Assembly: GCA_947561715.1 (NCBI GenBank)
Contig: OX387202.1
Coordinates: forward strand, 8,507,001-8,571,000
Origin: Ascidia mentula
Taxonomy: Eukaryota > Chordata > Ascidiacea > Phlebobranchia > Ascidiidae
Length of the DNA: 64,000 nucleotides
Direction: 5' to 3'
The position numbers were made by a program, and so were the translations under genes. Within the stretch, counting starts at the first letter, position 1. Each line of letters begins with the position of its first letter. Under the pieces are notes generated by a model. The model made no database searches, was not told where the DNA came from, and saw only the letters and a program-made list of their open reading frames with translations. This document shows, one piece after another, positions 1 through 64,000 of the stretch.

Positions 1-517
1 GCAAGAAAAGTTGGATGCCAACTAAAAGCACACTACTAATGATTAATATGCTCTCAGTGCACAACCGTACAGTTGCACACAACTATGGGTAAATTGATAG
101 CACTACAGCAGTGTTTTTAAACTGGTGGTATGCCCACCACAATATTCCAGAATGGTACGCGAACACCTTTCCATAATTTGCAGATATAGCTCGAATTTAA
201 AAAATCGTAAGTGATTTCAACATGTTTGTTAATTCATCCCCTAGGTTACTTTGTAACACTCAGCTAGGTGGTATGCATCAAAATTGTTTTTAAAGTGGTT
301 CGCAACCACAAAAAGGTTACAGCACTACAGCATATCAAAAATGCTGTACAAAGTTAAGTCATTACCATTGTTCTCAGAATTGAATGCTTTGAATCTGATC
401 CACCGATTAAATGGCATCCAACATGATTTGAACTACTGTCACGTCTTATTAAAACTGTTATCTAAATGAAGTATGGGTTAATCATATCTTTTGAAGAATT
501 AACACAACAAATGCAAC

Positions 518-3500
518 CTGAAATTTTCCCTGATTTTGGTCAGAACTTGAAGAAGCTTCAGCATCAGTTACCGCAATAAATTGTAAAAGGTTAAGTAAAT
601 TGTCTTTGTCTTGTCTTGGCTTAGGTAGCATTTTTCGCATTGTTTTATTTGTTTGCTTGATCCTTTTGGGCTCACAGTGATTAGGGGCATGATCATGCTC
701 GAAAATATGATGCTCTTGTTTGCATAATAGGGGTACTTTTTCTTTGTCCTTACTCAGTTTTTCAGAATGTTCAATACCATTATCTTTTGTTATTGTATCA
801 GTGAGAATATTTGCAGGTGTTGCAGTATTATGACATGCACTGCAAAGTGTTATTTCAGTAGAATCTTCTGGTTCCTTACTCATATGTTTAGTAATCTCTT
901 GAAGAACTTGACAATTATTGACATGAGAATAACCATTTTTTACTTTTTCTGAGCTCTTAAATGTTTGCAGCTGGGAGACACTAGAAGTTGATCCCTCATG
1001 ACTTATTGGTGATTGTGAGGAAGTTGTTGACGGTTCAACCATGCAATCACCATTACAACTTGTTATTGGAGTGTTCTGTAGGTTGTCACTTGATTCTTGG
1101 TTGATAATTTGCAAATTATCATTTTGAGTCTCACTGACTGATACTTCTCCCAATTGCTGCTCACTTAAAAAAAGTTGTTATTGCTGAATAAACAGAACAT
1201 GTTATTGTGTAAATGCGGACAAAGTTAATGAAATTAGTTGCTTATATGTACCATTTATAGAACATTTCCCATTCACAAAAAAATAATAAATCATCACATG
1301 CAAATAAACAAACCTTGATATATATTCGCTTGAATGCCTTTCTTGGATGGGAGAACTATTTGCCTCATCAGAAGTTATATTAGTTAGAGAGTTATGGTTG
1401 AGCAAGTTTCTGGTGTCAGCCTCACCGGCATATTTATCTGACATAGAAAAAACAAAATTAATATATATGTCAGAGGTAATTAAATTAGACTGTCTGCTTA
1501 ACACCTTCAGTAATCATAGAATCAAGTGCCTGTGATAAATCATTTTCACAAAAATGATCATTACTCTTTAAATTGGATGCAACACTGAGACTACTATCAC
1601 TTGAAGTTACACTGCTTCTGTGTCTGTGGTTGATTGTATTGTGTGGAAAGGAGCTGAACAAACTTGACCTCCCTGAAATACAGTATTACCCAGTCTTTGT
1701 TTTGCTGAATGTTCAGGGGTACATTTGTCATGGCAAAACATAAACAACAGTACAATGGTTAATTTAGGTTTGGTGTTTTACAAAGCCCTGTACAGCAATC
1801 ACAATCATGCATATAAAAAGCTGTTAACAGTTCAAATTCAACAAATAAAAATAAAACCAAATTGACTGTATTAAGTTTTTTTAAAAACAATTCTGTCATT
1901 GAGGATTTTCTTCAGAGCGATTGAATTACATGAAAAAGAAATTCTGGCAAACTACTTTGTTTTTACAAGAAATAGCGGGCAAGACTTACCATCAGCAACA
2001 ACAAATGACAAACCACCAGATGGTTGATCTAGAGCATTTTTCTTACTAAGGGGGCCGGTGTAGCGTTGTTCCCTAAACAGTGTGGCTTAACAAGCTATTT
2101 TTCAAACATTTATAATATAGATTAGCACAAAAAGATAAGTATTACACATTTAAGCCTTAAACAATAAATTTGATAATTTTGAAATCATTTCATGATGTAT
2201 ATATATTATTTGTCTTAAAATAAGCAAGTGATGCATTTTTTATATAACAGCCATTACTGTCAATGGTTTCATTGCTTTATTGCTAGGGTGTGCAACCTTT
2301 CGTGCAGCCAGGCCAACTACGCCCAATCAGAAAGATACATAACAAATTTTTACATTTATCTTTTAAAAACGATAGAGTGTCACAAAATCTCATTTCACAA
2401 ACTGCTGGTTGCACACCCCAAATTTAAAAGACTGATGAAGACAGACTCTTTGATTCCATTCAAAAAAGCAAGGCTGTTGTGCAAACAGAAAAACACTTGA
2501 CTGTCAATATATCTTGATACCACAGCATCTTTATTCCATAATAATCTAAAGTGAGTTGTTTTTCATTGTGTAACAACATTCTTCATTAATGTTGTAAAGG
2601 TTTTGTTCATTACTTGCACATTACCTGCTGTGAAGTCTCTCCAAAATTTCTGTCACAGGAACATCAAGTTTCCCCAAGAACCTTCTAAATGTTGGATGAC
2701 CCCTATCAAATCTATCTCGGACTTCAAACTCAATCACATCACTTCTCAATACTTGCACATAAAACTGCAACAAATATGTATATTTATCATGTTTTCTTTC
2801 TAAACAAAAAGCTGGGATGTGTCTCTTTAAATACAAAGACAATATGCCTACTGAGCATAATTAAATAGTAACATACTGATACACTATGTCTTGGCTGTGA
2901 TTCCAGTAAACCTAGTGATCGTTAAGCAAGGACCTGCGCAGTGGGGCGATCCAGCCTTGTCATTTCTGTTTTGTCTAATACACTTTTTTCGAAAATTGGG
3001 GGAAAAAACAAGATACCATTCAAGCTGCCCAATTTGGTTTGGAAAACAATGTTAAATTAAGTTGTAAAATTGTTTTCAAATGTCCCCATGACATAATTAT
3101 AGGGACATATTGTACGTGAAGTACACATACATATTTTATAATATCAAAACCTTTTTATCAAAGTTTTGTAATGAAAATAATTATATTGTAATTTAAACTA
3201 TATATTACTGTAAACCTGTTCTTTCCAAGTTGGATTTGTGGTATCTTCAACCTGCTTTGTGTGTAGTATTTGTTTGTGGTGGGCACGTTTTTTGCGATTT
3301 GCCCCAGGAAGTACTCTCAATTTTACATATGGATCGGGGTTGAAGAAAACCCCTCTCTTCAAATTATAGCCGGTGATTCCTGCAAAGAGTAAACAAAATG
3401 TAGGTTGAATATAAATTTGGTATTTACTCTATCTGCTTGCTGATTAAAATGGTAAGTAGATAAAGTATATGTATGTTGAAATGGCGAATGAATAGAGCAG

Positions 3501-4180
3501 GCCTGCCCAACCCACAACCAACTTATGGCGCTCTACGATGTTTTAATTTGATCTGCTGTATGTTATGAGTTTGGATGAAGTATATTTTCCATCACAATAG
3601 ATCAGTTAATTCTGTTATAGATCTATTAATCAAAATCTTGTTTGTTGAACACTGTCAATATACAAATTTGGTGAGAATGCAAAGCAGTTGGCAACAGTGT
3701 GCATAATTAATGACTGATTACAACTTCTTATTGTTAATTGTAACGTCACAATAAAATGATTTTATACTCCACAATGTACAAAGATTTTATGCTAGATATC
3801 TGATGATATTGTTTGGAATGTTTGCCAAACTAAAGTTACGTGTAAAGTAAGAAATTAACAGTTAATTTAGCTAAAATGAACAGATACAAAATGAAAACAT
3901 AAATAGTGTGATAAGAACGCAATGTTATTAATAAGTAAAAGACTTAATTGGTATTTAATTTTGAAAAATGTTTGTGGGCCCTGCAACACCTACAAAGTTG
4001 GGCAGACCTGACACAGGGGATTGGAGTAAATGGGCATGGGCAGAGACTAAATTTCATTTCCCAAAAATCGTGATTAGCAAAAAACATATGCAAGCATATG
4101 ACAACTATACCTGTTATAAGAAAAGACAAGTATGTATCAGAACCGCTGCTAACACTTATTTCATTATGTTCTTCAGACAT
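518..4180 (-). CDS. HECW: HECW1/2-like C2-HECT E3 ubiquitin ligase, 5' part
   Basis: Seven phase-matched coding exons: 4111-4180, 3216-3379, 2625-2764, 1990-2072, 1505-1672, 1314-1437 and 518-1163. Exons 2-4 encode a C2 domain that follows human HECW1/2 closely: FFNPDPYVKLRVLPG, then AHHKQ, DTTNPTW, DVIEFEVRDRF and RRFLGKLDVPV. After the C2 domain comes a Ser/Thr/acid-rich linker, as in the family, where the C2 domain binds membrane and the C-terminal HECT domain transfers ubiquitin. The last exon ends at a GT donor at 516-517, so the WW and HECT exons should lie beyond the left edge. I chose the ATG at 4178-4180; a strong poly-pyrimidine/AG site at about 4233 could be a trans-splice acceptor. 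The HECW N-terminal domain seen in vertebrates is not in this model and may be lost or lie upstream. The C2 call is firm, the 5' end is not. Confidence 0.82.
2931..2960. repeat. Short fragment of the repeat family seen at 4463-4860
   Basis: A stretch containing CTGCGCAGTGGGGCGATCC lies in an intron of the HECW-like gene. The same motif, in the opposite orientation, occurs at about 4500-4525 inside the tRNA-containing insertion. This suggests a dispersed repeat piece; its ends cannot be set by eye. Confidence 0.45.
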
Positions 4181-4462
4181 TGTAGCATTTATACACACTT
4201 ACATGGTACACCAAATATAGGTCGGCTACAACTAAAAAAACAAAAATATTAAAATAAGTTGCCTTGAATAGTTTTTGGATGTTGTGAATAAAAAAAACTT
4301 CCATGCCAGCATGGCTCTTTTCTGCCACAACTATTAAATAAACTGCCGTTACCGACAAAAACGATTGCATTGGTTCTCTAGTGTTGTTCTGAGCACAAAA
4401 CATCACCGTTGTTGAACCATGTTCCACACTCATTCTGGCAGAATAATGAATAGTATTTACCA

Positions 4463-4860
4463 ACGCAGAAGTAATGCCATGCATAAGCATAGCAAGGCGG
4501 GATCGCCCCACTGCGCAGGCCTTTATATTTGGCGATCACAGCTCTAACATTCTGATCACAAGGTTCACAGGCTTCGCAGCCAAGGCATTGCAGCCAAGCT
4601 GGATCAGCCACTTTTCCCGACAAGTCGGAGCGAGATCTGAAAAATCAAGCTCCCGGTGAGGTTTGAACTCACGACCCTGGGCTAACCAGGCCCAACGCTC
4701 TACCAACTGAGCTACAGGAGCTCAGTGGCTTCATGGGGTATATTGTGGCCAAGGTACACTGGTGCGCAAGCGCACAACTTGTCAGGCGACCTTCACATGC
4801 GTAGAGGATCTCCACCACCGTAAGTGGCTGATCCAGCTTGGCTGCGAAGCCTGTGAACCT
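4463..4860 (-). mobile_element. tRNA-containing SINE-like insertion with 12-bp target duplication
   Basis: A 398-bp segment flanked by a perfect 12-bp direct repeat, TAGTATTTACCA, at 4451-4462 and 4861-4872. Inside lie a tRNA-like sequence (4649-4721, minus) and an inverted repeat: 4822-4861 (40 nt) matches the reverse complement of 4560-4613, the left copy carrying an extra 14-nt GCAGCCAAG duplication. Long target duplications point to LINE-driven retroposition, so a tRNA-derived SINE is the best guess. The tRNA part being central rather than at the 5' end, and the inverted arms, are unusual for a plain SINE. No poly-A tail was seen. Confidence 0.6.
4649..4721 (-). tRNA. tRNA-like sequence, anticodon loop reads GGT; probably part of a repeat
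   Basis: 73 nt that fold as a cloverleaf on the minus strand: 7-bp acceptor stem GCTCCTG/CGGGAGC (one T-G pair), D arm GCTC/GAGC, anticodon stem TGGGC/GCCCA with loop CTGGTTA, and T arm GTGAG/CTCAC with loop TTCAAAC. Pol III A and B boxes are recognisable. Two points argue against a working gene: there is one base too many between the D and anticodon stems, and GGT (Thr) is not a usual eukaryotic cytosolic anticodon. It also sits inside a repeat with target duplications. I take it as the tRNA-derived head of a retroposon; a true tRNA gene is the less likely option. Confidence 0.5.
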
Positions 4861-4872
4861 TAGTATTTACCA

Positions 4873-5238
4873 TGTTTTAAAACAATTTAGGAAATTGGAA
4901 ATGGACACTTAAACTATGCTTGAACTTAAAATTCCAAGGGATACAAATCCACTTAAATTAAACCCTGATTAGGCATTGAAGCTAAGAGTAGATACAAAAA
5001 TAATGACCATGAAATCACAAATTATTTGTAAGCGGTAATTTGAACATGGTCCGGGCGCATAATTCCAAATTGGTTGGATGCAATTTAAAAAGAATAAAAT
5101 TTCCTTTTCAACCAACTAAACCAATTTTGGCACAACTTCACCCAATCTTCAACCGAAGAGTGGCGCATGTGCTGTGTCGCAACTAAATTATCTCCACTTC
5201 CTGCAAAATAATTTAAAATTTCGTGGTTGTTTTCTTAT
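4873..5238. other. Intergenic, nothing recognised
   Basis: AT-rich sequence between the SINE-like insertion and the long-inverted-repeat element. No gene, repeat or RNA was recognised. Confidence 0.5.
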
Positions 5239-5484
5239 CTCTTCTTACTATTGTCATTCTGGCAGAATCCAAAATTATTGTTTCGCAAAATGCGTTCCGC
5301 ATCAATGAGCAGCATTGCACAAGAAGGTTTAACTTGTACAAGAGTTTATTGTTGGTATATAACATACCAGTAAGCATTATTTTGCAAAATATTTCACTTC
5401 TTAATCATTTCGTACCAATACCTCTGTAGAAGTCCCAAGTTTATATTCAAAATAACCTGAAATACGGATCTTATTGCTCATTTT

Positions 5485-6945
5485 TGCATTGCTGGTGACG
5501 TCACTTTCAATCAAATGCCGAACCACTTTCCGCTTCATAGGATTTTATTTAAATCTCAGTATCTGTCAAGGATGGAGTGCAGAATAGCGTGAAAGTAATA
5601 AAAATCGGTAGAGATCCCACGTATTCCATCAGAATGACCTGAAACACCAGTGTTTTTGCGCTTTTTTGCATTGCCGGTGACGTCACATTCAATCAAGTGC
5701 CAAACCACTTTCCGCTTCATAGGATTTTATTTAAATCTCAGTATCTGTCAAGGATGGAGTGCAGAATAGCGTGAAAGTAATAAAAATCGGTAGAGATCCC
5801 ACGTATTCCATCAGAATGACCTGAAACACCAGTGTTTTTGCGCTTTTTTGCATTGCCGGTGACGTCACTTTCAATCAAGTGCCAAACCACTTTCCGCTTC
5901 ATAGGATTTTATTTAAATCTCAGTATCTGTCAAGGATAGAGTCCAGATTAGCGTGAAATTAATAAAAATCGGTAGAGATCCCACGTATTCCATCAGAATG
6001 ACCTAAAACACGGGTGTTTTTGCGCTTTTTTGCATTGCCGGTGACGTCACATTCAATCAAGTGCCAAACCACTTTCCGCTTCATAGGATTTTATTTAAAT
6101 CTCAGTATCTGTCAAGAATGGAGTGCAGAATAGCGTGAAAGTAATAAAAATCGGTAGAGATCCCACGTATTCCATCAGAATGACCTGAAACACCAGTGTT
6201 TTTGCGCTTTTTTGCATTGCCGGTGACGTCACTTTCAATCAAGTGCCAAACCACTTTCCGCTTCATAGGATTTTTTCTAAATCTCAGTATCTGTCAAGGA
6301 TAAAGTGCAGAATAGCGTGAAAGTAATAAAAATCAGTAGAGATCCCACGTATTCCATCAGAATGACCTGAAACACCAGTGTTTTTGCGCTTTTTTGCATT
6401 GCCGGTGACGTCACATTCAATCAAGTGCCAAACCACTTTCCGCTTCATAGGATTTTATTTAAATCTCAGTATCTGTAAAGGATAGAGTGAAGAATAGCGT
6501 GAAAGTAATAAAAATCGGTAGAGATCCCACGTATTCCATCAGAATGACCTAAAACACGTGTGTTTTTGCGCTCTTTTGCATTGCCGGTGACGTCACTTTC
6601 AATCAAGTGCCAAACCACTTTCCGCTTCATAGGATTTTTTTTAAATCTCAGTATCTGTCAAGGATAAAGTGCAGAATAGCGAGAAAGTAATAAAAATCGG
6701 TAGAGATCCCACGTATTCCATCAGAATGACCTAAAACACGTGTGTTTTTGCGCTCTTTTGCATTGCCGGTGACGTCACTTTCAATCAAGTGCCAAACCAC
6801 TTTCCGCTTCATAGGATTTTATTTAAATCTCAGTATCTGTCAAGGATGGAGTGCAGAATAGCGTGAAAGTAATAAAAATCGGGAGAGATCCCACGTTTTC
6901 CATCAGAATGACTTCAAACCAGGGCTTTTTCACTTTTTTGCGATT
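5485..6945 (+). repeat. Tandem array of a 182-bp unit, left arm, 8 units
   Basis: The landmark AGGATTTTAT recurs at 5539, 5721, 5903, 6085, 6267, 6449, 6631 and 6813, with every spacing exactly 182 bp. Units differ by scattered base changes only; no insertion or deletion shifts the register. Each unit contains GTGACGTCAC, which includes the full CRE palindrome TGACGTCA (first at 5496-5503), followed alternately by TTTC or ATTC. The last unit fades out after about 6940. Together with the array at 10247-12318 it forms the arms of the transposon. Confidence 0.95.
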
Positions 6946-8414
6946 TTTGATGAGGCCCAACGCTCCACCAGATGAGCTGTACATGATCGAAACGATTAGA
7001 GAAGTCAGATTTTGGCCTATGCAGTGTTTCGTGCACAAATTGCCTGGCAAAATTTGCATTTACGATATCCACCATTGTAATCAAACAACACAGAAATGTT
7101 TACATTGCATGCTATAAATACCATAGCTGCCAAATGAGGGTTTTCTCATTGTGACGATCCTGTCTCGTTATGCGATAGCCTTAGAGGTGCTTAATATTAT
7201 CCGATTGGGAGTTTGTATTGACGAATGGTAGTGGCGAAATCGTCGGATTCTAACCTTATTTCCATACCGACATTAACATCCTTTGCAACACTTCTTGATT
7301 AAATATGCCAATTGCCCATGCTGGTTGACTTGATTCGATATTTTGCATGTTTAATTTCGGTTTACGTCGCTTTATAAAGTATGGTGATACACATACCAAA
7401 CTCGTTTGTTAGTCTTTTCATAAACACGCCTAACCCTTGCGAATATGTACATGTAACCATTTATGTTGACTTCCTTTCAATACGAAGGTTGCTTAGATTT
7501 ATATTTCGGCTTGTAAAGGGCGTCATCAGTTTCCGTGGAATGCAAAACATATATAAGCAATGTGATAAACATTTGAAACATAGGTCCAGGAAGTATCAAA
7601 CCTTTTACTCAGCACTATAGATACGGTAATCGATCGACAGCCTGCCAGGGTAGCTTGGTTCCATCATCCAGTAAGGTTTGAACAAATGATTTTTTCTCTC
7701 GTTTGTTTTCCTTTTTGTATTGCGAATGTGCATGGTCGCCATTAGGCCTATTATTAGCATTGCGCACACCTTTATCGTCAATTTTGCGTGTAAAACGTAC
7801 TGTGAACATACATTATTTTTCAAACATTTTTTTTTATATATTGAAGTACATCCCAATATCAGGGTTAAGTACTTTGTAGCGTCATTCGATTTAAATTGCG
7901 ATCGTGTGATGCAAACCGCCTTTGACATATGGGTGAAAATGTACCCGCAATCGCGTTGGTAAGAATTTGCATTGACACTTACCAAGTCGCATGTGGGATA
8001 ATGTCAGAACTGGAAGCTGCATTGATAAAATTGTCATCGCATTCCATCGTTAGGGGAGTTTGTTTGTGACAGGGATACTTCACCCTACGTAATGGGCTGG
8101 GGCTTTCTTACCCAAATTTTATTTACGAGCCCAGCACTGTCTTTCTCTCACAATATCACATATCACGAGACTATATGTTTATACGGTAACGCTTTTCGCC
8201 CTTTCTGACCGTTCTATTTGATTCTAAATATATTCCATTTTATTTTATGCTATTTAGTTACATTTCATCAATAAACAATTATACCCAACTGCCTGCATCT
8301 TAGCCAAGTGCACTGGTAAACGACAATTCAAAGGCAATTAGCCAGCATAATCATCGTGACAAGTTGCAACTTCACATTCAAACCCTAAACGTATATTATG
8401 TTGTTTTGGACATA
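6946..8414. other. Left part of the transposon core, no gene recognised
   Basis: Non-repetitive sequence inside the long-inverted-repeat element. Several short open frames exist (up to about 126 codons) but none shows a known domain, and their codon content looks random. It may be a decayed coding region or captured DNA. Confidence 0.5.
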
Positions 8415-8553
8415 CTGTTGGCCAGGCTTTAAATAACGAGCACGTTCGTTATGTTGTTTGGGACATCGGTGTCATAATATTGTACGCGTACCTTAGATAA
8501 CGTGCGTGTGTCGTAATAATGAACGTGCGCGTTATCTAAAGCCTGGCCAACAG
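8415..8553. repeat. 139-bp imperfect hairpin
   Basis: 8415-8452 and 8516-8553 are inverted copies of a 38-nt arm beginning CTGTTGGCCAGGCTTTA, with only a few mismatches and a loop of about 63 nt. It has the look of a small foldback or MITE inside the core of the larger element. The GGCCAAC..GTCATAA motif is shared with the neighbouring palindrome at 8620-9676. Confidence 0.75.
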
Positions 8554-8619
8554 TGTCAAATTCCAAATAAGAGCGACATCATGTGGAATAATAAGGCACG
8601 CGCGCGTTAGTAAGCAACA

Positions 8620-9676
8620 CGTTCGATATTAGTGTACATGTACCTTAACAGGACATATTTCATGGCCAACAACGTCATAAGTCAAACTGATGTACGCGTA
8701 CCTAGTTAACGAACATGCAACTTATTAAGGTGCTTGTAACTTAGTAACATGTTAAGTTGGCCGACAGTGTCATAATCTTAGGTAAAATTACTTGTACTAT
8801 CGTCGTATATTTTCATTTCAAACAACAAATAGTTAGCTTCAAGTCAAAGCTTATGGGAGTCGATATGCCCTTGTTTTCTGCTTTTACTTTGCAAATATCA
8901 CTCATGCATCCATCTTGTGGATATCTGTGGTTCGCACCGTTTACTTTGATGTATCGCAACCCCAAAGAGAACCTAAAACGTGAGGTTTTACTGCAATCAA
9001 CTCTGCTTTTTGGCAAGCTTAACACGATTAAATTGCGACGTAAAGATGCCAACTTTGTAAAATTATTGTGTGGCATTGCAAGCGCTGTAAAATTCTTTTG
9101 AATATTGGCAGCCCATGCGCATTAAAACAAAGTATGTATATGTTTACTATAACTTAAAATCAAAATAATTTGTAAAGGCATATGCGTACGTAAAAGTACA
9201 AGGTTAGCTGAGAATACAGCGCAATTTCGCTGTTCAAATGTTCAATTCTGGAAAAAGAGGACAAATTTGACAAAGGATAAATATTTGAAAAATACATTTC
9301 CGGTACTTACAAATTTGTGCGGGGCCATGGTATATTTGGGCCTGTGATGAAACACTTAGATTTTTAAGCAGTTGCGATAACATTTGAGGATTTGACATAG
9401 ATCTGACGCTACCTGCCACTAGATGGATACATGAGTGATATTAGCAAAGGTGAAAGCAGAAAACAAGAGCATATCGACGCCCATAAGCTGATGACAGTAC
9501 ATGTAATTTTACATAGGATTATGAAACTATCGGCCAACTTAACATGCGCGCACGTTAATTAGTTACGTTAATAAGTTGCATGTTCGTTAATTAAGTACGC
9601 GTACATGAGTTTGACTTATTACACGGTTGGCCATGAAATGTATCCTATTAAGGTGCATGTACAGTAATAGCGAACG
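8620..9676. repeat. Nested 1.06-kb palindrome inside the transposon core
   Basis: The left arm 8620-8920 and right arm 9416-9676 are inverted copies at roughly 80% identity by eye, with small gaps. Shared stretches include GTACGCGTAC, GTTAAGTTGGCCGA and GTCGATATGC. The spacer 8921-9415 (about 495 bp) shows nothing recognised. The lower arm identity compared with the 182-bp arrays suggests this foldback is older than the last homogenisation of the outer arms, or belongs to a separate family that inserted earlier. Confidence 0.8.
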
Positions 9677-10246
9677 TTTCCGACTCATGAAAATTTCAGC
9701 AATCTTTGATCCTGTTACCAGTAGGTACTAACCACAGATGATGCAGAAATGTTTATGAACTCAATTGTCAAAGATGTGGCAGTTATCAAAACTCCTGATA
9801 ATCTAAAACTGTCCGAATAAACGTGCGCAATGTTTTTTCTTTAATTGTGCCTGTTTACCCAATTTGTTTCTTAGATTTAGTGGCCACCATGAAAATTGTG
9901 TTTCTTATATGTTTGTGTAACAAGCAAAGATGACTTTCACCTGTGATACATCAACATCATGCACAAATTTAACATTTTTTAAGAGTAAATATCATTTCAT
10001 TTGAAAATGTTAAATCAAAATATTTATTTTAACAAGCATTACCTTTACGGTCATTTATATTCACTACAAAAAGAAGGAAAAAGAATTGGACGCACATTGC
10101 ACAATAAAACGTTCTTTGCAAGTTCATAAGTGTGACACATTGTGATTAGAAGGGAAAATGTATGATATTGCGTGAAAAATCGAGTGTGCCACTCCATTAG
10201 ATATTGCGACGACATAAATCCTGGACAAATATAGAGATTTAAAAAA
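9677..10246. other. Right part of the transposon core, nothing recognised
   Basis: AT-rich sequence between the nested palindrome and the right 182-bp array. No coding or RNA feature was recognised. Confidence 0.5.
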
Positions 10247-12318
10247 ATCCTATGAAGCGGAAAGTGGTTTGGCACTTGATTGAAAGTGACGTCACCGGCA
10301 ATGCAAAAAAGCGTAAAAACACCCGTGTTTCAGGTCATTCTGATGGAATACGTGGGATCTCTACCGATTTTTATTACTTTCACGCTATTCTGCACTTTAT
10401 CCTTGACAGATACTGAGATTTAGAAAAAATCCTATGAAGCGGAAAGTGGTTTGGCACTTGATTGAATGTGACGTCACCGGCAATGCAAAAAAGCGCAAAA
10501 ACACCCGTGTTTCAGGTCATTCTGATGGAATACGTGGGATCTCTACCGATTTTTATTACTTTCTCGCTATTCTGCACTCCATCCTTGACAGATACTGAGA
10601 TTTAAATAAAATCCTATGAAGCGGAAAGTGGTTTGGCACTTGATTGAAAGTGACGTCACCGGCAATGCAAAAAAGCGCAAAAACACCCGTGTTTCAGGTC
10701 ATTCTGATGGAATACGTGGGATCTCTACCAATTGTTATTACTTTCACGCTATTCTGCACTTTATCCTTGACAGATACTGAGATTTAGAAAAAATCCTATG
10801 AAGCGGAAAGTGGTTTGGCACTTGATTGAAAGTGACGTCACCGGCAATGCAAAAAAGCCCAAAAACACCCGTGTTTCAGGTCATTCTGATGGAATACGTG
10901 GGATCTCTACCGATTGTTATTACTTTCACGCTATTCTGCACTCTATCCTTGACAGATACTGAGATTTAGAAAAAATCCTATGAAGCGGAAAGTGGTTTGG
11001 CACTTGATTGAAATTGACGTCACCGGCAATGCAAAAAAGCCCAAAAACACCCGTGTTTCAGGTCATTCTGATGGAATACGTGGGATCTCTACCGATTGTT
11101 ATTACTTTCACGCTATTCTGCACTCTATCCTTGACAGATACTGAGATTTAAATAAAATCCTATGAAGCGGAAAGTGGTTTGGTACTTGATTGAATGTGAC
11201 GTCACCGGCAATGCAAAAAAGCGCAAAAACACCCGTGTTTCAGGTCATTGTGATGGAATACGTGGGATCTCTACCGATTTTTATTAATTTCACGCTAATC
11301 TGGACTCTATCCTTGACAGATACTGAGATTTAAATAAAATCCTATGAAGCGGAAAGTGGTTTGGCACTTGATTGAATGTGACGTCACCGGCAATGCAAAA
11401 AAGCGCAAAAACACCCGTGTTTCAGGTCATTGTGATGGAATACGTGGGATCTCTACCGATTTTTATTACTTTCACGCTATTCTGCACTCCATCCTTGACA
11501 GATACTAAGATTTAAATAAAATCCTATGAAGCGGAAAGTGGTTTGGCACTTGATTGAAAGTGACGTCACCGGCAATGCAAAAAAGCGCAAAAACACCCGT
11601 GTTTCAGGTAATTCTGATGGAATACGTGGGATCTCTACCGATTTTTATTACTTTCACGCTATTCTGCACTTTATCCTTGACAGATACTGAGATTTAAATA
11701 AAATCCTATGAAGCGGAAAGTGGTTTGGGACTTGATTGAAAGTGACGTCACCGGCAATGCAAAAAAGCGCAAAAACACTGGTGTTTTAGGTCATTCTGAT
11801 GGAATACGTGGGATCTCTACCGATTTTTATTACTTTCACGCTATTCTGCACTCCATCCTTGACAGATACTGAGATTTAAATAAAATCCTATGAAGCGGAA
11901 AGTGGTTTGGCACTTGATTGAAAGTGACGTCACCGGCAATGCAAAAAAGCGAAAAAACACTGGTGTTTTAGGTCATTCTGATGGAATACGTGGGATCTCT
12001 ACCGATTTTTATTACTTTCACGCTATTCTGCACTCCATCCTTGACAGATACTGAGATTTAAATAAAATCCTATGAAGCGGAAAGTGGTTTGGCACTTGAT
12101 TGAATGTGACGTCACCGGCAATGCAAAAAAGCGAAAAAACACTGGTGTTTCAGGTCATTCTGATGGAATACTTGGGATCTCTACCGATTTTTATTACTTT
12201 CACGCTATTCTGCACTCCATCCTTGACAGATACTGAGATTTAAATAAAATCCTATGAAGCGGAAAGTGGTTCGGCATTTGATTGAAAGTGACGTCACCAG
12301 CAATGCAAAAATGAGCAA
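10247..12318 (-). repeat. Tandem array of the 182-bp unit, right arm, 12 units, inverted
   Basis: The landmark CCTATGAAGCGG recurs at 10249, 10431, 10613, 10795, 10977, 11159, 11341, 11523, 11705, 11887, 12069 and 12251, every step 182 bp. It is the reverse complement of the left array and again carries one TGACGTCA per unit. Higher-order pattern: some neighbouring units share private variants, such as CACCCGTG against CACTGGTG and TAGAAAAAAT against TAAATAAAAT. This points to local expansion by unequal exchange. Confidence 0.95.
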
Positions 12319-12734
12319 TAAGATCCGTATTTCAGGTTATTTTGAATATAAACTTGGGACTTCTACAGAGGTATTGGTACGAAATGATTAAGAAGTGAAA
12401 TATTTTGCAAAATAATGCTTACTGGTATGTTATATACCAACAATAAACTCTTTTGTACAAGGTAAACCTTCTTGTGCAATGCTGCTCATTGATGCGGAAC
12501 GCATTTTGCGAAACAATAATTTTGGATTCTGCCAGAATGACAGTAGTCTCTTCTTAGTTTAAACGACTAATCCAGGTTTGATTGACGTGGATACCTCTGT
12601 ACTTTGCAATTCAAGGTTCAAGTATTCATTCCCAACTAAACAAATTATTGTTTGTCTGGACGCATGTTTAACCTTAAAAATATGGCAAATACACTTTATT
12701 ATTCTGCCAGAATAAATGTGGTATGTATATGATT

Positions 12735-13190
12735 ACTATTTTCATTCTGGCAGAATCCGAATATGTTTCTACGTAAAAAACATTCTGCATCAATGATCAC
12801 CATTTCACGGGATGGTTCATAAGATACAAACGTGTTTGTTCTGTCTATAAATCACTGTACGTCTAATTATTTAACCCAAAATCAAACTGGGAGGTTAGAA
12901 AACACAAATTACTGGCAGAAAATCCCACATTTTTCATCAGAATAGCTTCAAACATCAGCGATTTTACGTATTTCACTACGGGGTGTACGTCACATTCAAC
13001 CGCGTGCCAAAATACTTTTCACCACCTACAATTGTTTTAAAATCTCTGTATCTGTCAAGAATCTAGTGCTGAATAACGAGAAAACAAATAAAATCGGTAC
13101 AAATCCCAGGTATTCCACCAGAATGACTTCAAACACAAGCGATTTTGCGTGTTTTTCCAGGGTGGTATGTCACATTCAATCACATTCGTT
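12735..13190 (+). mobile_element. Decayed relative of the long-inverted-repeat transposon
   Basis: Starting at 12735, ACTATTTTCATTCTGGCAG repeats the terminus of the intact element, followed by an alignable but diverged terminal block (ATTCTGCATCAATGATCACC). From about 12920 to 13190 come about two diverged versions of the 182-bp unit, still with CACATTCAA..GTGCCAAA-type landmarks but no intact CRE palindrome. The same terminal motif also occurs at 12697-12712 in inverted form. It looks like an old, truncated copy in direct orientation beside the young one. Confidence 0.7.
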
Positions 13191-13298
13191 TTATAAAAAT
13201 AGGCACGGGAATTGCGTAGCATTTGTGTGATTGGAAGTATTTGCGCTGTAACTTAGACCCTTGAAAGAACAAAAAAAATCTGAAGATGAGATTGTTCT

Positions 13299-13590
13299 GC
13301 AATTTCAACACACAATCACGAAAGTTAGGCAATTCCAAGACACAATCTCGAAAATCAGGCAATTCCAAGTAATTCCAATACACATTCACGAAAGTCAGGC
13401 AATTCCAACACACAATCACGAAAGTTAGGCAGTACCAACACACAATCACAAAAGTCAGGCAATTCCAAAAAGCAATCACGAAAGTTAGGCAATTCCAAGA
13501 CACAGTCACAAAAGTCAGGCAATTCCAAAACACAAAAGTCAGGGTATTCCAACACACATTCACGAAAGTCAGGCAATTCCAACGTACGAT
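13299..13590. repeat. 30-bp minisatellite, about 9 units
   Basis: Tandem units of the form AGGCAATTCCAACACACAAT plus CACGAAAGTC, mostly 30 bp, with variant and shortened units (for example near 13367 and 13528). Apparent reading frames across it on the minus strand, rich in WNCLTFV-like repeats, are simply translations of the repeat. Confidence 0.9.
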
Positions 13591-15689
13591 AATTACATGG
13601 CTATTTTCCCTGAATTGTTTTTGGAAACACTGGTGGTGAAGTCAGGCGAGTCAGGCAGTCAGGATTTCAGTCAAAGCCATTATCACAGATTTGCTTTAAA
13701 AACAAACTAACTATGTATTTATTAAGGTTGGGTTTTATGTTTTACTTAAGTGAGCTACCCAAACATACACTTTGGAAATAGAACTCAAAGTTACAGAGAA
13801 ATTGGTGTCACCTGTTGTTGTAAAGCAAAATGTTGTAAAGCAACAATATTTCACACTGTAAATTTTTTTGTTTTCAAGACTTATGAAATGAACCCATGTT
13901 CGCATCGAATGTATACATCCTGTTCCTGTGCTATTGAATCTTCGGATATGTGTGGCTCAGCGTTGTCATCAAGTGACAACTTGTGTAGTAGAGCGTAAAA
14001 TTGCTGCGTGAAATCTGCAATGTGCACGCGGTTATTGCCTGACGGCGCAGCAGAAGCCGCTTTTGCTTTTCAATTAAATGCAGCAAATTTTGGATTAAAA
14101 ATGCTTGCACAGAGGCGTGGGACTGAATTTTTTAGTTGTAATAGATTTGCTTTTAGTTTTCCACTTGTATTTCACTGGATTATTTGGGATCGCCACGAAA
14201 AGCCCCCAACAGAATTTGATTGGTTTATTTGTTAAAAAAGTCGAAATTATTTCACTGAATTATTGAACAACAATGATGATAGTTGAACCATTTAAACGTT
14301 AAACAAAATCAAATATAATACATGTGTTGTTGTTTTGTTGCACTGCTGTAGTCTGGTTCTGGTAGGTAAAATCAAACTTTCAATTCTATAATATTTATAA
14401 TGAAACACAAACAGAAAGAATTCGAGGCAATGATTGGACAGAAACGCAAGGGCACAAATGAGAAGAAGGATGACTGCCAAAACGCTACTCCATATGACAT
14501 TATGGTACAATTAGTATGTCAAGTCTACCATCAGGTGGACTAAAGTAGTATGAACCCTTAGATACTCGGGCCTTTGTTCCATTCCCACATCCTGAATTAT
14601 CCCTTGAAAATGCAAAAACATGCATGTGAATCATTTTGTAGCGAACCTACCGGCTCATGTGATGTCCTGGCCTCAGATAGAGACCATCTTGCAGCAGAAT
14701 TAAGCGGTTGAAAGGAAAGAATTTTTTTTTACTAAGCTTCTTATTACATGAAGTTGGCATGGATACTGTGAAAGGTAATAAAGTCAGCCAACACAATTCG
14801 AGAAAATCCACAAACCATGTATCTCATCCCAAATCCATATCAATTAGCCACCTGCTACGAGCTGGACAGTTGTTCAAAGCCCCTTTAAAACAGCAAGCAA
14901 CTTTGAAGTTTATGTGGTTTGTTTGAATCACATATGACAAGCTGGAATGAATTAGGAGATATAGCTTTTGAGATAGCAGACCAAAAATTTGCTGATGAAG
15001 CACTTCGAAACGCACGCATCGCGACTGTATGCAATAATGAGGATTTTTCCTAGAGAGTGTGTTATAAAAATGTACAAAGATGATACACTTGCAACCATAA
15101 AGTATGATCTGTCTGAATAGAAACACACAAAAAAAACAGGTCCAGGTGCATAGTGTAGCGAAGGTTTTTGCAGAAGTATGTTCCAATAAGACTTTACCAT
15201 TTCAAAATCACTCAGGCATACTACTGCGTCATACAGTACGTCTAAGTGACATAACAATGCTATTAGAACTGCATTTCTTTCGGTCATGCTTGGTAACTTA
15301 GTTGTTAGGCTGTGTGTTGTATAGTATAGGGGGCTCTGAAGTATATATTTTACTGCAGTAAAAGTTATTCGATTCTATTTGAATAAGGCAATATAGAAAA
15401 TAAATAATTTAACAAAAAGAACTGAATCTGGTTTACTAGTGTCTTCCTGGCGCAAAACTTCGAAAACCGTGTTCGTGTACGTGTTCGTTTTCGTCCATGT
15501 GCAGTGTGTGGTAAAAATACACGCGTTTTTCGAAATTGAGACAGAGTACAACTTTCCAACCTTGGTGTGACGGCCTCGCGGTGCCAGGCGCGGAAAGTTC
15601 TGTCGTTATAAAGACTCCTTCCCAATTTGGCAGTACATTTAAGTTTGGATCAGAGTATTTTTCGAAGTATAAAGATAGACCTGTAACTG
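13591..15689. other. Intergenic, no gene recognised
   Basis: Two kilobases of AT-rich sequence with short open frames only. Nothing in the translations matched a family I know. It may hold further decayed mobile DNA, as it lies between two transposon clusters. Confidence 0.45.
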
Positions 15690-17578
15690 TGTAACAGTAT
15701 TATGTTGGAGATTTTAGAAAATACATCAACAATGATGGCCATTGTCCTATAACAAGCCAGGCAGAGTTAATAAGTGAGGACCAAAAAGAAACCCAGGCTA
15801 AAAAATGACTTGAATACTTTTATCCATCAAAATCTAAAGCGAAGTGAAATTCTCGACTTTGTTAAGAAGGATTATCAACATTATGCTTGGAGTTGAACAA
15901 CACTGGACAAAAGATTGAGACATTTTGAACTATTTTGCATGAATTACTATGCAAGGTTATCTCAAGTTTCTGATGCTGTAAAAAAAAAAACTGCAAGGGC
16001 CTGGGGCGGCATGATGAGCACACCTCGCTAAGTTTAGCGAGCTCGCTATTGACGCAAAACCTCGCTAACGCAACTTTTGGTATGACGAGCCGTGTTCTCG
16101 CTATACGATTCTCGTTAAGTTCCTCGCTAACTAACGAGGATCTCAGACCACTCGCTAAACTCATTTTTGTCGAAAAACTGCATTTTGGCAGCATATTTTG
16201 CAATTACTTGTTATAAAAATAGGCCAAAAATAACCAAGTGTTCATGAAATATGTTTCACTTGGGGGTAATAGTTTAATTTTGCTTGCCTGCATTTGCAAT
16301 ATCAGTTTGTTTTGATATTTTTGTGAAGATTTGCAAAAGCTTTAAAATATAGGGTATTTAACAGCAAAACAACATATTTTTACAAAAATAATCATCGTTG
16401 TGAAAACTATCGAGAGAACCACACCATTCGAGTATATATTAGTGTCAATTTTGCATGGGTTGTTTTTCATGACGTCTATGTAAATACAATATAGCCAATT
16501 GTAAAGTTTCTGACGATATTTCTCAACTTGTGCATTTTTAAAAATTTTGACAATATTAATCGGGAGACTATGAATATTTTTATACCTGTTGTACGTTTCC
16601 GGCGTGTAAATGATTTAAATAACTCGCAATGTGTGGAAAAATTGTAATTTAGTTTAAAAATTTTTACAACAATTAAAAATGAGATTGATCAGTACAATGT
16701 TAGGACATTTGCTCAACTGTTTCGCCTAAAACAGCAACAATTTGATTTGTGATTTCGGTCTCATATTATCGTAAACTTACCTAAATAATGTAAACGAACA
16801 AAAAAATGTGGGGTAAATTCAATATTCTATACCGCATATGCGCAATATATGGCAAATTACGCAACTCGCATTCAGAAACATGGGACTTAAGGCGACGCAA
16901 AGGTCCCTTTCTCCTGAAAAGTGACGCATTCTCTCGTTTTCGTTGCGCCTTTGTGCGAGGTCCTAACGAGATGTGCTCGGCATACCATTTTCCGTACCGA
17001 GGTCCTCGCTCGTAAACGCCTCGCTAATGTCTGTTTTAGCGAGCTCGGTAGTTTAACGAACGAGGAACTTCTCATCATGCCGCCCCTGGTAAGTTACTCG
17101 GATACCAGGCTATGAATCAAAAGCTGAGATGTGTATATAACGTTAGGGTTCCAACTTCCAGGGCACTTGGTGCACAGCATGATGACTCATTTAGATTCTG
17201 AAGGGATGCGTTTACGTAATGTTAAAAGGAAGCAAATACATGAAAAACATCCGTTTACTTCACAAGGTCCATTGTGGGTAATATCACTGGATGGTCATGA
17301 CAAACTCTGTGGATACCAAAATTTAACTTTTCCTCTTGGTATATGTGGATGCATGGACACATTTTTCTATGAAAATTTTGTTTTTATTTGTTACGCATTC
17401 TAATTCTAAACCCCTCATTATTGGAAAAAAATATCTTGAGTTTCTGTTTGACCTGCAATGGCTTCCACATCATTTGAGGATGGACAAAGGAACCGAAACC
17501 GGCAAAATGGCAACGATCCACTCTTACCTGCCGCACCTTGTTTTAAGATCTCATCAATTTAATATTTGTGTGTCTTGA
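15690..17578 (+). pseudogene. Fossil of an integrase-like (rve/DDE-type) element gene
   Basis: Two separated stretches (about 15770-15999 and 17090-17578) resemble the large integrase-like proteins found in cnidarians, amphioxus and fish. The first has an N-terminal helix-turn-helix-like region (TLDKRLRHFEL). The second has the integrase-core signature: LWVISLDGHDKLCGYQ, a GCMD-type motif, and LRMDKGTETG near the end. The two parts are separated by a MITE insertion (16005-17084). The copy is clearly broken, with several lesions. Which class of mobile element it came from cannot be told here. It is treated as a fossil. Confidence 0.65.
16005..17084. mobile_element. MITE, about 1.08 kb, TIR GGCGGCATGATGAG
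   Basis: Terminal inverted repeats GGCGGCATGATGAG (16005-16018) and CTCATCATGCCGCC (17071-17084), flanked by CCTGG at 16000-16004 and 17085-17089; because the TIR begins with G the duplication could be read as 3-5 bp. Both ends carry many copies of CTCGCTA/TAGCGAG, as expected for subterminal transposase-binding repeats. No coding capacity was seen. The GGGGCGG-type end resembles hAT termini, but the duplication is shorter than the 8 bp of hAT, so the superfamily is uncertain. It interrupts the integrase-like fossil, so it is younger than that gene. Confidence 0.75.
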
Positions 17579-17682
17579 AGGCGTAGTCTTACGTAACGAA
17601 CAAAAGTTTTACTCGCAACAACCGGCATCGTAACCGGTTGCAACCACTCGGTCTCATTGGGAAACGTCGCCGTTCACTATTA

Positions 17683-18837
17683 CTATGTTTCCATGTCGCG
17701 ATTTGGCTTAGCCCAAAATGTTTGGTCCATGTTTTACGTTTTGGTCCTAAAACGGGTCGTGTTTCCATGTCGCATACGCATTCAAGCGTAACAGTTTTTC
17801 GCCCTTCACTGATCGTGTCGCGGGGTTTTTGAAAGTGCGAAAACCTGACAAATCGTCTCTATCGGACGGTTGTGTCTCAAAAAAGTTGGATTCGAACTGT
17901 GTGGCAGTTATTTTAGTGTCTTTCCGCACTTATAATTAGTATTTTTCCAATTTTGTGCATAGTACAATAACCATGGTTCAACCTTGAAAACAGATTGGCA
18001 AAGTTCTTCCAAACAACACAAGAGGTATGTTTAACTTAACTTTTATTACTAATAATGAAAAAAACAACCACTGTCAATCTTACAGATATGTTCAACAATT
18101 TAAATGAACTTTGACTTCCAGAACTATTTTCTAGTTCATTTTCTTGCATAACTAATTAATAAATGTATTTCAATAACAGTTGGTCATTTTGCTAGCTGTG
18201 AATCTGGGAAAATGACACAAAAAAATCATTCTATGTGTTTTATCTCCAAAGCTATTAATTACCTAATCTGATGCAGTTATCTAGAATGTGGAAAAGCTAT
18301 TGTGTTCACTCACCAATTTGTGATACCATATATAGCATGAACATGCGAAAACTTTCATTGGGTTATCAATGCATCCACAGCACTCTTGTCCACTTTCTAA
18401 CTTACCATCAAAATGTTACATTAAAAACTGCAGTTCAACGTAACTTCCATGCATAAAAGGATGAGAAAGGCATATATAATCCACTTGCAAAGTAATAAAA
18501 CGCCCCCTTGCTGCCCATCAAAAAAGAAATATATTCACAATAAAAGCGATTAACGGAGGCTGTAAGTAACAAAGGACATTCATTTCAACACCGTGCAAAA
18601 CGCGCGTTAAATTAATCGAAAAAGCTGCTGTTTACTGCGCAAAAAGCTACTAAACCCTGCTGCAGTCATTACATGGCCGAAAAATTACTTGGCCAAAGTC
18701 AGTTAAGGACCACCTATTTTGATGGCCCAAAAATTCAGCCGTTTTGGCCAAGTACTCGGCCTGCGTCATTTGCGTCACTTCCATATTTGGTCACATGGCC
18801 CAAATACATGGGCAAAACTCGCGACATGGAAACATAG
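17683..18837. mobile_element. MITE, about 1.15 kb, TIR CTATGTTTCCATGTCGCGA, TA duplication
   Basis: The 19-bp inverted termini CTATGTTTCCATGTCGCGA (17683-17701) and its complement (18819-18837) are flanked by TA on both sides (17681-17682, 18838-18839). A TA duplication fits the Tc1/mariner-type or related groups. Another copy of GTTTCCATGTCGC lies at 17760-17772 near the left end, and TTGGCC/GGCCCAAA motifs recur near both ends. No transposase ORF was seen. It sits directly left of the reverse-transcriptase remnant that starts about 18850. Confidence 0.75.
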
Positions 18838-18839
18838 TA

Positions 18840-19925
18840 TATGTCGTCATTTAAGCTGCCCAATTCATCAAAGAAACCGAGGTTTTCAAACGTTTCATTG
18901 ATGACATAATTTTTATTTGTTTTGCTGATGAAACAGCCAACCACGTCAGCAATGAGGTTGATAACGTGTTCCGCAAAAATAATTTGGAACTCACGTACAA
19001 CAAGACATGCCGGGCGTACCATTCCTTGACGTAGAACACGTCATTCCACCCGATCTCCGTTCGCATTTACAACCATCGATCACACCAAGGCTACTGCTTT
19101 GCACCGTTGCTTTCTTGACGGGCATTCTCACCACCCTCCGACGGTTTTTAAAGTTATTTTACATGCAGAGGCCAAAAGATTGCGCCGTTTGAATGAATCC
19201 GATGAGGACTACCATAGCAGTCTGGAAAAGCTCAAAGCTAAAGCCATACGATCGCGTTTTCCGAAAAACATGGTTAACGACATCCTAAACCTGGCGAAAG
19301 ACTGGAAGGAAAGGTTTGGCCCCAGTGTCACCCGCTGGACATACGGGCTACAAATTTCGTCAACCTACTCCGACCAAGTCCTAAAGAGAAGATTCTGCAT
19401 CCACATACCTTGGTAGTTTACAAGCGCCCACACACTCTCGCTTGTATGCTCACCAAGTATAGAGGCATCGCTCATTGTGACGATCAAAACCCGCACAAAA
19501 CAGGGCTGTCACAGCCTTGCGGCCATTGCGCCCTCTGTGGGAATTTCGGCAACCACACATCAATGGTTGTAAGTGCTAACCAATTATTAACACCCAATGG
19601 GCCAATTCCACTCCGCCAGACGTTAACATGTCCAAACTATGGCATTTATATAGCGACCTGCCTTTTATGTGGTGACCAATACGTTGGCCAAACGAAAAAC
19701 AAGTTTTCTACTCGATGGAACGGGCATCGAGCCGTTTGGAAAACGGGAAAAGATAGCGGAAACACCGACCGAGCTGCGTTGCTGCACCACTACTACGTAC
19801 AACACAAGCAGCACCGACATGCCGATATGGCAAAATGCTACAAAGTCGTCTTCGTCGAACAGCCCCCAGTGCGTTTATTGGATATACGTGACAAATGGTT
19901 TCACAAATATCAAGGCAAAAATTAA
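18840..19925 (+). pseudogene. Fossil retroelement with RT tail and GIY-YIG endonuclease (Penelope-like)
   Basis: The region begins with a reverse-transcriptase palm remnant (RFIDDIIFI at about 18875). It is followed by the RT-thumb-type stretch around ILHAEAKRLRRL, and ends with a cysteine-rich linker (CGHCALCGNF) and a GIY-YIG endonuclease (GIYIATCLLCGDQYVGQTKN, then RWNGHR). This order, RT followed by GIY-YIG, is that of Penelope-like elements. The copy is 5'-truncated and broken in a few places; the endonuclease part is the best kept. The MITE at 17683-18837 abuts its left side. Confidence 0.72.
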
Positions 19926-20913
19926 TATCAACCGTCTTATATTGCCTAATACAATGTAAGTGTCGGTTTTGTTTTTGCTTCCGCTTACCGTTGAAGTGTC
20001 CACCAACTGTGTTGTCATTGTGACAAGCTTATCAATGACGCAGAGCCAGATCACCGCCGGCATTTTTACCGCTATCGTTTGCAGCTTGTTGTTTTCTCCC
20101 TTTTTTCTTTGATTTTATGTTTTATCGAGAATTTATTGAAGAATTTATTGACAAAGAGTCTTATTTGAAATGGTGAAGCGGCAAGTGATTGGCTTGTTTT
20201 CCGCCATGTAATTCGACGGATGTCAGAAAGATTTTCTCCACTGAAACATTGTCGTTGGACAAAGTAGCATTTTCGGTAAACTCGGAAATTAGAATTAGGA
20301 AGAGGTGACGAGAGAACCTATTTGTTTTGATTTCTATGCAAGATTGCCAGGCGATTGGCGGAATGAACTTCTGTCTCGTGATTATGACGTCATGCGGTGG
20401 TAAGTCTGCCATTGTTTTCGATTGGGTGAGCCTTGTCCTGTTAACTGGCTTTTTGTCAACTGGGATCTCCTTGGGGTGAGCAGTTAAGCACTTGAGGCAG
20501 GAGAGTTATACTTTCGTCAAATTAATATGACTATAGGCAATTAAACTTGCATATAGGCTACATGGTCAGCACTTCAGGTTCAGCAGCCTCAACCATTCTA
20601 TTTCTGACAAAATTTGGCATATTTGAGTTAGCTTAACATTTTCACCAGTGCACTGAAAAATCAACCGAAATAACCAATTTCGTGTGTAAACAATGCAGAT
20701 CCTGGATGTTTGTGAATATGTGTAGTGTACCAACTAAACCGCTGCTTTTCAGACAAATATTTTTGTCAAATAAAAATTATTAGTCCACTTGTTTTTGTTC
20801 GAGATAAATATGTTTTAACGTAAAAGTTAGAACAAGAGCATTATTTTGTAAAGGCAAAAGAAAATTAGAGTGTTTCTTAATACATAGGTATAAAGGCATA
20901 CTAATGGTTGAAA
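19926..20913. other. Upstream region of BRI3, no gene recognised
   Basis: About 1 kb between the retroelement fossil and the BRI3 start codon. It should contain the BRI3 promoter and 5' UTR; no TATA box or clear element could be assigned by eye. A pyrimidine-poor stretch directly precedes the ATG. Confidence 0.4.
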
Positions 20914-21554
20914 ATGTCAGCACCACAGCAAGCACCACCACCTCCGTATCAACATACCCAAGGTTACCAACCCTATCAACAAGGTAATGGAATTTGGAAG
21001 TAAAGGTTTTGGGTAAATTTGTTTTGTAGATTGATGTGGTCATTTTTGTGCTTGGTTTACACAGGTAGCAACCAACCACATTATCCCAACTACAATCAAC
21101 CATATCAGAGTAAGTTAATTTAAATATTTTTCTAAGTTTGATTCTAATTTTTTTAACTTTAGCAGTAAATTAAAGCATCTCTTGGTGGTAGTTTGCAATA
21201 GTTTTAACAATTTGAAATTACTGTTGACATTTTGTAGGTGACAAGCAGCCATTACTTTCTAGTTATGGAACGAATACTTACCCACAAGGAACAACAACGG
21301 TTATACAACAAACCACAGCTCCCATTGTTGTTGTTGGTGGCTGTCCTGCATGCAGGTATGTCAAAACGTCTATTTTATAAAAACGTTTTGTATGTTCTTC
21401 AAACAAACAATTGTTTTAAAGGGTTGGTGTATTAGAAGATGATTACACCTGTCTGGGAGTTTGCTGTGCTATATTGTTTTTTCCAATTGGTATTCTATGC
21501 TGCTTGGCCATGAAACAAAGAAGATGTCCTAATTGTGGTGCAATATTTGGTTGA
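20914..21554 (+). CDS. BRI3: Brain protein I3 (BRI3) homologue, complete
   Basis: Four exons, 20914-20983, 21065-21109, 21238-21355 and 21422-21554, phases matching, giving 121 aa (human BRI3 about 125). The N-terminal half is Pro/Tyr/Gln-rich (PPPPYQ, a PPxY motif). Then comes the family signature [22 protein letters not shown], a hydrophobic cysteine-rich segment ([17 protein letters not shown]) and the ending [11 protein letters not shown]. Human BRI3 has VVVGGCPVCRVGVLED and [11 protein letters not shown] at the same places. BRI3 is a small lysosome/perinuclear membrane protein of poorly defined function; the PPxY motif could bind WW domains. Introns are 66-128 bp. A polyadenylation signal lies 105 bp past the stop. 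Confidence 0.95.
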
Positions 21555-21658
21555 TTTATTTGTTACGTTGTTGTTTATTTTTTTGCTTTTCTTAATGTTA
21601 TTATAAATTCCATCCCTTGGTTTTACTGTGAATGTTTAAATCCACAAACTACCATGTC

Positions 21659-21664
21659 AATAAA
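21659..21664 (+). terminator. AATAAA polyadenylation signal of BRI3
   Basis: AATAAA 105 bp downstream of the BRI3 stop codon on the same strand, at a normal distance for a short 3' UTR. Confidence 0.75.
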
Positions 21665-24600
21665 ATCATTAAATAACCCTCAGTATGTGAACATTGATTT
21701 TTCCATTGCAACAATTCGAAAGTAATACTACTTGTTTCCATGTCTATTTGATATTTAATTTTTTTTTTTATTTGTTACCTATTTGATTAATAATGCTGTA
21801 ATACTCCTATTTGAAATTTAATTCTAAAAATTTTTGCAATGTCCAGTTTAATTATATTAGCTTTTGCTACTAATGGCTCATTTGATGTTACAAGGCCTAA
21901 CTGTTTTTCTTGCATTAGAAATAAAATTCTTCTACCTTTATTAAGGTAGTTAATGCAGTATTGTTGTTTCGCATCAAACTTTATTTCAAGCGATGCATTT
22001 TGAACTCCTGGATCTGTAGATGATGAGCCCACTTGGCTTATAGCACACAATTGTGGGCCATGGTGGCAAATAATCACATGGTGTCATAGTTAATAAAATT
22101 GCATCTTTTTACTTGTAATGTGTCACAACTGAATGCAATTAGTTTCTTGTTATTACGCGGAGCTCTGCCTGAAAATTGCTCCCATTCATTTAATCCAAGG
22201 CTTTTCGGTTGGTTACAAAAGATATATAATGTCCTAACAACCAGGACCGGGTTTACCAGTAGATGGATCGAATGTTTACGAACGCAATTGTAAGCGACAA
22301 GCTCTGTGAATTAGATCAATAAACCTGACCTTTAGGGGGCATAAGTGTTGAAGACGGGGATTCACCGTTTTTACGATATGTGTCTCTAAATTCAGACATG
22401 TCATCTTCCTTTTTTTGATTTAGCATGACACTTGCGAATTCTATGTTCGGTTGGCACTTCGAGGTGACGTACTATGTAGGTAGCAGCACAATTGCTCAAA
22501 GGTTGTTGTGTTGTTTTAATAATCATTCAGTTGCAGACAATAGCGCCCATTGCGCTCTACAGTGGTTCCTCTTTGTTATGTGGTGCCAATAGTTACGGCT
22601 ACCAACGGATCGACATTGACTGAAAGCTTAATTACCACAAAGTGGAAAATTTGTGCCTGCCTGGTTAAAAGCTGGTTCATTGCTGCAGTCATCAGCTGCA
22701 CTAATAAAACCTTGAGAGATCACAATTTAATACACTCATTTTGGTGGTGTTAATTTTCGTTAGTTGCTTGTTGTTTTTTCCTTTGGTGTCAGAACGGACA
22801 GCTATTAGTGGTTTTAAAAGTAGGCCTACTTGCTTGAAAATAAGATATCGCCAATCAGTACTATCCATTTTTCATTGACATCGCTGTTCAGACATGTATT
22901 TACATTCAGTTTTATCAACTTTGCATAATTGCGTGTTAAGTTGAAATGATAGAGAAAACGTCAAAAAGTGACTGAAGGAATCAGGCTTTGCAAGTCTGTG
23001 ACCGATGGATCTGTCTTCACAAATCAATATTATATTCCTAGAACTCCAAAAAGAGTAAAAGACGATCAGCGCCAGTATAAGATCTTGATTTATCTGCAGA
23101 AATATTAATTTCGCCTATTGGCATCGTCAGTTTCTGTCTTATTACTCTTATACCTTAAGATCCATTTTTCTGTTGTCACTTATGTACAAATATGTGACGT
23201 CATTTATACGAGCTGAACTGTTATGAAGATCCGAAACAGTGACATATTAGTATGCTTTTCGCAAACTCTGACAAAAAGCATGAAACCGGAATCAAAGCAC
23301 GCCGAAGTGGTATAAGGCTGTTGTTTATTCGATAATCCAAGTACATACAGCCACAGAGAAGCATTCACACCTCATTAGAGCAAAGAAGGCGTGATTTTTA
23401 CAAAGTGTTGCTGGTCGTTGAAAGCAAACAACAACAATCGCAGAAGAAAATTACAACATCCAAAATAGAACATAGCATATTGCTTTGAAAACAAAAAAAT
23501 ATACTAGGTGGTTTTTAATGAGGTACTGCGTTATTTTCCGGATACAAAAAGTGGCAAGAATACTGAAAGTCAACAGTGCGATAAAGCATGGCTATTGGAA
23601 ATTTTTATAACGTGATTGATAGAAAAGAGGGTTTACAACTGTTATTTAGCATCGATTGTCAACGTCCTTGCTTCGCGACACTGTACAAAGCACGGGGATA
23701 TACAAATGTATGTTTACAATAGTGTACGTATGATCCAGATATACAACATCTTAATGGCCACCACCTGCATAAAGATAAAGGCATTAATATTTGCCTGTGA
23801 CACAATAATAAACGAAATGTGGCAAAAAAGTGTGATGTGTATTTTCAGCTATTCTACTCTGTTGAAATAGGACAAAGCTGATGTTATGGTATTGTTTGGA
23901 TAATGAGGCAGAATGCAAAGAAATATCCGTTTTGGTCAAGAAACGCATGTTAAACGTGTTAAAAGCTGCTGTTAAATGCACGCGGGACAGGGAAAGGATT
24001 GATATAATCGCAGCAGCGAAACATCACAGTGGCCCAGCTTATGTTCCAGCTTATTGATATGCACATATATGGGTAACAATAAAGTCTACTGGCTAACTAA
24101 AATAACTGCCAATTTTGATGCACGATGTTTGGCATAGCAACAGCGAAAAAATAAATTACAGAAAATTACATTTGGGACAAAATCTTTGTGAGGCAATTTC
24201 GGCAGTTTCAAAATGCTATGAAGTGATGACACTTTGCTTTGAAATTGATCAGATCTTGAGGGTTTTCCGGAGGTAGACTCAACTGGAACTCAACACCAAA
24301 CCATAATGTACGTATGATGAAAAATACTCGCGACGAACGACAAGTGGATTTTGGTAAGCCAATAGTGCAGCGGCAAACTTCCCTCTATTACGTAACGTTA
24401 GCAAAACTGATACACGCTTTGGTTTTGAAAAAAATAATAATGTACCACTTGATTCACAAAAGTGCTACGAATACTGCGCCAGTAACTATTATGGTGTAAA
24501 GTAAAAACGACTGGAGCACCACTCTTACATAAAACAAGCATTTCGTTTCTACTCAAATACCAAATAGAGTAGTCGCCACTGACCGACGAAAGTTGACGTT

Positions 24601-24680
24601 AAACCACACTTGAGTGAGTCAAACTTCAACGAACACAGGACCAGTTTCGGGAACGAAGAATATAAATAAACTGTGGTGCG
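21665..24680. other. Intergenic, no firm gene
   Basis: Three kilobases between the convergent BRI3 and ROR genes. One minus-strand frame (21787-22077, 96 codons) is the longest, but its sequence fits no family I know and no flanking exon could be joined to it. The part next to 24680 should hold the ROR 3' UTR. Confidence 0.45.
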
Positions 24681-30809
<6,129 letters not shown>

Positions 30810-33800
30810 TTGTCACGCACAGAAAACATTGCAGGGTTATATGTGAGTAACTAAAACTGTAAATATGCAGAATATGATAACACAAATTTGAAGTGAATAT
30901 TTTTTTTCTGCCTAAACTTATTTGTTTATTTTTTCCTGCACACTAAACTTGGTGACTGTCAAATGCTATCAAGTAAAACTCCTCAATATACCTTCCTAAA
31001 CACATTTTCTGAATTTACTGTTGTTACCTAACGAGTATACACAACGCTTACAAAGATTTGCGATTCGTCAGTCTAATCTACGAAAATTCGGTCTCAAGAT
31101 AATGTTGACGCAACTGGTGTCGGTGAATTGTAAACCTCGCACAGTGAACAAAGACTCGAAAAGACGAAGGGGTGAGATTTGGCGTCTGTGGTCGGCATTT
31201 ATCTACAAATTAGCTACGTCCGATCGCAACTTGTACAGTGTTCCAATTGGTAAACAATGACACTGAAACGGGAACTGCCGTAAAACCCAAAACGAATTGC
31301 TAATCTACTCTATCTACACCACTGGGTAATATTAGCTGGTATGAAATATCACCACTGACAGATTTCGTAAAAAAATATTTTTCAATTGTCTAAAGATTAC
31401 ATACACCACCCTTTACCCGCGTATCAGCCAACTTCACAAACCTTTGTGTCGTATTATGTTGCGTGGTCACACTAATCGTCTGTTACATTGTTTCATATTG
31501 TAAGTTTCGGAAGAGCACCAGGCATTGGGAATACATGATGAGATAATCCCTTTACAAAATGACAATCCTGCATAAAATCACTTAAATCCCTCTCTGGTAT
31601 CACATCTCACAACAAAATTTTCTCCGCATTACATTTATCTGCAAAATACTCTAACTCGTTGTGGGCCAAATCGAAATTTCCAATGACAACAACTCTGCTT
31701 GCGTTTAACTTCGACTACTGGTCCTCAACTACTCACCGGAACTAAAAAATTGGGACATGATAGTTGTTCGGGCAACGGAAGGTTGCACGTATCACATCAA
31801 CCACAGTTGCGTAAGCATCTATAAGTGGGTCATTGAACACCGAATCAAGTAAAATAAAAAAAATCAGAAAGAAGTTGAAGCAGCAAAAGAACACCAGCAT
31901 GTGCGCGGTCAGTTTGTGGACCCGATGTCCATTCACAGAAACCTTTCTCTCTATCTTTGTTTGTTTCCTTTCTCCAAACCACCCCTTGAACACACGTGGA
32001 ACTGCATCGTTTTGCTCAAGTGGCAAATATGGCGCTGGGTTGAGCACATCTCGCGCAGTCTCACCAACTCTACTTCATTGTCGCCTTTGTGATCTTGTAT
32101 GCACTGTCCAACTGTGCAGTCGGCGTGAACATGTGAGCGTCCATGTTGCAAGTAACAGGAAAATATTTTTGTTGCCTCACAAGAGTCACAAACATAGCCA
32201 GTATCATCTACAGTAAGTTATAATGTTCTCCCAAAGCTTTTTTTGGTTATTCCTATCAAAACATGACATTTTGGGCTTTGATCAACATCTGCTATCATGA
32301 CTTTTTGTAATGGACTCTGTAGTGCAATGCAAAAATGTACTTTTGCAGGGGTATGTATTGGATTATTTTATTATCCTGCATAATGTTTTAAACTTCTTTC
32401 TATACTAATTCATTAAATCTTTGTGTCTTAGCACAAACCATATACTTAACTATAGTTTATTTCAGGTTCCTAGCATAACCTAAGTGTTGTGCCCAGAAAC
32501 AAACAACTCTGGCAGACGTACTGAAAAAAATTATTCTTTAAGCATACAATAGTGACCACAACTTTATTACTTCACATGCATAATAGTGTAGGATGCTTAA
32601 CATGCATTTGGAAGTAAACATTTGTACGTATCTCATGGGCTTGAAACAGTACCACAATAACTTCAAGCATTTATAACTGAGGTTTTAATATTTTAAAATG
32701 TCTTACCTTTTGCTGCTTTCATTTTGTACATACACGTCACGCTGTTTCATCAATATCTAACAAAACATAAAATATATTCTCCACAATAAAATAGACATTT
32801 CCTCTGGCCATTCACAGACAATAGACAAAACTATTTCTGGGTAATGGGTATTTTATATGCCACATCTATAAGACATTTCCAAGAACACATATCCACATGC
32901 TTTTTTAAGGAGGGCTAATTTGTATTTATTACTACTAAAGAACTAAAAATGACATAACTCAGCACAAAAGTATCTTCAAACGACAAACTAGAAAAAAAAC
33001 AATGCCAGTGGCAGAAATAATAAACAAAGTAAAATTTTAAAACATTGCCCAAACTACATTTTCAGAAAATATCCAAAATTGCACAGTTTCATAACACTTT
33101 AAGGTTAACTAACATGGGTTTCAAATCTGAACATACTCTTTTTATGAAATCCCTATTTCATACAAAGTAATTAATTTGTCGTACACAATTCAACCAATGG
33201 TTTGTTTTAACCTATTATTAAAACTATTTTAGTCATGGGGACGAAGTAGGGGAATTTTATCAAGCAAGTTTGCTGGTACATACATCAATAGAGTTAAAAT
33301 ATTCAGTTTAAAAGAGAACAAACTGGAAATAGCTAGCAAACATGTTATACAACGATCTGAACATTATAAACCCTTGTGAACTAACCCAGTAGCGAATTTT
33401 AAGCAAAACAATTATTGCTTAATAAACCAATGATTACTCTACACAAATTTAAACCAGAAGGTCACTGCATATTGTCGTTTTTGTTGCTACTAGTTTCAAA
33501 AAATAGAGTTCACAACTTGGAAATATTTTTCAGTGGTTGTTGATTGCATGGACCAGCCACTGTTTTGCACATATAGAATGGTTTATTTGTTTGCATATAT
33601 TATATACATACTAGATATAGGCTACCTACATATATATCCATCGTAGTTGAAAAAAACGTCAGCTTTTTAAAAATTTTATTAGCAATCTACACAGAAAAAA
33701 GAAAGTAATACATAATATATATGACAAACGTTGGTTCAACATTGGCTGAAAAAACCTTCTACACAAGTTACTAACTTTTCATGACAGATTACAAAACTAT

Positions 33801-34894
33801 CATGCAAATACAAAGTTTTACCTATGTTTCAAGTGAAGAGGTATGTTTCACAGTTTCAGCGTCTGCTTGTAGATGAGACCAATAGTGCAAAAACTTTATA
33901 TCATAACAAATTTTGTACATATCAAATTTTGCTTTTAAAAATCCTTAAATGCCAGCAAGATTTGTTAAAACGCCTGTTAACATTAAAATGATTATTTTGT
34001 GCTGAGCCTTAACAGCAACATTGTACTTCCTTATGGGAATGTAACCAAAACTTTATAGGAAAGGAAAATACTCTTTGGAATCTTTTACACAAATTTATAC
34101 GAAGGTAAAACTGCCACAAGACGATAGGGGGAAACTCACTACAGCCAAAATTTTACAGAGCAAACCGCGTGCAGAACGGATTGCAGCAATTCCGTTGCTG
34201 CTGTCAGAGCCGCTTATTTGTCCGTAAAAGTTATTTATTTAGTTATAATCTTTGAGCATTGGCGTAAATAACTAACAAACTATTGCATTTTTTATATTTA
34301 TCAAAAATTGGGTATTCTAATGAAATGGAACACTTGATCTCAGATAATCCAATTTTGGTACCCCTTCAAAAACAAATCCGCAAAAATTGAATTAGCTTAA
34401 TTACGGCGATGCTACATTTTGAAATGTTACAAAACGTTGTGGTCACTGGAACAGAGAAAACCATAAATGGATTGTAAATTTGGTAGAACAGGCGATTCGA
34501 CTATGTTCGCATGGGTTTATATTACACGTGGGCGTTACATTAAAACTTAGAACTTTTAGTTATTGTCAACAAACCCTTGTGTAAACCAACATCGCAAACT
34601 ATGGCATCTTTTACAGATTAAGGTTGCATGATATGCATGGGAAAAACATTTATTTAATCGTATTATAAAAATATAGCAACGCCATTATTTTATACGCAAA
34701 AGTTTACACACGTGGTGGCGCACTTGGAAAACTTTGTGCCGTTTTGAGGAGGCGGGTGATTAGCAGCATTGGACAAGTGTCAGACCCATATACCAAGAAG
34801 AAAACCTGATCGATATTTATGCCCAGGATATCTTGTGGGCCAAAAAAAAAACTTGACGAAACCGTCACAAGCATAAGTACCTATTTCTCCACTC
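30810..34894. other. Intergenic, ROR upstream and delphilin downstream region
   Basis: Four kilobases of AT-rich DNA. The right part is the 3' side of delphilin and the left part is the putative ROR promoter. Short open frames (for example 31742-32216 on both strands) show no recognisable domain. No repeat was recognised by eye. Confidence 0.45.
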
Positions 34895-34900
34895 TTTATT
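34895..34900 (-). terminator. AATAAA polyadenylation signal, delphilin
   Basis: AATAAA on the minus strand, about 170 bp beyond the delphilin stop codon. Confidence 0.55.
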
Positions 34901-35068
34901 GGAAATATTTGTCTCAGATTGTCTCATCACCATAAACAACCTTACAGTCAAATAAAGTCTTTGCGAGTTACAGAAAACACGGTTGTATTTGTAAACAGTG
35001 CACTCATCAAAACAACAACAACAAATGGGAACAATGTATAAAAAGCGGTTATATACGCTGTACAATTA

Positions 35069-38000
35069 TCATCTTCCATGGGTGACAGCGACATATTGTT
35101 TGGTTTTCACTAGTTTCTTTATTTCGCCATAAGACTTCTGAAAAATATTGAATAAAAGAGCAAATAAAGTAAACGATAAGAGAACAAATTGAATCATTGA
35201 TGATCCGATATGGTTTGCGAATTCTTTGCCTCCTCTATGTTTAGTTATAAGTTAGGTTATATCACTAAATAAACTTTATGCACATCCTTACCTCAAATTT
35301 GCGGATAAACTTGTCAAATATTGTAAAAAACTGTTGCATTCCAATATTTTTGGGATTTTCTCCGAAGTATTGAGCCACTTTGTTAAAATCTTTGACAGTT
35401 GTAGCATGAAGCTGTTCCAGTTTCTTTAACGATCCGTTTGTTCTGACCAGGCAAGTTTCCATAGCAATTCTAAGAACAGGTAAGAAAAACGTATTTGTAC
35501 GTGGTATATTAGATATAAAACAGGTTTATATTTTCCAAAGATTGTTATGGAATTAAGATATAGACATACTTAAATCTATCCTGTTTGTTCTTAGATGAAG
35601 TTTCCAGCAAATGGTCTCTGATATCAAGCCAAACTCTTCGTAATTCTTGTAGTTCTTGCAACACCGCAGGATATACAACTGTATGTGCAAAGAATCCAGT
35701 AGTACAATTCATAATTTTGGGGAAAAAAACAAATTTACAATATAGAGTGTTGCTTACTTCGTGATGCTTCGTTGACGTCCCGGAGCTCATCAGCGAATGT
35801 CAGCACTTCAGGAAACTTGGACAACACAGCACGCGCTAATATGTGCAGGAAAGTCAGCTTGTTATCACTGGTCTTTGTGTTTTCCATCTACAACAAAGTG
35901 TGAGGAAAACAAGTATATTCATGTTGTTATACGTTGTACAGAAACTGGTGTTTTAGTGCGAATCACAAAAAAAGAATTTTGTTTGATAATTTTTTTTGCC
36001 TTTTGTTAGTTATAAGGGGATTACCCAAAATTGTTTTTTGTCAGCAAAACAACTTCGCGAATGCGTATAAAGTCAAATGCATGACATGGAAAGAGCCGAG
36101 TGGCGTAACTAACCTCAGCTAAAAAGTGGATTCGAAATCCTGTGGCTTTGGAAACCCTGTTGTGACCACGGTTCATGTAATTTCCCATGGCCAAAACAAA
36201 CTCTAGTATTTTAGCCAATTTCCTGCTTTTCCGCAGTTGGTTGGATGCTCTTTGTATAACTTCCAAATTCTAGCAATATAAAAGTTTTTTAAATATTTCG
36301 CAATTTACAAATTGGTGCGATGTAAATATCCAACTTACACGTTTTATTTCCTCATCTTTTTCAAAAAAACTGTGCTTGAACACCAACGATTTGAGCCGAA
36401 GGGAGTAGCCCGGGATATTGATCAGCTAAAGAAATAAAAACGAATTGTTGCAATGATACATCATAGCAAAAATACTATGACAACAAAACCGAAAACATCG
36501 ATTTATGGTAGAAATACGAATGCTAAAATTCTCTCAAAGCTTTAGTAAATTTCGAGTTGCAGTTTGATGAAAGACGCGATTAGAGAGTTTAGTTTCGGGT
36601 CAGCACTTATATGATAAAATTTATCATTAGGAACAATAAGTAGGAACAATATAAATCATCATCAGAACAAATAACCAAACAAATACAGTAAGCACTAAAA
36701 ATTTTTGCAGTAAAATATATTTAATTACAAAGATGATTATGAAACCAGTAGGTATGTTGTTAAATTGATATGATGAAACATAGTACCGTGTTTGAACAGA
36801 ACAAAAATATGCATTCAAAGCAGGAATTTAGGAATCAGGTTGAAAAGTTTATATGTAGAAGATTACGGAACCTTTAATGCAAGTCGGTCCGCTTCATTCA
36901 ATTTTGCGGGGTCGTCCTTATAAGCTAGAATTTTTTCTGTTTCATCTTTGTTTGGGGCATACAACATCAATTGCTTAAAATGGGATGCGTTCATTCGTTT
37001 TCTGGTTGCCTCAGGTCCGTTAATCAAAAGACAATCATATATTTCTTCAGGTTTCAACTTCAAATGTGCCAGAAGAATTGCTGGCAAATATCATGAAAGC
37101 GAAGTTTAGTTTAGCATCTTCAAGTCGAATTATTTGTCTCATTGGGTAAATACCACTTACATATGTTGTAGGCCTTTTTATGAGCCAATAAAGTTACAAC
37201 GTTCTTTTTCACTGCTGGTTCTTTCTTCTTTTCTAAAGTCATTATCATACAAATCAATAACACACGTACAAAGAGGGCAAAAAAAACTTACTAAAATTGG
37301 ATCGTTTGGTGGAAAAATGTTCTTCTAAATCCAAATACTTGACTACGTCGTTAATCGTTTCAAAATCTTCATCCAATTGGCCCCAGACTGTGTTTCCCAA
37401 ATCAACTGGGTTGATCTTTTCCCAATTGATTCTTTTTACTGCTAAACGCACTGGACTGGTCGGAGGATTGTTCTTAAAGTTGTCAGGAGGAGAAATCGGA
37501 GGTGGGGGAGGAATCGATATTGGAGGGGGAGGAGGTATAGGAGGAGGGGGAGGAATTACGCCCGGAATTAAAAACCCATTCGATTGTGTTCCGACCGATG
37601 ATTGTGGCGGTTCTTCTTCCTGTTCTTCTTGTTCATTTTCATCATATGCAAGTCCAAGTGCTAGAACCTCTTCATGTAGAGGCGCATAAACTTCGTCAGG
37701 ATCTGTTAAGTCGCTACTGTTGGAGATCGGTATGGTGCTGTTCTGCGAGACGCCCCTATTGTGAAGATCTTCTTCGGCCTCAGAGAAAATGTCTTCCATA
37801 TCAATGCTGATTCCAGAAACACGGTAATTTCGCTTCTAAAAATTAGAATTCTTATTATAAACTGTGTGATGCCCAAAAATACAGTGATAATATTGCAAGT
37901 CATTACAATTACGTATGTCTGTGTGACTTATTGAGTAGTTTAGTTCTAACAGCGTTGCAAGTATTATAACAAGACTGTGTGGTGTTAGGGATACTCTTTC

Positions 38001-41000
38001 AATGTCACTTTAATGTCGTGCTCCTAATCGCCAAATATTTTTGATTACAGTGTCAATATTTTACCCTGGCTTTGTCCATGAAGGTTGTTTGTTCAATTGG
38101 TGAATTACTTCGCATTTTAATCACGCCGTTTTTGGGGTTGGATTCTGGCTTATCTTCACTGAGGTCGTCCTCCATCCAAACGTGCATTTTTAACTCAGTA
38201 GAGTTGCGCTTTGCCGACATCGACAGAGGACGTACGGGACGAGATCTTCGATTTCTTCTTTCAGTGTTGATGTGCGCACGACGTTGGGCAGAAACCGGCT
38301 TTGGGACATCATATATCACTTCTTCTTGTTGATGTGGCGGATGTGAAACTGTCATCATCTCTCTTGAAATTGGGTCCGAGTTTCGTTTGACGACATCTTC
38401 CTTTTGACAACCACTATTTGTCAAGATATCGGTATTACACCTTTCTTTTACTTCACTTCGTGATCCCTGGTTTCTGCGTCGTCTTCTTCGTACACTGTGT
38501 CTGTCGTCTGGTGCAACCACCTCTATTACACTATTGCTAGCGTTTTGCCCATGTTCAATGTTTTGGTTTTCTTCAGGTGGAGGTAACGACATGGGCAAAT
38601 CGCAAGCTTCAGGAAGTGACGGAGTTTGGGTGAGTGTCGTAGATTCAGCACTTTCTTGGGCAGGAGTGTAGCTCCATTTTTCTCCATATTTAACTTGTTT
38701 TTCATCTTGTTCGATTTTCACGTCGCCAACCAAATTCATTTCTTCATCAAACTGAGAGTTGAGTTCGCTAATAAACGTATCGGTGTCAGTATTCTTTGTG
38801 GGCTTGGAAAACGTCAATTTCTTCTTTAGGGAAGTCAAATATCCCCTTTTCTTTGAGTCTTCGTAACTAAAATCATTAAAACTAGAAATTTCCAACGCGA
38901 CATTGTCCGGTGGAGAGGCTGTTGTTTGAATATCTTCATTGCTTGTATTAGGATACATCGCTGTTGGTTTTGATAAGGTGCTCGAAGTTGTGTTTGACTG
39001 TGTATCCTTGGACGTCACAGGGTTGCATTTATGTGTGTCATCAATTGGCAATTGCTTGCTAATTTTTGGCTTCGTTATTTCCACCGAATCCTTTTCCAGC
39101 TTGTCCACGCGCTTCGGTGGCAAATACTCCTCGAATACAATGTCTAAAAATTTTATCTCATAAAAGTTTTTGTGACGTTAAATATAGAAAGCTGCGCAAA
39201 ACCTTATAAAATTTGGTAAAAAAATCCTAAAACCTGGAAGTATTGTAACGTAAACATGGCAATAACTAAGCGTATCTTCCCCCTTTTTTAAATAAGTCGC
39301 ATTTTTAGAATATGGACCAGCAAGTGGTTCAAAATTTGGTATGTCCTATGGTATTTTAGAATGGTCAAAACTATAAACTCAATCTACTTAAAAATGTAGA
39401 ATAACTGAAATAAAAACGTTTGTAATGACAAAATATACAGGTATTGGTAGAGTTGTAAACCCGATTATGTTATTGTCAGTAAGTGCGGACTTTGAGCAGC
39501 AATACAAATATTTAAGAAAAAGCAACGCACGGCAGCATGAAGTTTTGTTTTTAACTTTGCTTTTACCTTACTGTTACAGTCATTCCAAACATTTTGATAT
39601 GTGAGGGTGCTTTGGGTTAAAGTATTTTAATGTTGTTTGTGGTTTCGATTTTAAATGAGCATTAATACCATAACAAAATGTTTATTCTCACTTATACAAG
39701 CAGAAGACAGATAAGGACCAAAGCAGAAAGGCATGTGGGCGTGAAATCTTGCCTGGAAAGGTTTAGATTAAATCAGTCTCACCGACCGGGATAGCACATT
39801 CAAGTCGTCGCCTGAAGCGAACTAAGGGAGGCGGTGACGTCATTACAGCGTGCGATAGTGTACAAGGTAAGCATTATGTGGCGAGGAATTACAAACTCGT
39901 AATATTTTGAAGATACACAGACTGGCATTTTTTCACGCGACTACAGCATATTTATCGCCACACAGAATACCTTCAGTTAATAATATTAATAATATTAATT
40001 TTAGTGCAGATTGCAGTAACTACGGGAAGCAGAAAGAAAGCACGCAGTACAAACGCAACAAGATAAGTATGTTGTGAAAAATTACGCTGTAATTACCAGG
40101 TTTCAATGTTCTTCGCATAGATAAGCTGTCACTTACCGTTTTTTTGGCAAACTGATTGCGACGGAAACCAAAAAGACGAGACTTCAAAGTTTATTTATAA
40201 TAATTGACATGTTTTCCTAAGGAAATCAACTAACCGTCAACGCTTGAAGATGGAAGTACAGGTGTAGATTTGGTCGATAAATCCGATTTTCCGTTCTTTA
40301 CACTGCGATTTCCTGCTCCGGCATCTTTCTTTTTGCTCGATGTTGATTTCTTCTCTTTGTCACCTGTAATTTTTGCTCAAAGTTTAAGAATAGAGATGAC
40401 TTGTTATTATATAGTTTGCCGAAATAATAAGCAGTTTCTAACCAACCTGTAACAGCAGCTTTCAACTTTTTATACTTCTTAAACATTTTCCTATAACTGT
40501 GCTTTAGCACGTACAGCTGAATATCTGAATTGTATTCTGTTGAGGTTTTAACAGGACTTTATTCTTGTGCCAATAAATTTTCAAAACGAGAGCATTCTGC
40601 TGAACAAAAAATCCTGTGCTTGAGGAAATCAAGTTCAGTTCACTTGGTCAATGAAGTCGAACCACCAAAGAGCAACCCGGCAAACTGATGCGATGTCTGG
40701 CTAAAAATTGCTAAGAGTTAACTCATGTACCTTTTCTTATCGCTTCAACGATCAGCGCCGTCGCGCGTCATTGCCTTTGCAGTCGTAATAACACGAGAGC
40801 AAGTAAGTTCGCGCTGTTCACAAGAAAACTAAACAATCCTAGCACTTCAATGCCATATTTAGCATTGCCGCTTGCCTCAGTTGTCCCAAAACATACAATT
40901 TAGGACCAAATTCTTTGGTGACTTCCTGGCGCTTTTCGCATCTCACGCTTCAGGTGGCAACCACTATCGCATGTCTGTTTAGCAAAGCCAGCGCCACTGG

Positions 41001-44000
41001 TGCGTTATGCCTCTTTGCCGCGCACACCCCTTAGCTCAAATGCATTAAAACAAAGTCCTCAATAATACATACACGTTTGTGAGGTGGTACAGACGACTTC
41101 AAACTCAGCTTAAATCTAAGTTTGGGCGACATACCTAAAACAAACTTAAAATGTCGGCTGAACCTTTCTTCATTTAACTGGCACCGATCTCAAACCGCTC
41201 AGAAAAACGATTTTTCACCAAAGTAAAACATTTTGTTTCGAGAATGGGCCCACTCTTTCACGCTTTTAATCGCATTTGATCCAAAAAATAGAATGCGAAG
41301 GGCGACCGAATTCACGATTGTTAAAAAACAATCATATTATTGTACCTGAGAGCATGTTGACGATTGTTTCTTCTGTAGTTGTTGTGGTCGTGGTTGTGCA
41401 TATTTCCACGGTTTTACGGAGGGATTGATTCCTGTTTCGCCGTCTATTATATTTTTTAGAGCCGTCCTCTTGTTTGTTTCCGTTAAAGTTCATGTCACTT
41501 GAAGTGTGTGAGTTGCTGATTGGTTCAACTGCAGAGGTTTCCTCTACTGGTATTAATACGGCACTTCTGCGGCGCCTTGGTGTGGATGATAGCTCTCGTC
41601 GACGGCGCCTTGCCATTTGCTGCTGAAGGTCACAAAACTCGGTTGGTGTTTCGGCGTTGGTTGGGGTCGAAAAACCAGAAGACGACGGAACGTCACTAAC
41701 ACTTTTCGTGAATCGTGTTGGTTCAGACGGATCAAATAATTCAGGCTTTATGGATTCAATATTCGTCAACGTTCTTCGTCTTCTGTGACGTTTCGGCACC
41801 GTGGAGGATTTGCTGGGATCAATATCAGTTTCCCATAATCTTTCGTTTGTCGTTACCTGGTTATCAAGTAAAGAAGTGCTGTTCGTACAACCAAATTTTG
41901 AAGGTAGAAGTGTGCGTGACTTCTTGGGTGCTTCTGGAAAAAAACTGGTTTTTGTTATAAGACAAAGTGACAAGTATTTGAGTAAATATTCCTATGTAGG
42001 TTTAAATAGTTATCATTTTCAATGCAGATTTTATGCAGAATGCTATAAACCTGGCGGTGAATACTGAAGTTCTATCAGTTTCTTTTCCAAGATTTCGCAC
42101 TCGTGATCACTCAAACAGGAAAGAACGTACTTCCAAATAATTTGTCGTCTTTTATCATACCCGTGTAGAATTGGATAAAGTTGAAACAACAAACCCTCCA
42201 AATGACGTGAACAGTAAAAGTCAGCCAAAGCATTTTGTACAGCTCGTTGCTCTTCGGGTGCAAGTAACGCTTTGACCTTTCAAACAGTTTTAACACATTA
42301 ATCCACATCTGTTACCAACACGTATATCTGTACGTTTCATGTAAAGATAACTACACCCTGTCAAGTTTCAATGGATTTGGATATATAGAACTCTGCGACT
42401 AAAATACTATTCGAACTATTCAATGATACATAAATAAACCACTGAATTAACATATAGGTTTCTGTTTACGTCAGTGGTGGCTCAAACCTTAGATTTTTCT
42501 GGGATGTGTAAATTAACGCAGTTTTTTCAAATCGCATTGCTTGTACTTAGTAAGCAAATTTAAGTTTTAGCGTTGTTTATCAAGAACTAGATAAAGTTGT
42601 TTACCTGCTCTCGGAAGGTTTTTCCGTTGATTTTAATTGTATCTGAGACATATTCTGATGTCCAAAAAAGGTCGTCAACTGGATGTTCGCTTTCATTCAA
42701 TTTCAATTTTGATAGGGACGTGTTGTTCGTGACATCATTGGTGTAGTGACTGTTGTGAAATGTTGCAACTGCAAAGAAATTTGCGACTGCACCAACATCA
42801 TATCGCAGTTTTGTAAAAACTTGCGGTTGGCTTTTTATTTCGGTAGTAAACTATAGCGCCGGTACAGAACAAGTATAAATTAAAGTACTTGCGTATTGCA
42901 GCCAATTCAAAGAGCTTTGATTCAAATAGAACATGCCTGGTAGCGTAGGCAACAAGTTATGAAATCGTGTATACCTGGTTGTGGCAAACGCCCAGATGAG
43001 GATTGTAATATTAATGTCGGCATTGATCCACTTCCTTGAATAAGGGCAACAGCTTTTGCATGGGATACGTTCCTGCAAATGGAAGTTCACTCAATATTAA
43101 ATGCTGTTTATCAGATCAGCAACTCTCCTCAATAACCAGTTTGGACACAGAAACGTTAGCAATCAAGTTGTTCCCATAAAATAATATCACATACTTCGTC
43201 TTCTCTACTTAAAATTACAGAACAAAACTTGACAGCAAATAAACCTCTTTGATGCATTTTAATTTTTTTGCAAAGGTTTGGATAAACAAGAAGAAAATCA
43301 ACAACTGAAAGCTATGGTTTTCCCACATTTGTCTCGAAATGTAATATCACCTGAACATTTGACAAATGATGCAGTTGTCCCAACTGATAAATCACAACGC
43401 CCATCACTACTAATGAGAAACCACACATCCGATATGGTTGAAACGTTTATCGCCAATCTAACTTACTTGCTTATCAGACAACAATTTCCGGAAAAGCTGC
43501 TGATAAGGTCAGCAAAAATATTTTACCAAATGACAGCCTTAAACTTTAACTTACCTTAAATTAATGCCGTTAATCGACAAAATTATGTCTCCAGTCCTTA
43601 AATTGGCGTGATCAGATGGTGAACCTAAATATCATATATGTTTGTTGTCGATTTAGAAAAGTTTTGTTATGGTGTAATTCAATACCAAGTAGGTCAATGG
43701 AACAAACTTACCTGGTGCTGACTAATCGTCCAAATTATCGAAAAAAATAACAAGAGTTCAAAATTAAAACACTGATTTTGTTCGAAGCTCCTAAATATTT
43801 CTGTAATAAATGCCGTAAAACAGTTTTCATGACTCTTGACAACGGCCCTGTGGTTTATGTTTTTGACGGAAACTCAATGTTGTCCCAACGAAAATCATGA
43901 ATTGCAAGTAAATTTTTAAACATATTTAAGCAAATAACACACGGCACACGGAAAAGTTGGCTGATGGGTTTAAGACCTGTCAGGTGCAATACGATATAGA

Positions 44001-47000
44001 AGAGAAAAACCTGATTACAATTACGTAAATCTACCATGCAGACAAACTTGTGCTTTCGTCAACTTGTCCCGAAAAAGAAAGTAACAGGAAGAAAAAGTTA
44101 CGGAAGTTATTTACTTTAAGACGCAAGCTAATGCCTTTGGCAACATTGCTAGAATATCTATACTTCTCAACTACTGCACTGACTGTCGGAGCAACAAACT
44201 GAAAATCGAACACTTTATTATTGACATGTCCCAGCGGGGTAAATATCTGCGAGCAAAACTGTCAAGGGATGTCATGGTAAACCACCCACATTAAAAAAGC
44301 TTGACGATGTGCTGAATATACTGTCAGATAAGTGTTTTCAAACTTTCTGGCTGAAATGCGAAAATGATTAAATTTCAAGGAACTTAAAAAAAGTTGTACC
44401 AAATAAAACCCTGAGCGTACTGTAGAAAGCCAACGCCAATGACGCTACAAGGTGAAGATGACTGTAAACAGTACAGAAGACACGACAGAAGAAACGCCCT
44501 GGGTCGGATTTCAGCATGACTGACCTCAGTTGATTCTTTCTCTGTAGGTGAAACTTACCTCAAATGAATTTTCACCACTATGCTAGCCACGTGAAAGTGT
44601 CTAACCAAACTCTACGTGCTTTCCATTCGCTCTCGAAAAAAACGCTATTACTTACTGCTCGTTACATTTCGGTGCCCAAAACAACTGCAGAGAAAGATTG
44701 TTTCCAGCTCAAGAATGTACAAACCAGGCCATAGAACATGCGCTGCTGTACAAATTATGTCTGCTTTCTGTTCCAACTCACAGAAACATTGCCAAATTAT
44801 GCACAAATTGAAATGCCCGCCTCTCACATTTTGAGATTTTGGCTTACACTGCTAGGAAACGGCACCATTTCCTCGAAACATACGACATGTTGCAATTGTT
44901 GACATTTCCCCACTCCATGATGCAATGCAGCAATTTGGGGACTTCATTCCTGCACCTTATCTCTGTAATACTTAACATTTCCGTGTGACAGCCACTCGTT
45001 TATTTTTAATCTATTGGGGCACTACTAATAAAAAAACCGATACTACATTATTTTGTTTAAACATTTCAATCATTTTGAAACGCAGTGCAATTTCAAACCT
45101 GAACCAACTGACACACTGTCATATTCCACTGACAGAGATTATTCTTCCGTATCAATCTTTGTGACATCACCTCATTAACTTCGTGTAAGAGTGGGCAGCA
45201 AACGCCTTCATTATTCTGCATTTTAACTGACATGTCGGCCACTCAAAAATTTCAGCGATTAAGTTCTGTCTGAGCATCCTCGTTTCGACAACCAAATTAG
45301 CTTCAAGCAGACTTGGCTGTTTACACAACTCACTTTCAATCTCTTGCCTTGGGAAATATGTCAAATCCTGCCACCAAAGAAAACCAAGGATTGGTCGCCC
45401 AAGAATCGACTGACTGTGTCATTTCATGCGTAAAAGAAATTGTCGTCATAAGGTTGGGCGTGAAGATGAAAATGATATGTTTACAAGACGATGAAAGCGA
45501 CAAAAGTGGTGAAGCGAATCTGCGCGCTTTATGCAGTTTAACAGCTGTGAGTTAGCCGGTTGTTATATACAAAGATATCATCATAGATTTGAATTATAAT
45601 CCCAAATTGGCAGGTGATGGGAAATACTTTTCAGAATTATGTAAAATATCGCAAGATATTCTGACGTTTATTTTTGAGGAAAGCTACAAGTTAGGGGCAT
45701 GAAATTTAATAAAGCTATGTATTTAAGGTTTACATTCAAATAACGACGGAAATAAAATTAGTAAACTACGTCTCCGAGAAGAAAAAAGAAATTATTAAGG
45801 AACAAGCTGAAATAAACCCTAACCGGCTTCTAAAATGTTTTGATAAGCTTTGTAAAGTGGTACTGTTGAAATTTACTGAAGCGTTTTATGTTCACACTTG
45901 ATCGGCATTACGTCACTGCAACGGAAACCAGGCTAAACAGCGCTTCCCCGTTCCAGTTATGATTTCTTTACTATCAACATTTTCTATTTATCGAGCTTCG
46001 TCACCATAACGCATTTCAAACCAACAGCTTTGTCACCAAGTAGGAAATTTTTGGAAATAAAATTTGATTGCTGACAAACCAAGCTGTTAGTCTGTAATAG
46101 TTCAGATATACCAGAAACTTTAAATATTGTAGTAATAGCATATATTTAAGGAAATCTACATCATTGGTTTCATCTTTTACAAAAGTCTGCATAGCTTTTG
46201 CTGTGAACAAAAGTGTGAAAAAGTAAAACACTAAAAGTAAAAAATCTCCACACTTCGCCAAAATCACTTGCACGAAGTGGTTGTATAAGCCTTTTTTTCA
46301 ATTTACCTTTTTCCACCTCTTGGACAAAAATAGGACCGTTTCCACTGAGAGTAAGACCGAAGTTTTTACCCCCACGAAAAACAGTGGCGCACCTGCAGCA
46401 GAAGATAAAAAGGTGTTTAATATCCATGGCAGCATTTGCCTGTAGTAGTATTGTTACAATAATAAAAATTATCTACGTGGCGTATGCACATATGGAATAT
46501 GTCAGCATTCGTGTAGTAAATTTACTTTTTTAAAGAACGTCAAGGATGACACCAGCAAACTTGCTGCCTGTCAAGTTTTATCCGAGAGCAAATTAAACAT
46601 TTAAGTATGTGTTTACCTTAATGACTCAACGTAGGAGTTAAAACCTGAATCGTGTTGGACCAGAGTGTGGGAGATTCCATTGATTAATGATAAAGAACAT
46701 TTACAATGTTCGATGCCATCTAAATTCCCACAAAATTCTGTCTGCAATTGCATGACTTTGAAGTATCACAGAAAAATCCACATATCTAGCAAACCAAGCA
46801 AAAACCTGTAACATTTCTTGATTGTCTCCATTTTCATCTTTTATCAATTTTTTAAGAATGTCATCGAATATACCTTTGTGTTGATGAGGAATGAAATATC
46901 TGAACAAGAGAAGCAAAAATTTAAACGCTTTTGTTAGATACATATGTGTGGTGGATTACCTCAGGTTGTTTACCAGTTCCGGGTAGTTGGGAGCGTGTTT

Positions 47001-48809
47001 GACCAGTTCACAAACTTGCAAGACAAATTTATTAATTTTGCTATCCAAAGAGTAGTTTTGTATTGCTGTAACAAAACTTTGCATTTCCTTTGATTTCCTT
47101 CCGAGACATTCTTTCATCTGTTTTGCAGATTTTGTATTTTACTTTGTATCAGCAAATATTATATCGGAAAAAGGATTTACGTCTTCCAGAAATTGTTTGG
47201 CCTTTTGTTGTCCAGTAGTTTGATATGTGCTTTCTTCTACAGACTTCGTTACGAAATCTGTAGTGTTTGCTTGACAAACTGTAGCATCAGAACACTCCAC
47301 AGATATAACTCCCACTTGCGCTCCACCTATATGAGTTAATTCATCCAGTAGGTGGTGCGCTTCATCTACTGAACGGACATGTTTTTCATCGACCTGCGAC
47401 CAAGAAGATTTTTGTAAGCATGCTTTCATTTAAATGCTTACATGACGTCACGAAAATTAAAAAAACACATACTACAAAAAATAAACAAATAATGACAATC
47501 AATATATATTAACGCTTCTGTTAAACAATAATAATAAAATAACTTTATGTTGATTAATTTGTCAAAATATTCAAACAATATTGTCAACTTACTTTTATGA
47601 GAATATCTCCACTCTTTAGATTTGTGTAAAAAGCGGGGCTTTTATACTCAACGTTATCAATTATGACCGGAAAAAAACCTTTCAGAGTTATTCCAAAATG
47701 CTTTGACCTCGATGATGGGGAACTGTTTAATAAACGCAACAGTCATTGCAAAAGTAAACTCAACTCATATGCTGTTAAACTTTAATAATCACATGACGTA
47801 AATTCGTCCACGCTATTCCTGTCAGCATTTTACTTAAATTACATTGTTTTGAAAAGATGCAAACTAAACTAAGTAACTTACGTCAAAGTAATTTCTTTGA
47901 GTCTCGATGCAACACCAATACTAGGAACGGAAGGGGCCAACAACGAAGCATAGTCAATAATTTGGTTGCTCGAGTATTGACTTACATCCTGGTCGTTTAT
48001 CTAAACAAAGTGGATTTTGCTGCTTACCAAAGTTAAAACCAATATCTTTGAAGAGCCAGAAAAAAGCAAACATCTATCTTTGGGATCTTTCAAAAACTAT
48101 CGGCAAACAGCAAGCGAAATTGAATTTTAGTAGTTTTGATTATACTTATATATAATGTATATAAATCGTCACACTACAACTAAATTGTCGCGGTGTTGCA
48201 TTTTTTGTGAATAAAACGGGTTTACCAAAACCCCTAATTAGAAAATGTGATGAAGGTTATTCACAAAAATATGTGGGTATTGAACCAATATGTTTTTATT
48301 GCTGTAATTTAAGTGTAGTGGTGTACGGTTACAATCATTTATGCCATGTACAAATCATACACAACGTTTTTCACAAATGTTCAAAACAATATTTAGAAGG
48401 TCTCTTTTTGTGGCAGGTTATTACCAACACATGTGTGTTTAATACGATATTTGTTTTGACGCGCTAATACGTCTTAAGTCGTCAAATGCCAAACAAAAAC
48501 AAACAAAAACAAACAAAAACACAAAAACACACACAATAGTTGGAAAGTATTGTGAGACACTGAAATATTAGTCCTGATCATCTTAACATGTGCACTGATT
48601 CAAAAATTTGTTGGCATTCATTGTTGTCTGTAAAACTTTATTTATACGAGATAAAATGTCGATTAAATTACCTGTAAGATTTGGTCCCCTGGTCGCAGGC
48701 CTGAGCTTTCTGCAACACTTCCTTCACCCACCGCAACTATGTAGGATGGACCATCACCGTAAATTTTAAAACCGTAACTTTCCGGCCACAAAGACTTGAC
48801 GTCCGACAT
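35069..48809 (-). CDS. GRID2IP: Delphilin (GRID2IP) orthologue, PDZ-PDZ-HN-PDZ-HN-FH1-FH2
   Basis: Twenty-four phase-matched exons, 1657 aa: 48672-48809, 47882-48000, 47593-47722, 47181-47393, 46960-47117, 46806-46899, 46617-46741, 46307-46392, 43555-43624, 42975-43072, 42605-42768, 42051-42276, 41346-41933, 40235-40363, 38065-39143, 37292-37835, 37161-37232, 36872-37080, 36339-36425, 36110-36269, 35758-35886, 35570-35678, 35292-35469, 35069-35137. PDZ1 (WPESYGFKIYGDGPSYIV, LRPGDQIL) matches human delphilin's N-terminus. Next come an extra PDZ (KHFGITL, LKSGDILIK), HN1 (NLRYFIPHQHKGIFDD), a PDZ (GGKNFGLTLSGNGPIFVQEV), HN2 (residues about 411-540), a basic/Ser linker, three five-proline runs (FH1, about 1230) and FH2 (VWGQLDEDFE, ILLAHLKLKPEE, AKILEFVLAMGNYMN). 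In vertebrates it links GluD2 receptors to actin at Purkinje synapses. Confidence 0.95.
40447..40486 (-). promoter_or_regulatory. GRID2IP: Candidate alternative first exon of delphilin
   Basis: A 40-nt stretch starts with ATG (40484-40486), encodes MFKKYKKLKAAVT and ends in phase 1 at a GTTGGT donor. It can splice to the exon at 40235-40363 in the same phase as exon 13 does. A product starting here would lack all PDZ and HN domains but keep FH1-FH2. The basic N-terminus is plausible as a membrane-binding start. This is an inference from phase and codon content only. Confidence 0.35.
43625..46306. other. Largest delphilin intron (2.7 kb), nothing recognised
   Basis: The intron splits the third PDZ domain just after the carboxylate-loop/beta-strand half. 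Open frames inside it are short and show no known domain. No repeat was recognised by eye. Confidence 0.5.
48491..48536. repeat. AAACA-type simple repeat
   Basis: Short run of AAACAAAAAC units ending in an ACACAC stretch, in delphilin intron 1. Confidence 0.85.
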
Positions 48810-51800
48810 GTATCACCTATACGTTATTGTGCAGCTATATTTTTCAAATAAATCACGCCACACCACAATAGTAATTGACAAATAGCCAATACCTCAGTGT
48901 TTTAGACTGTTTAAACTCGTCAGACACCAAACTGCTTGCTTTTGTCAGTCAGTACACTTGCTTCCTACTGGACCGGCTGCAATGCAGTAGATCAATCACC
49001 TTTAAAATATTCATGAGAAAATTTAAGATACGACAGATGCATACCTTACCACTTAAAGGCTACAGCATAACCTATATTACAATGCTAAGCATATTGTTTC
49101 CATGTCGGTAAGATTTATGTAATTCCAACAGTATAAAATGTTGCGTATTTAATATTCATATCAATATCTTGTCTTTTAAGTTTTAAACACAGCTTCATTC
49201 ACCATCAGTGGAAACTATAATTGATTTATATTTGGTAATTCCCTTCAGCGATATTCAATCAAATTAATTGCACCTCGGTGAAGATTTATTAAAGCAACTA
49301 TTTAAAGCTGCATATAGGCACTTTGTAGATTGTGAAAAACAATATATTCCCTCCATCCATGCCTATTTAATATGTCATTGTTCAAAAGTCTCCAAATCGC
49401 TTTTTTACAAAAGTTTGAAGTAATTGAGCACGATGCAATGTTTTTTTTGCGCATTAAAATCTATAATTTTCATTAACTGTACTAACGTATTGTGTCGCTA
49501 CAAGTAAAAACAAGTAACAAGTCATTCTTGCACAATCACTATATTAGTACAATATAACAATTGATTACTTGGTGGATAATACAACGCAAAAGAGTTACAT
49601 GCTATCGCATGAAAAACAGGATCGCCTTACTGCGTATGGGGTTTATGGTTTGAATGTAAACAGTTAATATTGTTAGCTGTTTTCTTCCCAACGACTAATT
49701 AACCGCGCAATTGTTGAACTTCAACATGGTCGTTGTAGCTGCGCTGTTGATAATTTTCAAATATTATGGGTTGTGTGACAAATCCACGTCACTTGCAACG
49801 TTTGTAGTTACTCAATACGATAATTTAAAGACTTGAAAGCTATTCGTACTTGGTTGTGCATCAACCATCTTTGACTGTCGTTTGCTGTTAAACCATGCGA
49901 CGTAAAACGAAACTACAGATGCAAAATGCGTAGTTGGCCAGATAAACCGGTTGGCATACGTAGAACGATTGTCAACAGGCAACTCCATTAAATTGTCATA
50001 GGTCTATGTTCGCCCGAAGCATTTAAATTGTACAAGATTTTCGACTCGCCCCAAAGTCGTAACAGTTAACATAAATAGTAAAGGAACATAATTTGCACCA
50101 GACATGCTTCAGGCGTTAAAATAAAGAGAAGCGGAGAAAAAGCGACAGCATGAGCGCTGTAAAAATATTTCACACAGAAAAACTACGGCTTGAATTTACC
50201 GAGTATCTTGCGCCAGTGTCGATCAGACACTGCTGAAGCCGGGTGCCTTTCGCGAATTCCGAGTCTTTTTATCAGGACACGTGAAGCTCGTGATAGAGGT
50301 TGCACTGCATTCGGTGAATGGAAAGAAACACAATCAACTTGGAAAATAATCATTCTATACCTTTATATGTGGAATTACAATCTTTCTGTCAGGAATGCAT
50401 ACTGCAACGGTAAGACATAGTTTTTTGCATGATAAACGCTGTTGTATTTCTTTGTTTAATTGTGCAAAAACATCTATAATCTGTGGGAATGTAAGTTTGT
50501 TTTATACAAGTAAACTTGGCGCATCGCAACTTATTTCCAATTTATTCCCAATTTATCATAACTCGGCCTGTGCAGTAGTCAAAAATATGATATGTCCTAT
50601 GCATATGAAGCATCCAAATTATTTTTTTGTCAAAAAAAATATACAAGATGCAGTAAACTTGGAGCAGTAAAAAAGTTATCCAACAGAAGTATAAATTTCA
50701 ATTTTTGTTTTATCGTCAAACGATCTTTTGGGCAAATCCATGAAAGAGCATTACAGGGCAGTCTTTAATTAACTACTAGATATTTCGCAACAGAGTTTGA
50801 GTAATTGGCGCCACTGTATCCGTTGCCAAGTGCAAAAAAGGAAGCAACTGACATCGCCTGGAGGCAAAATAAGCATTGTGTGACATCGTAAAATATACGG
50901 ATCTTTGACATTATACATGTCATTGTTTAGTGCAATAATTTTTGCGAGCCATGTTTTCCAACAACGATAACCATGCACCAAATTATCTTTCGTTTTGAAA
51001 CTTCAGTTCAGCTGTAAGCAAAACAGGTGTTCGTGCCATTTTGCCTTAAGCAAAACAGTTCTCTTTGACTTGTCGTACCGGTTGCCCAACTTATTTCGAT
51101 CGACTGCGGCTCGTCCAATTTTCACGTTCTTTGTCATGTTTAGCGGCATGCAAATTACCCAACAGGGTTATTTCATTGTGTCGAAAAGATACGCGTGGCA
51201 TCATGACACAATTAATTTAACGGAACTTTTACTTGTTTCAACCAACTAATGCCAATATACATTGTTTTAACTTATAAATCCATTTAGTATTATGGAGGAT
51301 ATTATAAGAATGACAAATTTGGAGTAAAATGCATGTGCCTTCTTAATTAATTCGCAAAACCTATAAAATGTTACAAAGATACAAAGTTAAAAATCAACTT
51401 ACTTCAAATGGCAAATATTTTTCCGCGCCTGTCCGCTAATTAAAATAACCTCGCGCTTTCCGAGAGCCACGCATCAGTCACGAGGTGATCACGCACTCTT
51501 TGCGTGATCAGGCATATTTCAGGTTTGTGAAGCAAATTTTCAACGTTCGCAACGCATCTAGTACAATGATTGTTGAAAGCTAAAGGCGACTGATGTTTTT
51601 ACTTGTCATACACTTTACCCATTTTGTTTATTTTTCGCTTAATTCCGATTCCATTAGCGAATAAATTCATCTGTCTTAGTTACAAATCAAATAAAAGTGA
51701 AAACGAGTAATCACTTGATATTGGGATTGAAAAGAAAAATAATATTGGAATTGGTTTTGTTGACTTGCACTTTGGGCTTCTGGCTATACGCATTTTTGCA

Positions 51801-53514
51801 TGAAAAATGATTTTTGGAAATGTGATAAAAACACAAAAGGCTAAACGGCATTTCTGAAAATAGATTTATTACTATGAGAGGAGTTGGAAAATTATAATTA
51901 TGATGTGTGGGTGGTTAACTTGACGCACGTAACACACGTCATACTCGAGAAAATGAATAACTATAATGCGTTTTGGAACCTACGGATGTTAGAGTTATTT
52001 TATGCTTCGGTATTTTGGTAATTTTACTTTTCATACAAAATTGAGCGCATGTTGATTAAATAACGCTTAATCACAAAATAATAAATATTATGTGCAAGTG
52101 TTTGCAAACTTTGTTGTTTGATTGAAGAGTTGATGTTGTTTACGATGGTCAGTTGCACCGTTCAGTACATGTCGCAATTATAGATTTTTGACAACTTTTA
52201 AGTGGGTCGTGACAATTTAGAAACGGAGAATATTCTTTGTTTACAGTGGACAAAGGTTCGTTTGTAATTAAAAACAAGTAGGTGGGAAAATGAAAGCAAA
52301 GGTGAAATGCCCGGCAAAGAATGACGGAGAAAAAATCAGCGACGTCTGTAGGTTGTTAATAACCATCGTTACCCTTTCTAGTCGCAATTAAACCCGAAAC
52401 CGACAAACAAACAATGCGTTTCTTATTACACGCTTTGTATATGTGTCACGCAAATGAATGATTACGCTGAATAGCGTCACGGCTGCAGCCTCGGGCTTTT
52501 CATTTATTCGTGAGACTCTCGAGATAACATTACTTCGTCGCACCTACTATGAGTTCATTTGAAAAGTTTGGTTGTTTGGTAATCAGATGTAGCCGTTTAC
52601 GCAAGACAGACTGCACTGAAATATGAAAGTTGGGAATAGCAAAGAAGGATACTTTATAGTTGCACCGTCTATGCCACAAAAAACTTTTAGTTCTGTGGCT
52701 ACAATTGCATCTAGACAATTCTTGCGTTACGTATAAACACACTTTTGGTAGTATCTCGATTCAACCATGGTTAATCGAATCTGACGTTTATTAATAGCTT
52801 CGTTGTACAGTTCTAATAAAACTCGCTTTGGTTGATGAGTTACGTGTAGTTGGAGAATAGAAGGTAGTTAAACTTCATGCTGGCGTGTTTATTTCCTCTT
52901 AGGCGACGTCGCGTATTCACTTGCTCGTAATTTCCCTTGTCTGTATACCTCAAGGCGCATTCTTACCAGACCGCTAACGGTGCAGGTTGTGTCATGTTTT
53001 GTAGACAGGTTGAAGTCATTGCGTTTAGTTTTTGTAGTTGTCATTTTATGTTCCTGACAGTCAATGGTGTATCGGATTGGATTTAGTCTTAGAGGATTTG
53101 ATTGTTTCAAATGTTACTGTCTTAGTTTTTTCATGCAGCGCAGCACCTGTTTTTGTTGTGCAACTGTAAACGCGCTTTATAAAAAAATACCGAAAATAAA
53201 ATGCTTTTGCCGGAGTATAACGTTGGTACTGGCTAAAATGTAAAGCATTTAGAAAACGCCCAGGATGCTGCTGTTCCAGTATATAAGTTTGACTACTTGA
53301 TTTTGCATTGACTAGTTGTTGGATTTTCAAAGTAGTTGTTTCGCTATGAATAAAATTTTGTTTTTTTTCAGATTTGGTGATTAACCTGTCACGTGGATCC
53401 ACGACGACAGTTTTTTTTTGAAGAATTAACCCTTTGACCATATACGTGGAGAACTAACCACCTTCATTTGCATCGGTGATACTTGTTAAGTTGGCAATCC
53501 AACATTTAAATAAG
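48810..53514. other. Intergenic between divergent delphilin and the 53.5-kb gene
   Basis: A 4.7-kb region between two divergently transcribed genes, so it should hold both promoters. No coding family was recognised. A perfect 10-bp hairpin, TGATCACGCA with loop CTCTT, lies at 51486-51510. Small open frames at 50190-50420 and 50395-50670 look like chance. Confidence 0.45.
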
Positions 53515-55723
53515 ATGAAACCACCGAAAAACGTGCGTAAAGCTGTCCGTTCATTTCTGGGAGTGAAAAAGCGCGACACAAGCAATCGGGTTGACCGAGA
53601 TACTCCGATTAATTACCGAACAAACTTGGAAAAAAGTCGAAAAAAGTTCGGTAGTGTCGATCATTTGAATCGTGGAAGAATCGATAACCGATTTTTGGCA
53701 AATCCGGTTCCTTCAAATCTTGGCCAGCGTTCCATGTCTCTTCCACCTGCTAGAAAAAATGAAATTGATAATTTTAATGATGTCAATGTCCGAGATAACT
53801 TCGCTTTCTTTGAGAATGACGACGTTGATCTGGGGGAAAGATCAATTTCATGCAATTCAACAAAACTTGTAGGTCGATCGAAATCGCTGTCACATCAAGA
53901 CGGCCTAAAAGGAAATGAATCTTGGCGTGGATTCAAAAACAATTTTCGCCATAGTTCCTTCTGTGGTGAGTTGCTTGACTCTCACGCGACTGATCATAAA
54001 GAAACCAAGCCTTTTCGAGATTCCGGAATGTTTGATTTGTATGTAAATGAAGACATTCCCAGTGACAACCCTAGAACCCACTCGAAATTCTACCACAAGA
54101 ACCTTATGTCGGAGCCTAGATCCAAAACATTACCGAAGACTACATCTTTTTCCCATCGGGGCATCCGGAACCCCAGGACCACCAGCCAAGTATCAAATGC
54201 CAGTGAAAGATTATTGTCATGCATGAGTGCACTCGATCATCTTGAAAAAAAATTAGCCAATGTTTCCAGCGATCAAGACAAAATGGGACAAGTTACAGGG
54301 CGTACAACGTCGCAAAGCACTTTGCAGGTGAGTTATTCTAATTCATGAAATTACGATTGTTTTTGCAAGTTTACAATAAAATCGTTCCAAGTTATAAGTT
54401 GTTATTTGCCTTATCTAAAGCTGTTCATTGGTGTTCACATCGTGCTGTCGATCTTGATTTACAATTACAGTTATTATGCAGAGCGACTTTTCGAGACCAG
54501 TGGATGATTGGGAGATCGGGGGAGAAGATATTCGTTCCTCAGAAGTAATGACCGTGACATCACGTAACCGCAATCGTAGCGTGGAGAGTTCGAGCACAGA
54601 CAGTGGAATTACCTCGAACACTGAATGGGGTTGCAGCAACGAGCAAAATCCTCCATCTCGACCACGACGCAGTAAATGCAAACAAATGACGCAGAAACAA
54701 GAGATGAGCAACAGACAGTTGTGGACAGCAGAGACAAAACCGGGGAGCAAACATCACTTAAGATCAGACAGTACAAGCAGTGGATATTCCAGCGGAAGTG
54801 GTGGAATACACCAACCCGCTTTACATTATAACTACCCTTCGCATGCTGGGTTTCCTGATGACTCAGACAGCGTGATGTCAGTATACTCGGGGGCAGGAGA
54901 ACACCACTACCACGGCTTCGAATACGATCAGCAATACGGCAACCAGTTTACAGAGGAAGATCCTTATGGATACGGAAGTTACGCTTATCCTCCCTCAAGT
55001 ATTTATGAGGATGAAATGCATGAACACAACGGGTGGTTTTACCTTCCTGCCGCTGCTCACGAAGGACATTTTTCGCCTTCAGTCCAAAACGTATCTACTC
55101 TGTCCCCAAGCCTACAATATTTTGCTAACGACACCTTTGTGCAATATCCGTATTATCCAAGTCAAGATGCTAATGAACAAATGGCATTATCGACTGGAGC
55201 TTGGAGCAGGAAGTACGGATCTTTAAATGAAACATTCTTAGATCCTTCCATATATGCATCGCCCCTCGCGCAAGCAATTTCAAGCACCTGTACAGAAACC
55301 GGGAGTTGTACTTCGGATATTTCAATGAGTGATGTAAGGAAATACGGGTCATTTCGATACAAAAACGGTGAAAAAACTGTTTTACTTCCACCAAATTCGG
55401 AATCACGTCGACGTAAAACTGTGCGGTTTTCGAAAACAGTTAATCAACGAGTGGAGCATTGTGACAGTGAAGTCGAAGATTCTACTTCTGTAATAAAAGG
55501 TTGTTCGGGCGAGGAACATTATGATATACCAAAAGCCTGGAAAGTAAAAGAATTGGATCACATTGCAGACATGGACGGAAAGGCGACATCATGCGACCCG
55601 CTCAGTGAACCAATCTATGAGTTTCCAACTGGCCACATTGAAAATTCCTGCATGTGTTCGGACTGTCAGTTGGCTAGAAGTAGTTGTCAGTTACAAGTGC
55701 CTCCTATATACCCGTATTACTAA
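53515..55723 (+). CDS. Two-exon gene, large disordered protein with tyrosine motifs; function unknown
   Basis: Exons 53515-54327 and 54482-55723, phase 0 junction (GTGAGT donor, TTATGCAG acceptor), 684 aa. I do not recognise the family. The N-terminus is basic (KPPKNVRKAVRSFLGVKKRD), and the rest is Ser/Asn/Asp-rich and probably unstructured. Repeated SSSTDSGIT- and SDSTSSGYSSGSGG-type runs look like kinase or beta-TrCP-style targets. The middle is rich in Tyr and His (EHHYHGFEYDQQYGNQF). Near the end are YDIPKAW, a YDxP motif of the sort bound by Crk/Nck SH2 domains, and YEFP. The protein ends with CMCSDCQLARSSC and PPIYPYY. No signal peptide or membrane segment was seen. I chose the first ATG after an in-frame GTG; the next lower-quality frames do not continue. 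An adaptor role is a guess. Confidence 0.85.
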
Positions 55724-56236
55724 CAGTTTTCTGTGGTGTTTCATATAATCAACCTTTTACGCACCTTGTACACACTTTGTATTTTTATCTAACTGTGTAT
55801 TTTGGACAAAGTTGCATGTGAAGTTTCGTCAACTTTGTTTTATTATATTTCTCAAAAATTGTCAAAAAAAACTTTTCCTGTGACATTGCACTATCTATAC
55901 ATGGTCAGTTTTGTTGCTGCTTCTGCCAGGTATATCACTAACAAATATTGGATTATTTTGGCAAAGAACCAAATACTCGCGTGTTATCCACTACCTTTTC
56001 AAAAAATTATCGTCCACAAATTCAGTTACGACTGTATTGTGTAGATGTATAGTTTGTTTACTTGCTTGATTTGTTTTGTGTGTTTTTTGGGGATAATTTA
56101 TGCATTTTTCAAATCAAAAAGAAAATTTTTAACATTTTATAATTGTTTAAATTTGTAAACATTTTTCAAGTCGACCGTAAAGCATACAAGTTTTGCGATG
56201 TGTTTTTAAATCGAATATAAACAACGGATTCTCTCA

Positions 56237-56242
56237 AATAAA
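56237..56242 (+). terminator. AATAAA polyadenylation signal, 53.5-kb gene
   Basis: AATAAA about 515 bp past the stop codon; another AATAAA follows about 30 bp later. The gene is convergent with the minus-strand gene ending at 56364, and the two 3' ends overlap or nearly so. Confidence 0.5.
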
Positions 56243-56319
56243 TTTTACACGTTAAATTGTATTTGAAATAAATTGAAACAGTCATTTTGCGAAATACACA
56301 CTGGAAGGGGGTGATATGT

Positions 56320-56325
56320 TTTATT
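56320..56325 (-). terminator. AATAAA polyadenylation signal, 56.4-kb gene
   Basis: AATAAA on the minus strand, about 40 bp downstream of the stop codon at 56364, giving a very short 3' UTR. Confidence 0.65.
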
Positions 56326-56363
56326 AAACAAATATCAAAATCTATCATCACATAATAAACTCG

Positions 56364-57103
56364 TTACAAAACTTGGTAGTATGCTGGTTCTCTCGGATTA
56401 AGAATCGGGTTCTTCTCTTTCCATTGGTAAGGAACGGTATTTCCTATTCTCTCCAATATGACATGGTTCATTTCTGACTGATCAGCTCTTGGGTTCCAGT
56501 CTTTGGCTTGAAATGGAACTGGCTCAAAAGCTTTCATAGCTTTGTGACTTTTTCTCCAATCTATTACATCAAATATATTTATTGCATAAAAAAGGGGTCT
56601 GGAAAATCACCCTTGGAAAATATATAATAGGCTAAAACAATTCTACACTTTTGATATTTTGTTTTACTTTTTATGTTAGTTATTTGATTACCATTTTCTA
56701 ATGTCTCATTTGGTTCAGCCGTGTTGGCCTTGGCTTTGGTTTCCTGATATATTCGTTGTTTAATAGATGTGGTATTGCTGTTGTTGCTATTCACCGTCGG
56801 GCTGATTTTAGAAGAAAGGGCTTTCTCCGAAACAATCTGCATAATTTTGTCAACCTTCTTCCTTCGTTTCCTTGCCGCGACATCCCGGCCGGCCATTAAC
56901 TCTTTTTCACGAGAGTATTTTATCGATTTATGAAGGTGGGAGCGCATCTCTCGTCGGAGTAGTTGATGATCTTTAAATGGCTGCAATCTAGTTGGAGCTT
57001 GTCCAATTTTTGATGACATAGATTGTTCTTCTTTGTCTGTGATTGCTGGAAGTTTAACTTGAAAATCTGCAGATTTTTCGGCCTTCTTTACTGTACATGT
57101 CAT
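56364..57103 (-). CDS. Two-exon gene, 202-aa basic protein, function unknown
   Basis: Exons 56692-57103 and 56364-56560, phase-1 junction, 202 aa. Not recognised. The N-terminal half is charged and likely helical (FKDHQLLRREMRSHLHKSIK, then ARKRRKKVDKIM). A Ser/Asn/Thr-rich linker follows, and then a compact tail, WRKSHKAMKAFEPVPFQAKD-WNPRADQSEMNHV and YQWKEKNPILNP, that looks conserved in style with sperm or ciliary microtubule-associated proteins; this is only an impression. The start ATG at 57101-57103 follows a pyrimidine-rich stretch ending in GTGCAG at about 57111, suited to trans-splicing. The same-strand gene upstream ends only 278 bp away, so co-transcription is possible. Confidence 0.75.
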
Positions 57104-57381
57104 TTCTGGGCTGCACATGCAACACAGTTGAAGCAAAAAGTATGTTAGCATATAGATATACATCAGGGTCAGGCCTCAGCAACGTTTTTAACGCCAGTTA
57201 CCAAATTATGAAATGGGCGGACGCGACCGCTCCATTTATGAATATGTGTATTTCATTATGTAAATTCTTGCAATGTCGACCCTTGCATTAGACTTATTAA
57301 AAAAAATGCACTTTAAAAAAAGCTGGGATTTGTGAGAAGAGACGTTAGCGACACTAACAATTTCTCAATTGTTTGTGACGG

Positions 57382-58843
57382 TTACTTGAGTATTTGATGA
57401 ATTTTAATGACATCGTTCCAAGGCTTAGGCCGATTTTTTATCCATTGAGAAGACGAGTTTATACTTGCTCCCGTGACTTTGTCCACTAGCGTTACGTATG
57501 GAGGTTGTTCTGTAAAGGACCAAATTTATAGTATAACGGTCCACTACTGTACATAGATGTGTTACTAATTAAAGTCCATGGCATAACAATAAAACTTTCC
57601 ATGACTACTTTATTTAACTTGGATCTAATTTTTTTGCTCCTAACCTGTGGTTACTTGCCCATCGTGTAACAGATATCTCATCCTATATGATGGCTCAGCG
57701 AAACCAGTATCCAAACTTTCGGATTGCTTTTTTGCGTTGCCATGTTTAATTTCTTGCCCTGTGGACCTGAAATGAAACGAACAGGACAATTGAAATTCCC
57801 AGGAGTGTTTTAGGCATAAACGTCTCATTGGGAATAGATTTTCTGTGGTCGATTAAATATACTCGCATCAGAATAAATTTTCCATGTAGGCTGTATATCA
57901 GTCGACTTGTAGCATATCCACCAACTGGACCAAACGTGTCTGATTTAGGATTGGTACCGAGTATTTATTATATTAATAAGTTTACTTATTTCTTGAAATA
58001 ATTTTTCCATTACAAATTTAGTTAATTTGCGTTTAGAACTTAACTACACTACTTTTGCCAGTAGCACCTAACATACCTGAGAATGATTGCAAATCCTCCC
58101 ATTATTACTACTATTATTGCTAACTGACTTCGTTTAGCAATTGTAAAAATGGCGAAAAATGTTTGGTACAAAAAATGCCTGCACACTCACCGCGATTCAG
58201 ATTCAATAGGTTTCCTCAATGATTTGCGAGCGAATTTCTGTTTAAAATGCGAAATGTTTTCTGGAATTGCTTCGACATCAACTCTAAAACAAAATCAAAC
58301 AATCGTTTACTTTAACATGACGAAAACTACGCCATTTGTCTCCACAAGAAATGTAAAATACGGACGTTTTCCTTTATACCGGACCTACTTAAGCATTTTT
58401 AACAAACGTCTAGCTGCTTTTAAAAATTACTTGGGTCCAGTCACCTTGAAAGTTCATCCAAAACTACAAAGACCCCAAAAGCGCGTAAAAATACCCCAAA
58501 TTGGAAACCCTACAATGCCGATGGAATTGAAGGGTTGTTACGATTGACCAATGTAACAAATGTTGTGACAATCGTAACAGTGGTTCTATATATGGATGTT
58601 ATTACCAACCAATAAAACTGTTTAAGTAAAATAATGTGATCCCTGTTGAACACTCGAAAGTTAAGTAGCATGTTTCATACTACGCTGATTTTTTTGCAGT
58701 TACAGTAATTGTACTTTATCACACAAATATTTCCTCACAGCGCTGTGACATTTCCTGAAAAGTTCGCATGAACAAAGTCTGCAACAAAACATGCTTTTAC
58801 GCAAAACGTCTCACCTTTGCTTATCGTGATCGATATACATCAT
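57382..58843 (-). CDS. Five-exon gene, 140-aa single-pass membrane protein, function unknown
   Basis: Exons 58815-58843, 58191-58283, 58077-58127, 57645-57766 and 57382-57509; all phases agree, 140 aa. Exon 3 is only 51 nt and encodes one membrane segment (LAIIVVIMGGFAIIL), preceded by a basic patch (KQKFARKSLRKP) and followed by a Lys-rich then Thr/Ser/Trp-rich tail (SSSQWIKNRPKPWNDV). A short basic flank on the N-terminal side suggests that side faces the cytosol or mitochondrial matrix. I do not recognise the family; small mitochondrial or ER membrane proteins are possible. The frame is open upstream of the ATG to an AG at about 58872 (FVPLPFGTY), so an extra 5' coding exon is possible. 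Confidence 0.72.
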
Positions 58844-59740
58844 GTAAGTTCCAAACGGCAGAGGAACAAACTTGTGTAAAGGATACATAATGCTTTTCTT
58901 TACAGTAGTTGACAGAGTAAATAATATCTTTGTGAAAACTATTGCTAAGAGAAGCTATAGTAACCACGCCTCTGTGTCAGACAGCACTGTGTGTCTGTAT
59001 TTACCATCACCCCAAGTGAATAAAGTATGTTGCTGGGTGACACATCCAGTGTGTAGTGGAGTATCGATTTCTGGTTTTGCGCTCGTTCGCTCCAAACGCC
59101 TTCCGAGGGTTGGGGGTGACCTCCGCACTATGTACAAGGATGGCTGATGTCGCGGTCGAACGTAAAAACAATGGATGATACGCGTCACAATTGTGTGAGA
59201 CAGGTTACATTTCAGATTACCATTCAGTGGCTATGAAGCAGGACTGAAGATCAGAGGATTTAATTTTACAATGTGTTATTATGTTTGATTGACCTGCAAC
59301 AATAAGTGAACATTTCATCGATACGATTCAATCGTTTAAGAAACTCGTTATTACATAAAGAGACGCCAGTTGTGTAAAGTGTTTTCGAAGCCAGAAATAT
59401 TAGTCGCAGGCAAACCTTCATATAATTTAAGGTAGAGAGTATATAATGCATGTACTCTGCGTTTTTGATAGTAGATTGCAGATACAATTGCGTCGTCAAT
59501 ATCAACAAATTTGACAATGAATGCTGCATCTTTACATATTGGGATATCGTATTAACCTTATAGCAAAGACAAGAACACAAACGTCAACTTTATTTCACGG
59601 GACAAATATTTTTGTATATATGTCCATCTATGGATAGATGTATGTCTACATCTTGCTTAATACAAACGAAATCTCAAAAGAGTATATTGGTTGACATTCA
59701 GGACAAATTAACACTGTCGTTAGTTTCGTGGGTTTTGATC
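58844..59740. other. Intergenic between divergent genes, nothing recognised
   Basis: About 0.9 kb between the membrane-protein gene (minus) and the ERICH3-like gene (plus); it probably serves as a two-way promoter region. A GC-richer patch at 59030-59160 may be a repeat piece. Confidence 0.45.
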
Positions 59741-60985
59741 ATGAGCAAACATCTAACAGAAGCAGAAAAGTCAAAAAAATATTTACATCACAAAGTTTCA
59801 CCTCTATTGTCTTCGATTCAAGTTAATAAAGCAAACAACGTTAACGCTCCAAAGATGAGAAGGTAAGATGACATATCAGTTGCAACTTGTAACTCAATTT
59901 GGACTGTAATGTAGTGTTATATTAGGAACTTTTTAGTTCGTTTCACTGTGCCTTATCATGTTGCATATTTGGTCAAAATATTGTTGGAAAACGGTTTAAA
60001 TAGCAGGAACCTTAGGAACCCAAAGCTTTACAAGTAAAAATTTGTATTTTTATGAGACAAGATTGGCAGCTTTATTCCACAGTTTTTTTGATTAATCCTG
60101 TTCAAGACGTTATATCGATTAACATCACCCAGTCACACTACACGTGCTCACAAACTGCAAAATTTAACAAACAGACGGGATTTTATTTTGGATGGTGTTA
60201 GAGAACAAACATCGAACTTCAGTGTTTTGACGTCATACAATGCGTTCAACGATCGGCACGCCCAGTCCTACTTTCGACAACCAGCTGTCCAGGACATGTT
60301 GAAAAGAGCAGCTCAAATTGGACACGTGAGATTTAGGGCACATATAAATTTATTTAACCAATGTTATCTTGGGCTGTTAATTTAGCTTATCCGCTACACT
60401 TGGCGAGGAACAGTAATAGGATTTTTGGTTGATTTCTTGGTGTAATTGGTGGAACTTCACTTAACTCGCATAATATTGTATATGACCACTTTTAGTTAGA
60501 AATATAGAATACACACATTAAGGTACAAAGCATTTCTTGTGTCAGGGTGAACTTTTATCAAGTAGCATGCAGTCGTTCAAACTTTCTAAACGTCAACGAG
60601 CCCCAGGAACACCAGGAGTTAAAGAATTGATAAAAAAGGAAAGCAAGTAGGAATGAAATAATTTAAGAATACCGTTGTAATATTTTCGTATTTTAAATCT
60701 CACAACGAAAAAAACCGATATAAAATTCCCGAATTTTTCATCTTGTTTCTCAGATCGTGTACAACGTACACACACACATGCTAATTGTTTACAAGACACG
60801 TATTCAGATACACATTTTGTATTTGTAGGTTTGTAATTGACTGTGTGAAGACAGACAGTCTGAAGTCAAAGCGAAATCCAATTATTCCACAATACGACGC
60901 TCTTAACGACGGACACGCCAAAAATTACTTTCGGAAAAGAAGCGTCCGTTCTCTATTGCGTCAAACTTGTGACGTGAAATATTAA
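59741..60985 (+). CDS. Four-exon gene, 176 aa, two ERICH3-like YDxxNDxHAxxYF motifs
   Basis: Exons 59741-59862, 60175-60325, 60546-60646 and 60829-60985; phases 2, 0 and 2 all join, 176 aa. Two copies of one motif occur: YNAFNDRHAQSYFRQPAVQD and YDALNDGHAKNYFRKRSVRS, each followed by a Leu-Arg-rich helix. From memory, the N-terminus of human ERICH3 has a similar element (YNSLMDKHLAGYF then RRHLLRSGLI). ERICH3 is linked to primary cilia, so a ciliary or sperm-tail role is a reasonable inference, but this protein is short and lacks a Glu-rich tail. Start ATG at 59741; a longer frame opens further upstream (from about 59612) and cannot be excluded. The region between the motifs is basic (KLSKRQRAPGTPGVKEL). 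Confidence 0.75.
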
Positions 60986-61099
60986 CATTATATCTACATA
61001 TTTCTTCGCTCGTATTTACACCAAATCGATTTGTATAAATAAGCTGTCGTTACTAGCGTATGATTAGGTAGCTGTTGTACGTTTCGGTTGCTTCAAAGT

Positions 61100-61105
61100 A
61101 ATAAA
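61100..61105 (+). terminator. AATAAA polyadenylation signal, ERICH3-like gene
   Basis: AATAAA 115 bp past the stop codon on the same strand, in the 258-bp gap between two convergent genes. Confidence 0.6.
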
Positions 61106-61242
61106 CCAGCAATATTGCCTTCACAACCAAAGGTGTTTAGACAAATATAATAAAAATGTTTATCAGGTATACGCAAAGCGTAATTAACTCTTTTCAGGTA
61201 CAACAGCAACAAACATGAATGACAGGTATTTTTTGTCAAGTT

Positions 61243-63528
61243 TTACGCTTGCTTCTTTGCAATTTTGATGAGGACTAAGCTGATGAACAATACGTACAAC
61301 TTGTGCGGAAAATTGCGACCAATCCAACCCTAAATAAAGGTTATGAAATTTTAACAAAATCACAAGGACTTAAACGAACGCCAAAAAAACAATTTATATG
61401 TTGCACCATTTAAAGAGAACCTGTAAATCATGCTGCCAACATCCATGGGTCCATCGTTTGGAAGTTGCAACGGCAGCTAAAGTGGAACGAACGTAATCTT
61501 TTGTTGATCTTAACCAAAATCCAGGCTTTGCGTGTAAGGTCATTTTTGTAGAGACAAAGTAAGGAATAATGCTCTGAAAAACAATCCATGTGTGTAAAGC
61601 AGATACAAATAAAAATTACAAACGCTCAGGCTAAATGATAAAACACACAATAACAGCGTTTCCGGGACTATTTTCGGATTGCTGACGTCAAACGTGTTGC
61701 TTGTTACGCAAATACCCAATTCCCACTACACTAGCGGTTTCCAACCGATGATAAGCAAATACAAGTGGTACGTCAAAGGGGTCTATATAGTTCATGAAAA
61801 AATTCGACAAAAAAGTTTGACGCTAACAATCTAACCTATATATTGAACAGTTGAAATTATTTAGAAATCATACACTCCCATACGGTCTGGTGCTCAAACA
61901 ATGCGACCAATTAAGGCTGGAAACCACATAACTACACCTTCTTTTTCGTATGTGGACGCGTTGTTTGTATTACAAAGAAAAGCGACGATGGAATATATTA
62001 ACGGATATATTTTTTAAAAAATCGGCTCATTGGCGTTTTGGTATGCGCATAGTTTAACACAACACGCACGTAAGGAGAATTGCAAATAACTTATGAAACC
62101 CTTTAGCAAAGGCGGTATGACAATCTCGACATGTGAATTATACGCAAACAAGCATATCAATAAAGTTCAAACAAACATAACAGGTACAAACTGTAAAATT
62201 ACCACACTCCTAATTCCTTCTTTCTCATATTCATAGCTTATACAGCGACTGAAGTAGTCAACGAAAGTTTTTGAAGCTCCGTATACCGACAACATAGGCA
62301 AGGGAATAGTTGCAGAACCGGATGAGATGTTTATGATAAGACCACGTTTGTTTTTCACCATGATTGGCAAAATAATTTGGGTCATCTGAAGTAATACATA
62401 AAGTGAATGTCACATTGTTTTTCACTGTATCAAATTCGGAATATTTTTATTCACTTTGATATGAATGAAACAAAACAATTTGCTGTCAAATAAGGTAGGG
62501 AAAATAATTTGCTTCCAATAACGTAAGGTTGCAGGCCTAAAAAATCCGTACAGTACTCAGGACTGCAAGCAGGGCGCAGCTACTGACATGGTTGAGCTGG
62601 TAGGCCGAATTATCGATGGGAAGGAAAATAAATACCTACCTACAGCGACCTTGCACCAGAATTTGCCGCAAATGTCACTGAACCATTTTGTTCTCAAACA
62701 GTTGCTGTCGGTTGTTAAATTACGCAAGATTTGGCGTTTCTTTTTCTCTTCTGGGGCGCATTTGGCTGCTATTTGACATTTACCTTTAGAACTGCAATGA
62801 CGTTTACTTCTATGACGTTTCGAATGACATGCGACAGATTAGGTATGTCGGCATATTTGCAAATAGGCGTCCCAATGCCGGCGTTGTTAACCAACGTTCC
62901 GATGTCCAATCCATCAACCAATTTTGCCATTGGTTCAAATGCTTCATCGCCGCGACTGAAATCAAGGGCTAGTTGTTTGACTTCTACACCAAGTTCCCTT
63001 TCTGCAAAAAAGTTATCGTTGCTGCTAATTTGCACAGAAAAAATTATTTCCACAAAAACAAATTTGTAATCTCAAATATGTGCATAAATGAAGTGCTGTT
63101 ATCAATTATTTTTTACCAACCTATATACTGAGCAACCGATTGTAGTTTGGAAGTTGATCGACCAATCAACACAACATTTTGACCACGTTCTGCCAACTGT
63201 AATATCACCAAATGTCTAAATAGTTTTATACAGACTTTGGGCATTAACTTTTTGCAAAAATGAATGGTACTACCTGGATGGCAAACTGTTTCCCAATTCC
63301 ATCTGAAGCTCCGGTCACAACTGGAAAAAAATAACACCAATCATATTTTGTCAAAAAGTTAGAGAAAAATATTTTCAACTAACCGGACCACTTTCCATAC
63401 TTCTGAAATGCCACACAAGGTAACCTAGCGTAAGTTAAAAATGCTCCAGCAAGTTTTGTCACAATTTTACCCACCAAATAAAGTGAGACTGTTAACCCAA
63501 CCACAGCAAAAATGTCCTTAACGTTCAT
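61243..63528 (-). CDS. HSD17B12: HSD17B12-type 3-ketoacyl-CoA / 17-beta-hydroxysteroid reductase, complete
   Basis: Seven exons: 63384-63528, 63274-63320, 63121-63196, 62784-63001, 62203-62385, 61421-61573 and 61243-61329; 302 aa (human HSD17B12 is 312). All classical SDR marks are present: NADP(H) loop TGASDGIG (51-58), NNAG (128-131), catalytic Ser184, Tyr197 and Lys201 (ISSGS, YGASK), and the family motif IIPYFVSTKM after the active site. The N-terminus has a membrane segment (IFAVVGLTVSLYLVG) and the C-terminus a hydrophobic stretch ending AKKQA, a KKxx ER-retrieval signal. The family reduces 3-ketoacyl-CoA in very-long-chain fatty-acid elongation, or steroid 17-ketones, at the ER. By sequence it is nearest to HSD17B12/B3; which substrate applies cannot be told. 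It is convergent with the ERICH3-like gene. Confidence 0.93.
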
Positions 63529-64000
63529 GATTAGTTCCTGCCCCCAAACTGTTGACACAGCAATGATTGAACGAAAAAGCGTCGCTCGCTATCCAAATTC
63601 CTTTTTTCTCACACTTTTCGGGATACACAATAACAGTCGCTGCATTTGAGAGTGTCGGCTCCTAACTAAATCAGTTGGGTGCTCCACACCAGAACAATTT
63701 TAGTAGGCCACATAAAATTTTTGTTACATAGCGGTAAGCAAACTATATTTTCTTCAGAAACTTAACAAAGTTCTAACTTAACAAAATCAAATGTATTTTA
63801 TTAATCAGTATAGCCTAATCCTACACTTTATTACATTCAGCTAATAGTTATGCCTACTTTGGACGTTTTTGCACAATAAGAGTAAAAAAAACACACAATA
63901 AAACCGTTAACGTAACACAGCACAGTTCATCTTGCGAGGCGTTAAAATAAACCTTAAATCTGCCTGATGATAAATAATATTCAAGTGATTTAATAGTCTG
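63529..64000. other. Upstream region of the HSD17B12-type gene
   Basis: It holds the presumed promoter and 5' UTR of the reductase gene. AT-rich; no assignable element. Confidence 0.4.

Follow-up and report, generated by a model that had tools for sequence, protein, structure and literature searches.

Positions 5247-12547 of the window, the 64,000-nucleotide stretch of Ascidia mentula DNA analysed here, almost certainly form a foldback-type DNA transposon. We put at roughly 0.8 the probability that this is a young, non-autonomous copy from a foldback-type family, derived from a larger SGNH-bearing element by internal deletion. The whole element is flanked on both sides by CTCTTCTT, and its ends recur across the genome as convergent pairs, most of those with compared flanks having an 8-bp target duplication of their own.

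Structure of the element and its family

The organization of the 7.3-kb element is given in Table 1. The inverted ends at 5247 and 12547, the 8-bp duplication, the arms built of 182-bp units and their unequal numbers (8 against 12), all reported in a preliminary description, were confirmed. The arms were 97% complementary between 5247-5344 and 12450-12547 and 96% complementary between 5340-6930 and 10862-12452. The right-side repeat array spans 10218-12345 (11.7 copies), and on the left, the tip from about 5422 inward can be aligned to the 182-bp unit as a diverged first copy. The core contained no recognizable gene in the frames tested, and the mean difference among eight complete cores was 1.3%. 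Independent copies of the inner hairpin were also found elsewhere in the genome. The base that follows the 8-bp duplication also fits by chance at this copy; the duplication is nevertheless taken as 8 bp because other copies show 8 bp.

Table 1 Features of the 7.3-kb element, in window positions.
Feature	Position	Strand	Remark
Left copy of the 8-bp target duplication, CTCTTCTT	5239-5246		Directly precedes 5247
Left end (tip), 227 bp, starting ACTATTGTCATTCTGGCAGAATCC	5247-5473	+	
Left arm, 8 units of the 182-bp repeat	5474-6940	+	Array 5474-6941, 8.1 copies
Core, 3.28 kb	6941-10217		
Inner hairpin, MITE-like inverted-repeat element	8460-9677		Second arm cut off at 9677
Junction, with 10.1 kb more in two long relatives	9677-9678		Inferred site of the deletion in the short form
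Right arm, about 12 inverted units of the 182-bp repeat	10218-12318	-	
Right end (tip), starting ACTACTGTCATTCTGGCAGAATCC when read inward	12319-12547	-	
Right copy of the 8-bp target duplication, CTCTTCTT	12548-12555		Directly follows 12547

Within the window, a 19-mer tip pattern (up to 3 mismatches) matched three times, compared with no match in 100 dinucleotide shuffles; the matches were the two ends of the element and a separate relic at 12740. Genome-wide, a 24-bp tip pattern (up to 3 mismatches) gave 84 forward and 83 reverse matches, compared with 0 for the reversed control. Counting convergent tips within 30 kb of each other as pairs, we found at least 32 pairs with a spacing of 0.6-22.5 kb where 0.38 were expected; these counts are lower bounds from 100 of the 167 tip matches. 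The 241-bp end matched at least 41 times (40 of 141 candidates scored), and the core was found at full length at least 14 times at 93-100% identity, the window's own copy included (40 of 258 candidates scored).

Flank comparison covered 21 copies, namely 20 of the 32 tip pairs and copy L016; L044, with a right end too diverged for flank placement, and L021, with both ends interrupted by other sequence, were left out before counting. The duplications were perfect and all different in 15 of the 21 copies, and all 15 were 8 bp long. Another copy matched at 7 of 8 bases and two at 6 of 8, and the remaining three (L018 and two short palindromic pairs) had no duplication. Because the same ends occur as convergent pairs and most of the compared copies carry their own 8-bp duplication, the unit inserts as one piece. 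The family shows long inverted ends that contain tandem repeats and vary in length between copies, and many insertion sites, mostly with their own target duplications among the copies compared. The many copies support the earlier proposal of a foldback-type transposon with 8-bp duplications, which was to give way to a local rearrangement if no other copies existed or if copies lacked duplications; other copies proved numerous, though 3 of the 21 compared were without a duplication. A local rearrangement, in which two inverted satellite arrays are flanked by a chance short direct repeat, is of negligible probability, and the distinct duplications at different places across the family refute it for the copy in the window, although the two short pairs without duplications (C67:12781033-12781928 and C72:17763990-17765551) do look like palindromic rearrangements, since their flanks are mutually inverted complements (14/14 and 13/14 bases).

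All ten complete copies showed the order tip, units, core, units, tip, with 4 to 27 units per arm. Their ends were polar: the side of the core start had ACTATTG in 10 of 10, and the far side had ACTACTG in nine and ACAACTG in one. A shortened core in L016 and an interrupted core in L014/15 were observed within the same overall layout.

Comparison of 202 units cut from ten copies, with units of irregular anchors left out, gave a mean divergence of 3.7% within an array, 4.0% between the two arms of an element and 3.9-4.1% between elements, so that array-specific homogenization was hardly seen. The units probably originated from the inner part of the transposon end, to which they are homologous, and the arrays probably lengthen and shorten by whole units via unequal exchange or slippage, which would account for the observed range of arm lengths. 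A 9-mer in the outermost 60 bp of the tip that also occurs in the unit was considered as a possible binding site; it was not significant, as 76 of 1000 shuffles reached the same.

Long relatives carrying an SGNH/GDSL-like gene

Two long copies that share the core, C2:8728268-8750140 and C73:9080907-9102415, both hold their additional 10.1 kb exactly where the inner hairpin of the short form stops. The end of the second hairpin arm, missing in the short core, was present in these two copies and in the independent hairpin copies. Had the long copies arisen by insertion into the short form, the insertion could not have supplied the missing arm; the favoured reading is that the 7.3-kb form derives from a larger element by internal deletion. 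Comparison of the two long copies at 5520 positions showed 5518 identities, and their total lengths differed by 364 bp, exactly two units. They were only 86-90% identical to the core of the 7.3-kb form and are therefore relatives of it, not its immediate parent.

The larger parent likely carried an SGNH gene. Of 75 SGNH matches in the genome, eight lay inside the listed tip pairs, one of them distant (35%), whereas the pairs, which cover 0.157% of the genome, would be expected to contain 0.12. Seven of the nine full-length SGNH copies with at least 90% identity sit in seven tip pairs, all with perfect, distinct 8-bp duplications; these seven copies are 15.0-22.5 kb long, and their SGNH exons are 96-100% identical. 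The first exon matched PF13472 with E=2.8e-4 and 21.9 bits, below the cut-off of 32.9. In translations of the long-copy gene we noticed by eye DSN, GTND and, in the second exon of L045, DNLHL, which we take to be motifs of the SGNH catalytic residues. Sequence comparison of the exon with solved structures gave no meaningful relative, the one hit (E 0.03) being a nanobody. The five other SGNH-bearing long copies had no core match among the matches listed; one of them, C2:15107864-15129491, also contained a second, distant SGNH match, and nested insertions are therefore possible.

Taken as a mechanism, a transposase made elsewhere would bind the ends, move the unit and join it to a target site whose two strands are cut 8 bp apart. 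The 7.3-kb form would have arisen by internal deletion from a larger element; the larger relatives of 15-22 kb in today's genome carry an SGNH/GDSL-like gene and several further kb that may hold the transposase.

Candidate sources of the transposase

The frames tested in the 7.3-kb copy matched no transposase model. Together with the existence of longer, gene-bearing copies, this agrees with the earlier suggestion that the element lacks a transposase and depends on a helper elsewhere. Among nine long window frames outside the element a Pfam scan gave two weak matches only, both under the cut-off. Transposase models were searched across the whole genome and the hits were compared with the 32 listed tip pairs. 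Inside these pairs fell 0 of 77 MULE matches (E up to 10), 0 of 39 matches to the hAT dimerization domain (E up to 0.001), 0 of 26 THAP (E up to 1), 0 of 6 KDZ and 0 of 114 Ulp1 matches and, in an exon-by-exon search, 0 of 21 P RNase H (E up to 0.001) and 0 of 21 P GTP-binding matches (E up to 10).

The chances are about even that the moving enzyme belongs to a class poorly described by the tested Pfam models and is encoded in the rest of the long SGNH copies, either as a split or very diverged hAT or KDZ/Zisupton transposase or as an undescribed one. All seven of these copies, with their perfect duplications, were without a match to the seven tested models. The duplication length of 8 bp fits P and hAT according to published accounts. 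KDZ/Zisupton elements have 8-nt duplications. Against this reading, many small exons could conceal a known domain from the exon-by-exon search, and the hAT test covered the dimerization domain alone at E up to 0.001.

It is doubtful that the family is a Mutator/Phantom-type foldback, although this class holds most foldbacks that have been placed: foldbacks seem to be mostly Mutator, with duplications of 8-10 bp (PMC4079207; PMC3169594). Tm1 of root-knot nematodes, a Mutator/foldback element, likewise has composite inverted ends of variable length, common to histone-hairpin, MITE-like and transposase-encoding groups, but its duplications are mostly 9 bp and its transposase is Phantom-type (PMC3169594), whereas here the perfect duplications were uniformly 8 bp and MULE matches were absent from the listed pairs.

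A Galileo-like member of the P superfamily, moved by a THAP-domain P transposase, is quite unlikely, contrary to the likeness drawn in the preliminary description. Galileo of Drosophila does resemble the family in its long, internally repeated inverted ends, variable tandem units and many defective copies (PMC3573991 and PMC3688188). For Galileo, the arms are reported to provide additional binding sites for its THAP domain (PMC3688188). P transposase genes are also present in the genome, one of which (C72:10860188-10862372, with THAP, RNase H and GTP-binding domains) has a tip match, C72:10849807, some 10 kb away. However, this gene is enclosed by no listed tip pair, and the sequence between it and the tip, read up to the last 2 kb before the gene, contained retroelement-like reading frames. 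None of the three P-related domains was found in the listed pairs, the seven long gene-bearing copies included, and Galileo, with its THAP/P transposase, has duplications of 7 bp and not 8 bp (PMC3573991). L055, a tip followed by 195-bp repeats, was considered as an autonomous P copy and rejected; the part read held a reverse-transcriptase fragment and retroelement-like frames and no P gene.

Known systems and implications

We found no foldback report for tunicate or Ciona transposable elements in the open-licence literature, which says little; P transposons have reportedly been described in Ciona intestinalis. The foldback elements of sea urchins are the TU elements, which have 8-bp duplications and are foldbacks of a deuterostome. 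Sea-urchin foldbacks are cited in PMC4079207, which also describes Tetris and DAIBAM of the Drosophila virilis group. These have an end domain followed by a variable number of tandem units of about 220 bp thought to be end-derived, a non-coding middle and their own duplications of 8-10 bp, and no autonomous copy was found there either (PMC4079207). Unlike them, the family here has a different sequence and host, perfect duplications of 8 bp throughout, arms of up to 27 units and long SGNH-carrying relatives. Hydrolase genes of this kind also travel with other transposons, the SGNH gene texim in fish Helitrons (PMC4021074) and GDSL genes in rotifer Terminons (PMC6431247); the carriers there are Helitrons and retroelements, whereas the carrier here has inverted repeats and 8-bp duplications.

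Often, all that is known of a foldback element is defective copies, without the enzyme that moves them. The genome studied here contains satellite-armed defective copies alongside several shorter derivatives and seven large copies that share a conserved gene and have perfect duplications, and the missing transposase should therefore be readable from these seven. The copies also illustrate the conversion of part of a transposon end into a satellite. It is unlikely, though conceivable, that the SGNH-bearing copies of 15-22 kb are autonomous giant foldbacks with an undescribed transposase class, in which a lipid/ester hydrolase is an integral second gene and of which the satellite-armed 7.3-kb elements are parasites. 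If the hydrolase were integral, the family would provide an inverted-repeat DNA transposon example of a gene reported from Helitrons and giant retroelements.

Copies and target duplications

The inverted-arm element of the preliminary description, at 5247-12547 of the window, was borne out: its ends are 97% complementary and its arms 96%, arrays of a 182-bp repeat are present in both arms, and copies of CTCTTCTT flank it. In the genome assembly searched (195.8 Mb, 79 contigs, designated C), its 241-bp end had at least 41 matches (40 of 141 candidates scored), and a 24-base pattern of its 227-bp tip matched 167 times with up to 3 mismatches, compared with no match for the reversed control pattern. 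Sixty-four of the 100 tip matches listed formed 32 convergent pairs spaced 0.6-22.5 kb apart, against a random expectation of 0.38 pairs. The core, the 3.28-kb middle of the element, had at least 14 full-length matches with 93-100% identity, including the window copy (40 of 258 candidates scored). Two of them, C67:1249749 and C67:1568505, have left flanks identical over 49 bases and are therefore probably one segmental duplication rather than two insertions.

Flanks were compared for 21 copies, namely 10 complete copies and L040 from individually fetched loci (designated L) and 10 pairs with 20-base flanks, which together represent 20 of the 32 listed pairs plus L016. Perfect 8-bp duplications, all different, were found in 15 of the 21, and the proposed transposon with 8-bp duplications, against which a lack of other copies or of duplications would have spoken, thus stands. 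Imperfect duplications were observed at 7/8 bases in one copy and at 6/8 in two, and no matching duplication was present in the remaining three (two short pairs and L018). The host flanks of these short pairs, C67:12781033-12781928 and C72:17763990-17765551, are mutually inverted-complementary over 14/14 and 13/14 bases; the pairs are either palindromic duplications of one end together with host DNA or assembly artefacts. By eye, no clear motif is shared by the perfect duplications; they are A+T-rich, at 29% G+C versus 37% in the window.

Coordinates of the element's features, neighbouring repeats and SGNH/Ulp1 sites
Feature	Position	Remark
8-bp target duplication CTCTTCTT	5239-5246 and 12548-12555	both flanks of the element
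Inner hairpin of core	8460-9677	independent MITE-like inverted-repeat copies at L050, L051, L056
Diverged family relic	12701-12758 and 12922-12973	~150-190 bp past the element's right end
Relic: inverted tip-like end	12701-12722	
Relic: forward tip	12735	
Relic: unit-like piece	12922-12973	
Imperfect 30-bp tandem repeat, ~9 copies	13299-13583	adjoins the relic
SGNH/Ulp1 neighbours	C72:4509379/4512302	
SGNH/Ulp1 neighbours	C71:18527334/18531326	
SGNH/Ulp1 neighbours	C52:13715158/13720818	
SGNH/Ulp1 neighbours	C67:9335671/9339733	

Arms, satellite and the short form

All ten complete copies, spanning 3.7 to 12.6 kb, have the order tip (227 bp), units, core, inverted units and inverted tip, with 4 to 27 units per arm; L016 has a shortened core and L014/15 an interrupted one. 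The ends are polar, the fifth base being T on the core-start side and C on the opposite side, each in 10/10 copies. Because the 182-bp unit can be aligned with the tip's inner end, the satellite probably arose by growth out of the element end itself. For Tetris, too, the satellite is proposed to stem from the element end (PMC4079207).

Units inside one array were hardly closer to each other than units of different elements (3.7% versus 3.9-4.1% divergence), while cores diverged by only 1.3% among copies, which suggests that the unit variety is older than the spread of the copies. Array length appears to change by whole units; two long copies were identical at 5518/5520 compared positions, and their total lengths were exactly two units apart. 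Unequal exchange would lengthen and shorten the arrays.

At L055 (C72:10849500-10858000), positions 308-3675, a family tip (98% over 166 bp) leads into a tandem repeat of another kind, with a 195-bp period. Its inverted partner lies at 3319-3675, and a reverse-transcriptase fragment separates the two, so that the same ends carry another satellite. From 4729 of L014 into L015 (C1:1931976-1944571), a 2.7-kb core stretch consists of 803 bp, ~1084 bp and the same 803 bp, and ~215 bp of core occurs at either side of it.

The second arm of the inner hairpin ends at 9677 in the window copy, as it does in every other short copy aligned through that point. In C2:8728268-8750140 and C73:9080907-9102415 this arm is complete, followed by ~10.1 kb in all up to the resumption of the core. 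Since an insertion could not supply the missing hairpin arm, the 7.3-kb short form is best read as an internal-deletion derivative, which would have lost this stretch from a longer element. With only 86-90% identity to the short core, the two long copies are relatives, not the direct parent. The separate hairpin copy at L056 has GGTTGGCCATCGGTGTCATAAT as its ends and may be flanked by a TA duplication.

Gene content of the long copies and the transposase

An open exon in L038 showed a weak match to SGNH/GDSL hydrolases (PF13472, E=2.8e-4, under the curated cut-off). This exon contains DSN and GTND, and a damaged second exon in L045 contains DNLHL, which we take to be SGNH/GDSL hydrolase motifs. 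Across the genome the L038 exon had 75 matches, eight of them within listed tip pairs (0.12 expected), including one distant match with 35% identity. Seven of the nine full-length copies with at least 90% identity were located in seven tip pairs of 15.0-22.5 kb, all seven with perfect, distinct 8-bp duplications, which indicates that the SGNH/GDSL-like gene is carried along with the element. The other two, C2:14350033 and C71:5410036, were outside every listed pair, and a further damaged copy lay amid arm and core pieces beside the tip C72:9376146. Twenty further copies, 65-75% identical over most of the exon and none inside listed pairs, may belong to related families. At four sites in the assembly, SGNH matches with 35-38% identity had an Ulp1-type protease match ~3-6 kb away and may represent another mobile family.

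The preliminary description had likened the element to Galileo/Foldback elements of the P superfamily and proposed, as a check, to look for a full-length copy encoding a P or hAT transposase. Inside the 32 listed tip pairs there were no matches to P RNase H (0/21, E up to 0.001), P GTP-binding (0/21, E up to 10), THAP (0/26, E up to 1), hAT dimerisation (0/39, E up to 0.001), MULE (0/77, E up to 10), KDZ (0/6, E up to 0.001) or Ulp1 (0/114, E up to 1), counts in which small exons could conceal a domain, the insides of the long copies having been read for at most 1.4 kb. The lack of P, THAP and MULE matches speaks against Galileo/P membership and likewise against a plain Mutator foldback. One P transposase gene (C72:10860188-10862372), whose open frames match THAP, RNase H and GTP-binding, lies ~10 kb from a tip; no listed tip pair encloses it, and its nearness is provisionally taken as chance.

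The copies make up a mobile family that has foldback arms and 8-bp duplications and includes long members with a gene, and the element would be moved by a transposase acting in trans.
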